From: Aegilops tauschii subsp. strangulata
Lineage: Eukaryota; Streptophyta; Magnoliopsida; Poales; Poaceae
Direction: 5' to 3'
Assembly: GCF_002575655.3 (NCBI RefSeq)
Contig: NC_053036.3
Location: 650,525,387 to 650,589,386, forward strand
Length of the DNA stretch: 64,000 nt
The first letter of the stretch is position 1. The number at the start of each line of letters is the position of its first letter. The position numbers and the translations under genes were made by a program. Below the pieces are notes generated by a model. The model ran no database searches. It had not been told where the DNA came from and saw only the letters and a list, made by a program, of their open reading frames with translations. Below, one piece after another: positions 1 through 64,000 of this stretch.

Positions 1-922
1 ATTAGTTAGTCCATTATAAAAGATATCAAGTATTTTATTTTTCTTAAGAGGATGATCAGGCAAAATATTTAATAATTGAAGCAACCTCCCCTAAGCTTGA
101 GGGAGATGCTCTTCCTCAAATTGCACAAACTTACATATTTCCTGTAAGGCGGCTTGTTTCTAATGAGCAAGAAAATATTTTTCGGAGAAGTAATATATCA
201 TATCTTGGGGAGTACGCACACAACCAGGAGCAAGAGTATTAAACCATTCTTTAGCATCCCCCTTTAATGAGAAAGGAAATAACTTAAGAATATAGTAGTA
301 GCGAATTTTTCCTCATGAGCAAAATGGTGGATATGTCATTTCATTTAGTAAGATGTGGCACAACAGTTTCAGTTTCATAACCATGAAAATGATCGGATTA
401 TACCTAAGTAATAAGTTTAGGATCAATAGAGAATTCATAATCCTTATCAGTAACAAAGATAGGAGAGGTTGCAAACTTAAAATCATATTTCATTCTTTCT
501 ATCATAGCCTTTTCATTCAGCGTACAATCAAGAAATTCTTCAGTAATCTCCCCATCCATAACATAACCTTGAGGTACCTTAGGCATTTCAAATCTAGTAG
601 GAGAGCTAGGCATAATAGGTGAATCATAATTTTTAGTAGTTTCTGCAGTCTCAAGTTCTTTAGCTTTCGCAATTTGTTCATCAAGAAATTCACCTAGTGA
701 CACAGATTCATCAAGCCAAGTATTGGCATTACCACACGTTTCATTTGCAACAGAAGTAGTATCATCAATTACTTGTGACATGTCAGAATGAATAGCAGGT
801 GGTGGTGTCGCAAGCCTACTTAAAACATAAGGTGAATCAAGTGCGGAAATAGATGGCGGTTCCTTACGTCCCCTCATCTTAGATAGTACGATCTTGGTCT
901 TGGCATCTTTCCGATTCTTCAT
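1..922 (-). pseudogene. gypsy gag, N-terminal part, broken
   Basis: The first ATG after the primer site is at 922 and the frame runs 173 codons to a stop at 404. Downstream (404 to 1) the same strand still encodes recognisable retrotransposon gag sequence, including YFSEKYF and LPQAWGRLLQLL-like segments, but with in-frame stops. The head of the protein (acidic, Ser/Thr-rich) is typical of the leader of Triticeae gypsy gag. Known for the family: Gag forms the virus-like particle in the cytoplasm. Inferred: this copy is not functional. No protease, RT or integrase is visible inside the window. Confidence 0.75.
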
Positions 923-975
923 AGTGATCAACAGATAAATAATTCTCAAGTGAACTCAATAAATAGAGCTATGCT

Positions 976-992
976 CCCCGGCAACGGTGCCA
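976..992 (-). other. Primer binding site, tRNA-Asp type
   Basis: On the minus strand the 17 bases read TGGCACCGTTGCCGGGG, complementary to the 3' end of plant tRNA-Asp except for one base. It lies 13 bases downstream of the LTR end, where minus-strand DNA synthesis would be primed. Confidence 0.75.
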
Positions 993-1005
993 GAAAAAAA
1001 GGTCT

Positions 1006-2420
1006 TGGTAACCCACAAGTATATGGGATCGCGACAGTCTTCCAGGGTAGTATTTCACCCAAATTTATTAATTCGACACAAGGGGAGCGAAAGAATATTT
1101 ATGAGCCTTAGAAGTTGAGTTGTCAATTCAACCACACCCGGAAAGCTAAATATCTGCACTAAAGTATTTAGTAGCACAGTAGTATGGTAGTTTCATAATA
1201 GTGGTAACAGTAGCATTAGTAACGATGACAGTAATAGTAGCAGTATTGTAGTTATTGTAACATTAGCAACAACAGTAGTAACTTAGCAAAGATCAATATG
1301 AGCGAAGTGTAGTCATTGGATCATCGATGGATATTTGTGTTGGATGACATTCATCATGTAACAATCACAACCTAGAGCGATACACAATAGCTCCAACTCA
1401 TCAATTCAATGTAGGCATGTATTCCGTATATAGTCATATGTGTTTATAATAAAAACTTGCATGATATCTTTTGTCCTACCCTCCTGTGGCAGCGGGATCC
1501 GTAAGGTAATCTAAGGGATATTAAGTCCTCCTTTTAATAGAGAATCAGAACAAAGCATAAACACATGGTGAATACATGATCTCCTCGAATTACAGTCATC
1601 CCCGGAGAGTATCCCAATTATTGTCACCTCCGGGTCCATGGTTCAGAATAATAACAAGTGCATACAACTAGCAGATAGGATCAAGAACTCAAAATATTTA
1701 TGAAAACATAGAGGGTTTAGATCTGAAATCATGGCACTCAATCCCTAGTGACAAGCATTAGGCATAGCAAAGTCATAGCAACATCAATCTCAGAACATAG
1801 TGGATATTAGGGATCAAGCCCTAATAAATTGACTCAATTACATGAGAAATACCATCCAACTCCATCAGCATCCAACAAACCTATGAAGGAATTACTCACT
1901 CCCGGGGGTGAGCATCATGAAATTGTTGATGGAGGATGGTTGATATGACGACAGTGACGAATCCCCCTCTCGGGGGCCCCAAATGGACTCCAGAACAGCC
2001 CCCCTGATGAACAACAAGAGGTGGTAGCAGCTCCGTATAGTAAAACATGATGAACCTTTTTCTCTCTCTTTTTTTCTCGGGGAAACAGAATTTATAGGCT
2101 TGGAATTTGGTCAGACGGCCACCTGTGTGACCCACAAGGCATCAGGGTGCGCCCTAGGGGTAGGCACGCCCTGTTACCTTGTGAGCAACTGATGGCGCCT
2201 ACCCAGTGGATCTTCATTCCAATATTATTTGTTTATTTAATAAAAAATATCCGCAATGTTTCGTCCGATTCTGAGAACTTTTATTTCTGATAAAAACAAC
2301 ATCATGGTAGTTCTGCTAAAAACAGTCTCGGTCCGGGTTAGTTTCATTCAAATCATGCAAATTGGAGTCCACAACAATAGCAAAAGTGTTTGGAAAAGTA
2401 GATACGACGGAGACGTATCA
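1006..2420 (-). repeat. 5' LTR of the gypsy element
   Basis: A 1415-bp terminal repeat oriented on the minus strand, with short inverted TG/CA ends. Small open frames inside it have no recognisable product and are chance frames. The second LTR is outside the window, so age cannot be estimated. Confidence 0.8.
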
Positions 2421-3446
2421 GTCCACGTCCATGAGCTGGGGTATGTTCAACATGGTCTTCACTTCTCAGTTCGCCGGTCCTCACAGGCACGACGATGTCA
2501 ACATCCTGGTGGCGGGGTGTAACCTGCTTAGTCGGCTCAGATAATGGGGCGACTGAGCGGACGACATTGTCTTACTCGTGGTCTTCTGCTGGTGGGTGAA
2601 ACTGGTCTTGTGCTTGTTGCATTAGCGAGGAGACAACTAAGAAATTACTTGCCTCTTCGCCACTAGAAGGCATCCTCTCTTGAGGAGATCTCTCAGCCAA
2701 CCAATAAGGGGCACCTTGAGTCCGTCAAATAGTTAGAAATCTTTCCAGCGATGAACAGTCGGGTTTCTCCAGTGAGACCTCAATTGACTTGGGGGCTACT
2801 GTCGGGGTTATACCCACGGGGTAGGTCCAAGTATGGAAATATCTCGGCTAAGAGCCATAGCCCATCAAGGATACGGTCTAGAAGTATGTGGGTCAAGGGA
2901 AATACTTCCAGCCCACAAGCGTTACGGACCAAGATAGTGAAAGCTAAAGAGCTTCTCATGATCAGGCCAAGTCATAACAGCTGGATCCTACACCCCTAGA
3001 TGGAGAAGGCCCAACAGTCGGTCACCATGAAGGCGGGAGCAGTCGGACATTCTGCCGTCGGTTGCGACCTAGGATAAATGACCCCCACGATGTCTTAATT
3101 ACTTTTGTTACCTAACGGTGTTATAATCTAGTTAAATAAGGCAATTACTAGCCGTAATGACTATGAGGAGTCGGCCATGAACAACATTAATACCAGCCCA
3201 TTATGACACCCCTTCTAGCACACTCTATATAAGCCGGGAGGAGGGCACCAGACTGAGGGTTGAACTCTTTCATAGTGTACCTTACGCCAAGAGTTAAGAG
3301 CATCACAGAAGTAGGGAATTACCTCCACTAGAGAGGGTCTGAATATGTACAAATCCATGGGTGTACTCCCGTCTGTACTGATCGATAGATATCATTGCCT
3401 CTACATACAAACCCCTTATAGCATTGTCTGGATTATATCCACGACA
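2421..3446 (+). mobile_element. 3' end of a second LTR retrotransposon with its LTR
   Basis: Bases 2421-2799 look like untranslated 3' internal sequence and end in a purine-rich tract (GACTTGGGGGCTAC) typical of Triticeae gypsy polypurine tracts. The LTR follows at 2800-3446 (647 bp), starting TGTCGGGG and ending CCACGACA. A TATA-like CTATATAA lies at 3224-3231. No 5-bp duplication is visible because the gypsy element at 1-2420 has cut into this one. The 20 bases after the LTR faintly resemble a primer site, so a 5' LTR cannot be fully excluded. Confidence 0.6.
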
Positions 3447-3842
3447 GCTTTGGACCTGGTGTGGGAAAAGACCGATTTAAGCGTTCCTACTCAGCTAGAC
3501 CCGTAGGAGCTTTAAACATGGAACGGGCCATGATTTAGGTGCAAGGCAAGCAATCAAACAGGCCAAAACTACATGGCGCGGCCTGACGCAATGTAGGCTA
3601 CGGCTACCAAACACGCCAATGTGTATGGCTCCATTTTATTTCATACCGGCATACAAGCTTTTCTTTCTCTCCCTCTCAGTGCATGTCGTAGATTGGCTGT
3701 TCAATTTTTCAATGTGTGCAATCGTCTACCTAGCAGAGTACAACGGTGCCATTAAAATACTATTGAGATCCAATCTCTAGCAGCGCTTTTTTTTGCACAG
3801 AACACTTTCTGAAAAAAACCAAAATATATATGTGTAAGGCCA
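3447..3842. other. Unassigned spacer
   Basis: I see no gene, RNA or clear repeat border here. Open frames are short and none resembles a known family. Confidence 0.4.
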
Positions 3843-3851
3843 AAAAAGAAA

Positions 3852-4701
3852 GGGACAATTGCATTTTTGCCCCTAGTTGGTTCCTACCCACGGGTTTTGC
3901 CCTTACTTTTCGAGCTTGCTCAGTTTTGCCCTTACTTTTTCCGTTGAGGTCCCTCCAATGCCCTTTGACCGTTTGACCAAAACATTGAAAATTCATATGA
4001 ACTCGGAAAAATGCAAATAAGATATCAAAATATGTAGATAAACATTACCTTTATGTGCATATCATTTGCATTCAGGACAAAAGCACACTTTAAACTACCT
4101 GAGGTAATTAATATTATTAACATTATTAAAAATAAAAAGGTATAAACAATATTTTTTTCATGAATAAAAATTACAATGCAAATGTAGGTAATGTTTTCTG
4201 AACATCCTAATATCTTATTTGCATTTTTCTGAGTTCGTATCAACTTGTTATGAAGTTTCCAAATAATGGTCAAAGTCATTAGAACATTCTTAACAAGATG
4301 ATACGAACTCAGAAAAATGCAAATAAGATATCTGGATGTTCAGAAAACATCACCTACATTTGCATGTATTTTTTATTCATGAAAAATATATATTATTTAT
4401 ACCTTTTTATTTTTGATAATGTTAATAACATTAATTACCTCAGGTAGTTTAAAGGGTGCTTTTGTCCTGAATGCAAATAATATGCACATAAAGGTAATGT
4501 TTATCTGAACATTTTGATATCTTATTTGCATTTTTCCGAGTTCATATGAATTAGTTATGAATTTTCAAAGTTTCGGTCAAACGGTCAAAGGGCATTCGAG
4601 GGACCTCGACGGAAAAAGTAAGGGCAAAACTGAGCAAGCTCGAAAAGTAAGGACAAAACCCGTGGGTAGGAACCAACTAGGGGTAAAAATGCAATTGTCC
4701 C
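3852..4701. mobile_element. Foldback / Mutator-like MITE, 850 bp
   Basis: The two halves are long imperfect inverted copies: about 3852-4255 pairs with about 4290-4701, both outer ends reading GGGACAATTGC. The element is flanked by a perfect 9-bp direct repeat AAAAAGAAA (3843-3851 and 4702-4710). A 9-bp duplication with long inverted arms fits a non-autonomous Mutator-superfamily or foldback element. It encodes no transposase. Two mirror-image open frames of about 80 codons come from the two arms and are not genes. Confidence 0.8.
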
Positions 4702-4710
4702 AAAAAGAAA

Positions 4711-4844
4711 ACCAAATCTGTACTGTTTATTCTAAGGATACTTGTGCTTCGGATTACTTATCGGGAAAAACTAACTGGCAACCAATCGCTGAGAAGGGGT
4801 GACAAGCGAACCCTTCTTAGTGGTAATTTTAGTTTGAGATGGGA
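4711..4844. other. Unassigned spacer
   Basis: Short stretch between the foldback element and the hairpin. Nothing recognisable. Confidence 0.4.
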
Positions 4845-5067
4845 TCAAAAGATAGCCGTTTAAAAACGAAAACTGCTGACAGAAACTATCATGTCGCTAT
4901 GAATAAACTGTCATCCACTCAAACTAGAAATGACACCGAAATCGTTCGCAAATGTCACTCCCTCTGACGATTTCGGTGTCATTTCTAGTTTAAGTGGATG
5001 ACAGTTTATTCAGAGCGACATGATAGTTTCTGTCAGCAGTTTTCGTTTTTAAACGGCTATCTTTTGA
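4845..5067. repeat. 223-bp near-perfect hairpin (MITE-like)
   Basis: Arms of about 100 bp (4845-4951 and 4968-5067) are almost exact reverse complements around a loop of about 21 bases. The outer ends are TCAAAAGATAGCC and its complement. TA is present at symmetric positions inside the ends, but no clear target duplication lies outside. It directly abuts the DUF247 fragment. Transcription would give a long dsRNA stem. Confidence 0.7.
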
Positions 5068-5803
5068 GAAGATCCACGAGCACATCGCAGGAGGCGCCGG
5101 CATGTCCGTCCTCCAAAACATGGCCGTCTCTGTCCAGGAACTCTACATCAGCAAGAAGCTGCGGCCGGCGCCGCGGCAGGCGTCCCAGTTGCTCCACCTG
5201 GTGCATCACTACTTTCAGCCAACCAATCCGCCTCCGGAAATGGCAGCGAGCACGGCACGGCGCAGCGGCCGGTGGCGCCGGGCGACGGAGTACGGCAGGT
5301 ACGGCGGCATGCATGCGGTTCAAGCGCCGGGCCTTCGTGAACGGCGAGGAGTGGACCGTCCTCGACGTGCGCCTTAAGCGAGGCACACTGTGCATCCCCC
5401 ATCTGCGGGTCGACAGCAACACGTGGGCCGTCCTGCGTAACCTGATGGCGCTGGAGGAGCGGCGTACTGCCTCTTCATGTCACAGGTGGCCGGTACGGTG
5501 GAGGACGTCAGGCTACTGGTTAACGCAGGGATCGTCGAGCACTTCCTGCCGAGTGACGAGCAGGTCGCTCAAGGCTTCGCGGACCTCTGCAATGGGGTGG
5601 TCATGGACGTCGACAACCTTGACCGGAACTACCTCAAGCCCATCTGGCACAAGCTGCAGGAACGCTGCCAGAGCCGCGTGTTTAGATTCATGGGATGGTT
5701 CTGCCATGACCGCCACCTCGGTATCGGTATGGCTATCGTGTTCCTTATGGCTGTCATCAAGTCACGCAGACGTTCTATGCAGTTACCGGCCGGAGGTGAC
5801 TAG
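5067..5803 (+). pseudogene. DUF247 family gene fragment, C-terminal half, frameshifted
   Basis: DUF247 proteins are plant proteins with a C-terminal membrane segment; some DUF247 genes sit at grass self-incompatibility loci, and the biochemical role is unknown. Here the half after the ENQIP region is present in three successive frames: LLHLVHHYFQPTNPPP near 5200, GEEWTVLDVRLKRGTLCIP near 5350-5400, and AGTVEDVRLLVNAGIVEHFL from about 5490, ending at a TAG at 5801. Two frameshifts separate the pieces and the N-terminal half is missing, cut off by the hairpin. A close paralogue lies on the other strand at 32368-33736. The C-terminal hydrophobic stretch (GIGMAIVFLMAVI) is retained. Confidence 0.8.
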
Positions 5804-6305
5804 AGTCTGTATAATTAGTTCTCAGGGCATGAGTCGATCATATCCCACATTTAGGGTAGTCTTCTTTGTTGTTGTTTTTCTTTTTGAGGCTAGTGTGCTT
5901 TGTTGTTTTGTCCGTTGAATGAACGGTAGTCTCATAGTTACTTTTTTCTGTTCCTCTTTTGTCCCCTCCCTTTAGAATGGTCAGCTGCTTTAAAAGAGCC
6001 CGATGTGTTGGTAAGGCATCTCCAGCGCTAACCTCAATTTGGACACGGTATCATTTCGTGGGCCGATGGAGACCAGCCTATCCAACCATAGTCACATACA
6101 TTTCAAACCACATTTCCACAAACCGGTCGAATTTTCATTTAAACCATACGAAAACATTGACATTCCAAACATATTTCAATTAAACTATAAAGGAGTAGGC
6201 TAGGCTATTCTAACCTAGTCTATCGCCAAACCTATTCCTACGACATCTCTTCCCTATGTTTGGCAGCCCAATCACCGAAACGTTGTAAGGCCCGGAGGTA
6301 TATGC
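5804..6305. other. Downstream spacer and possible end of a DNA element
   Basis: No gene seen. From 6013 the sequence begins AAGGCATCTCCA, whose inverted copy ends at 28633, so this may be the left part of an element now split by the LINE. The last 15 bases (6291-6305) are the left target duplication of that LINE. Confidence 0.4.
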
Positions 6306-6517
6306 TTTTTTTTAAAACGAAGACGCTCGACGCGTCCGGTTTTAACTTTATAAAGCCCTCAATAGGCAGCCTACACACAGATAAAGTCTTACTACATGTC
6401 CAGAACCCTCAAAAGATCAAACGATACGAGGGCATTAAGTTTCGGGCTACAAGCCTTAGACGGCTAGGCCAGAGCATGCAGGCTCGAAGCGATGAAGCCA
6501 AAAGGTGCCACCAAACC

Positions 6518-6789
6518 CTACGGTTGCGGCGCAGGAGCTCTTGCCAAAGTGTATACCTGACGAAGACGGGCAATGGCGAGCTGCAGGAGATCAACGTCTT
6601 GATGCCTTCCCAGCGGCGCCCACTGCTGCAAAAAGATGACACATTTGAAGATAACATCAGCCGGATGTGAGGGGAAGACTCCCTCGATCGTAAGTTTGTT
6701 CCTAATGCGCCACAGTGCCCAAAGTAATGCCCCCACGCAGTACGACATGACACGTCTAGCAGAACCAGAGACCGACGATAGGAGAGCGC
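6518..6789 (-). pseudogene. LINE ORF2 C-terminal tail
   Basis: Continues the frame from 25574 after removal of the gypsy element (SELGA joins ALLSSVSGSARR). It contains the LLWALWRIRNKLTIEG motif typical of the end of plant LINE ORF2 and stops at 6518. The 3' untranslated part and T-run (poly-A) follow to 6306. Confidence 0.8.
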
Positions 6790-8359
6790 TGATACGTCTC
6801 CAACGTATCTAATTTTTGATTGTTCCATGCTATATTATATTCTGTTTTGGACATTAATGGGCTTTATTATACACTTTTATATTATTTTTGGGACTAACCT
6901 ATTAACCGGAGGCCCAGCCCAGAATTGCTGTTTTTTGCCTATTTCAGAGTTTCGCAGAAAAAGAATATCAAACAGAGTCCAAACGGAATGAAACCTTCGG
7001 GAACGTGATTTTCGGAACGAACGTGATTCAGAGGACTTGGACCCTACATCAAGACATCAACCAGGAGGGCACGAGGTAGGGGGCGCGCCTACCCCCTGGG
7101 CGCGCCCTCCACCCTCGTGGGCCCCACGTTGCTCCACCGACGTACTTCTTCCTCCTATATATAACTACGTACCCCCAAACTACCAGATACGGAGCCAAAA
7201 ACCTAATTCCACCGCCGCAACCTTCTGTACCCATGAGATCCCATCTTGGGGCCTTTTCCGGAGCTCCGCCGGAGGGGGCATCGATCACGGAGGGCTTCTA
7301 CATCAACACCATAGACTCTCCGATGATGTGTGAGTAGTTTACCTCAGACCTTCGGGTCCATAGTTATTAGCTAGATGGCTTCTTCTCTTTTTTTGGATCT
7401 CAATACAATGTTCTCCCCCTCTCTAGTGGAGATCTATTCAATGTAATCTTCTTTTGCGGTGTGTTTGTTGAGATCGATGAATTGTGGGTTTATGATCAAG
7501 TTTATCTATGAACAATATTTGAATCTCCTCTGAATTCTTTTATGTATGATTGGTTAGCTTTGCAAGTCTCTTCGAATTATCAGTTTGGTTTGGCCTACTA
7601 GATTGATCTTTCTTGCAATGGGAGAAGTGCTTAGCTTTGGGTTCAATCTTGCGGTGTCCTTTCCCAGTGACAGTAGGGGCAGCAAGGCACGTATTGTATT
7701 GTTGCCATCGAGGATAACAAGACGGGGTTTATATCATATTGCATGAGTTTATCCCTCTACATCATGTCATCTTGCTTAAAGCGTCACTCTGTTCTTATGA
7801 ACTTAATTACTCTAGATGCATGCTGGATAGCGGTCGATGTGTGGAGTAATAGTAGTAGATGCAGCCAGGAGTCGGTCTACTTGTCTCAGACGTGATGCCT
7901 ATATACATGATCATACCTAGATATTCTCATAACTATGCTCAGTTCTGTTAATTGCTCAACAGTAATTTGTTCACCCACCGTAATACTTATGCTCTCGAGA
8001 GAAGCCTCTAGTGAAACCTATGGCCCCCGGGTCTATTTTCCATCATATTAATCTTCCAACAGTTAGCTATTTTATTACCTTTTATTTTACTTTGCATCTT
8101 TATCATAAAAATACCAAAAATATTATCTTATCATATCTATCAGATCTCACTCTCGTAAGTGACCGTGAAGGGATTGACAACCCCTTTATTGCGTTGGTTG
8201 TGAGGATTTATTTGTTTGTGTAGGTGCGAGGGACTCGTGCGTGGTCTCCTACTGGATTGATACCTTGTTTCTCAAAAACTGAGGGAAATACTTACGCTAC
8301 TTTGCTGCATCACCCTTTCCTCTTCAAGGGAAAACCAACGCAGTGCTCAAGAGGTAGCA
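6790..8359 (+). repeat. 5' LTR of the Sabrina-like element
   Basis: 1570 bp, starts TGATACGTCTCC and ends GAGGTAGCA. Contains a CTATATATA promoter-like box near 7155. The matching 3' LTR is 22191-25568. Confidence 0.9.
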
Positions 8360-8370
8360 AGAAGGATTTC

Positions 8371-8456
8371 TGGCGCCGTTGCCGGGGAGATTCGCGCCAA
8401 GTCAAGTCAAGATTTGACTCCCAGCAACGAGCCATTTCTGGCGCCGTTGCCGGGGA
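8371..8456 (+). other. Duplicated tRNA-Asp primer binding site
   Basis: TGGCGCCGTTGCCGGGGA, an exact 18-base complement to the 3' end of plant tRNA-Asp, occurs at 8371-8388 and again at 8439-8456, each preceded by ATTTC. The first lies 11 bases after the LTR. The 68-bp spacing suggests a tandem duplication of the priming region. Confidence 0.85.
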
Positions 8457-8647
8457 GTCTACGCAAAAGTCAACATACCAAGTACCCATCACAAACCCTT
8501 ATCTCCCGCATTACATTATTTTCCATTTGCCTCTCGTTTTCCTCTCCCCCACTTCACCCTTGCCGTTTTATTCGCCCTCTCTTTTCCGTTCGCCTTTTTT
8601 CCGCTTGCATCTTGTTTGCTCGTGTGTTGGATTGCTTGCTTGTCACG

Positions 8648-9871
8648 ATGGCTCAAGATAATACCAAATTGTGTGACTATACCAATGCCAACAACAATGA
8701 TTTCCTCCGATTGCTCCTCTTACCGATACTGAATCTTGTGAAATCAATGCTGCTCTGTTGAATCTTGTCATGAAAGATCAATTCGCCGGCCTTCCTAGTG
8801 AACATGCCGCTACCCATCTAAATAGCTTCGTTGATTTGTGTGATATGCAAAAGAAGAAAGATGTGGATAATGATATTGTAAACTGAAGCTATTTCCTTTT
8901 TCGCTTAGAGATCGTGCTAAAGCTTGGTTTTCATCTTTGCCTAAAAATAGTATTGATTCTTGGAATAAGTGCAAAGATGCTTTTATCTCTAAGTATTTTC
9001 CTCCCGCTAAGATCATCTCTCTTATAAATGATATCATGAATTTTAAGCAACTTGATCATGAACATGTTGCACAAGCTTGGGAGAGGATGAAATTAATGAT
9101 ACACAATTTCCCTACACATGGTTTCAATTTGTGGATGATTTTACAAAAATTTTATGCCGGATTGAATTTTGCTTCTAGAAATCTTTTAGATTCGGCCGCG
9201 GGAGGCACTTTTATGGAAATCACTTTAGGAGAAGCTACTAAACTCCTAGATAATATTATGGTTAATTATTATCAATGGCACACCGAAAGATCTACTAATA
9301 AAAAGTGCATGCGATAGAAGAAATTAATGTTTTGAGTGGAAAGATGGATGAACTTATGAAATTATTTGCTAATAAAAGTGTTTCTTCTGATCCTAATGAT
9401 ATGCCTTTGTCTACCTTGATTGAGAATAATAATGAATCTATGGATGTGAATTTTGTTGGTAGGAATAATTTTGGTAACAACGCGTATAGAGGAAACTTTA
9501 ATCCTAGGCCGTATCCTAGTAATTCCTCTAATAATTATGGTAATTCCTACAACAATTCTTATGTAAATTTTAATAAGATACCTTCTGAATTTGAGACTAG
9601 TGTTAAGGAGTTTATGAATTCGCAAAAGAATTTCAATGCTTTGCTTGAAGAAAAATTGCTTAAAGTTGATGAATTGGCTAGGAACGTTAATAGAATTTCT
9701 CTTGATGTTGATTCTTTGAAATTTAGATCTATTCCTCCTAAGCATGATATCAATGAGTCTCTCAAAGTCATGAGAATTTCCATTGATGAGTTCAAAGAAA
9801 GAACCGCTAGGATGCGTGCTAAGAAAAATTGTTTTGTGAAAGTGTGTTCTTCTAGTTTCTATGAAAAATAA
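8648..9871 (+). pseudogene. gypsy gag, several frameshifts
   Basis: The ATG at 8648 follows the primer region. Gag sequence continues through at least three frames: the start (MAQDNTKLCDY), then a typical retrotransposon gag core from about 8880 (AWFSSLPKNSIDSWNKCKDA, FISKYFPP, ERMKLMIHNFPTHG), then from 9305 an Asn-rich linker and a coiled-coil-like region. Breaks occur near 8705, 8890, 9310 and 9845. Known role: capsid formation. Inferred: no functional Gag from this copy. Confidence 0.8.
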
Positions 9872-10720
9872 AGATGAAGATCTAAAAGTTATTGATGTGT
9901 CCCCTATTAAATCTTTGTTTTTCAATATGAATCTTGATAATGATGGGACTGAATATGATCCACCTTTACCTAGAAGGCGTTCCAAAAATTCGGAGTTTTT
10001 AGATCTTGATGCAAAAATTGGTAAAAGTGGGATTGAAGAGATCAAAACTCTAGATATTAATGTACCCACTATTTTGGATTTCAAGTAATTTAATTATGAT
10101 AATTGCTCTTTGATAGATTGTATTTCCTTGTTGCAATCCGTGCTAAATTCTCCACATGCTTATAGTCAACACAAAGCTTTTACTAAACATATCGTTGATG
10201 CTTTGATGCAATCTTATGAGAAAAACTTGAGTTGGAAGTTTCTATCCCTAGAAAACTTTATGATGAGTGGGAACCTACTATTAAAATTAAAATTAAAGAT
10301 CATGAATGCTATGCTTTGTGTGATTTGGGTGCTAGTGTTTCCACGATCCCAAAAACTTTGTGCGATTTGCTAGGTTTCCGTGATTTTGATGATTGCTCTT
10401 TAAACTTGCACCTTGCGGATTCCACCATTAAGAAACCTATGGGAAGAATTAATGATGTTCTTATTATTGCAAATAGGAATTATGTGCATGTAGATTTTAT
10501 TGTTCTTGATATAGATTGCAATCCTTCATGTCCTATTATCCTTGGTAGACCTTTCCTTAGAACGATTGGTGCAATTATTGATATGAAGGAAGGGAATATT
10601 AGATTCCAATTTCCGTTAAGGAAAGGCATGGAACACTTGCCTAGAAAGAAAATAAAATTACCTTATGAATCTATTATGAGAGCCACTTATGGATTGCCTA
10701 CCAAAGATGGCAATACCTAG
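9872..10720 (+). pseudogene. gypsy gag tail and retropepsin-like domain
   Basis: From 10232 a 162-codon frame contains ALCDLGASVSTIP (the DLGA version of the aspartic-protease active site) and CPIILGRPFLRTIGAIID, the usual closing flap region of gypsy proteases. It ends at a TAG at 10718-10720, and no RT follows. The stretch 9872-10231 still resembles linker sequence but is split by stops and frameshifts. Confidence 0.75.
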
Positions 10721-13106
10721 ATCTATCCTTGCTTTTATGCCTAGCTAGGGGCGTTAAACGATAGCGCTTGTTGGGAGGCAACCCAATTTTATTTTTAGTT
10801 TTTAGTTTTTTGCTTATTTTTAGGAATAAATATTTGATTTAGCCTCTGGTTAGATGTGTTTTTATGTTTTAATTAGTGTTTGTGCCAAGTTTAACCTATA
10901 GGATCTTCTTGGATGATAGTTATTTGATCTTGCTGAAAATTGCAGAAACTTTCTGTTCACGAAAATAATTGTTAACAATAACCAGAACGTGATAAAATAT
11001 TGATTCCAATTGCTGCTGATCAATAAACAAATTTTATAGGTCTTCCTATTTTTTCTGAATTTTTGGTATTCCAGAAGTTTGCGTCAGTTACAGACTACTA
11101 CAGACTGTTCTGTTTTTGACAGATTCTGTTTTTGTGTGTGTTGTTTGCTTATTTTGATGAATCTATGGCTAGTAAAATAGTTTATAAACCATAGAGAAGT
11201 TGTAATACAGTAGTTTTAACACTAATATAAATAAATAATGAGTTCATTACAGTACCTTGAAGTGGTGTTTTGTTTTCTTCCGCGAACGGAGCTCACGAGA
11301 TTTTCTGTTAAGTTTTGTGTTGTGAAGTTTTCAAGTTTTGGGTGAAAGATTTGATGGATTATGGAACAAGGAGTGGCAAGAGCCTAAGCTTGGGGATGCC
11401 CATGGCACCACAAGATAATCTAAGGACACCAAAAGGCCAAAGCTTGGGGATGCCCGGGAAGGCATCCCCTCTTTCGTCTACTTCCATCGGTAACTTTACT
11501 TGGAGCTATATTTTTATTCACCACATGATATGTGTTTAGCTTGGAGCGTCTTGTATTATTTGAGTCTTTGCTTTTTAGTTTGCCACAATCATCTTTGCTA
11601 TACACACCTTTTGAGAGAGACACACTTGATTCGGAAATTATTAGAATACTCTATGTGCTTCACTTATATCTTTTGAGTTATATAGTTTTTGCTCTAGTGC
11701 TTCACTTATATTTTTTAGAGCACGGTGGTGATTTTGTTTTATAGAAACTATTGTTCTCTCATGCTTCACTTAGATTATTTTGAGAGTCCTACAAAACAGC
11801 ATGGTAGTTTGCTTTGACAATGATAGGCATTTAAGATTAGTAAAAAAAAATCTTATGAGTGTGTTGAATATTATGAGAAGTTTGATACTAGATACTTGTT
11901 TTGAGATATGAAGATGGTGATATTAGAGTCATGCTAGTTGAGTAGTTTTGAATTTGAGAAATACTTGTGTTAAAGTTTGTGATTCCCGTAGCATGCACGT
12001 ATGGTGAACCGTTATGTGATGAAGTCGGAGCATGATTTATTTATTGATTGTCTTCCTTATGAGTGGCGGTCGGGGACGAGCGATGGTCTTCTCCTACCAA
12101 TCTACCCCCCTAGGAGCATGCGCGTAATACTTTGCTTTGATAAATTGTAGATTTTTGCAATAAGTATATGAGTTCTTTATGACTAATGTTGAGTCCATGG
12201 ATTATACGCACTTTTCCTCCTTCCACCATTGCTGGCCTCTCTAATACCGCGCACGTTTCGCCGGTATCATACACTCACCATATACCTTCCTCAAAACAGC
12301 CACCATACCTACCTATCATGGCATTTCCATAGCCATTCCGAGATATATTCCCATGCAACTTACCACCGTTTTGTTTATTATGACACGCTCCATCATTGTC
12401 ATATTGCTTCGCATGATCATGTAGTTGACATCGTATTTGTGGCAAAGCCACCGTTCATAATTCTTTCATACATGTCACTCTTGATTCATTGCATATCCCG
12501 GTACACCGCCGGAGGCATTCACATAGAGTCATATTTTGTTCTAAGTATTGAGTTGCAATTGTTGAGTTCTAAGTAAATAAAAGTGTGATGATCATCATTT
12601 TTTAGAGCATTGTCCCAAGTGAGGAAAGGATGATGGAGACTATGATTCCCCCACAAGTCGGGATGAGACTCCAGACGAAATAAAAAAATAAGAGAAAAAG
12701 AGAGAAGGGACAATGTTACTATCCTTTTACCACACTTGTGCTTCAAAGTAGCACCATGATCTTCATGATAGAGAGTCTCCTATGATATCACTTTCATATA
12801 CTAGTGGGAAATATTTTTTTCATTATAGAACTTGGCTTGTATATTCCAATGATGGGCTTCCTCAAAATGCCCTAGGTCTTCGTGAGCAAGCGAGTTGGAT
12901 GCACACCCACTTAGTTCCTTTTGTTGAGCTTTCATATACTTACAGCTCTAAGTGCATCCGTTGCATGGCAATCCCTACTCACTCACATTGATATCTATTA
13001 ATGGGCATCTCCATAGCCCGTTGATACGCCTAGTTGATGTGAGACTATCTTCTCCTTTTTTTTGTCTTCTCCACAACCACCATTCTATTCCACATATAGT
13101 GCTATG
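10721..13106 (+). other. Non-coding 3' internal region of the gypsy element
   Basis: About 2.4 kb (plus 21799-22190 beyond Angela) where an autonomous gypsy element would carry RT and integrase; only short chance frames are seen. Two internal copies of the polypurine-tract motif AAGCTTGGGGATGCC lie at 11386-11400 and 11440-11454. Confidence 0.7.
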
Positions 13107-14799
13107 TGTTGGGGATCGTAGCAGAATTTTTAAATTTCCAACGCATCACCAAGATCCATCTATGGAGTATACTAGCAAGAGGGGAAAGGAGTGCATCTAC
13201 ATACCCTTGTAGATCGCGAGCGGAAGCGTTCTAATGAACGGGGTTGATGGAGTCGTACTCGTCGTGATCCAAATCACCGATGACCGAGTGCCGAACGGAC
13301 GGCACCTCCGCGTTCAACACACGTACGGAGCAGCGACGTCTCCTCCTTCTTGATCCAGCAAGGGGAAAGGAGAGGTTGATGGAGATCCAGCAGCACGACG
13401 GCGTGGTGGTGGATGTAGCGGGGATCCCGGCAGGGCTTCGCCAAGCGCAAGCGGGAGGGAGAGGTGTTGCAGGGGGAGAGGGAGGCGCCAGGGGCTGTGT
13501 TGTTGCTGCCCTCCCTCCCCCCACTATATATAGGCCCCCTGGGGGGGGCGGCCCTGGGAGATCAGATCTCCAAGGGGGGGCGACGGCCAAGGGGGAAGGG
13601 GGGTGGCTTCCCCCCCAAGCCAAGTGGGGCGCCCCCACCCCTAGGGTTTCCAACCCTAGGCGCAGGGGGAGGCCCAAGGGGGGGCGCCCCAGCCCACTAA
13701 GGGCTGGTTCCCTTCCCACTTAAGCCCATGGGGCCCTCCGGGATAGGTGGCCCCACCCGGTGGTCCCGGTACAATACCGATAACCCCTGAAACTTTCCCG
13801 GTGGCCGAAACTGGACTTCCTATATATAATTCTTCACCTCCGGACCATTCCGGAACTCCTCGTGACGTCCGGGATCTCATCCGGGACTCCGAACAACTTT
13901 CGGGTTTCCGCATACTAATATCTCTACAACCCTAGCGTCACCGAACCTTAAGTGTGTAGACCCTACGGGTTCGGGAGACATGCAGACATGACCGAGACGC
14001 CTCTCCGGTCAATAACCAACAGCGGGATCTGGATACCCATGTTGGCTCCTACATGTTCCACGATGATCTCATCGGATGAACCACGATGTCGAGGATTCAA
14101 TCAATCCCGTATACAATTCCCTTTGTCAATCGGTATGTTACTTGCCCGAGATTCGATCGTCGGTATCCCAATACCTTGTTCAATCTCGTTACCGGCAAGT
14201 CTCTTTACTCGTACCGCAATGCATGATCCTGTGGCTAACTCCTTAGTCACATTGAGCTCATTATGATGATGCATTACCGAGTGGGCCCAGAGATACCTCT
14301 CCGTCAGACGGAGTGACAAATCCCAGTCTCGATCCGTGTCAACCCAACAGACACTTTCAGAGATACCCATAGTGCACCTTTATAGTCACCCAGTTACGTT
14401 GTGACGTTTGGCACACCCAAAGCATTCCTACGATATCCGGGAGTTACACGATCTCATGGTCTAAGGAAAAGATACTTGACATTGGAAAAGCTCTAGCAAA
14501 CGAACTACACGATCTTTGCGCTATGCTTAGGATTGGGTCTTGTCCATCACATCATTCTCCTAATGATGTGATCCTGTTATCAATGACATCCAATGTCCAT
14601 AGTCAGGAAACCATGACTATCTGTTGATCAACGAGCTAGTCAACTAGAGGCTTACTAGGGACACGTTGTGGTCTATGTATTCACACATGTATTACGATTT
14701 CCGGATAACACAATTATAGCATGAACAATAGACAATTATCATGAACAAAGAAATATAATAATAACCATTTATTATTGCCTCTAGGGCATATTTCCAACA
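13107..14799 (-). repeat. 3' LTR of Angela
   Basis: 1693 bp. Lacks about 22 bases near 13763 that are present in the 5' LTR; the missing piece is bounded by short GGTGG repeats, consistent with slippage. The adjacent purine tract on the minus strand (AAGTGGGAGAC, about 14800-14810) is the polypurine tract. Confidence 0.95.
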
Positions 14800-14831
14800 G
14801 TCTCCCACTTGCACTAGAGTCAATAATCTAG

Positions 14832-17800
14832 TTACATTGTGATGAATCGAACACCCATAGCGTTCTGGTGTTGATCATGTTTTGCTCTAGGGAGAGGTTT
14901 AGTCAACGGATCTGCTACATTCAGGTCCGTATGTACTTTACAAATATCTATGTCTCCATTTTGAACACTTTCACGAATGGAGTTGAAGCGACGCTTGATA
15001 TGCCTGGTCTTCCTGTGAAACCTGGGCTCCTTGGCAAGGGCAATAGCTCCAGTGTTGTCACAGAAGAGAGTCATCGGGCCCGACGCATTGGGAATCACCC
15101 CTAGGTCGGTAATGAACTCCTTTATCCAGACTGCTTCCTGTGCTGCCTCTGAGGCCGCCATGTACTCCGCTTCACATGTAGATCCCGCCACGACGCTTTG
15201 CTTGCAACTGCACCAGCTTACTGCTCCTCCATTCAAAATATACACGTATCCGGTCTGTGACTTCGAGTCATCCAGATCTGTGTCGAAGCTAGCATCGACG
15301 TAACCCTTTACGACGAGCTCTTCGTCACCTCCATAAACGAGAAACATATCCTTAGTCCTCTTCAGGTACTTCAGGATATTCTTGACCGCTATCCAGTGTT
15401 CCTTGCCGGGATTACTTTGGTACCTTCCTACCAAACTTACGACAAGGTTTAGATCAGGTCTGGTACACAGCATGGCATACATAATAGACCCTATGGCCGA
15501 GGCATAGGGGATGACACTCATCTCTTCTATATCTTCTGTCGTGGTCGGGCATTGAGCCGTGCTCAATTGCACACCTTGCAACACAGGCAAGAACCCCTTC
15601 TTGGACTGATCCATACTGAACTTCTTCAATATCTTGTCAAGGTATGTACTCTGTGAAAGACCAATGAGGCGTCTTGATCTATCTCTATAGATCTTGATGC
15701 CTAATATATAAGCAGCTTCTCCAAGGTCCTTCATTGAAAAACACTTATTCAAATAGGCCTTTATACTTTCCAAGAATTCTATATCATTTCCCATCAATAG
15801 TATGTCATCCACATATAATATGAGAAATGCTACAGAGCTCCCACTCACTTTCTTGTAAACACAGGCTTCTCCATAAGTCTGTGTAAACCCAAACGCTTTG
15901 ATCATCTCATCAAAGCGAATGTTCCAACTCCGAGATGCTTGCACCAGCCCATAGATTGAGCGCTGGAGCTTGCATACTTTGTTAGCATTCTTAGGATCGA
16001 CAAAACCTTCCGGCTGCATCATATACAATTCTTCCTTAAGGAAGCCGTTAAGGAATGCCGTTTTGACGTCCATTTGCCATATCTCATAATCATAGAATGC
16101 GGCAATTGCTAACATGATTCGGACGGACTTCAGCTTCGCTACGGGTGAGAAAGTCTCATCGTAGTCAACCCCTTGAACTTGTCGATAACCCTTAGCGACA
16201 AGTCGAGCCTTATAGATGGCCACATTACCATCCGCGTCTATCTTCTTCTTAAAGATCCATTTATTTTCTATGGCTCGCCGATCATCGGGCAAGTCAGTCA
16301 AAGTCCATACTTCGTTTTCATACATGGATCCTATCTCGGATTTCATGGCTTCTAGCCATTTGTCGGAATCCGGGCCCGCCATCGCTTCTTCATAGTTCGA
16401 AGGTTCACCGTTGTCTAACAACATGATTTCCAGGACAGGGTTGCCGTACCACTCTGGTGCGGAACGTGTCCTTGTGGACCTTCGAAGTTCAGCAGTAATT
16501 TGATCCGAAGCTTCATGATCATCATCATTAACTTCCTCCCCAGTCGTAAGCACCACAGGAATATCTTCCCGCGCTGCGCTACTTTCCGGTTCGGAAGGGG
16601 TGACTATCACCTCATCAAGTTCCACTTTCCTCCCACTTACTTCCTTCGAGAGAAACTCTTTCTCCAGAAAGGACCCGTTCTTGGCAACGAAGATCTTGCC
16701 TTCGGATCTGAGGTAGAAGGTATACCCAATAGTTTCCTTAGGGTATTCTATGAAGACGCATTTCTCCGACTTGGGTTTGAGCTTTTCAGGTTGAAGTTTC
16801 TTGACATAAGCATCACATCCCCAAACTTTTAGAAACGACAGCTTAGGTTTCTTCCCAAACCATAATTCATACGGTGTCGTCTCAACGGATTTCGACGGAG
16901 CCCTATTTAAAGTGAATGCAGCTGTCTCTAGAGCGTATCCCCAAAATGATAGCGGTAAATCGGTAAGAGACATCATAGATCGCACCATATCTAATAGAGT
17001 GCGATTACGACGTTCGGACACACCATTTCGCTGAGGTGTTCCAGGCGGCGTGAGTTGTGAAACGATTCCACATTTCCTTAAGTGTGTACCAAATTCGTGA
17101 CTTAAATATTCCCCTCCACGATCTGATCGCAGGAACTTTATTTTTCTGTCACGTTGATTCTCAACCTCACTCTGAAATTCCTTGAACTTTTCAAAGGTTT
17201 CAGACTTGTGTTTCATTAGGTAGACATACCCATATCTACTTAAATCATCAGTGAGAGTGAGAACATACACCGCGAGCCTCAACACTCATTGGACCGCACA
17301 CATCGGTATGTATGATTTCTAATAAGTTGGTTGCTCGCTCCATTGTTCCGGAGAACGGAGTCTTGGTCATCTTACCCATGAGGCATGGTTCGCACGTGTC
17401 AAATGATTCGTAATCAAGAGACTCCAAAAGTCCATCTGCATGGAGCTTCTTCATGCGTTTGATACCAATGTGACCAAGGCGGCAGTGCCACAAGTATGTG
17501 GGACTATCGTTATCAACTTTACATCTTTTGGTATTCACACTATGAATATGTGTAACATCACGTTCGAGATTCATTAAGAATAAACCATTGACCAGCGGGG
17601 CATGACCATAAAAACATATCTCTCAGATAAATAGAACAACCATTATTCTCGGATTTAAATGAGTAGCCATCTTGCATTAAACGAGATCCTGATACAATGT
17701 TCATGCTCAAAGCTGGCACTAAATAACAATTATTGAGGTTTAAAACTAATCCCGTAGGTAAATGTAGAGGTAGCGTGCTGGCGGCGATCACATCGACCTT

Positions 17801-18781
17801 GGAACCATTCCCGACGCGCATCGTCACCTCGTCCTTGGCCAGTCTCCGCTTATTCCGCAGCTCCTATTTTGAGTTACAAATATGAGCAACCGCACCGGTA
17901 TCAAATACCCAGGAGCTAGTACGAGTACTGGTAAGGTACACATCAATTACATGTATATCACATATACCTTTGGTGTTGCCGGCCTTCTTGTCCGCTAAGT
18001 ATTTGGGGCAGTTCCGCTTCCAGTGACCACTTCCCTTGCAATAAAAGCACTCAGTCTCAGGCTTGGGTCCATTCTTCGACTTCTTCCCGGCAACTCCCTT
18101 GCCGTCCTTCTTGAAGTTCTTCTTACCCTTGCCTTTCTTGAACTTAGTGGTTTTATTCACCATCAACACTTGATGTTCCTTTTTGATCTCCACCTCCGCT
18201 GATTTCAGCATTGAATATACCTCAGGAATGGTCTTTTCCATCCCCTGCATATTGAAGTTCATCACAAAGCTCTTGTAGCTTGGTGGAAGTGACTGAAGGA
18301 TTCTGTCAATGACCGCGTCATCTGGGAGATTAACTCCCAACTGAGACAAGCGGTTGTGTAACCCAGACATTCTGAGTATGTGCTCACTTACAGAACTATT
18401 TTCCTCCATTTTACAGCTGAAGAACTTGTCGGAGACTTCATATCTCTCGACCCGGGCATGAGCTTGGAAAACCATTTTCAGCTCTTCGAACATCTCATAT
18501 GCTCCATGTTTCTCAAAACGCTTTTGGAGCCCCAGTTCTAAGTTGTAAAGCATGCCGCATTGAATGAGGGAGTAATCATCAGCACGTGATTGCCAAGCGT
18601 TCATAACGTCTTGGTTCTCTGGGATGGGTGCTTCACCTAGCGGTGCTTCTAGGACATAATCTTTCTTGGCAGCTATGAGGATGATCCTAAGGTTCCGGAC
18701 CCAGTCCGTATAGTTGCTGCCATCATCTTTCAGCTTGGTTTTCTCTAGGAACGCGTAGAAGTTGAGGACAACGTGGGCCAT
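14832..18781 (-). pseudogene. Angela gag-pol polyprotein with one stop and two frameshifts
   Basis: The start is the ATG at 18781 (MAHVVLNFYAF). Gag has a UBN2-type domain, then a CFYCKGSGHWKRNC knuckle near 18030, then the protease site VFDTGAVAHIC near 17890. A TAG at 17864-17866 replaces what looks like a Gln codon; the same frame resumes after it. Frameshifts follow near 17610 and 17285. Beyond them the frame to 14832 is long and open: the integrase core and NGVSERRNRTLLD near 17010, RT with LYVDDILLMGND near 15800, and RNase H with DNTGAIALAKEP near 15010. Reaction: reverse transcription and integration of the element RNA. Three lesions make this copy dead but mobilisable. Confidence 0.9.
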
Positions 18782-20075
18782 TTGATCTACAAGACATATT
18801 GTAAAGATTTTAGACTAAGTTCATGATAATTAAGTTCATCTAATCAAATTATTCAATGAAATCCCACTCAGATAGACATCCCTCTAGTCATCTAAGTGAA
18901 ACATGATCCGAGTTAACTAGGCCGTGTCCAATCATCACGTGAGACGGACTAGTCAAGATCGGTGAACATCTCCATGTTGATCGTATCTTCTATACAACTC
19001 ATGCTCGACCTTTCGGTCCTCCGTGTTCCGAGGCCATGTCTGTACATGCTAGGCTCGTCAAGTCAACCTAAGTGTATTGCGTGTGTTCCGAGGCCATGTC
19101 TGTACATGCTAGGCTCGTCAACACCCGTTGTATGCGAACGTTAGAATCTATCACACTAGATCATCACGTGGTTCTTCGAAACAACGAACCTTCGCAACGG
19201 TGCACAGTTAGGGGGAAAACTTTCTTGAAATTATTATAAGGGATCATCTTACTTACTACCGTCGCTAAGCAAATAAGATGCAAAACATGATAAACATCAC
19301 ATGCAATCAAATAGTGACATGATATGGCCAATATCATTTTGCTCCTTCGATCTCCATCTTCGAGGCGTCATGATCATCTTCGTCACCGGCATGACACCAT
19401 GATCTCCATCATCGTGTCTTCATGAAGTTGTCACGCCAACGATTACTTCTACTTCTATGGCTAACGCGTTTAGCAATAAAGTAAAGTAATTTACATGGCG
19501 TTATTCAATGACACGCAGGTCATACAAAAAATAAAGACAACTCCTATGGCTCCTGCCAGTTGTCATACTCATCGACATGCAAGTCGTGATTCCTATTACA
19601 AGAATATGATCAATCTCATACATCACATATATTTCATTCATCACATCTTCTGGCCATATCACATCACAAGGCATATGCTGCAAAAACAAGTTAGACGCCT
19701 CTAGTTGTTGTTGCATGTTTTTACGTGGCTTCTATAGGTTTCTAGCAAGAACGTTTCTTACCTACGTAAAAGCACAACGTGATATGCCAATTACTATTTA
19801 CCCTTCATAAGGACCCTTTTCTTCGAATCCGATCCGACTAAAGTGGGAGAGACAGACACCCGCCAGCCACCTTATGCAACTAGTGCATGTCAGTCGGTGG
19901 AACCAGTCTCACGTAAGCGTACGTGTAAGGTCGGTCCGGGCCGCTTCATCCCACGATGCCGCCGAATCAAGATAGGACTAGTAGCGGCAAGTAAATTGAC
20001 ATGATCTACGCCCACAACTGCTTTGTGTTCTACTCGTGCATAGTAACTACGCATAGGCCTGGCTCATGATGCCAC
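18782..20075 (-). other. Angela 5' leader with primer site and 60-bp tandem repeat
   Basis: About 1.3 kb of untranslated leader. Next to the LTR the minus strand reads TGGCATCATGAGCC (20062-20075), a diverged initiator-Met primer site. Two copies of a 38-base motif (GTGTTCCGAGGCCATG...) lie at 19023-19060 and 19083-19120. Small frames here have no family resemblance. Confidence 0.7.
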
Positions 20076-21793
20076 TGTTGGGGATCGTAGCAGAATTTTT
20101 AAATTTCCTATGCATCACCAAGATCCATCTATGGAGTATACTAGCAACGAGGGGAAAGGAGTGCATCTACATACCCTTGTAGATCGCGAGCGGAAGCGTT
20201 CTAATGAACGGGGTTGATGGAGTCGTACTCGTCGTGATCCAAATCACCGATGACCGAGTGCCGAACGGACGGCACCTCCGCGTTCAACACACGTACGGAG
20301 CAGTGACGTCTCCTCCTTCTTGATCCAGCAAGGGGAAAGGAGAGGTTGATGGAGATCCAGCAGCACGACGGCGTGGTGGTGGATGTAGCGGGGATCCCGG
20401 CAGGGCTTCGCCAAGCGCAAGCGGGAGGGAGAGGTGTTGCAGGGGGAGAGGGAGGCGCCAGGGGCTGTGTTGTTGTTGCCCTCCCCCCCCCCACTATATA
20501 TAGGCCTCCTGGGGGGGCGCCGGCCCTGGGAGATCAGATCTCCAAGGGGGGGCGGCGGCCAAGGGGGAAGGGGGGGTGGCTTCCCCCCAAGCCAAGTGGG
20601 GCGCCCCCACCCCTAGGGTTTCCAACCCTAGGCGCAGGGGGAGGCCCAAGGGGGGGCGCCCCAGCCCACTAAGGGCTGGTTCCCTTCCCACTTCAGCCCA
20701 TGGGGCCCTCCGGGATAGGTGGCCCCACCCGGTGGACCCCCGGGACCCTTCTGGTGGTCCCGGTACAATACCGATAACCCCCGAAACTTTCCCGGTGGCC
20801 GAAACTGGACTTCCTATATATAATTCTTCACCTCCGGACCATTCCAGAACTCCTCGTGCCGTCCGGGATCTCATCCGGGACTCCGAACAACTTTCGGGTT
20901 TCCGCATACTAATATCTCTACAACCCTAGCGTCACCGAACCTTAAGTGTGTAGACCCTACGGGTTCGGGAGACATGCAGACATGACCGAGACGCCTCTCC
21001 GGTCAATAACCAACAGCGGGATCTAGATACACATGTTGGCTCCTACATGTTCCACGATGATCTCATCAAATGAACCACGATGTCGAGGATTCAATCAATC
21101 CCGTATACAATTCCCTTTGTCAATCGGTATGTTACTTGCCCGAGATTCGATCGTCGGTATCCCAATACCTTGTTCAATCTCGTTACCGGCAAGTCTCTTT
21201 ACTCGTACCGCAATGCATGATCCCGTGGCTAACTCCTTAGTCACATTGAGCTCATTATGATGATGCATTACCGAGTGGGCCCAGAGATACCTCTCCGTCA
21301 CACGGAATGACAAATCCCAGTCTCGATCCGTGTCAACCCAACAGACACTTTCAGAGATACCCGTAGTGCACCTTTATAGTCACCCACTTACGTTGTGACG
21401 TTTGGCACACCCAAAGCACTCCTACGATATCCGGGAGTTACACGATCTCATGGTCTAAGGAAAAGATACTTGACACTGGAAAATCTCTAGCAAACGAACT
21501 ACACGATCTTTGCGCTATGCTTAGGATTGGGTCTTGTCCATCACATCATTCTCCTAATGATGTGATCCCGTTATCAATGACATCCAATGTCCATGGTCAG
21601 GAAACCATGACTATCTGTTGATCAACGAGCTAGTCAACTAGAGGCTTACTAGGGACACGTTGTGGTCTATGTATTCACACATGTATTATGATTTCCGGAT
21701 AACACAATTATAGCATGAACAATAGACAATTATCATGAACAAAGAAATATAATAATAACCATTTATTATTGCCTCTAGGGCATATTTCCAACA
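20076..21793 (-). repeat. 5' LTR of Angela
   Basis: 1718 bp, TG...CA ends, same sequence class as 13107-14799. GC-rich open frames in both orientations occur at the same place in both LTRs and are chance frames. Confidence 0.95.
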
Positions 21794-21798
21794 CTATG

Positions 21799-22190
21799 TC
21801 CATGGCTCACGCTCATGTATTGCGTGAAGATTGAAAAAGTTTGAGAACACTAAAAGTATGAAACAATTGCTTGGCTTGTCATCAGGGTTGTGCATGATTT
21901 AAATATTTTGTGTGGTGAAGATAGAGCATAGCCGGACTATATGATTTTGTAGGGATAACTTTCTTTGGCCATGTTATTTTGAGAAGACATAATTGCTTAG
22001 TTAGTATGCTTGAAGTATTATTATTTTTATGTTAATATTAAACTTTTGTCTTGAATCTTTCGGATCTGAATATTCATACCACAATTAAGAGAATTACATT
22101 GAAATTATGCCAAGTAGCATTCCACGTCAAAAATTCTGTTTTTATCATTTACCTACTCGAGGACGAGCATGAATTAAGCTTGGGGATGCT
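21799..22190 (+). other. Last internal segment and polypurine tract of the gypsy element
   Basis: Continuation of the gypsy 3' internal region after Angela. It ends in AAGCTTGGGGATGCT (22176-22190) immediately before the 3' LTR, which is the polypurine tract that primes plus-strand synthesis. Confidence 0.8.
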
Positions 22191-25100
22191 TGATACGTCT
22201 CCAACGAATCTATAATTTTTTATTGTTCCATGCTATATTATATTCTGTTTTGGACATTAATGGGCTTTATTATACACTTTTATATTATTTTTGGGACTAA
22301 CCTATTAACCTGAGGCCCAGCTCAGAATTGCTGTTTTTGCCTATTTCAGAGTTTCGCAGAAAAAGAATATCAAACGGAGTCCAAACGGAATGAAACCTTC
22401 GGGAACGTACTTTTCGGAACGAGCGTGATCCAGATGACTTGGACCCTACGTCAAGACATCAACCAGGAGGGCACGAGGTAGGGGGGCGCGCCTACCCCCT
22501 GGGCGCGCCTACCCCCCTGGGCGCGCCCTTCACCCTCGTGGGCCCCACGTTGCTCCACCGACGTACTTCTTCCTCCTATATATACCTACGTACCCCCAAA
22601 CTACCAGATACGGAGCCAAAAACCTAATTCCACCGCCGCAACCTTCTGTACCCGTGAGATCCCATCTTGGGGCCTTTTCCGGAGCTCTGCCGGAGGGGGC
22701 ATCGATCACGGAGGGCTTCTACATCAACACCATAGCCTCTCCGATGATGTGTGAGTAGTTTACCTGAGACCTTCGGGTCCACAGTTATTAGCTAGATGGC
22801 TTCTTCTCTCTTTTTGGATCTCAATACACTGTTCTCCCCCTCTCTGGTGGAGATCTATTCGATGTAATCTTCTTTTCGGTGTGTTTGTTGAGACCGATGA
22901 ATTGTGGGTTTATGATCAAGTTTATCTATGAACAATATTTGAATCTCCTCTGAATTCTTTTATGTATGATTGGTTATCTTTGCAAGTCTCTTCGAATTAT
23001 CAGTTTGGTTTGGCCTACTAGATTGATCTTTCTTGCAATGGGAGAAGTGCTTAGCTTTGGGTTCAATCTTGCGGTGTCCTTTCCCAATGACAGTAGGGGC
23101 AGCAAGGCACGTATTGTATTGTTGCCATCGAGGATAACAAGATGGGGTTTATATCATATTGCATGAGTGTATCCCTCTGCATCATGTCATCTTGCTTAAA
23201 GCGTTACTCTGTTCTTATGAACTTAATACTCTAGATGCATGCTGGATAGCGGTCGATGTGTGGAGTAATAGTAGTAGATGCAGGCAGGAGTCGGGCTACT
23301 TGTCTCGGACGTGATGCCTATATACATGATCATACCTAGATATTCTCATAACTATGCTCAATTCGGTCAATTGCTCAACAGTAATTTGTGTTGGAAATAT
23401 GCCCTAGAGGCAATAATAAATAGGTTATTATTATATTTCCTTGTTCATGATAATCATTTATTATCCATGCTAGAATTGTATTGATAGGAAACTCAGATAC
23501 ATGTGTGGATACATAGACAACACCATGTCCCTAGTAAGCCTCTAGTTGACTAGCTCGTTGATCAATAGATGGTGACGGTTTCCTGACCATGGACATTGGA
23601 TGTCGTTGATAACGGGATCACATCATTAGGAGAATGATGTGATGGACAAGACCCAATCCTAAGCCTAGCACAAGATCATGTAGTTCGTTTGCTCAGAGCT
23701 TTTCTAATGTCAAGTATCATTTCCATAGACCATGAGATTGTGCAACTCCCGGATATCGTAGGAATGCTTTGGGTGTACCAAACGTCACAACGTAACTGGG
23801 TGGCTATAAAGGTGCACTACAGGTATCTCCGAAAGTGTCTGTTGGGTTGGCACGAATCGAGACTGGGATTTGTCACTCCGTGTAAACGGAGAGGTATCTC
23901 TGGGCCCACTCGGTAGGACATCATCATAATGTGCACAATGTGACCAAGGAGTTGATCACGGGATGATGTGAGTTACGGAACGAGTAAAGAGACCTGCTGG
24001 TAACGAGATTGAACAAGGTATCGGGATACCGACGATCGAATCTCGGGCAAGTAGCATACCGATAGACAAAGGGAATTGAATACGGGATTGATTGAATCCC
24101 CGACATCGTGGTTCATCTGATGAGATCATCGTGGAACATGTGGGAGCCAACATGGGTATCCAGATCCCGCTGTTGGTTATTGGCCGGAGAACGTCTCGGT
24201 CATGTCTGCATGGTTCCCGAACCCGTAGGGTCTACACACTTAAGGTTCGATGACGCTAGGGTTATAGGGAAAGTATGTACGTGGTTACCGAATGTTGTTC
24301 GGAGTCCCGGATGAGATCCCGGACGTCACGAGGAGTTCCGGAATGGTCCGGAGGTAAAGATTTATATATGGGAAGTCCTGTTTTGGACACCGGAAAAGTT
24401 TCGGGTGATATCGGTAATGTACCGGGACCACCGGGAGGGTCCCGGGGGTCCACCAAGTGGGGCCACCAGCCCCAGAAGGCTGCGTGGGCCAAGTGTGGGA
24501 GGGGACCAGCCCCAGGTGGGCTGGTGCACCCCCCCACCAAGGCCCAAGGCGCATGGGAGAGTGGGAGGGGGCAAACCCTAGGTCCAGATGGGCCTTAAGG
24601 CCCACCCTAGTGGCGCCCCCCCTTCTCCTCCCCTTGGCCGCCCCCCTAGATGGGATCTAGGGCTGGCCGCCACCCCTTGGGGTGGAACCCTAGAGGGGGC
24701 GCAGCCCTCCCTCTCCCCCTATATATAGTGGAGGCAAATGGGCAGCCCAACACACGAAGTTCATCTTCCTCTTAGCGCAGCCCTATCCCTCTTCCTCCTC
24801 CTCTCCCGTGGTGCTTGGCGAAGCCCTGCGGGATTGCCACGCTCCTCCACCACCACCGCGCCATCGTGCTGCTGCTGGACGGAGTCTTCCCCAACCTCTC
24901 CCTCTCTCCTTGCTGGATCAAGGCGTGGGAGAAGTCACCGGGCTGCACGTGTGTTGAACGCGGAGGCACCGTTCTTCGGTGCTTAGATCGGAATCAACCG
25001 CGATCTGAATCGCTACGAGTATGACTCCCTCATCCGCGTTCTTGCAACGCTTCCGCATCGCGATCTACAATAGTATGTAGATGCACTCCCCTTCCCCTCG

Positions 25101-25568
25101 TTGCTAGATTACTCCATAGATTGATCTTGGTGATGCGTAGAAAATTTTGAATTTCTGCTACGTTCCCCAACAATTTGTTCACCCACCGTAATACTTATGC
25201 TCTCGAGAGAAGCCTCTAGGGAAACCTATGGCCCCCGGGTCTATTTTCCATCATATTAATCTTCCAACAGTTAGCTATTTTTATTACCTTTTATTTTACT
25301 TTGCATCTTTATCATAAAAATACCAAAAATATTATCTTATCATATCTATCAGATCTCACTCTCGTAAGTGACCGTGAAGGGATTGACAACCCCTTTATTG
25401 CGTTGGTTGCGAGGATTTATTTGTTTGTGTAGGTGCGAGGGACTCGTACGTGGTCTCCTACTGGATTGATACCTTGGTTCTCAAAAACTGAGGGAAATAC
25501 TTACGCTACTTTGCTGCATCACCCTTTCCTCTTCAAGGGAAAACCAACGCAGTGCTCAAGAGGTAGCA
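22191..25568 (+). repeat. 3' LTR of the Sabrina-like element, split by a solo LTR
   Basis: LTR sequence at 22191-23388 and 25178-25568 (about 1.59 kb once the insertion and its duplicated target are removed). Same ends as the 5' LTR. Confidence 0.9.
23389..25172 (+). repeat. Solo LTR, Angela/BARE type
   Basis: 1784 bp from TGTTGGAAATATG to CCCCAACA, flanked by the perfect duplication ATTTG (23384-23388, 25173-25177), with no internal region. This is the product of recombination between the two LTRs of an Angela-type element. It is on the opposite strand to the full-length Angela and differs from its LTRs at many positions, so it is a separate insertion. Confidence 0.92.
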
Positions 25569-25573
25569 AGCGC

Positions 25574-27472
25574 CCAGCTCAGAACATGACCTAGGATCCC
25601 AATCCCGGCCAGCGGCCTCTCGGACCGCACTCCACGCAAACCGGGCCAAGTGGCATTGGAAGAACATGTGGTTCACCGTTTCGGGCTCCCCGCACACCGC
25701 GCAAGACCCGTTGGATGGCCCGTTGCGTTTGGCTATGTTCACAGATGTGGGGAGCTTGCCACGACACATTTGCCAAAAGAAATTCTTGATTTTGAGGGGC
25801 AGCATTGCCTTCCAAAGCCCATATGCGACTTGCTGTTGGGTGCCCCTAGCGAGAGCTCGGTACAGGGAGTTTACCAAGAACTTGCCGGAGGCGTTGAGAC
25901 GCCACGTCACCACGTCCGGGCCTTGGGATAGCACGACACCCTCCAGAAGAGTTAGCAAGTTTGCCAAACTTGCTGTCTCCGGGCCAGTCAGTTCCCGACG
26001 AAACTGCAGAACAGGCGGGGACTCGGCCAAACCTTGCGCCACAAAAATGTGCAGTTTGAGCGCAATACTAAACAGCTGTCTAAATCTGGACCAGAGAGGC
26101 TGGTCGCCAATCCATAGGTCCGTCCCAAAACGCGCTGAGCAGCCATCCTTAACCTGAAACTTTGCCCCCATGGCGAAGATTGGTTTTAGCTCCTGGATGG
26201 AGTTCCAAAAGGGGGACCCCCTTCCTATAGCTGCAAAGAAGTTACCCGTCGGGAAGTACTTGGCTCTAAGAAGGTCAACCCAGAGACCACTTTCACCCTG
26301 GGACAGCTTCCAAATCCATATGCACATAAGTGCAGCGTTCATCAACCTGGAATTCATCACCCCCAATCCCCCCCGGGACTTGGGACGGCACACGGCCGTC
26401 CAATTGACAAGGTGATACTTCCGTTTCGGGCTGGCTCCTTCCCAGAAGAAGCGGGACCGCGGCGTGTCCAACTTGGAATGCTCGCCTTTGGCAAGCAGAA
26501 ACAGCCCCATGGTGAACATGGGAAGCGAGGAGAGGCTGGAATTCGTGAGAATTAGCCGTGCTCCCGATGACGTAAATCTCCCTCGCCACGGTCCCACCCG
26601 GCCAGCCACCGTATTGCAAGGGGGGCCCAGTCCAGGATGGTGGGAGCCCGATCCCCTATCAGAAGCCCCAGGTAATGGAGTGGCAAATATCCCAATTTGC
26701 AGTTGAGCAGATCTGCCACATCCTGACTCTCGTCTGGCCCCATCCCCATGGCAACCACTTCACATTTGTGGAAGTTGATTTTTAGGCCAGACTTGAGTTC
26801 GAAGCTCAGCAGGATAGCTTTGACCGTAGCAATGCTATGCCTATCAGGCTCGAACAGTAGTAGTGTATCATCTGCGTGCTGTAGGTGGGAAACCCCTCCC
26901 GGAACCAACTGGTTGGCAACCCCCCTTAGTTGTCCAGCCGATATAGCCTTGTCCAACATTGCAACCAGAGCATCGGCCACGAAGTTAAACAACAGCGGAG
27001 AAGCTGGGTCTCCCTGACGCAGCCCTCGTTTATTGCGAAAGTATTGGCCTACTTCGCCGTTGACCGCAATTGCCGTTTGGCCCCCCGAGACCAGTTGCAA
27101 CATGCGGTGAACCCAAACGGGCGAGAAGCCTCTTCCCAATAGGACGTGCCTAAGGCACTCCCAATTTACACGGTCATACGCTTTTTCGAAATCGAGTTTA
27201 AGCAGAATCGCGGGCTGACACGTGCGTTTGAGCGAGTGAACAATCTCGAGCAAGGCAAGGGGCCCCTCCAGAATGTTGCGCCCACGAACGAACGCAGACT
27301 GGTTCCTACTAATAATACGATGGGCTACCGGAGACAAACGCGTCGAGCAGGCTTTAGAACAGATTTTAAAAGGAACGCTGATCAACGCAGTGGGTCTAAA
27401 TTGCCTAATATTATCAGCCCCGTGCACTTTAGGGATGAGGGAGAGGATCCCGAAGTTTCTACGGGAGAGGAT
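25574..27472 (-). pseudogene. LINE reverse transcriptase and zf-RVT region
   Basis: Begins inside the RT domain (FGILSLIPKVHGADNIRQFR) because of 5' truncation. RT motifs are KLDFEKAYDRVNW near 27200, GLRQGDPASPLLF near 27020 and HADDTLLLF near 26880 (the YADD-type catalytic pair is present). A frameshift near 26600 moves to a second frame carrying the C-terminal zf-RVT region, with CRPKSRGGLG near 26390 and a CAVCGEPETVNHMFFQCHLA knuckle near 25690. The coding tail after the gypsy insertion is at 6518-6789. Missing: ORF1, the endonuclease and the first part of RT. It cannot be autonomous. Confidence 0.85.
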
Positions 27473-27489
27473 CCCGGAGGTATATGCTT

Positions 27490-28633
27490 CAACGGGAGGG
27501 AGTAGTAGCCTCCGCCTACGCGAAGCACGAATGAGCGGTAGGTTTTGCGGTGGAGGTAGACGGTCACCATAGCCTACGCCCCCGCGAAGCGGGCAAGTCA
27601 CCGGCTGTGTAGCCCAACAGAATTGTGGCAGTGGCTTGGGACCCAAGCAGTGGCGGCGTCACATGGTCTACCATTCCTCGCTATCGGCAGCGGCGACACC
27701 AGTGGCAATAGATGGCTTCTTGCTCTGCTTGCAGGACGCGGTACCGCTAACGCTCGCGACAGATGGCGCGGGAGGAGCAGTTGGACAGGTGCAATGCCTC
27801 CTTGTCATCCATGTCCGCCACGTGCCCGTGCCAGCGAGTTGCTCCTCCGTGTGCTGGCCTGGACCAACTCACCGCTCCTCCGCGCACCGGCCAGGAGCGG
27901 CGAGTTGCTCCGCCGCGCGTCTCCCCTGGTTATGCCGGCCTGGCGTGCAGCGGTGAGGTCCTCCTTCAAAGGGCCCGCCAACAAGCCAGACTGTATCCGG
28001 CTGGCTCTGCTAGCCACCCAGCCGGCTACAATGCCAGCGAGCTCCTTCTTCTGCTAGCCAGGGCTTTGGGACCGGAGGCCATCGCGGGTGTGGTGCAAGG
28101 AGGATATATAGAGCGGGGTGCGGCGTGTTTCTTGGCCGGCGTCAGGCTACATACAAATAGCAGGTGGAAGTCAGGCACCAAGCGATGATGTGTTTAATGT
28201 CGGCTGGCTGGCGGACGGACGTATGGCACTCGGGGCGCCGGAGTATATTTCTCATTTGACGCGCCTGTTTAATGGAGGTAGGTAGGGCAGACAAATGTCG
28301 TTTGAATGGGAAGAGAAGGCACATGTAGCGAGCGGCGCTCTCGGCCGGCGCGCCACTTCAATGAAGGCTCAAGTGAAAGGTCGTGTTCATTTTAGGCCAG
28401 GCGCTAACCGCTTCGAATGGGAAAAAGGCGCAAGCGAGGTAGAGGATTCTGGTTGGTCCAAGGTTGGGTGAGGCAGCGATCCAGACTCAGGAAAAGCCTC
28501 CCCTTCCTATAGTTTGCTTCTGGTTTACGATAAAAGAGACGTTGAGCTAACAGATATAGACCCGCGTTGGATGATAAAACACGTTCAAACTACTTGGTCC
28601 AGACAAATCTGGACACCGCGTTGGAGATGCCTT
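27490..28633. other. GC-rich flank of the LINE, no clear gene
   Basis: High-GC sequence with several overlapping open frames on both strands but no domain I recognise. It ends at the inverted motif TTGGAGATGCCTT, which matches 6013. It may belong to the putative outer DNA element or be a degenerate gene piece. Confidence 0.35.
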
Positions 28634-28807
28634 AAACCAATCATCCAATATGACATCAGTCACCGTGTCAAAGGACCAGATGTTTACTCGGGTTTACGAT
28701 AGCTCAATCACTTGCCTGTCCTTTATTGTGACGCATCAAAATACGTGAGCACTGGCGGGCTGAGTCGGTTGTACAACGGTTCTTTGTTACGTGCGATGAG
28801 AGGGTAA
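28634..28807. other. Unassigned spacer
   Basis: Nothing recognisable between the putative DNA-element end and the copia LTR. Confidence 0.4.
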
Positions 28808-30376
28808 TGTCGGAGAATTTAAGAAAGGAGATTAGAACCACATTGGGCATCTAATTATGAGGATTAGAGGAACTAGGTCTACCTTTAATTAGTCAACTAG
28901 GATGAACTAGAATTAGATGAGCTAGAGGAGGCTCCAAACTTGTGTATCTCAATGGACAAAATCCTCTAGTATATATAGGTTAGAGGGGGAGGGAAGGGCA
29001 TCCACCAAGGAGTAAAAGACCCTCCTTGGGGCGCTGACCAACATGGGGGAGTTGGACTCGTCCCCTAGTACAATTCCATCCCCCCCCCCCCCCCCGCCCC
29101 ACACACACACAAGGAAAGGGGGTGCCACTTCCTATTGGGCCTTGGTGGCCCAATACTCCTTCCACCAATTGGCCTTTTAAACCCCGTTGATATTAAATTA
29201 AATATAAAGCCCTTTCGATAATCTCTAAAGCCCTCAGGTGACACATGTTTAAACCCCGTATATATTATTTTTCAGTAATACCTGGTATTGCCCGATAATC
29301 TCTAAAGCCCTTCCGATGACCCCAAAACGCTTCCGGTTCCTCTCGAAACTATTCGAATATTACTGAAACAATTCCACAAATAAATCCTCGACACTCTTGT
29401 CCTACTAACACTCAGCGGATCATGATTGCCTTAAGCTTGTGACCCCGTAGGTTTGGTACATCATAGACATGAACGAACCCCCTTCGTTCAATGACCGATA
29501 GCGGAACCGTGGCCGTCCATATCGATCTATGATTACAAGAATGAAATTCGAATGAACCTTTTTTTTATTATGTGATGTGTCCTTTGCTTCGTGATACTTT
29601 ACAAAACCCGATGTGTGTCGGTATCCTCCCGAGTCATGCTCAAGCTCACTATACCGTCATCCTCGTTACCGGTTTTGTTCTTATTTCTTGCTGTAGTATT
29701 CCGTCATCCTCGTGACATAGCCATCTGTGTCTAGCCAAACAATGATAGATGTCAAGCTTACCATCCCAGCGGACAAGGGAAAAACCAGCGCCAGAACCCG
29801 CACACTGAGAGGGTCCTAAGAATGTCTCTCCATCATCAAAGGAGCAAATCCCACTGTTGATCTATCTAGTCCCTTGTCAATCGTTTCGATGAACATGTAA
29901 GTTGTCGTTATGATCACCGTGTTACAAATGACGTTTGAGCAGCCCCAAAGTCCACCGCACGGTAGAGAGTGACTATGATACTCTCATGGTCTGAGGAACT
30001 AAAACACATGCTAACACTCTGTGTTATAACTATTGATTTCAGACGATATTATCTCAAAGTATAACAAACAAGTTTGGGTCGATTCAATATGATTGTTTTT
30101 CTAACGCCCTACTGTCAATGTTCTTTCAGGACTATCATTACACTTGACGATATCCTAAGATTTGAAAAACATGATCACCAACAACAATTGAGCCAATCTT
30201 AGAGGCAAGACTAGGAATCTATATTTTGCCGTTTATCATTCCATACGTGCATATGAGTTTTCCACTGAAACGCACATTGCGGGATAATAGTTGTTATAGC
30301 ATGAAACATAAACTCTTAATTATGAAAATGAAAATATAATAATATAATATTATTGCCTCTAGATTATATTTCCAAC
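28808..30376 (-). repeat. Copia LTR, older family related to Angela
   Basis: 1569 bp on the minus strand, from TGTTGGAAATATAATCTAGAGG at the right end to CTCCGACA at the left. The outer bases resemble Angela but the body differs. It contains a 16-C run (29080-29095) followed by a short CA repeat. No 5-bp duplication was found; the right side passes directly into copia pol, so this is probably the 3' LTR of that element after an internal deletion. The left border is the less certain one. Confidence 0.7.
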
Positions 30377-30879
30377 ATTAAACATGTGGCAGGTATTGTC
30401 AGTGTTAAGTACTACAAAGCACCTACCATAATCTTGTATTTTGTTGACACTTCGGCCCCCAAAGGTTCTCCTTCTTCTCTTGACAATTTTCTGATGTAGA
30501 GAGAGGCATGTTTGAAACTTTGCAATTTATCATACCTGCACATTTTAATATATCCGAGACATACTTTTCTTAGGTCAGAAGAGTGCCATCTTTCACCTTT
30601 TTAATTTCAATTCCCAAGAAATAATGTAGATCATCTAAATCTTTTAGGGTCCCGATAACGCCCACACGTGTGGGCGTTAAGGGGTCTTGCCACACGTCTA
30701 CGTGTGGTATCTAAAGAACCAGCCCACACATCTACGTGTGGGCAAAACAAGTAACGCCCACACGCCCGGTCTTTTGCCTCATGGTCCCTCTCACACGCCT
30801 ACTTGTGGGCAAAGTAGATAACGCCCACACGCCCGTGCTCATGGTCCCGCATGCTTCGCGTGACAGTCACCACGCGTCC

Positions 30880-31318
30880 CCGTAGTTGCCATGGTCCGGA
30901 CCCTCTTCCAGGTTCATTTAATTGCAGCTGCCATGTTGCTGAACTACAGTTGCCATGTCTGATAACTACAGTTGCCATGGTTGCTCAACTACAGTTGCCA
31001 TCTCAGGTCAAGTGCCAGATGTCATTTTTGGACAACTGCAGCTGTTGCCAGGTATGGTCTGGTCTACTACAGTTGCCATGATTTGAAAACTTTAGAAGTT
31101 GCCACCTACTAACACTAGGCAGTTGCCATGCTACAAAAAGACATGGCAAAAAACATGTTCGGGTAAAGAGAGAGTTGCCATCTGCTTACAAGCATGCTAG
31201 GGCAGTTGCCATGTACCCTGCAAAAACACATGACAACTCGGGTAAAAGAGAGAGTTGCCATCTGCTTACAAAGCACGCTAGGGCAGTTGCCATGTACCCT
31301 GCAAAACACATGGCAACT
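30880..31318 (+). repeat. AGTTGCCAT motif cluster with 80-bp tandem pair
   Basis: AGTTGCCAT or a one-base variant recurs about a dozen times at irregular spacing. Within it, two copies of an 80-bp unit (31161-31239 and 31240-31318) each carry AGAGTTGCCATCTGC and GGCAGTTGCCATGTACC. Confidence 0.75.
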
Positions 31319-31346
31319 GACAGCTTTGGGTGTGGGAGAGGAGACA

Positions 31347-31505
31347 GGCGTGTGGGCGAACTGCTAAACGCCCACACACCAGCCCCTCCGTGTGCGTGAA
31401 AACTGGCGTGTGGGCGAACTGCTAAACGCCCACACACCAGCCCCTTCGCGTGGTCAAACGGGCGTGTGGGCGACCGGATGAATGCCCACACACCAGCCCA
31501 ATCCT
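31347..31505. repeat. Three tandem hairpin units (56-58 bp)
   Basis: Units start at 31347, 31405 and 31461. Each reads GGCGTGTGGGCG, about 10 bases, then its inverted partner CGCCCACAC (TGCCCACAC in the third) and CAGCCC. Each unit can fold into a stem of about 9 bp. Similar palindromes (TAACGCCCACACGTGTGGGC) occur at the other end, about 30656-30790. Confidence 0.75.
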
Positions 31506-31950
31506 ACGTGGCATACAAAATTTGGCAAAACATGCCAAAATTCATGCAAACACAAACGGACGTTGATCCATGCGTGTGGGCGTTAGTATTTTCGATCTTT
31601 TAAGGCAAAGTCTTTTCTCAAATCTTCCAACAATGCCATAGTTGCATCTTGTGATGAACTAGCAACAATAATATCATCAACATAGACCAACAAAAAGATA
31701 ATGATCTTGCCTTTCCTATAAAAGAACAAGTATCTCCTTTGGATGATTTAAAACCAAGTGCTTGAAGTTTTTCACTTAACTTGGAGTACCATGCCTTAGG
31801 TGCCTATTTTAAACCATAAAAAGCTTTATCAAGTTTGCCAAGATGATTCTCCTTGCCTTTGACCTCATAGCCAGGTGGTTGTCTCATGTCACTTCTTCCT
31901 CTAAAACGCCATGAAGAAACACATTCTGCACATCCAGATACCTAAGGCTC

Positions 31951-32367
31951 CAATTACCTCTAGTTACCTAAGGCTCCAATTACTTGATCGACAGAGCGTT
32001 ACAAGATACGGTAGTCACGTCATTTCTGGATTGATCCTCACATAAAGCTATACAAAGATACGGATAAATCCTAACGACCTAAACTACCTGATTACAACAA
32101 CTCAACGCTTCGCCTAAATGCACCAGAAGTATATACGGTTTATACAAACACTGTATATACATGTACAGTACTTTCTAACAGCAACAACAGATATGGCCTT
32201 ATTTATAACAAGCAAACATACAATATTACAAAGATAATGGGCTACCCACGTTGTGAGACCCATGCCACGACCCGTTGGAACCATGTCATCCCACGTCCTG
32301 CAATCGTGGCTCAGCTAACTACTCAAACAAATGCAACGACTACCTTAACGTGAGAGAACCAGCACTA
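31951..32367. other. Spacer with a short tandem duplication
   Basis: ACCTAAGGCTCCAATTAC occurs twice, 25 bases apart, at the edge of the copia fragment (31949-31995). The rest, up to the DUF247 stop codon, would be that gene's 3' untranslated region. Confidence 0.5.
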
Positions 32368-33736
32368 CTATTTCTTGTATTTGTAGCTTAGGACTGCAAA
32401 GACCGCTTGCAGAAATCCACAGGCAAAGAGGATGGCAGTGATAACGAATGCTATGGTGTACAACCCGTTGCGGCAGTGGTGTTCACGGCACGTTCCCATG
32501 AATCTGTTCACCCATTTGTTGCAGCGCATGTCCAGGTCGTGCCATATGGGCTTGAGGTAGTTTTGCTCGAGGTTGTCCACGTCCAATTCCACCCCGTTTA
32601 AGAGGTTGGCTAAGTCTTGGGCGACCTGCTTCTCACTTGACAAGAATTGTTGGACGATCCCGGCACGAACTAAGAGCTTCACATCCTCCACCGTGCCCGC
32701 GCCCTGCGACAGGAAGACGCAGTAGGCCGTCACGGGCCGCTGTGTCATCTGCTCCTCCAGGGCCATCAGGTTACATAGGATCGTCCATGTATTGCTGTTG
32801 ACCTTTTTTCGAAAAGGGGGTATTGCTGTTGACCTGCAGGCGAGGGATCCACAGCGTACCTCCTTGATAGCTCACGTCCAGGATGGTGGACTCCTTGCCT
32901 TCCACCAAGTCCTCGGGCTTGAAACGTACGTTGCCGTGCCATCGGCCTGTGCGCCGTGCCGTGTTTCCTGCCCTTTCCGGAGGCGGATTGGTTGGCTGAA
33001 AGTAGGGATGCACCAGGTGCAGCAAGTGGGACGACTGCTGCGGCGCCGGCCGAGGCTTCTTGCTGAGGTAGAATTGTGCCTGCAGAAGCCCCTGGACAGC
33101 AACGGATATGTTTTGGGGGACTCAACTATCAGTGTCTCCCGTGACGAGCTGGTGGATCTTGTCAAGCACCAAGAGAGGTATTTGATTCTCAAGAAGGAAC
33201 ACGCCGTCGGAGACTCCACCGGCTGCCGTCTCGGGATATTGAGGCGCGTTGTTGTTGGACTCGGATGGATCGCGCACCACCGCTTTGTCATCGTAGCCTG
33301 CTGCCGTCGAGCCGCTGTTGCTGCATGCCTCTGTCTCATATTTTACAAACAGAGAGAGCAGATAGCAGCCATCGTGCAGCAGCATATGTGAGAATAAGGA
33401 CTGCTCCGAACACAAAATGGGGTCGGGCAGATGGGCATAGCACCTCCTTGCTTCACCCTCTACATTTTCAAGCTCCCGCATCACCTCATCCACTTCACCG
33501 TGAAACAGATCAACGACGGCTTTCTCCTTCACTTCCGTCCATTGGGAAAGACCTTTACGGTGGTTGTAAAGGCCGATCAGCACGATGTGCGGCGTGAATG
33601 CGTCGTCGCGTGCGTCGACGCGACGGAGTTGCGCACGGACCCTGGAGATCGCTGCGCGTGTGGTCGTCATGCACCTGGGCGGCACGGGATTCGTCACAGC
33701 TCCTGCCTCCACGTCGGTCTCGGCTTTCCATGACAT
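32368..33736 (-). pseudogene. DUF247 family gene, nearly complete but broken
   Basis: The first ATG in frame is at 33736 (MSWKAETDVEAG). N-terminal DUF247 signatures are PHIVLIGLYNHRK, HMLLHDGCYLLSLF and LLENQIPLLVLDKIH. A TGA at 33122-33124 stops translation; the same frame continues beyond it (LLHLVHPYFQPTNPPP, ILDVSYQGGTLWIPRLQV) until a 31-bp insertion at 32804-32834 shifts it. The correct frame resumes with MALEEQMTQRPVTAY, AGTVEDVKLLVRAGIVQQFL and a C-terminal membrane segment (YTIAFVITAILFACGF), ending at 32368. Length without lesions would be about 445 codons, normal for DUF247. An intron spanning the lesions is unlikely, because both lie in conserved sequence with no splice signals. 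Confidence 0.85.
32789..32834 (-). mobile_element. Micro-insertion flanked by 15-bp duplication
   Basis: GTATTGCTGTTGACC occurs at 32789-32803 and 32820-32834 around 16 inserted bases (TTTTTTCGAAAAGGGG on the plus strand). On the minus strand the insert reads CCCCTTTTCGAAAAAA, very like the extreme 3' end of the LINE at 54246 (CCCTTTATCGAAAA). It looks like a LINE insertion truncated to its last few bases. The net addition of 31 bp frameshifts DUF247. Confidence 0.6.
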
Positions 33737-36332
33737 TAGGATGTCCTGTATCGGCACGCATGCATGCCACAATAATCAGAATATAGTGTGCAGTAATGGT
33801 TTTTTCTAATATATGCTGCCTGCTAGGTTGCTACATCAATCCGTGTTCATCTTTTTGTTCTTTTTTCAATGATTAAGTAACCCTAGAAGTTTTGTCCACA
33901 TTACTGTCCGGAAACTCGTATTATAAATCAAATCCCACATTGCTTTTCTGATCAACTGAAAGAATTTTAGTGATAGTGACGCACGTGTGAGTGCATGAAA
34001 CTTAATTATCCTTCGTTCATATCAAGTTTTAGTATTTGAATCTTGTTGAAATTTTAGAACTTGTCAAAATGTATTCAAGAGTGGTCTTTTTTCCTGAAGT
34101 CCAGATCTTCAGGAACACAAATATGCAAACATAACATAAAATAGACTTTCAGTTCAAAAGATAAAATAGATTCAAAATTGGAAGTCATATGAAAGCATTG
34201 GAAATTGAAAAAACAGATGGGTGAAGCAAGCAATCTATGAAAAAAACATTCATGCAACACATCCCCCGCACCCACACACACAGAAAAAAATGGGCTAAAC
34301 CGTGTCAAATACATAATTTGAATAAATGATTTTTCACACTACGAAGCTTCATAATCTAAAAGTTTCTTCGAGATTTAAAATTGGTGGCATGTTCTCTCTT
34401 TTTTGGCGAAGGCGAATAAAAATGTGCCATATTCAGAATTTAGCAAAAGGCTTTTCACATTAAAAATTTCTACTCATAGATCGATCAGGTGGTGGCCTAG
34501 CTTCCTCTTCATTTTAATAGTCATTATTCATGACACTCAGTTGCTTATGTTCATACATCTAATGACATTGCAATTATCATATGACGGTGGAGCGCAAGTT
34601 AACTCGCTAGCGCCCTGGATGTTGGGATAGGTAGTCTAGATTCCTAGGCCGGGGTAAAATAAAAGCTACTCTAGATTTTAGTTCTCTTTAACTTGAACGT
34701 CCTTGAGTCTTACCGGTTAGCACCACAAGTTGGTGGGCTAAATGGCTCGGTTTTGAGCCTCACCACCTCCGATTTAATCTGAGCATATCTCATTTAATTT
34801 GAGTGTATCTCCTCCTATGCTCAACTCGTGTTTTTTTAGTTCCCTCTACCTGTTTTGGGGTGCAAGAGAATTGTTTCCTTCAGACTATATGTTCATGATA
34901 ACAAATTTTTGAGGATTGAAAATTTAAAATTAAAGTAAAATATTTAGTTCTTCATCCTATAGTTCATTAAGTAGCTTCATGACCATGTAAAGCAAGAAAC
35001 TTAAATTTTAGCTCATAGATCGGTCCAATGGTGGACTGGTGGCCCTAGCTAGGTTCTTCTTCCATTTAGACTAACACCTACTTTTCCTACTGTACCTGTT
35101 GCATATAGTGTGACCGCAATCTAGCTAGCATTTTGAATTTGTGATAATTTTTCCCTACAAAATAGAAATGTCATCAAGTAGTCACCGCTAGAACTGCAAG
35201 AAAAACATTCGTCCTTTCCAGCAGAAACTTGTACCCTTTCAAACACATAGCAAATCCAGTATGGTATATATGTTTATATTATTATGTGTTAACACAATGA
35301 AGAAGCTGAATTGGGAATACGATTCAGTTTAAGGTTAAAAATAATATGAGTAAAAGTCATCAAAAGTGAAATTTGCAAGTAAGCAAGTACTAAAATCATG
35401 AGGAATAGTTCTAAAAAAATCATAAGAAATATAATTTTCGTAATAGCACAAAAAATATAGGCAAATATTCATGTCTTACCTTGATCCGTTGCAACATTGC
35501 TGACCAAACTTGAAAGCTAAACTACCCTCGGTTCTTCGGGTAGCTCTTATCTCTCCTCGGTGTTGTTGCTATTTTTGTTCATTTCAACGGTAGCTCAGCT
35601 CTATCTCTCTACGTATATATAAGCAGATCCCATTACACAAGTCCCACCGATCTATCTAGCTTTGATGCTGGCACAGACGCGCAAAGGATTCATTTGTCCT
35701 TTCCTCTGGTGCAGTCAAAAGTACAAAACAACCGTCAACGTTGCAGGCTTATACTTTAGGTTCTGGGAAGTTGGCAGTCTTGTTCGAGCCGCTGCTCTCT
35801 TGATTTGCATTTGAGAAGTACTTTGATTTGTTTCCTAGTTACGTGCGTGGTTTTGTTTTCTTGCAGGAGTCACGTGCGTGACAGCGTGAGTTGTTAACCG
35901 AATCTCAGAGGAAATTAAGAGTAGCTCATGTTATTTTTTGGGGGCAAAAAAATCAATGGCGGCCGCTTAACCGTCCCAGGGAGAGAGACGCCATCACCTC
36001 CATCATCACCCAGCTTCGCACGATGGCTCCTCTGCTTGCCCCACCACCTCTAGAGCCAGATTAGATCCTGTCTCCTCGCTGCCACCGCCGTTTATGTGTT
36101 GTGCATGCCTCATTTCTGTGTTGGGCTTGTTGTGTTGTGCCCACAGCTGAACCTTGTGTAGTGTTTGTGTGCGTGTATGTTGGACCTTGCCTGCGGTGGC
36201 GTTGTCTGTGTGTGTTGTTCGGCTGGTACCTTGATGACTCTGTGCTCGGTGTTTTACTTTATTTATAAAGCGGGGCGAAAGCCTTTTTCGGTAAATTTGC
36301 CATCTCAAGAAAATTTTGACACGAGCGCTTAA
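33737..36332. other. 2.6-kb AT-rich intergenic region
   Basis: Upstream of the DUF247 pseudogene. No family resemblance in any open frame. A plausible plus-strand TATA box (TATATATAAG, near 35612-35622) is followed about 45 bases later by a 49-codon open frame starting MLAQTRKGF, which I do not recognise. Confidence 0.4.
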
Positions 36333-36765
36333 TTTAGTGTTGTTGTGGCTGCCGCTGTAATCAGTCAATCGGTCAATCAATCATTTTGATCTGCCATGCT
36401 TGTGTCTTCTCCAAGGTATATTACAGATTTCTAAATTTGCCATGCTTTCAGAGAACTAAATTTGCCATCTCACCAAAAGTTGCCATGTGTTTCAGAGAAC
36501 TAAATCCCTATAAAGAACTCCTAAATTTGCCATGTTCCCAAACTTAGAAGTATGATCTCTAGTGCAGGGGCCAATTTAAGTCATGGCAAAAAAGTGTAAA
36601 AAATGGAGTCATGCTTAGAAATTATTATAATCATGTTTTTCTACTCATGGCATACTTAGAAAAAATTCTATATTTTCGCATGGGAAATTCATAACATTTT
36701 GTCTTCTAAACATGGAAAATTTAGGTCTTTTTGCAACACTCCGACGACAAGCTTTAGGAATTTGT
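36333..36765 (+). repeat. Direct repeat copy 1 (about 430 bp)
   Basis: Aligns base by base with 37866-38340, with substitutions and indels: both run from TTTAGTG through ATTACAGATTTC, CACCAAAAGTTGCCATGTG and CTACTCATGGCA to CTTTAGGAATTTGT. TTTGCCATG-like motifs recur. Confidence 0.8.
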
Positions 36766-36974
36766 GGTTTCTGCTTGTGCTTTATTTCCTTGTTGGTTTC
36801 CCCTTTCTCCCTGGTTCTTGGCTTGTAAGAAGACATGTGTCGCTGTCTCGGTGTTTTCTCCCGAATACAAATGACGTACACTTTGTTGTGTATCTGAGAA
36901 AAATAGTATTAGCTACTGCGAACAATGAACATGCAGGCAGATGGTTTCAGGTTTCTGAAGTGCAGAAATATTAG

Positions 36975-37409
36975 CTAGTTTGGTGTAGCATATTGCGGAT
37001 GGTTTCCCTGATCTAACAAGAGGCCTGAGATGGTGGTGATGGCCGGGAGCGTGCGCTGCTCGCCGGTGACCGGGTTGACCAGGCAGATCCGGGCCCGGTC
37101 ATCGGCGGTGATGAGCCAGCCGTCGGAGGAGGAGCCTAGGACGATATGGCCGTGTAACGCGGGTTCCGGGGCACCCAGGATGGCGGCGCTGCGGTCGGAG
37201 AGGGAGAAGAGCGTTGCGGTCTCCGGGTTGTCGCCGCCGGGCAGGACGAGCCACGGCGCCTCTGGCCTGAACGCGTCGCGCGAGGCGGGGAAGGTGGCGG
37301 CGAAGGCCAGGCGGTTGAGGGGGCTAAGGCGGGCGTGGATGTTGGCTAGCATGTCCGGCGGGAGGTCGGCGGCGCCGGCGACAGCGGCCTTTGCTCGATG
37401 TCGCCGCAT
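36975..37409 (-). pseudogene. F-box / DUF295-type gene, N-terminal fragment
   Basis: An ATG at 37409 opens a 144-codon frame: MRRHRAKAAVAGA, then an F-box-like LPPDMLANIHARLSPLNRLA (about residues 16-35), APWLVLPGG, TATLFSLSDR and GWLITADDRARICLVNPVTG, typical of plant F-box proteins with a DUF295/KIB domain. Full-length relatives are about 350-400 residues; here homology ends soon after ITTI and a stop follows at 36975. F-box proteins recruit substrates to SCF ubiquitin ligases. It sits between two direct repeats, so it may be a captured gene fragment. No intact C-terminus is nearby. Confidence 0.7.
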
Positions 37410-37865
37410 CGGAAGGATCGGTTGGGGATTGGGAGGAGGGTGCTTTGCTTGGTTGGATTGGAGATCAACGGTTCCGAACTTATTACTGCCAATTACCTTT
37501 ACCGACTCTCCTCACTTTTGTTTCTTGATGATGACAATCCCTCCGTTCCTACTATATGTTGTCCCCCGTCAGAAAGATTTTCTCCAACAATTTTTCAAGA
37601 AAAATAGATTTCCCCCAGCATCTGAAAAAAAGATAGATTTTTTAAAGCAAATTATCCTCGCCAAACCATCATATCCGACGATCTGTGGGATGGAAACACC
37701 ATAGGCTTCCAGGCGTTGGCCCTCACACCACGACAAAGATAACGTTGTGCGTCCTCACACTTGAAACGTCATAACTATGTACAAACTTGTCCTCGTAATA
37801 CGTCGGCTAACGCTTGAGTCCCTCGTCTTTGTGAGTGCCTCTCCTCCCTCACGTCTCATCTCAAC

Positions 37866-38340
37866 TTTAGTGATGCTACTGTAATCAATCAATTGTGGGC
37901 CAGACAATCAATTTGATATGCTCTGCTTTGCGTTTTACTGGTTTTTTAAAAGTTGTCATTGTTGCAGTTGTTGTTGTTGTTGTTGTTTATCTGCTCTGCT
38001 TGTGTTTTCTCCAAAGTACATTACAGATTTCCAAAATTACCATGGTTTCAGAGATCTAAATTTTTCGTCTCACCAAAAGTTGCCATGTGTTCCAGAGAAC
38101 TAAATCCCTATAAAAAAACTCCTAAATTTGCCATGTTCCCAAACTTAGAAGTTTGATCTCTAATGCATGGGATAATTTTAGTCATGTTTAGAAATTATTA
38201 TAATCACATTTTTCTACTCATGGCAAACTTAGAAATATTTCTATGTTTTCACATGGGAAATTCATAACATCTTTTGTCTTCCAAACATGGAAAATTTAGG
38301 CCTTTTTGGAACACTACAATGGCTAACTTTAGGAATTTGT
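37866..38340 (+). repeat. Direct repeat copy 2
   Basis: Second copy of 36333-36765 in the same orientation, with an extra GTTGTT-type microsatellite near 37965-37985. The interval between the copies (about 1.1 kb) contains the F-box fragment. Confidence 0.8.
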
Positions 38341-38421
38341 TTTTTCACTTGAACCATGGCAACTATAGTTCATGGGTCATGGAAATTTAGTTTATGAACT
38401 ATGGAGAATTAAGGTTATGGA

Positions 38422-38959
38422 CCATGGAAAATTTTGAACTTCATAGTTACCACTCATGAGGATTTTTGTCACGCAGACTTTAGCTTTTAACCATGAAAAT
38501 TTTCTTTTATGTACCATGGTTTTTTACCTGGTGGACCATGGTGAATAATTTTCCATGGAAAAAATGGAACATGGGAAAAAATTGGAACATGGAAAATGTG
38601 TTACGATGGAAAAAAAATTGAACATGGCAAATCTGTTTCACTAGCCATGGCAAAGTTACTGTATGTATCATGGCAAACAAAAAAAATTTGCCATGGAAAA
38701 TTTTGAAATTCATAGTTACCACTAATAGCACCCACTTAAGATGATTTTTGTCATGGGAACATTAGGATTTTACCATGGAAAATTTATTTTCTGTGCCATG
38801 GCTTTTTAGTTGGTGGACCATGGTGAATAATTTGCCGTGGTATTTTTTTGGAACATGGAAAATTCGTTACCATGGCAAAAAAAAATTGAACATGAAAATT
38901 TATTTCACAAGCCATGGAAAATTTACTATATGTATCATGGCAAAAACAATTAATCACGG
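38422..38959 (+). repeat. 269-bp tandem repeat, CCATGG-rich
   Basis: Two head-to-tail copies start at 38422 and 38691 (both CCATGGAAAATTTTGAA). Each holds GTGGACCATGGTGAATAAT and many CATGG words separated by A/T runs. The block continues the motif style of the preceding direct repeat. No coding potential. Confidence 0.75.
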
Positions 38960-39009
38960 TAAACTTTTTTTTGTCATGGTAAATTTATGTTTCTTACCAT
39001 GGCAAATTT

Positions 39010-40215
39010 ACGTTCTTTAAGAAGCTCAGTTTGTGTGGATCTGGTCTCTTTTGCAATATTGACTGCTGCTTCCTCACCTACTTATCTTGAATGTGAGTTT
39101 GTCATCCCATCCAACTACAAATGTGGAGTCTTCCGGCTCTACGGAAGTTGCATATTGAGTGCAAATGTCTGCACCTATTGGAAGTTCTGCAAATATCTCC
39201 ATTTCTACCGACACTGACAGCATTACAGCATTCTTGTCATTTATTGTCGTTTAGATTTGCAGCTGTTAGAACTTGTCAACCCTTGATGACTTCCTAACGT
39301 AAGAATATCTACCTGATATTGTGAACATTGAAATATTGTCTTGTATGGAGTTATTGTCCCTGCTGGGTGAAAAGTTTGGTACTTTTCCATATTCGAAATA
39401 TCTTGTAGTTAGTAAGTGCCAAAGTCTCAATTGACAAAGATATTTGGCGTTGCCATCATCACTCCAAAGGCTTAGCTTAACGAGACGTGGGGATATATCT
39501 CCATATGTTCCCAGCTGCCTATAGAACCTCACGTCCCTCGTCTCACTGAGCATTAGTGGCCTGAGTATAACATCCATTCCAAGCGACATTTGGCATCGTA
39601 ATCTTGTATCAGTTAAAGAATTGGTGATTGAGGATTCTCCATACCTAGTTTCATTTGGTGGAGCTAAGGCAGTTGCAAAATAAAGAAGGTGTTGATACGC
39701 AATTGTCCAACACTCTGGTGAAGATGTCGCCTAAGGTATTTTTGCTAACCCTTGTTTCATGTCCAAACATCTTCAACGTCCTCACGACAGCGTTGACATG
39801 AGTACGTGACCTTCAACCTCTTTACAATCCATGGCATCCCCGAAAAGATGTATCGCCAGCTCCTTGTAGCCCTCTCCTCTTCATCAAGATCGTCCAGGAC
39901 AAGACTTGGCTACTATATCTCCGGAGTTACAAATTTACTTTGCCATTACATTTGAACAACCATACATAGTACTTCAATTCATATTACAAGTTACAAATAA
40001 ATAACAAGCAATTGTCATGTTCTCAGTCACACATTGTTTTGCCATAACAAATTGCTACGTTCAAGAAGATATACGGCAAATAAGCTGACCATAGGGATTG
40101 TAAATATAATCTCTCCACCAAAACTAGCACGCAACACACTCATATTTATTTTCCTCGCACTCCTTCAACAGCATGTTCTCATGCAAGCCGCCACCCTTCG
40201 CCTTTGTACCCTCCT
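39010..40215 (-). other. Unrecognised possible gene relic
   Basis: A 107-codon minus-strand frame (39266-39589; RLVKLSLWSDDGNAKYLCQL) and coding-looking traces near 39800-39900 (SLVLDDLDEEE on the minus strand) could be remnants of an NLR or another gene, but no domain can be assigned with confidence. Located downstream of the NLR. Confidence 0.25.
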
Positions 40216-40660
40216 AGTGCCAACCAGGCAAGACAAATGAAAAAAGTTAACGAGATGAAGGATGTCAATCTATTTTTTTCAGAAGCGACATTGGGAGATT
40301 AACATGCAGGTACCCAAGGATAGTTCCTAAAGAACAAATGGTGTGCGTACAATAATTAAGTTACCCGTCATTGCACATACCAGCGATCCAGAGTGCCTGT
40401 TGAATCTCGTTCAGCCTGGACCCACTGTTAAGTTCCTCTTCCCATGTATTTGGTGCCAAGTTCTGATCTCATTAGCAGCAGTGCCAACCAGGCTCTAGAC
40501 AAATGAAAAAGGTTAATGAGCTCAAAGGTCCAAATCTGTTTTTTTCAGGAGATATCTCTAAGGATAAATTCTAAACAACAAATGGTGTGCATACAGTAAT
40601 TCAATTGCCCGTCATTGTACATACCAGCGACAGAGGGGCTGTTGTATCTCATTGAGCTCG
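40216..40660 (-). repeat. Duplicated 3' end of the NLR gene
   Basis: 40480-40660 (which includes the last codons of the NLR) and 40216-40420 are tandem copies. Each contains, on the minus strand, the exon end AAYGAGATWCAACAG...CGCTG followed by GTATGT, a good 5' splice donor, then CAATGACGGG. The coding copy ends at a TGA just past the donor if unspliced; spliced, transcription could continue into the second copy. Confidence 0.6.
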
Positions 40661-43600
40661 GGACACTCCTGTATATTCACTTTCTTTATTTTATCAACAG
40701 CTGCTGCACCACCAATGGACTTGAGGCCTCGACAGTTCTTAATGCTAAGTACCTCCAGTAATGGAGAACTTCCCAACTGGCTATTCGCGAGGTTGATGGA
40801 TTCTATGCCGTCACAAGTCGACAAATAGAGCTGCTTAAGAGAGGATGGTATTATCATTACCCTCTGCGAATTCAACTTGAAATAGCAATCTGAAATCTCC
40901 AGAGTCTGCAACCAGTCGAGCCTATCAACAGAGAGGGACATCAACATTCTACAATCGGAAACCGCGACGATCTTCACAGCAGGTACACAATCTGGCTTCA
41001 GCAATTCATCAAAGGTCAATAATTTGCAGCACCTCTCAATACGTATCTTAGCAAGAGATGAGAATCCTGTAACACTGCTGCTGCTGGTACTTGCTTCAGA
41101 GACTATTGAAGAAAGGTTTTCACAAGAACGAATATCTAGTTCCTCCAGAGATGGAAGATTGCTTCTCCACACGTGCAGGGGAATAGATGTTAAGGATTCA
41201 CAGTTCTTTATATATAAAAAAGTGAGGGAAGTGAGGTCAAGGAAGCGGCTCACCAAGTGATCCATGGAATAGCCCGAATTATGAAGGACTAGCTTTCTAA
41301 GAGAAGTAGGTAAGACCACCGAGCCTTGCCAATTGATTCGACTACAACCCATTATGATCAACTCTTCAAGACGATTGACGTTGTTTGAACATGCTGTATT
41401 GTCAAGTGACCTCTCTAACGGGAATAAAAATGGAATGCTCTTCAAGTGGTGACACATATAAAATCCAAGGAAACTTAGCCTTGGTAGAAGGTTGGGCTGG
41501 AGCCAGCTAGGACAAGATTCGCCTCCGTAAAAGTCTACATTCAAATGTTGGAGCTTCCAGTGAGGTAACATTTCGATCTGATTTTCCATCGTCTTCATAC
41601 AGCGCCATTTTAGGCAGAGCTTGCCAGAGTTGTCCTTGTTATAAGAAAGCCCCTTTGAATTAATTTTCTCTAAGCTGAGGATATCACTGAAGCCTGGAGG
41701 AAACCTTTCAATCACACAGCTGCGACAGTCTATAACTTTGAGATGATGCAGATGGCAAACTGATGAAGGGAATGTGCTCAAAGTACAACTTCCATGTAAA
41801 CCTAGGTAACGCAGATGCTTTGAGTTGCCCATGCTCTCAGGTAGCTGTCCTCCTTTGGAAAGTTTAAAACTCAATACACGGATTTTCAATAGTTCCTTGA
41901 ACCAATAGTTTACCACAGGCTCAAAATCTTTTGATTTGCTATATGATTCATCACACACTAGAGACCTCAAATTTTTCTTGCTACATATGCTCTTCAATTC
42001 AGAACACTTAACATCTCCGTTTGTGAATATTGACAGATGACGGACTTTTGAAGGAACTTTATCAAGGTCACTAGCATGCTTTATAATGAAGCACTCATCC
42101 TTTGAGACTAGTTGTGCCGTATCATGCATCAGATCATGAATGACATACTTAACACTATGCGGCGATGCTTTCTGAAAGAATGAACGATTTGCAAGGGCAT
42201 CAAAGCACAGTGATGCTTCTTTGGGCCCTGACGCATATCCTTGTGCAATCCAAATATCAGCTAGAAAATCCTTCACAAATTTGTGATCCTTGGGAAACAT
42301 TGCACAAATTGAGAAGCCTCTCTTCAATTTCTGTGGTAGGTACATATAGCTCAGTCGAAGGGCTGGCAGAATATCAGTCTCCGTTTGTTCAAGTTGCCAG
42401 AGTTCACTTTCCATTATATTTTTCCAATGTGTTGTACTTAGATCCATTCTCAGCAAGCGTCCAATAGTCTTGGCAGCCAATGGGGAGCCCTTCAGCTTTG
42501 GAACAATTTTTTCACCAATGCACTCCAATGACTCCCGGTTGTTGCAAGCATTTGTGGATCCAAATGTGCAAGATTTGAATAAATCCCAGAATACCCCAGC
42601 TTGTAAGCCCTTTAACTCGTAAATATTCATAAGGCTAACTAGCTTAGCAACCTCGGGAGATCTAGTGGTGACCAAAATCCTACTTCCTTCAGCACCATAT
42701 TTCAAAGATGCACAAAAACTGTTCCATCCCACCCCATGATCCTTCAAGACATCATCCCACATGTCATCAAGGACAAGTAAAAACTTTTTGGACTTGACAC
42801 AGCCTTTTAGTTTTCTCTCAAGAACATTCAGATTATTAGATGACGCATCACCTCCCAGGTGCTCTATAATCTCTTTCGTTAACCTTTTAATGTCAAAGTC
42901 ATCTGAAACACATGTCCAAATTATATTTTGGGGGCCAAAATCTGTCTTTACATTTGTATCCTTGCATATGTGTTGGGCCATTGTTGTCTTTCCAACACCT
43001 CCCATCCCAACAATTGACAAAACAGGCAACTCTGTCATTCTTGCTTTGCTTTCAGTCCTTTCCCTCTTTGGGGCACGAACTCCTAGTGTTTCAACCAACT
43101 TCTTCAATTCTTTTTTGCGACCAAGCATTTTTCCCTCATTAAAGCTGGAAGTTGTTTCTGGCCTAACTGATTTATCAAACTTCAGTTGTGCTTGGTGCAA
43201 GCCCATTTCCATGGACTGCTTATGGACATGATCTAGGTTTTTCTGAACTCTGTTGACTTTTCTGATGTAGCCATTGGATCTGACACTGTCGTAGAATCCC
43301 AGACAGGTATCATGCAATTGATCTGGCCCCAAATTCTTGCTGCACTCAAGTTTCCACCTGAGTGCGTCATAATCAAGCTCATCAAGCAGGTCCTCCGCTT
43401 CGAAGACTGCATTCTTAATATGCGGGAGGAGATCAGCCGCTTGTTTCTTATGGCTTTGGTACTCGACCCGATCAATGAGGTCAAGCATCTTGGGCAATGT
43501 TGTCTCCAGCTTCCAAAGATCATCCTTCAACCGCTCAATTTGCTCTTCAGTCTTGTCTTCATTTGGCAACTCTGAGGTGTTCCGTAAAGAACGAGTGGCC

Positions 43601-43692
43601 GTTATAACTGATGCCGTCCAACTGAAGAATTCACGACATGCATTGACGTTGGAAAGGACCCCAGCATACTCATTGAATATTGCCAAAGCCAT
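40612..43692 (-). CDS. CC-NB-ARC-LRR disease resistance protein (NLR)
   Basis: Intracellular immune receptor, by family: it binds ATP/ADP through NB-ARC and triggers defence on effector recognition. I chose the ATG at 43692 (MALAIFNEYAG), giving 1026 residues; the open frame extends further upstream only through a likely intron. Coiled coil with an EDVID-like AEDLLDELDYD (99-109); P-loop GMGGVGKTT (229-237); kinase-2 LLVLDDMW (305-312); RNBS-B SRILVTTR (337-344); GLPL-equivalent GSPLAAK (402-408); MHD motif as IHD (518-520), a tolerated variant; then LRRs to the end. No stops or frameshifts, so this is the best intact host gene here. Closest type: RGA2/R1-like cereal CNLs. The 3' end may be spliced at 40624 rather than read to the stop. 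Confidence 0.9.
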   Translation of the reverse strand: MALAIFNEYAGVLSNVNACREFFSWTASVITATRSLRNTSELPNEDKTEEQIERLKDDLWKLETTLPKMLDLIDRVEYQSHKKQAADLLPHIKNAVFEAEDLLDELDYDALRWKLECSKNLGPDQLHDTCLGFYDSVRSNGYIRKVNRVQKNLDHVHKQSMEMGLHQAQLKFDKSVRPETTSSFNEGKMLGRKKELKKLVETLGVRAPKRERTESKARMTELPVLSIVGMGGVGKTTMAQHICKDTNVKTDFGPQNIIWTCVSDDFDIKRLTKEIIEHLGGDASSNNLNVLERKLKGCVKSKKFLLVLDDMWDDVLKDHGVGWNSFCASLKYGAEGSRILVTTRSPEVAKLVSLMNIYELKGLQAGVFWDLFKSCTFGSTNACNNRESLECIGEKIVPKLKGSPLAAKTIGRLLRMDLSTTHWKNIMESELWQLEQTETDILPALRLSYMYLPQKLKRGFSICAMFPKDHKFVKDFLADIWIAQGYASGPKEASLCFDALANRSFFQKASPHSVKYVIHDLMHDTAQLVSKDECFIIKHASDLDKVPSKVRHLSIFTNGDVKCSELKSICSKKNLRSLVCDESYSKSKDFEPVVNYWFKELLKIRVLSFKLSKGGQLPESMGNSKHLRYLGLHGSCTLSTFPSSVCHLHHLKVIDCRSCVIERFPPGFSDILSLEKINSKGLSYNKDNSGKLCLKWRCMKTMENQIEMLPHWKLQHLNVDFYGGESCPSWLQPNLLPRLSFLGFYMCHHLKSIPFLFPLERSLDNTACSNNVNRLEELIIMGCSRINWQGSVVLPTSLRKLVLHNSGYSMDHLVSRFLDLTSLTFLYIKNCESLTSIPLHVWRSNLPSLEELDIRSCENLSSIVSEASTSSSSVTGFSSLAKIRIERCCKLLTFDELLKPDCVPAVKIVAVSDCRMLMSLSVDRLDWLQTLEISDCYFKLNSQRVMIIPSSLKQLYLSTCDGIESINLANSQLGSSPLLEVLSIKNCRGLKSIGGAAAVDKIKKVNIQECPELNEIQQPLCRWYVQ

Positions 43693-43707
43693 GGCTATAA
43701 CTGAGCA

Positions 43708-43810
43708 CTGTTGAAATCGTATAAACAACATTAAGCTTAGTTCAAAGAGTCTGACATCGAAAACAGGCAATCATCTAGAATAGGAAGAGACGGCATGAAG
43801 ATTAAATTAC
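43708..43810 (-). other. Probable 5'UTR intron of the NLR gene
   Basis: The minus strand reads ACAAG|GTAATTTAATC at 43810 and TTTCAACAG|TGCTC at 43708: a consensus donor and acceptor, 103 bp apart and 15 bases upstream of the ATG. This explains why the open frame upstream of the ATG is not protein. Confidence 0.6.
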
Positions 43811-44473
43811 CTTGTTTATTTGCTGATTTGATGGCCTGTTGGTGGAGAGATGCTTCTTATTTGTATTTGGTCAGTGAGTGATCGTGGGGATCCACTCCGG
43901 CCGAAATAAAGGCAATGGCGATGCGTACGCTGCTGATCTCACAGGCCTACTGGTGTATTTCTGCAGTTAAGTTGTTTTAAATGGCGGGCTATACCATTTA
44001 GCGGTGCCTTGTCCAGAACTATGAAAAGCTATAGCGGAGCTACAGTGGAGCTATAGCCGAAGCTATGCCTCATTTAGCATTTTCCTTAAATCAAGAAGAA
44101 TAGAAAATATAAGTATACACTCAGGCATCATATATGATATATTGCATATACTTGACATATACACATGTTCGCATATCAAAACCCTAGCACCAATCAGGTA
44201 TCCTAATTCAATAACCAAGTTCGCATCAATGCATCATATATATCATAAGCAAGAACAAAAAAATAATAAAAATCATGGTTTTGTATAGCGGCTTAGCGGG
44301 CTAAATGACTCCAAATTTAGCGCCATAGCGGGAAATAGCGGGCTATTAGCGTCATTTTCCATTTACCGTTAAAAGTGCATAGCTTTAGCAGGAGAGCTCT
44401 CAAAGGCTATAGCGGGGCAAACGTCTCATGTCTGAACTAGTAAGCACCAAAATGTAATAGTGTCAAATATCAT
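43811..44473. repeat. TAGCGG-motif repeat region
   Basis: From about 43975 to 44420 the words TAGCGG, GCGGGCTA and CTATAGC occur many times at both ends of an AT-rich core. This suggests a degenerate non-autonomous DNA element with motif-rich ends, but I cannot fix its borders. The NLR promoter should lie at 43850-43970. Confidence 0.4.
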
Positions 44474-44492
44474 TTTGGGATGGAGGGAGTAC
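44474..44492. mobile_element. Stowaway-type MITE end, truncated
   Basis: TTTTGGGATGGAGGGAGTAC matches the common Stowaway terminal repeat (complement of CTCCCTCCGTCCCAAAA) followed by TA. The other end is not seen. Confidence 0.5.
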
Positions 44493-44639
44493 AACATATA
44501 CAACTATATTATATACTTATTGAAGGGAAGCATTCCTCTTTGCACTAAGCCCATCTCCTGATTGCCTCGTTTCACGTTTTAGCCCACATACGGGCATACC
44601 AGATAGACAGTAAAGGACAGACCTGCTAGAATCTCCCCA

Positions 44640-44830
44640 GTTACTCAAAAAAATGCTAGAATCTCCCACATCAGGTGGCTAGCCATCAGGTGGGGTCTCA
44701 GGAAAGATTATACGAGGCAAGCGGTACCCCTGCACCATGCAATGCTGAGAAATTGTGTCGAACCAAGGACCTCTTGGCACAGGTGGGGAGTACTTCACCA
44801 CTGCCCCAGGCCTGTCCTTCATGCCAGATA
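44640..44830 (-). mobile_element. SINE-like element with tRNA-type promoter
   Basis: On the minus strand, GGCAGTGGTGAAGTACTCCCC resembles box A and TTGGTTCGACAC resembles box B, 31 bases apart, followed by GGTGCAGGGGTACCGCTTGC and GAGACCCCACC, typical of grass SINE bodies. No clear poly-A or target duplication was found. Confidence 0.5.
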
Positions 44831-44949
44831 GACAGTAATGACAAAAAAAGAATATGCATGCAAAACCCAGTGGCAAAAAAGTCTAATACTCCTTAATGAA
44901 AATGCAGAGAAGAACCTATTTTCTTCATGACTGCATTATATGTTGTTTA

Positions 44950-45868
44950 AATAGAATATCAAACTTACATATGTCAGATCATTAGAGGCCAGCGCAATAA
45001 AAGCCAAGTGTGAAGTTTCCATTTGCTTTTTTGGTGTGGTGGGTGGGGGATTAAGAAATAAGTCAAATAGGTAAGGTCAACAAGGTACCACCTAGTATTA
45101 CTCCTATAAAGGATGGCGGAGTACCCACCTCCTTGGGCTCTCCACGGGCGAGCAGCGCCTCTTGGCCATCCGTTGACTGCTGGTGTGCCGCTGGAGCCAC
45201 CCTCGGCCGACACAAGACATCCGATCTGCCCGTACTATTCGCGCCCGGGTGATTCGGCTGGGAGGTCCATGACGGGTGGACCTCGTGCCAGCCCGGGGCC
45301 ACCGTCATTGGGCAGAGGCCATCGTGCACCCTCCTGCACGCCATGGGCTAGCCAAGCCTGCCTGGTGGCGTCTGCCACGATGGCTCGCCCACGGGAGACC
45401 CACCTGGGTGGGTCCATGACGGGTGGACCATCGAGCACGCCCAGGACCACCTTTTCATTGGGCCGCATTGGGTGTGTTCGCACCTACTCGCGAAGTCCTG
45501 GCCGATCCCACCTGGCGGCGTCTTAGCCGCAGCTGGTTGGTTTGGCCGCGATCCGATCTGCCTGGACAGGTCGGACCCAAACGAGCCGGCTAGGAGCACC
45601 TACTCGCGAAGTCCTGGCCGATCCCACTATCATTGCGTGGCGTCGAGCGTGCCTGCAGGTGAGGAACGGCGCTATTTCTTGCGCGGGAAGACGTGCCCGG
45701 ACGGGCCTGGCGGTGTCTTTCCTGCTGCCGCTGACGAACCGCGTGTTTTGCTAGTCGTGTGGTGTGCTCGAGCGAATATAATAATTTGGTAATAATTTCT
45801 GGTAGGTCAAAAAAATGCCCTAGATAAGTCACTTACCTATGGCCTTTTCCCTATGGTGTGACCGGCTG
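44950..45868 (+). repeat. GC-rich block with internal duplications
   Basis: Two diverged copies of a unit around GTCCATGACGGGTGGACC (about 45268 and 45413) and two exact copies of ACCTACTCGCGAAGTCCTGG (about 45483 and 45598). Many overlapping open frames, none with a known domain. It could be a non-autonomous LTR element or a decayed gene. Confidence 0.4.
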
Positions 45869-46230
45869 GTGTGTCTTGGCCGTTTGTTCGAAAGAGCGCT
45901 TGTCCTGGAGCTTGAATAGAGGTTGGTCTCATGGCGCACGCATAAGGACGAGTCTACTCAGTCAATACCCAGGCTTGGAATGATCGAGTTGTATGCAGGG
46001 GCGGAGCCAGGATTTAGGTAGGGGGGGGGGGCAAGGTAACTTACAAAATAAAACTATGTGGTGCAAAAAAAAATAGTATCGAGTACAATACTAAATAATG
46101 TGGGACGTCAAGAAAATTAGAACATAGCTGCATTTAGTTTAAAATTTCCCCTAAAAGTGCCTGTAAGATGATTTTATTTAATAATTTCATGAGAAGTTAA
46201 CCTAGTTGCTAAGTTTCAGTATCAATGTAG

Positions 46231-47160
46231 CACTAGTAGAAAACAGGGCTTTGGTCACAGGGCAGTATTCACATTAGTCCCGGTTCAGTCACGAACCGGG
46301 ACTAATGTGAGCATTTGTCCCGGTTCGTGCGGCTAAGGCATTAGTCCCGGTTCACCTAGGACCTTTAGTCCCGGTTGGTGCCACGTATCGGGACTAAAGG
46401 GTGTGCTGCCCATTAGTACCGGTTGGTGGCACCAAGAGTTGTTGCCACCAACCGGTACTAATGGGCTTTGAGGCATTAGTACCGGTTCGTGGTACGAACT
46501 GGTACTAAAGGTCTCATTTTTCAAACTCTACCACCCCCCTCCGGACCGCCTTTTCAGTTTTAGGAAAAACAAAAGAAAATGATGTAAATGTCAAAAAAAT
46601 AAAATAAATAAGTTTCCCATGTGATGTGGTCTAGTTGTTGGGCAAATTTACAAATATGAATTTCGACTTTATTTGCAAAACCTCTCTGGAATTTGTAAAA
46701 TGGGCATAACTTTTGCATGCGAACTCGGATTAAAAAGTTTTTTATACGAAAAAAAGTTACGGGGCTTTTAAGATCTAGAGTGGAAAAAAATCGAAAAAAT
46801 TTCAAACTTACTAGTGGCGCACCATTTGCTAGGTGCGCCACTAGTAACAAAAAAAAATATAGTTTCAATTTTTTTTTGGAAAAAATGTGGTCACATCTGG
46901 TCAAACTGTGGTCAAACTAATTATTCTAGAATATTAGTGTTACTAAATAATTATTTCAGTTTTTTTGAATTTTGGTCAAATCTGGTCAAACTGTGGTCAA
47001 ACTAATTATTCTAGAATATTAGTGTTACTAAATAATTATTTCAGTTTTTTTGAATTTTGGTCAAATCTGGTCAAACTATGGTCAAACTGTGGTCAAACAA
47101 TGGTCAAACTAATTATTCAAGAAATATTAGTGTTACTAAATAATTATTGTTTTTTAAAAC
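46231..47160 (+). mobile_element. CACTA-superfamily transposon end, partial
   Basis: Starts CACTAGTAGAAAACAGGGC, the classic CACTA terminus of Triticeae. It is followed by subterminal inverted words ATTAGTCCCGGTTC / GAACCGGGACTAAT repeated up to about 46515, with a later ATTAGTACCGG variant. A palindromic GGTGCGCCACTAG pair lies near 46815-46850. The opposite end (CTACTAGTG) is not found, so the right side is truncated. No transposase. Confidence 0.75.
46896..47150 (+). repeat. 85-bp tandem repeat, three copies
   Basis: Copies start TCTGGTCAAACT at 46896, 46981 and 47066; the third has an extra GGTCAAAC stretch. Copies 1 and 2 are nearly identical. AT-rich, non-coding. Confidence 0.85.
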
Positions 47161-47418
47161 AATAGTTTCAAACTCAAACAGTGAAATGTGTCACTTCATG
47201 CTCAAGCTAAATTCCTGAGGGTTAATAGGATTGACAACTTACTATTGTCAAAAAAACAACAAGTGCAGATTTGGAAACGAGGATAAATTGAGCAGTGATG
47301 AGGGGTGGTTACGCCGAACATTGGTCGGGCGTTATCTCCGGTTGTGCTGGCCTCTCTTGTCTTGGAGCTTGAACAGTGGTTGGTCTCGTGGCAATCGCAA
47401 AAGGGAGTCTACTCGGTG

Positions 47419-48883
47419 CAAGACGACACCCTATTCGCACGAGAAGCACTCGATTTTAATCATTTTTAGGGAAATCCTTAGGCGTTTTGCTTGACCCGAT
47501 TTCATTTTAATCAAATTGATCCTGACTTTCATTGTTTTATATGTAATCCTTGGGCTTTTGTTGATGCATGCATTCAACTTTCTCTATTGGTGGCGTAAAT
47601 AAAAAGCACCAGGTTCAGGTCAACTGGCCTTTGTATCCCTGATAGAAATGCAATGTGAGGCGGACGACATGCAATCAGTAGAGAAATCACGGTACAGTCC
47701 GCGAGGCGCCGCCTAACAGAACACAAGTAAAAGTGGGTGTAGTCACGAGGGGTTTGCTGACCGGCTATGCGTGTGTATGCTGGAGTGCAAACCTTTCCAT
47801 GGTACAAAAGGTTATTTGAGTCCCATAGAGGCTATGGCATGTCAGTGTCGCTTAGCATCTCAGAATGCTCGTGCCGAATAAGCTTGATATGCGCACTAAG
47901 GCGACCGCTTTTCGAAGTACTTCTCCATCAACCTTGAAGGAAGGCCGAGAATGAATCCACTGAAGGAGGTGTCCTTGTCGGGCCTAGCCATGGGAAGCCG
48001 CCGTTGACGAGCCATCACCACCATTACTTCCGTAACCACCACCTGTTCTTCCTTTCCCATCTCCATGATAGAAACCGAACAGGGCCACAAGAATACACAA
48101 GATGGCCGCGCATAGCCCCTGCCTATTGGCTTCAAAATCCCATGTAGAGAGAAGGTTACCGAAAGATCCAGTAGCGCCCAGAACTAAAGAAGAAAACGAT
48201 AAGAAACTACTACATAGAACGCAATGGCCCGTACACATTAAAACGGGATTGCGCAGCGCCATTCGTATTGGGGAAGAATTGGATGGACTCCGAACAGAAA
48301 CACACAGACGGAAGCACATGAAAGGTGCCTGTCACGATCCAACTCTCAAAATCAAGCAACCGAATAAAATACATCGACGAGCATGATTAGATACAATTCG
48401 ACGACACAGTGCAACGAACCTCCACCTGTTTGTATCCACCGGGATGTATGTTTTACAACTCATTAAAATGACTAGCTTGACTTCGTTCCAATGTAGTGGG
48501 ACTCCTATGAGTCTAGTTGGGCAACCCTAGCTCGGAATGGCCGCGTATCAGCACGATAGGGCAATTGATCTCGAAAGGCACCCCTGCACCTAAATTTTTG
48601 GTTGCATTAGATGCTACGCTTCTTTGATGAAGTTGGTCTTTGTGCCAATGGTGCAACAAATCATCTTTTCATAAACTGTCTAGGTTGATATTGGTCAGTT
48701 TTCACTTGACTTCCATTTTATATTTCAAATAGTTCATTTAACTTCCAAGTTGTAGTTGGTTATTTGGTCTCTTCAAATAGTTCACTTAACTTCAATTTAT
48801 GTTTCATACAGTTAGTTTAACTTGCAGGTTGCAGTTGGTCTCTACGGCAATTGGTGCAACGGTTCACCTAGTGTATATAACAC
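47419..48883. other. Spacer with an unrecognised membrane-protein-like frame
   Basis: A 111-codon minus-strand frame (47984-48319) has two hydrophobic stretches (the second is LCAAILCILVALFGFY) and a Gly-rich tail ending AASHG. I do not recognise it and conservation is unknown. Near 48700-48840 the phrase TTAACTTSMARKTTG recurs about three times. Nothing else is supported. Confidence 0.25.
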
Positions 48884-49640
48884 CTAATAGGTAGCGACAT
48901 GGCAAATGTTCCAAAAACTATCCCTAGGAGACAGATAAGCAACACTATTGGAAAATTGACGAAACAAGTTAGTTGATAAACCTTCAGGATAGAGGTGTGA
49001 GTCTGATATTTCGAGGACGTTGCAGCTGGAGACAACGCCGCTGATCTTCTTGGAGCAAGCCAACAGTGAGTCACACATAGCTTTGACCTTCATGGCGTGA
49101 GCCTTCCTTGTCTCTCTCCCCGTGGGCTCCTTTCCCTTCAAGCTCGGATCTTGATCCTCTTGCAAGTTAAATGAACCCAGACCGGCTCTGTACAACTTGG
49201 AAGCCTTTGTCGATCGACGGTACTCTTGATCGATGGTCCATTTTATGTTAAAAGCCTTGTCGATGGTCCTCTTGCAACACACTCGGATCTTGATCGTGCT
49301 GGCTTCATGGACCCAGACCGGCTCCGTACCATCGATCGCGGCAGCAACCTCGACGCAGGGCACAAGAGGCAGGTCACAGAGGAGATGAAGTTGAGGAGGG
49401 CGCTCCGGACGGTGGAGGGGTTAGCGTCCGGGTCGAAGTGCGACTGTAGTCGAGCACAAATTTTTTAAGTGACGTACTCCAGCAGGGAGAGCGTGAGAAG
49501 CGTAGCCGCCGCGTCAACGAACACACGGACAAGATAGCCGAAGATGGCACATAGGTTGTCGACCCCACCAACCTCTTCAACGATCTCCACGAGGCCTTGG
49601 AAGACGTCAAAGGCACCCCAAGGGGTGATGACTCATCGCA
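48884..49640 (-). other. Unrecognised coding-like relic
   Basis: A 159-codon frame ending at 48884 and, in another frame just upstream (about 49610-49340), coding-like sequence (LCAIFGYLVRVFVDAAATLL, then LLNFISSVTCLLCP) broken by a TAA. Codon texture suggests an old gene exon on the minus strand, but no family can be named. Confidence 0.3.
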
Positions 49641-49659
49641 GAGCATGTGCCCGCGATTT

Positions 49660-49990
49660 TATTTCCTATTTCTTTTTTTCTCATCCTTTTTTGTTTTCTT
49701 TAATGAGCAGTTTAAAAAAAATCGTGAACCTTTTTTGTCTAAATTGATGAACTTTTTAAAATTAGATGAAAAAATATTCAAATTCGATGAAGTTTTTCAA
49801 ATTCAATGATTTTTTTTCCAAATTTGATGAACTTTTTAAAAATTCATGAACTATTTAAAAATCCGTGAACATTTTTAAAATTTGTGAACCTTTTTTCAGA
49901 TCACCGTGAACTTTTCCGAATACGGGAACCTTTTTTTCAAATTCATGAAGCGTTTTTCAATTTCATGAACTTTTTTTGAATTCACACTTT
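49660..49990. repeat. Low-complexity TTCATGAACTTTTT-like tract
   Basis: Imperfect short-period repetition of GATGAACTTTTT / TTCATGAAC / AAATTC words over about 330 bp. This texture is common in wheat intergenic DNA, often beside SINEs. Confidence 0.6.
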
Positions 49991-50746
49991 TTTCGGATAT
50001 ATTTTATAAAAAAGTCCGTCGACCAGTCAACCGTTGAACAACGTACGTACATGTTTTGAACGTATGCACGTACAGTTTTTTCTTAGTGGTGTACGTACTT
50101 ACAGGTGTGCTGGCGAACGATTTTGCCTCGCCTCGTGGTGGGCCGACCAATATCAGCAGCCAGAAGAACCAGCCGGGTTCGTTAGCATGAATCTAAATAA
50201 AACTGAAGGAGCTATGTGACAGTTTGATCGCAGGAAAGCAGCAGCAGCTGTGCTGCAAATCTCCAATAGGTTAGATATAGTAGGTTGAACTGAAGCCAGG
50301 CCATATATATAGTTATCCTATCGAAAGAGAGAAGACGGGATGCCAACGTACGCCAGCCAGTAACTAACTAACTGACTACAATTGTTGATAGAACAGGAGG
50401 TTCCACTACGTATTTTTGAAGAACATATAGTACATGACAAGCATCAGTAGCAGCAGAAGAATTACCTCCTCAGACTCCGCAGCGCAGGCAACGAGACAAC
50501 CCCGGCTTCTCCGCTGTACGCCTTTGGTCCGCCATGAGGGTCAGGCGCTGTGTTGCCCGTACATCTAGCGAAGGCAATTAGAAGTCAATGATTGAATTGG
50601 CGACGGGCTAAACGAATGATTGGAGATGTGGAAGATAGTAGGTGGATTAGGCGGAAAGTGGCCCACGCGCTCAGGTTAGGGGCGGACCAACCTGCATGGT
50701 TGGCCGGCACCCACCTGCTTCACTACAACCTCCTTACTAATAAACA
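49991..50746. other. Unassigned intergenic sequence
   Basis: No gene or clear repeat recognised. Short frames only. Confidence 0.4.
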
Positions 50747-50820
50747 TGCTCCCTCTGTCCGAAAAGACTTGATGCTAAATACATCTATTTGAGGGATAAA
50801 TTTTTTCAGACGGAGGGAGT
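50747..50820. mobile_element. Stowaway MITE (74 bp)
   Basis: Inverted ends CTCCCTCTGTCCG and CAGACGGAGGGAG with TA at the right border; the left TA has decayed. Short Thalos-like element of the mariner superfamily. Confidence 0.75.
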
Positions 50821-51429
50821 ATAAAGGACAATATGGAAGGGATATTCGATTCTGAGCCCAGGCTCAGCTGAACCCTAAATCCTCCCCGTCCGATCTTATG
50901 AAGATGCGTGCCCACGGTTTTATTTATGTATGTATACCTGATGTATCGCTGGTAAAAAAATCCAAGGGCTTTGGCCCATTAATTGCAACGACAGGCGTCA
51001 AGTCAGAGGCGGAACAACTTACTGGGACACGGCCCAGTCAATCTTCCGTGCCAGCCTGAGTCATCCCCAGGGCACGGAAGAATTACACGGTGCACAACTA
51101 GTTCTTCAGACATCACATTTACTCATCCAGCAGTTCAAATTTTGAATCCCATTATCACTCCATGCAAGCTACAGAATATTCGATAGCAGGCATCAAATGC
51201 AAACTCGCAAGTGTTACATGCGTAGCATAGCTTCATACAAACACTGACGGCCCCCAAGAAAATTTATCAATTCAACAAATCCACTGATGAACGACAACAA
51301 AGTTTACTCAATGGTATAGTAGGTCTCATGCCACGAACTGGAGGAACACAAGGGTAGAGCATTGCTCACTGAAACACACGAGAGAATCCTCAGAGTACAA
51401 GTTTCAGAATTAAAATTTTAACTATCCCA
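50821..51429. other. Spacer, possible 3'UTR of the FAR1-like relic
   Basis: No open frame of note. If the FAR1-like gene was once active, its 3' untranslated region would lie here. Confidence 0.35.
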
Positions 51430-51932
51430 TCTTATTTTGAGCACCACCGCGCGGCGTGTGCATGTGTTCCGGCACTGCCCTTGCATACCATAGTTCTTGC
51501 ATTTCCTCGGCTTTCCGTGGTTTGCTTGGGGCATCCCCCCGGTCAGGGGCAGGTTGTCCTCTTGTGGACTTCGCGACAACAAATGCTGCAAAACCTCGTC
51601 TGTTTACTCAGTCCCTCATACAGTGCTTTCTCCAGCTATTCATCGGCCGACACCTCTCTGCTTCTTCAGAGCAGTGAGACCTTGAAGTGCATTCACACTG
51701 ACAGAGAGGCCAACACTGTCTTCATGCTCAGCACTGCGATTCCCACAAATGCAACTTCTCCATTGACAGGTAGTCTCCCGGCAGGCAAAGTTGATGGCGG
51801 TCCTCGAGGCCCAAACCATCCCTCTTCTCTGCCAATGGTGCACCACAAACCAACAAGGCCTTCAGTGCAGTCGACATGTACCTGAACGCTTCTGCGCTCG
51901 CATCACCCATCCGTACAACATCCATAGCTTGC
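51430..51932 (-). pseudogene. FAR1-related (FRS/FHY3-like) C-terminal fragment
   Basis: Minus-strand traces in order: AMDVVRMGDASAEAF and GAPLAEKRDGLGLEDR (51925-51800), SVGLSVSVNALQGL (about 51700), FCSICCREVHKRTTCP (about 51590), RGDAPSKPRK (about 51540) and CKNYGMQGQCRNTCTR (about 51490). This is the tail with Cys/His motifs found in grass FAR1-related proteins, which derive from Mutator-like transposases and act as transcription factors. At least three frame changes and a stop after PGDYL... make it a pseudogene. Assignment is from memory of the family pattern. Confidence 0.55.
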
Positions 51933-53278
51933 AAATATAAAGGCGAATTTCAACATTTTCCGATTGTAATTTTTTTTTTCAGATCAGAAACTTTGTAGCA
52001 CTCGTGTTGTTGCTACAGACTGTACTTATACTGCTATGGCTTCTGTATAAAAATCGCTTTTGCCCTCAAACAATAAAAAAAAATACATGATGTCCAGTGT
52101 AACCCCTATGTTTAACATAGCTTTATTAGCATGGAGTAAACTCACTTTATAGAATACATGGAACTGTAATTAATCTAAAAATGTAAGGCAATCAGTGTAC
52201 ATGTTGTATACATAGTTAAGAGATAATTTTGTAAATTTTCTTGGATACAAATTTGAAAAAATACAATGCTATAAATGAGTAAACATAAAAGGATATATAG
52301 ACTGAGGAGTATTTTCAGAGAACATATTTTCGAAATATTTTAAAATCTACTTAATAGGCAGGCTATGCCTTCGTAGCATCATCAATGACCATTGCTTTAG
52401 TACAGAATTGTGCAGCAGCACCTTATGGATTAAAGCCATAAGAGAGCAAGGTGTGGATAGTTGAATATTAACTAAGAATCAATGACACAAATATGGGTTC
52501 GGAAGGTACCTGCTGAACTTCTTTTATTCAATTTTTCACATGCAAGCCTGTCTTGATTTTCATCAAATGCCTAGTGAATACTCTTTTTTCAAGGAAGCCT
52601 TGTGGAGACTTTGACAGAGATAAAAAAATTGCCACCATAGATAATGTGATAGTGACCCAAAATTAACTCAAGAGCATCATTTATAGACATCCCACGAACA
52701 TGCACATGGCTATGCAAGGCCATTGGCATCAATGTATTGCCCTACGCTCCAATACAGTGGGCTTGGCTAAAACATCCAAAGTAGAAGGACCAGACGTCAC
52801 GGCCGTAATGACCCTGGCTGTTGCCCGTGATGGCTGATAATTTGACGAGCTGCGAGGCAGTCTTGGGCTGCAGATGTGTTGCAGATTGAAGAAGTTGAAG
52901 AGGGAGGAGGAAGAGATGGGGATCCCATGGGTTAAAAGGGAAAACATTCTGCTCTAAGGTGCTCATCCTAGATGGACACGGCGTTCTGTCCGGCAGTGCA
53001 CTCCCAAGGCGTAACCTGAATTTACAAGCAAGAACAATCTGTGTAGGACTCCACATGAGGAAACAGAACTCAAATCATCAGTGCCCGACCAGAACTACCT
53101 ATTTGTAGCCATCATACCTAGCATGACCGAGCATTTTCATTTTGTTTTGTTCTGCAAATATTAACAAAGAAAACCTTTCCAAGAAATAAGAAAAGAGAAT
53201 AAAAAAGAAAGAAGAAAAGAAAGGAAAAGCTCTAAGTAAACACAACAGTTGATGTGATATAAAAAAAAAACACAACAG
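51933..53278. other. Spacer with one unrecognised frame
   Basis: AT-rich. A minus-strand frame at 52742-53056 (SALPDRTPCPSRMSTLEQN) ends GCFSQAHCIGA; it could be an upstream exon of the FAR1-like relic, but I see no domain. ACAACAGTTGATGTG occurs twice (about 53243 and 53273). Confidence 0.3.
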
Positions 53279-53298
53279 TTGATGTGCCCAGTTGGTTA

Positions 53299-53583
53299 GA
53301 GCATGGTTAATAGTATAGCCAGCTGCTGGCTATAAGCCAGTGCCATGTCATAAACAACCCATCTTATAGCCAACATGTACAATAGTAGATCAAAAGAGTG
53401 TACTACTTTTTTATTATGTAGCCCACCTTTCATTCTCACAAAATGCCTAGGAGCACGTGCTAGAGCTGGCTCTTCACGAAGAGCCCGCTTACCTTCTCTC
53501 TCCTCTTCTCTTTCCTCCAACTAAGCAGAAATATACTAGTTTATTCCTTATAGCCCGCTGACTCATCTCTATTATACTTGCTC
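53299..53583. mobile_element. PIF/Harbinger-type MITE (285 bp)
   Basis: Terminal inverted repeats GAGCATGGTTAATAG and (right end, complemented) GAGCAAGTATAATAG, with TTA target duplications at 53296-53298 and 53584-53586. Subterminal GCCAGCTGCTGGC palindrome. No coding capacity. Confidence 0.85.
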
Positions 53584-53642
53584 TTAGTGCAGCGGGTACA
53601 TAGAAGCGAGGTTACTTTTTTTTAGGATTACCACGGTCTTTA

Positions 53643-54239
53643 TTAATCAACGACAATGGGTACAATTATTACATCCCAAGGCTTCAAGAGCCAAACATAC
53701 CGACCGTGATCTGAAGACAGAGAACACTTAACGAGGTTATGCACATGTGTATTGAACTCTCTGCCTTCATGGACAAATTCCACAACTTGGAAGTCCCGCC
53801 GCCTGTGGTCAATCTCCTTCGGCACCGAACTATAGCTGCATCGGCTCCCTTCATTTATCGCCTTGATCACAACAGAAGCATCAGATGCAATCCACAACTT
53901 TTGAATGTTGAGGTCTTTAGCTAGGGCCATAGCTTCGCAGCAAGAGCCTCAAGCATGGGAGGATCTGTTATATCATCATAAACACGAGCTGACGATCCTT
54001 GGTACACTCCATCTGCATTTCGACATACCACCGCTGCTGCTCCTTTGTTCTGTACTTTCGCCACTCCCCCATCGACATTTAGCTTCATGAAGTCAACCGG
54101 TGGTGCTATGCAGCCTTGTTCAAGCCCGGCGACTGTTTCCCCATCGGCTTGGCCTTCTCCTTATGATCAGTAATAAGCTGTAGTTCACCCAACAGATTTG
54201 TAACAAAGCCTTTTACAGTGACTGGGCTTTGATAGATCG
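53643..54239 (-). pseudogene. LINE A RNase H-like domain
   Basis: After LINE B the frame continues (IYQSPVTVKGFVTNLLGEL) to a stop. In other frames, FMKLNVDGGVAKVQNKGAAA (about 54085), PPMLEALA (about 53955) and LWIASDASVVIKAINEG (about 53905) give the D-E-D pattern of the plant LINE RNase H (RVT_3). Frameshifts between these parts; ends at 53643, followed by the 3'UTR and poly-A. Confidence 0.75.
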
Positions 54240-54245
54240 ATTCAT

Positions 54246-55574
54246 TTTTCGATAAAGGGCGCTTTTATTATCTCAAAATGTAGCATCAAATTGATACAAA
54301 GCATTAAGAGTATCACCCGGCCTCTGCATAACTGGATACACACAGCCAAACACCAGTAGTCTGATAAATAGAAATATAAAAAACCGACAATTCGGCAACA
54401 GTAGAGTCCATAGACCGACACTATGCCTATGTCGAAAGAGATGGTGGACCGAGCCGGAGATTATGCTGCCATCCATGTTGGATAAAAACCTCCGTAGCCA
54501 CCTGCTCCAACAGCGTACACACCGCCTTGAATAGCGGTTGGTACTCTGCTCGTTGTAGCGTACACCACGTACGAAGCGAGTGCGTACAACGGAAAATAAC
54601 CTGCAAAGGAGAAACAGTTTTGTCATTAAAAACAACATCATTTCTACATAGCCAAAGCGACCATAGTAAGGCATACGCTCCCACCCTTATTAGCATTTTG
54701 TATGCATTTGAAATACCATCCAGCCAATGACCAAAAATATTGGCAACACTTGTGGGCGGATACAAATTTGACGCTATTTGGATGGCTGACCAAGTAAAAC
54801 GCGCAAACTTACAGTGAAAAAAGAGGTGTTTAATTGTCTCGTCATGAGTACAAAAACAACACTTCTTACTCCCCAACCAGTTGCGTCGTGCGAGGTTGTC
54901 TTTTGTTAGCACAACTCCCCTACGGAGATACCACATGAATATTTTGACTTTAAGTGGTACCTTCGCTTTCCAATTTTTTTTGTTATTACTCACTGGTACC
55001 TCAGAATGCGTGAGTGCACGATACATAGAGTCTACTGTGAAAGACCCCGATGTAGTAAGGTTCCAGCGAAACACATCACGACCTTGTGTCAGGATAATCG
55101 AATCCAGACGGGACAATAGATTATTCCATGACATAAGTCGGGTGCCAATCAAATCCCGCCTGAATGAAATATTTGGCGGGGATGAGCTGAGCACTTGCGC
55201 AATAGTATTATTCTTATCGCGTGCAATGTTGTATAAGGCTGGGTATTGTTCTCGGAGGCTAGCATTGCCTAGCCAGATGTCTTCCCAAAAACGAATCTCT
55301 GACCCTTCCTTTATCGCGAAAGACCCAAAGCGAAAAAGATGTTTCTTTGCCGCCATTAGGCCGGCCCAAAAGTGTGAGTCTCCAGGTTTCCAATATACCT
55401 GAGACACTGCCTTTTGGCCTATATACTTATTGCGCAGCATGGTTTGCCAAACACCATCCTCAGTAAGAAGTTTGAACAACAATTTACTAAGTAGGGCCTC
55501 ATTTTTGACCTGCAGGTCATGAATACCGAGGCCGCCCTGGTCTTTCGGCCTACAAACCACACTCCATTTGGCCA
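54246..55574 (-). mobile_element. LINE B, 5'-truncated, nested in LINE A
   Basis: 1329 bp in the same orientation as LINE A, flanked by ATTCAT (54240-54245 and 55575-55580). The 3' end on the minus strand reads CCCTTTATCGAAAA. Excising it restores the LINE A frame (RKAIHE joins SIYQSPVTVKGF). Only the zf-RVT portion of ORF2 and the 3'UTR are present. Confidence 0.85.
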
Positions 55575-56160
55575 ATTCATGAATGGCCTTTCTTCTAGCT
55601 GTCCAAATAGCCCACAACATCAGCAAGATCTCAATGAACTCCTCATAGGACGTCGTCTCCATAAGATGAGAAAGCCACTCACGTGCATCCGGGCACTCGG
55701 ACATGCACACATGTTGTGTCAGTTGTCGATCACACAAGGTCCACAGACACCTCGCCATGGTACAGTCTACTAGTGAATGTTTCCAACTATCGTATGCGTC
55801 GTGGCAAATAGCACACGCATCAGTCTTGGCCATATTCCTGTGTTTGAGCACATCCCCACTAGGTAAAGAATTCTGTGCAAGTCTCCACGCAAAGGTCTTA
55901 ACCCTGGCCGGCACCTTAATCTTCCAAAGACTTGACCAAGCTTTCTCAGATTTTGCTGAACTTGTAGCAGGACGCTCCTCCAACCAGTCTTCCCTCTCCT
56001 TCTTGATGGAGACAAGCATCTTATAGCATGACCTGACCGTGAAAATACCCGTCCTTTCAAAATGCCATGCCCAAAAATCATCGAGGGACTGTGCTGATCG
56101 GGATTGACTTAATATAGTCCACGTCCATTGGCAGAAGGTACTGTTCCAGTTTTTGTACAT
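54427..56160 (-). pseudogene. 577-codon chimeric frame across two LINEs
   Basis: An uninterrupted frame whose first 195 codons are the zf-RVT region of LINE A (IKVPARVKTFAWRLAQNSLP, then CAICHDAYDSWKHSLVDC) and whose remaining codons are LINE B (CRPKDQGGLGIHDLQVKNEA, then CCFCTHDETIKHLFFHCKFA). The junction lies at 55575-55580, inside the 6-bp target duplication. The first codon is not ATG in a translation context I would trust. Both parts are non-catalytic C-terminal LINE sequence. Confidence 0.75.
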
Positions 56161-58319
56161 CCCAAGTGCCTTCTGTTTGATTCAAAAATTCTGAAACCAA
56201 TTGTGGACAATCATGCGATCGGACATCATATGGTATACGCCGTTCGTCCCTTGGGATCCAATTGTCCGACCGAACCTGAGTAGTTCGGCCATCTCCAATC
56301 CTGCGAATTAGTCCAGTCCGTAGGACATCCCGACCCACGAGCACCGAGCGCCATATTTGCGATGGTCTTGACCCTAATTCAGCACCTAAAATATCGGAAG
56401 ATGGGTGATATACTGCCTTCAAAATCCTCGCACTTAGAGTCTCCAGAGAGACTAGACACTTCCATGCTTGGCGTGCTAAAAGGGCCAGGTTAAATAACTC
56501 CATATCCCTGAAGCCCAAACCGCCCATATACTTAGGCATTGTGAGTGTGTCCCAGGAAACCAGTGCGTCTTCCTCTTCGCTTTTTTGCTTCTCCAGTAAA
56601 AACTTCTCACAAGTGCATTAAGCTCATTACACAATCCTCTTGGCAATTTGAAGCATGCCATCGAGTAGGTTGGGACTGCCTGTGCAACTGACTTAATCAA
56701 GACCTCCTTTCCCGCCGTTGCTATGTTCCATCCGGCCTTTAACCTTTCCCCACAGGCTGTCCTTGAGATACTTGAAACCTCAGTTTTTGGAATTGCCCAC
56801 GTCTGTGGGCATACCTAAGTATTTTGCACTCAGAGATTCATTGGGAACTTCCAGTACACCCTTCATCTCTTCTCTTACAGAATTTGGACAACCCTTACTG
56901 TGAATAGCGCTTTTTTGGAGATTAACCATCTGCCCTGGGGCATTGCAGTACACTTGAATGGCATCTTTTAATTCCTTTGCTCCCTTCACACTAGCTTTTG
57001 CAAATAGCAAGCTGCCGTCTGCAAATAAAAGGTGACTGACCGGGGGTGTTGTGGGCGCCACAATGATGCCCGACAAATTTTCAGAATTCCCCCTGTTCCT
57101 TAAAAGGCAAGACAGACCTTCAGCAGCAAGCGAAAACAAATAAGTGAGATTGGGTCGCCCTGTCGGATGCCCCTACTTGGTTTAAAATCTCCAGTATGTT
57201 CCCCATTAAATAACACTGAGAAGTTGACTGATGTGACAACTTTCATTACCAAATCAACCCACCTGGTATTGAAACCAAGTTCAAGCATGATAGCACGCAG
57301 GTATGGCCACTCAATTCGATCATAGGCCTTCATCATATCCACCTTGAGAGCACAGAACTGAGATCCCCGAGCCCTCTTCTTCTTCACAAAATGAAGGCAC
57401 TCATACGCCGTAATAATATTATCAGTAATTAACCGCCCATGTACAAACGCCGACTGCTCTACTGATATGATTTTCGGCAGTATCTCCTTCAGCCTATTTG
57501 CTTGTACCTTCGATACAATCTTCAAAATAATGTTACATAAACTAATCAGACGGAATTGGGTAAGAGAAGTTGCACCTTTAATTTTTTGAATGAGAACGAT
57601 GAGAGTATGGTTAGCTTCCCCTGGATCTTCTACCCCGTTCAAAATACTCAGCACCGCTCTAATCACTTCTTCCCCACACAAATTCCAGTGGCGCTGCAAA
57701 AAGTGGGCAGGGAAGCCATCCGGGCCCGACGCTTTTGTTGCTTTCGCATCTTTGCGTGCAGCTCACTCAAAGAGTTACTTTCGCCTTCTTTCTTCCACGA
57801 GGATTCAACAAATTCCCAAAAATTCCCGTGTCTTTCCCACATCAATTCATATCTGAACAAACGTGTCCCACTTCCATTATTGCATGTGCTTGGTTCGGTT
57901 GTTCTCAAAAGCAATGGGCAATGATCTGACTTTGCCGCTGTTAAATGGTGAACCGAAGCAAAAGGAAATCTCGACCACCAAGTAGTAGACGCCAGAGCCC
58001 TGTCTAGCCTTACCCTAGTGTAAGAACCACCCCTAACCTTTTTCTCAAAGGTCCATGCATTGCCGATAAATCCCAAATCACACAGACCACACACGTCCAC
58101 AGCCTCACAGAAACCTCACATTTGTTTGGAATCTCTTTCGCCCACCCCAAAGTGCTCCTTCTGATGCAACACTTCATTGTAATCTCCAATACACATCCAC
58201 GGGAGGTCGCTCTCCGTTCGCAAAAAACTGAGTAAATCCCAAGTCTTCTGTCTCTCGGTCACGGTGGCCTCACCATAGATACAGGTGATGCACCATGGAT
58301 CTGCGCCCGCTTCCCTGAC
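56078..58319 (-). pseudogene. LINE A endonuclease and reverse transcriptase
   Basis: Endonuclease part: CITCIYGEATVTERQKTW and LPWMCIGDYNEVLH (58280-58180), then FIGNAWTFEKKVRGGSYTRV and LTAAKSDHCPLLL (about 58060-57900). RT part: LIPK-equivalent [15 protein letters not shown] (about 57600), [13 protein letters not shown] (about 57330), GIRQGDPIS (about 57165), then after a frameshift HLLFADGSLLF (about 57010), in which the second catalytic Asp of FADD is Gly. MGGLGFRDMELFN follows near 56525. Several stops and frameshifts. The Asp-to-Gly change alone should abolish polymerase activity. Confidence 0.85.
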
Positions 58320-58364
58320 AGGTTACTGGTTCGAACCACTCCCACGCGCGCAGTTTTGTGAGAT

Positions 58365-58615
58365 TTAGAAAACCGAATGAAAATGAAGATGGGCCGGCCC
58401 AGCACGGAGGAAAGGGTGTGTGACCGATTGCAAAAATAGGAGGAACGGATGCCGAAAGCGCCGTTTAGGATTTGCCCGAACGAAGACCTCCTGTACGAGG
58501 CCTATTGCCAAACAGATCACCGGGATTCGAACTAGGGACCCCACACTCTTGACACGGACTGCTTGCCGCTTGCCACTCGACCAAGCAACTACTTGTGATT
58601 TCATATAGCACGAAT
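58365..58615 (-). mobile_element. Second tRNA-derived SINE, minus strand
   Basis: On the minus strand, TTGCTTGGTCGAGTGGCAAGC (box A region, near 58590) and CTAGTTCGAATCCCGG (box B, near 58525) resemble a Ser/Leu-type tRNA, followed by a body with GGGCCGGCCCATC and CATTTTCATTCGG. No intact tRNA fold or CCA-adjacent end, so it is a SINE and not a tRNA gene. Confidence 0.65.
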
Positions 58616-58965
58616 TATATGAGAACAACCAACAACGTTCATATACAAAAAACATTTCCGTAAAAAATCAAAACTTTTCATAAAACAAATGTGAAGAATT
58701 TGGAAATGTTGAATATTCTTTTGGAAAAGAAAATAATTTATGAAACTCAATTTTTTTTGGAAACTTGGAACAAACTTTGAAATTCCAAAACGTTTTTGGA
58801 AAAGTGTGAAGAATTTTGGGATTACTAACATTTTTTTAAATGTGAACAATTTTTGTAATCCTTAACAGTTTATAAAAATGTGGACAAAATTTGGAAATAC
58901 CAAACAGTTTTAAAAACACATGAATTTTTTTTCAAAACCATGAACATTTGTTGAAACAAAGGCGC
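58616..58965. repeat. Low-complexity TTTGGAAAT/GTGAAGAAT tract
   Basis: Imperfect repetition of short A/T-rich words, similar in texture to 49660-49990, directly beside the SINE. Confidence 0.55.
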
Positions 58966-59064
58966 AGCAACATCAGCACAACATGCATATACCGAGCTAA
59001 ACTGCACTACATTACCTAAGCGCTGCTGCACACTGCAACCAGTGGCCGAGCTAGAGCAAAAGGC

Positions 59065-59451
59065 TTGGATTCCTTGAGCACTTCCATAAGCCGCCTGCAT
59101 TGGCAGTCTGCTCCCACACGCCTCCATGGCGCCGTTCTAGGTGATGGAGTGGTACTTGCCGTTTTAGAGGACAACATCCTCGACCCTGTCACGCGAGGGA
59201 GCCAGCCTCCACCTGTCGGCCTCCCCTGTGGCGAAGGCCGGGACGCCTAAGTGCGGTGCCGTGATTAGCATGGCGGCAGAGTCGGAGAGGACGACCTTGT
59301 GATAGAAGAAGCGACACATCAGCTCGACACCTATCGTAAACGTCCCCTGCAGCGGGCGGTTCCCGCTGACGTAGTACAGGGGACCCCTGAGGAAGTCTTT
59401 CGGCTGGAGCATCATGATGCTGAAGCCGCCCCACTTCTCCAAGAGGTACAA
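59065..59451 (-). pseudogene. DUF295-type gene fragment, middle part
   Basis: A minus-strand frame with LCAL-like GFSIMMLQPKDFLRGPLYYV, FFYHKVVLSDSAAML, HLGVPAFATGEADRWRLAPS and RDRVEDVVL, then a stop where relatives continue (NGKYHSIT, stop, NGAMEA). This is the mid-region of grass F-box/DUF295 proteins. In-frame stops at 59162 and beyond show decay. Confidence 0.65.
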
Positions 59452-59739
59452 TAAGGCTTCCCAATACCTGCTCCAGCTCGATCCATGTCACGACCAGAAT
59501 TTCAATTTCATATGGCAAACAGGTGATCTCAGGCCTGACTAATTCGTCAAAGCTTCATGTAACTCCACGGAGCCCCATATTCTCCAGTTGAGTGGAAGGA
59601 TGAGGCGGTACAAAACAAAACAAGACAAAAAAAAACTTACCTAGGAAAACCGTCGAGCACTCGCAAGGAGGTGAAGGTGTACCGGCTGGCCGGCGACATT
59701 GAGGCCAAACTAGGTTGCTGCGATGCATGCCAATGACCT

Positions 59740-59984
59740 TCAAATGTGCGTAAGAACAGTCAGATGCAGCGCCAGCGGCCGCCAACGCGGAAGAAGATCT
59801 GAGGCGCACGTCCTCCGAGGGCAGGAGTACTCGTCTGTGGTCTCCTTGGACACCTTGAGCACCACCATCAGCCGGTCGCCCGGCGCCGCTACGAGGTACT
59901 TGCGGGTTGCGGCACAACAAAGACCATCCACATTGGGCAGCCTTGGCGCGACCACCGCGTTCATGAACACGCCGCCGGCATTGT
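59740..59984 (-). pseudogene. DUF295-type gene fragment, later part, cut by the gag array
   Basis: Minus strand: AGGVFMNAVVAPRLPNVDG, RKYLVAAPGDRLMVVLKVSK, ETTDEY. In relatives this segment follows the VPAFAT...VEDV segment, but here it lies upstream of it on the minus strand, so the two fragments are out of order. The retroelement array begins inside this sequence at about 59985. Confidence 0.6.
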
Positions 59985-60611
59985 GGTTGCCGCGCCCTTC
60001 TCCCTCCCTCACCGGAGCACTACCTCTCTCTCTATGCACTCGAGGAAGAAAAGGACTGAAGGAAGAAGAAGGACACAGGGACACAAGAGTATTCCGGCGC
60101 ACGTACCCCACCCGCCGCACCAACGGCGTTCTCTTTTTCTCCTGAGCACGTATTCAGCACACCAGACTACAACATGCGGGGTCAATACTTATACACGGAC
60201 ACACACACGCACTAAGCTAGCTAACCTGATCCATCTAACAAACTCATGCATGCATGCAGCTGGACGCAGCTAGCGCCTACGCAACGCCCGCCCGCCGAGC
60301 TCCACGCGCGCGTACACGATCTCCTGGAGACTCGGCGCGAGCCGCTGCTCTTCCGCTGCTTTCGCCCAGCCCTCACGCCCACTGCGCCACGCCCCGCGCT
60401 TCTCAGCTCCTGCGCCTGTCGCGCACGCACGTCAACGGGACGCAACTGGTTCCGGCGCCCGGCACGGCCACACCCCGCGTGTCCGTCTTAGCAACCCACA
60501 CACCAGGTCACATACGCACGCGACCCAGGCTGCCACGGGCCGAGCCCGACGCATTCACCACGCGCACGCATGCGCACCGCGTCCCGGGCTCGCCACGGCT
60601 TATTCCCAACA
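59985..60611 (-). repeat. LTR copy a
   Basis: About 627 bp; on the minus strand starts TGTTGGGAATAAGCC and ends GCGCGGCAAC. The outermost end differs slightly from copies b and c (GGTTGCC rather than TGTTGCC), so the exact border is uncertain by a few bases. A TATA-like GTATAAGTA lies near 60190. Confidence 0.8.
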
Positions 60612-60631
60612 CACTCCCCCTAAGCCGTGGC

Positions 60632-61486
60632 CTAGAGGAGTCCGTCGTCGTCGACGTTGCCGTTCACCAGCAACGCCTGCTCCGCCGCTGGCGCCTTCCT
60701 CAGCTTGGGGCAGTCCCTCTTGAAGTGGCCGCGCTCGCCACACTTGTAGCAGCGCCCGCGCCGGTTCTCGCCGCTGCTCGATGCCACGCTGTTGTTGTCG
60801 TCGTCGTCCCGAGCACCGCCGTGTCGACCCTCGCGCGCTGCCCACTGTGCCGCCATCCTGAGGAGCTGCTCACCCCCGCGCTCGCCGCCGTCTTGTCCAC
60901 GGCGCCGAACCCGCTCGTCGAACGCGCGCAGCCGCCCAAGCGCCTCGTCGAACGCCATCGTGGTCACGTCATGGAACTGCTCGATGCCGGCGACGACGGG
61001 AAAGAGCCGATCCGGCACCGTATCCAGCAGCTTCTTGACGAGCGCCGCGTCGCCCAGCGTCTCCCCGAGGTTGGCGTACCTCGCCGCCATCGCCGCGAGC
61101 CTCCCGCCGTACACGTCGAGCTCCTCGCCGTCCGCCATCTTCAGGCGGTCGAATTCGCCGTGCAGCGTCGCCAGCCTTGCCGCGCGGACCCGATCGGCAC
61201 CGACGAACCTCACCTTCAAGGACTCCCATACCCCCCTGGCGGTGAGCTTCATCGACACCTGCAGCAACACGTCCTCCGGTAGCGCTCCGAGCAGCAACGC
61301 GCGCGCCATCTTGTCCTTCAGCGCGTGCACTGCTACATCGCCCGGCGCCACCGCCTCCCACACGGTGTGCACGTCGAGGATGGCCTGCGCCTTGATCGCC
61401 CAGACGGTGTAGTTGTTCACCGTGAGCATCGGCATCGCCATCGACGCCGATCCGCCCGCGCCTCCGCCATAAGGGACGAGCGCCAT
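60632..61486 (-). CDS. Copia-type Gag, copy 1 (intact)
   Basis: 284 residues from the ATG at 61486 (MALVPYGGGAGG). N-terminal part with YTVWAIKAQAILDVHTVWEA (DUF4219/UBN2-like copia gag), a central helical gag region (GVWESLKVRFVGADRVRAA, LLDTVPDRLFPVVAGIEQFH), an acidic DDDDNN linker and a CCHC zinc knuckle CYKCGERGHFKRDC near residues 246-259. Family role: self-assembly into virus-like particles and RNA packaging. The stop at 60632 is followed within about 10 bases by a purine tract and the LTR, so no pol ever followed. Very GC-rich compared with flanking LINE DNA. About 90% or more like copy 2 by eye. Confidence 0.85.
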   Translation of the reverse strand: MALVPYGGGAGGSASMAMPMLTVNNYTVWAIKAQAILDVHTVWEAVAPGDVAVHALKDKMARALLLGALPEDVLLQVSMKLTARGVWESLKVRFVGADRVRAARLATLHGEFDRLKMADGEELDVYGGRLAAMAARYANLGETLGDAALVKKLLDTVPDRLFPVVAGIEQFHDVTTMAFDEALGRLRAFDERVRRRGQDGGERGGEQLLRMAAQWAAREGRHGGARDDDDNNSVASSSGENRRGRCYKCGERGHFKRDCPKLRKAPAAEQALLVNGNVDDDGLL

Positions 61487-61512
61487 GGTCGCCGGTGATC
61501 GCCCGAACCAAA

Positions 61513-61525
61513 GCTCTGATACCAA
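61513..61525 (-). other. Primer binding site, initiator tRNA-Met
   Basis: The minus strand reads TTGGTATCAGAGC just downstream of LTR b, the standard plant initiator-Met primer site of copia elements. The same site recurs at 63057-63069. Confidence 0.85.
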
Positions 61526-61529
61526 TTGA

Positions 61530-62155
61530 TGTTGCCGCGCCCTTGTTCCTCCCTCACCGGAGCACTACCTCTCTCTCTCTCTGCACTCGAGGAAGAAGAG
61601 GACTGAAGGAAGAAGGACACAGTGACACAAGAGTATTCCGGCGCACGTACGCCACTCGCCGCACCAACGGCGTTCTCTTTTTCTCCTGAGCACGTACTCA
61701 GCACACCAGACTACAACATGCGGGGTCAATACTTATACACGGGCACACACACACACTAAGCTAGCTGACCCGATCCATCTAACAAACTCATGCATGCATG
61801 CAGCTGGACGCAGCTAGCGCCCACGCAACGCCCGCCCGCCGAGCTCCACGCGCGCGTACACGATCTCCTGGAGACTCGGCGCGAGCCGCTGCTCTTCCGC
61901 TGCTTTCGCCCAGCCCTGACGCCCACTGCGCCACGCCCCGCGCTTCTCAGCTCCTGCGCCTGTCGCGCACGCACATCAACGGGACGCAACTGGTTCCAGC
62001 GCCCGGCACGGCCACACCCCGCGTGTCCGTCTTAGCAACCCACACACCAGGTCACGTACGCACGCGACCCAGGCTGCCACGGGCCGAGCCCGACGCGTTC
62101 ACCACGCGAACGCATGCGCACCGCGTCCCGGGCTCGCCACGGCTTATTCCCAACA
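61530..62155 (-). repeat. LTR copy b, shared by two gag units
   Basis: 626 bp. Acts as the 5' LTR of gag copy 1 and the 3' LTR of gag copy 2. The adjacent purine tract (minus strand TAGGGGGGG) is at 62157-62166. Confidence 0.85.
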
Positions 62156-62175
62156 CACCCCCCCTACGCCGTGGC

Positions 62176-63030
62176 CTAGAGGAGTCCGTCGTCGTCGACG
62201 CTGCCGTTCACCAGCAGCGCCTGCTCCGCCGCTGCCGCCTTCCTCAGCTTGGGGCAGTCCCTCTTGAAGTGGCCGCGCTCGCCACACTTGTAGCAGCGCC
62301 CGCGCCGGTTATCGCCGCTGCTCGATGCCACGCTCTTGTTGTCGTCGTCGTCCCGAGCACCGCCGTGTCGACGCTCGCGCGCTGCCCACTGTGCCGCCGA
62401 CATGAGGAGCTGCTCACCCCCGCGCTCGCCGCCGTCTTGTCGACGGCGCCGAACCCGCTCGTCGAACGCGCGCAGCCGCCCAAGCGCCTCGTCGAACGCC
62501 ATCGTGGTCACGTCGTGGAACTGCTCGATGCCGGCGACGACGGGAAAGAGCTGATCCGGCACCGTATCCAGCAGCTTCTTGACGAGCGCCGCGTCGCCCA
62601 GCGTCTCCCCGGGGTTGGCGTACCTCGCCGCCATCGCCGCGAGCCTCCCGCCGTACACGTCGAGCTCGTCGCCATCCGCCATCTTCAGGCGGTCGAATTC
62701 GCCGCGCAGCGTCGCCAGCCTCGCCACGCGGACCCGATCGGCACCGACGAACCTCACCTTCAAGGAGTCCCATACCTCCCTGGCGGTGAGCTTCATCGAC
62801 ACCTGCAGCAACACGTCCTCCGGTAGCGCTCCGAGCAGCAACGCGCGCGCCATCTTGTCCTTCCGCGCGTTCACTGCTGCATCGCCCGGCGCCACCGCCT
62901 CCCACACGGTGTGCACGTCGAGGATGGCCTGCACCTTGATCGCCCAGACGGTGTAGTTGTCCACCGTGAGCATCGGCATCGCCATCGACGCCGATCCGCC
63001 TGCGCCTTCGCCATAAGGGACGAGCGCCAT
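62176..63030 (-). CDS. Copia-type Gag, copy 2 (intact)
   Basis: 284 residues from the ATG at 63030 (MALVPYGEGAGG), same length and domains as copy 1: DUF4219/UBN2-like start, central gag region, DDDDNK linker, CYKCGERGHFKRDC knuckle. Differences from copy 1 are scattered substitutions, several conservative, with no indels. Primer site at 63057-63069, purine tract at 62157-62166. Two open copies side by side suggest recent amplification or preservation of Gag. Confidence 0.85.
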   Translation of the reverse strand: MALVPYGEGAGGSASMAMPMLTVDNYTVWAIKVQAILDVHTVWEAVAPGDAAVNARKDKMARALLLGALPEDVLLQVSMKLTAREVWDSLKVRFVGADRVRVARLATLRGEFDRLKMADGDELDVYGGRLAAMAARYANPGETLGDAALVKKLLDTVPDQLFPVVAGIEQFHDVTTMAFDEALGRLRAFDERVRRRRQDGGERGGEQLLMSAAQWAARERRHGGARDDDDNKSVASSSGDNRRGRCYKCGERGHFKRDCPKLRKAAAAEQALLVNGSVDDDGLL

Positions 63031-63073
63031 GGTCGCCGGTGATCGCCCGAACCGAAGCTCTGATACCAATTGT

Positions 63074-63704
63074 TGTTGCCGCGCCCTTCTCCCTCCCTCA
63101 CCGGAGCACTACCTCTCTCTCTCTCTCTGCACTCGAGGAAGAAGAGGACTGAAGGAAGAAGAAGGACACAGGGACACAAGAGTATTCCGGCGCACGCACG
63201 CCACCCGCCGCACCAACGGCGTTCTCTTTTTCTCCTGAGCACGTACTCAGCACACCAGACTACAACATGCGGGGTCAATACTTATACACGGGCACACACA
63301 CGCACTAAGCTAGCTGACCTGATCCATCTAACAAACTCATGCATGCATGCAGCTGGACGCAGCTAGCGCCCACGCAACGCCCGCCCGCCGAGCTCCACGC
63401 GCGTGTACACGATCTCCTGGAGACTCGGCGCGAGCCGCTGCTCTTCCGCTGCTTTCGCCCAGCCCTGACGCCCACTGCGCCACGCCCCGCGCTCCTCAGC
63501 TCCTGCGCCTGTCGCGCACGCACGTCAACGGGACGCAACTGGTTCCAGTGCCCGGCACGGCCACACCCCGCGTGTCCGTCTTAGCAACCCACACACCAGT
63601 TCACGTACGCACGCGACCCAGGCTGCCACGGGCCGAGCCCGACGCGTTCACCACGCGCACGCATGCGCACCGCGTCCCGGGATCGCCACGGCTTATTCCC
63701 AACA
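63074..63704 (-). repeat. LTR copy c
   Basis: 631 bp, same ends as copy b, with a slightly longer CT microsatellite near 63115-63130. Confidence 0.85.
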
Positions 63705-63722
63705 CACTCCCCCTATGCCGTG

Positions 63723-64000
63723 GCCTAGAGGAGTCCGTCGTCGTCGACGTTGCCGTTCACCAGCAGCGCCTGCTCCGCCGCTGGCGCCTTCCTCAGCTTG
63801 GGGCAGTCCCTCTTGAAGTGGCCGCGCTCGCCACACTTGTAGCAGCGCCCGCGCCGGTTCTCGCCGCTGCTCGATCTTGTTGTCGTCGTCGTCCCGAGCA
63901 CCGCCGTGTCGACGCTCGCGCGCTGCCCACTGTGCCGCCGTCATGAGGAGCTGCTCACCCCCGCGCTCGCCGCCGTCTTGTCCACGGCGCCGAACCCGCT
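63723..64000 (-). pseudogene. Copia-type Gag, copy 3, frameshifted and cut by window end
   Basis: The C-terminal part of a third gag unit. Relative to copies 1 and 2, 8 bases are missing near 63874, between the acidic linker and the knuckle, so the frame changes before the zinc knuckle. The knuckle codons themselves are still present in another frame. The N-terminal half lies beyond the window. Confidence 0.8.

Follow-up and report, generated by a model that had tools for sequence, protein, structure and literature searches.

A head-to-tail array of a gag-only copia-type element in Aegilops tauschii, and LTR mosaics in its sister arrays

Anatomy of the array

The DNA analysed here, referred to as the window, is a 64,000-nucleotide stretch of the Aegilops tauschii subsp. 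strangulata genome, and at its right end (59982-64000) the minus strand, on which all sense features of the array lie, carries LTRs and gag genes in the order LTR-gag-LTR-gag-LTR-gag. Followed to the right, as the first-pass annotation had suggested, the array comprises four LTRs and three internal regions and spans 59982-65243 in window coordinates, ending in a fourth LTR 1243 bp past the window edge. A perfect 5-bp target-site duplication (TSD), GGCAT, lies on either side of the whole structure, its left copy at 59977-59981 and its right copy directly past 65243. In sense orientation, the 3' outer LTR (LTR a, 630 bp, 59982-60611) is adjoined by a polypurine tract (60612-60622), an intact gag gene encoding 284 aa (60632-61486) and a primer-binding site (PBS), TGGTATCAGAGC (61513-61524), which we take to be the complement of the initiator tRNA-Met 3' end. 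Beyond the first inner LTR (LTR b, 629 bp, 61527-62155) lie a second intact 284-aa gag with 92.6 % identity to the first (62176-63030), the same PBS (63057-63068) and a further inner LTR (LTR c, 634 bp, 63071-63704). The third internal region occupies 63705-64000 within the window, whose end cuts the unit, and continues to 64611; its gag is broken near 63875, where an 8-bp deletion disrupts the frame ahead of the zinc knuckle. The 5' outer LTR (LTR d, 64612-65243) lies past the window end.

The array therefore has an LTR at both ends and a single TSD, as tandem LTR retrotransposons do, with internal regions of 915 bp alternating with LTRs at a period of 1544-1549 bp. The LTR ends are TGTTGGGAATAA...CAACNNCA, a TG...CA pair. 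Pairwise K2P distances are 0.024-0.034 among the three LTRs in the window, which also differ from one another by indels, and 0.023-0.035 among the three internal regions, which carry private substitutions; because of these differences an assembly duplication, raised in the first-pass annotation as a possible artefact, is an unlikely source of the array. Nested independent insertions are ruled out, as there is one TSD and the units are monophyletic. An Rfam scan of 58000-64000 returned nothing at gathering scores, and two ORFs in the left flank had no Pfam match.

Both intact proteins match Retrotran_gag_2 (E 7.7e-13 for 60632-61486 and 1.9e-13 for 62176-63030) and each contains a zinc knuckle (E 2e-7). 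The capsid of Drosophila copia resembles this Gag by profile (8vvw, E 1.9e-9) and by fold (Foldseek E 4.2e-6), and no relatives were found among viral contigs. Together, these data identify the locus as a copia-type TR-GAG with 630-bp LTRs, one 284-aa Gag and no pol. The element is below 4 kb with a single-ORF Gag, and its coding capacity separates it from TRIM and Cassandra elements. Anatomy, TSD and Gag domains thus bear out the earlier description of a gag-only, copia-like, head-to-tail element with shared LTRs, and the initiator-Met primer site and purine tract that it placed around gag are both present. The three LTRs and the regular period that it reported also stand; its third gag unit is truncated by the window and frameshifted.

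The gag-only family and its relatives

TR-GAGs, terminal-repeat retrotransposons with a GAG domain, are reportedly described by Chaparro et al. 2015. Like these, the array family has two LTRs, a short body, one gag ORF and no pol. Copia-type gag-only elements, mostly of the Tork lineage, are described in triticale and wheat (PMC7765848), and one TR-GAG is reported to have been mobilised in Arabidopsis ddm1 (PMC8704663). According to PMC7765848 most triticale gag-only Gags measure 169-270 aa and half lack the zinc-knuckle motif, whereas the 284-aa Gag described here retains it.

The absence of pol extends to the family. Across 42 retrieved stretches, two of which overlap so that 41 loci are covered, no pol match lies inside an LTR-bounded element, in agreement with the first-pass annotation. 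Pol-like matches occur in seven of the 42 and, with positions compared by hand to the element bounds, fall outside the LTR-bounded element save at two loci with no clean LTR pair (L010 and L024), where the match lies away from gag and on the other strand. Around the 137 and 150 gag matches scored in the genome the longest open frame is 551 aa, and no autonomous partner of the same Gag lineage was seen among these scored matches. In this last respect, too, the family differs from reported TR-GAGs. The window holds a further copia element at 13107-21793, whose LTRs, like those of the gag-only element, start with TGTTGG but whose PBS, TGGCATCATGAGCC, is unlike TGGTATCAGAGC; PBS variants occur within the gag-only family as well, among them TGGTATACAGAGC.

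Single-unit relatives (n=25) span 1889-2191 bp. Eight of 38 loci lacked a clean LTR pair (L010, L015, L019, L021, L024, L027, L029 and L030) and were excluded from the LTR, TSD and dN/dS counts. Among the 30 loci with extracted LTRs, and with a tolerance of up to 8-10 bases in the position of the LTR ends, 18 had a perfect 5-bp TSD, two had one with a single mismatch and in ten none was found. Dispersed copies therefore carry TSDs, and their LTR divergence is as low as 0.4 %. Multi-unit loci account for 14 of the 140 gag loci examined, one of them with at least 10 gag places, which overturns the view that a head-to-tail array is unusual here; eight of the 14 were fetched and six left out. The frequent formation of LTR-sharing arrays is another point on which the family departs from reported TR-GAGs.

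In a Gag tree from which 33 of 120 listed homologues (for length, a missing zinc knuckle or a long tail) and seven of 49 polyproteins were excluded, all 87 gag-only homologues form one clade with a split support of 100. These homologues stop at the point from which autonomous relatives continue into pol, and unlike in reported TR-GAGs the gag-only state is common to a grass clade that shares one homologous stop site. Among the matches listed in a protein search were two polyproteins, both from guava (P0121, 46 %, and P0122, 42 %); a rice polyprotein (P0130) with 42 % to the window Gag was absent from that listing. A sister relation between the guava Gag and the gag-only clade was dropped because its split support was only 48. 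At the level of arrays, the units of the window array (L001) form one clade relative to dispersed copies (split support 97 for internal regions and 79 for LTRs, and 100 in a larger tree of 37 internal regions), and in the other four of the first five arrays the units are likewise mutually closest, with splits of 100, 100, 100 and 90.

Selection on gag

The first-pass annotation had singled out the equal-length open frames of neighbouring copies and proposed a dN/dS comparison between copies. Both frames do encode 284 aa. Nonetheless, the small counts available give a dN/dS of 1.3-1.8 between units of the window array, the frame of the third unit is disrupted, and at the divergence of this array a frame would escape stops with a chance of 0.63-0.81 in a simulation without indels. 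Given these ratios, the open frames do not point to constraint, and selection acting on the window array itself is unsupported. Among 14 intact copies (91 pairs), dN/dS between distant family members is about 0.25, from which it follows that Gag was under selection while the family replicated. Values inside three other arrays (L007, L036 and L037) are 0.27-0.59, a misfit with free drift after insertion.

Inner LTRs and the origin of the arrays

Our preferred reading, to which we give a probability of about 0.8, is that a copia-type TR-GAG inserted here once, long ago, and that unequal homologous recombination between its LTRs later enlarged the copy to three units. Element RNA from the LTR promoter would have been packaged by the family's own Gag, and reverse transcription and integration, which made the GGCAT duplication, would have relied on the reverse transcriptase and integrase of an autonomous copia element. 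A later exchange between a 5' LTR and a 3' LTR, on sister chromatids or homologues, would then have duplicated an LTR-internal unit, leaving inner LTRs as mosaics of the outer two and, as the reciprocal product, a solo LTR. This scheme can be read in the inner LTRs, whose 5' part should derive from the 3' LTR and whose 3' part from the 5' LTR. When the mosaic test was devised, the sites of the first five arrays (L001, L007, L017, L036 and L037) had already been inspected, so only L040 and L042, fetched once the test was fixed, count as replication; L041, which is without a 5' LTR, was excluded.

Exchange after insertion is shown on these two sister arrays. In L040, 25 of 539 sites (4.6 %) distinguish the outer LTRs, the two inner LTRs are identical, and one breakpoint explains 23 of 24 site events in the direction predicted for a crossover; in L042, 17 of 19 site events fit the predicted one-breakpoint mosaic. 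The predicted lean is present in all seven arrays tested (mean P 0.77). On the window array exchange is shown weakly, the mosaic signal being modest (P 0.82, one-sided p 0.018, with five shared-derived among 31 polarised LTR sites), and L037 yields no useful breakpoint. Single elements used as a control, 13 of 25 being usable and the other 12 having too few relatives, are themselves weakly skewed the predicted way (mean 0.62, weighted 0.59, p 0.033), so part of the mosaic statistic is boundary bias. The units of L040 are near-identical and an assembly could miscount them; its LTR mosaic is independent of their number.

The strongest competing explanation, which we nevertheless consider improbable, is that a concatemer was inserted in one step, with a transcript or cDNA spanning two or three units and the units diverging since; such a molecule could stem from an existing array, from a one-LTR circle or from a leaky terminator. 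One TSD around the whole array fits this route, as does the window array's near-equal divergence in LTRs and internal regions, with an internal to outer-LTR ratio of 0.82 that is not significantly below one (p 0.29). For Cassandra, tandem transcripts with two to five units are reported (PMC7215508), and PMC11899658 leaves both routes open. Under a concatemer, however, the outer LTRs should be no more diverged than the inner LTRs, and a directional mosaic should be absent. Against this stand the clear mosaics of L040 and L042 and the internal regions of L040, which differ at 1-2 of 920 sites, about 20-40 times below the divergence of its outer LTRs. Internal divergence is lower than outer-LTR divergence in L040, L042 and four of the first five arrays, with L036 reversed (ratio 1.20), and the greatest LTR divergence is that of the outer pair in L001, L017, L037 and L040 but not in L007, L036 or L042.

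Less probable still is that element cDNA recombined with a resident LTR to add the extra units, which would then derive from different source elements. Yeast Ty1 cDNA is described to recombine with resident LTRs when integration is blocked, an element without its own integrase is a natural candidate for such a route, and multi-unit loci are frequent in this family. Across the 37 internal regions, however, units are mutually closest in all five arrays tested, and therefore each donor cDNA would need to be the resident copy's recent sister. Least probable of all is an array kept as a domesticated or amplified host gene and local high-dose capsid source, since the two intact units of three, the capsid-like profile and fold matches and the gag-only transcripts reported from triticale seed (PMC7765848) are set against a dN/dS of 1.3-1.8 between units, a frameshifted third unit, intact frames expected by chance at the array's age and the retention of LTRs, PBS and TSD.

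Returning to growth by LTR recombination, the array shares with tandem LTR retrotransposons of rice the alternation of LTRs and internal regions, an LTR at both ends, one 5-bp TSD and similar units (PMC11899658). In that survey 89 % of 66 candidates are gypsy, whereas the elements described here are copia and gag-only, and their LTR mosaics speak for a post-insertion exchange. Cassandra and Wukong TRIMs are likewise small non-autonomous LTR elements arranged head-to-tail in grasses (PMC7215508, PMC4528315); Cassandra reportedly has no gag, pol or env, unlike the Gag-encoding elements here. In the Triticeae pairs RLG_Cereba/RLG_Quinta and RLG_Sabrina/WHAM/Wilma, a non-autonomous element keeps Gag and takes the reverse transcriptase and integrase of its partner, and Quinta is dated to 28-35 My (PMC11302176, PMC9744471). 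These are gypsy elements, and in the Quinta/Cereba type the identified partner shares PBS and LTR ends, whereas here the element is copia and its partner putative.

In the window array no constraint on Gag is visible after the units separated; selection shows in the family as a whole, over many replication cycles. The idea that the element parasitises an autonomous copia family is likely in so far as pol must come in trans, but no same-lineage partner was seen among the scored matches, and the family-level selection on Gag points to a contributor rather than a pure parasite. Gag was probably used for the element's own RNA or given to a shared particle pool rather than serving as a domesticated local gene. 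More speculatively, and we hold this extended scenario to be doubtful as a whole, a single old loss of pol may have founded a gag-only copia lineage that persisted across Pooideae under purifying capsid selection, left no autonomous member of its own in this genome, acted as a long-term capsid donor on foreign reverse transcriptase and integrase, and through its LTRs built up gag arrays that resemble satellites, with ten units or more, by unequal exchange.

Both TR-GAGs and tandem LTR arrays are already known; their combination and the test of mechanism are what this analysis adds. Neither the 2025 survey of rice (PMC11899658) nor the work on Cassandra (PMC7215508) settles how LTR-sharing arrays originate. 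Because this family offers many arrays of short, fully readable units, its inner LTRs can tell the insertion of a concatemer from LTR x LTR exchange, and the two clearest arrays favour exchange. Furthermore, since a capsid gene is kept by selection in elements unable to replicate alone, the supplier of pol becomes a directly testable question.

Structure and age of the window array

Direct repeats, open reading frames and motif searches bore out the tandem LTR-gag units proposed by the first-pass annotation, with a period of 1544-1549 bp, on the minus strand at window coordinates 59982-65243 (locus L001). When the locus was extended to the right, as that annotation had suggested, the DNA past the window completed unit 3 and revealed a fourth LTR, and GGCAT was found on either side of the resulting 5262-bp array. 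In sense (minus) orientation its LTRs begin TGTTGGGAATAA and end CAACNNCA, followed by the primer site ATTGGTATCAGAGC, a gag start 40 nt past the LTR and a purine tract, e.g. TAGGGGGAGTG, preceding the next LTR. All four LTRs contain TATAAG, a putative promoter motif. A 351-bp segment occurs in both flanks at 83% identity (window 59097-59446 versus L001 7138-7473), so that two related copies of a sequence enclose the element. Outer-LTR K2P is 0.034-0.038, and at a rate of 1.3e-8 per site and year the insertion would be ~1.3-1.5 My old; across 25 single elements of the family, LTR K2P ranges from 0.004 to 0.092.

The initiator-Met primer site TGGTATCAGAGC occurs in 6 of 32 family loci, including the window array (61513-61524 and 63057-63068), while 17 carry TGGTATACAGAG(C), which is one base longer, and in nine the site is variable or lost. 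Both types occur within one 96% identical subfamily, which is puzzling, given that the priming tRNA should overwrite it.

The Gag family and the search for pol

The window Gag comprises Retrotran_gag_2, zinc knuckle and DUF4219 domains, the last exceeding its curated cut-off in only one of the two intact Gag units. Of 7995 candidates scored in a protein search with this Gag, 300 were relatives; among the 120 listed, those named to species are all Pooideae (Aegilops, Triticum, Hordeum, Avena, Lolium, Alopecurus and Puccinellia), and the protein cluster containing it has 111 members. The zinc knuckle is kept in 95 of the 120, and in 84 of these 95 the C-terminal stop lies 19-26 residues past it. 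Gag-only proteins finish on ...PALL, ...GLL or a comparable ending; at this point polyproteins have ...PALLLAV or a related sequence and run on. In a Gag tree, a split with support of 100 separated 87 gag-only proteins from 42 polyprotein Gags, and a guava polyprotein (P0121) is a poorly supported candidate (48) for the one closest to the gag-only Gags. Since length and shared words skew the searches, we rate a single origin of the gag-only Gags as no more than likely. One Ae. tauschii gene model (P0019) fuses a Gag of this kind to a PF03478 domain; its non-Gag part has no match within the window.

Over positions 21-268, the Gag family profile matched 8vvw, the copia capsid protein of Drosophila (E 1.9e-9). 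An AlphaFold2 model (mean pLDDT 73.5, pTM 0.48) again had this protein as its top Foldseek hit, with E 4.2e-6, rmsd 8.9 and a TM-score of 0.47 by target; model confidence is low for residues 1-14, 201-207, 224-242 and 265-284.

The first-pass annotation had described an element without pol, and in the genome assembly (G000, 4.10 Gb in 692 contigs; the window is C2:650525387-650589386) the window Gag query found no frame longer than 551 aa among 137 scored of 25,911 candidates. The Gag piece of a rice autonomous polyprotein (P0130, residues 1-225) gave a best match of 56% identity among the best 150 of 7222 candidates, and these 150 likewise held no open frame above 551 aa; both searches would miss unscored candidates and decayed polyproteins with early stops. 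A larger copia element at window 13107-21793 carries a minus-strand pol and has LTRs of ~1.7 kb at 97% identity; its primer site is unlike that of the TR-GAG.

Frequency of arrays and selection on gag

Among the 38 loci retrieved after the first genome search, five were multi-unit, with three units in L001 and L036 and two each in L007, L017 and L037. The pooled matches of two protein searches amount to 169 gag places. These fall into 140 loci, 14 of them multi-unit with 43 places in all, a count that covers best-scored candidates only, in a sample biased to copies resembling the queries. Large arrays lie at C7:641899541-641916561 (at least ten scored places in 17 kb, spaced ~1525 bp and interrupted by a gap some three units long) and C1:22.64-22.70 Mb (places at multiples of ~1453 bp). 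At C5:182171882-182323738, gag copies recur every ~21-42 kb in what looks like a segmental tandem duplication carrying the element along, so that two of the 14 multi-unit loci (182.17 and 182.32 Mb) are possibly non-independent.

A 284- or 285-codon frame was kept in 18 of 37 internal regions from 30 loci, by a hand count of these two lengths only. Pairwise NG86 dN/dS was 0.25 for 14 intact gag copies (91 pairs), and between loci it fell from 0.62-0.68 at dS <0.06 to 0.25 at dS >0.3. Nine within-array pairs gave 0.59 as a ratio of means; the window units reached 1.3-1.8 (3-5 silent versus 16-22 replacement differences) and L017 2.30. The values for L036 (0.27-0.47), L007 (0.53) and L037 (0.59) do not fit free drift of inserted copies, being lower than it predicts, and may in part reflect small counts and the decay of silent CpG sites.

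LTR exchange as a probable source of arrays

Units were monophyletic in each of five arrays in a tree of 37 internal regions. Unequal crossover between a 5' and a 3' LTR after insertion predicts an inner LTR whose 5' part matches the 3' LTR and whose 3' part matches the 5' LTR; changes seen in the 5' outer LTR alone are therefore expected left of those confined to its 3' counterpart. P(left) was 0.82 in L001, 0.74 in L007, 0.84 in L017, 0.58 in L036 and 0.60 in L037 (permutation p 0.0014), 0.93 and 0.91 in L040 and L042, fetched after these five (p 5e-5), and 0.77 on average over all seven (p 1e-5, the floor of the permutation run), all p-values being computed without correction for boundary bias. 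Such a bias, though weak, exists in the statistic: in a control on 13 usable of 25 single elements, where relatives served to polarise the sites, the mean was 0.62 (weighted 0.59, p 0.033), and values like those of L036 and L037 thus carry little meaning.

The strongest case is L040. Of 539 sites compared between its outer LTRs, 25 differ, and its two inner LTRs have the same sequence; the 13 left-type sites all lie before column 222, and 11 of the 12 right-type sites lie beyond 261. Between its internal regions only 1-2 of 920 sites vary, and an insertion that is old by its outer LTRs yet holds young units requires later amplification. Flanking duplications were identified by eye in L040 (TTCAG) and L042 (GGGGG). 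In the window array, LTRs 1 to 4 carry 5, 4, 6 and 11 private changes and 5 of 31 polarised sites are shared-derived, a pattern that is compatible with exchange after insertion but not compelling.

The literature searched, which included few subscription papers, yielded no account of gag-only copia arrays; TR-GAG mobility is on record for Arabidopsis (PMC8704663) and Gag-donor partnerships are proposed for wheat gypsy elements (PMC11302176, PMC9744471). We read these data as describing an old TR-GAG family that is still young in places, in which selection maintains Gag as the elements replicate and LTR exchange turns some insertions into arrays.
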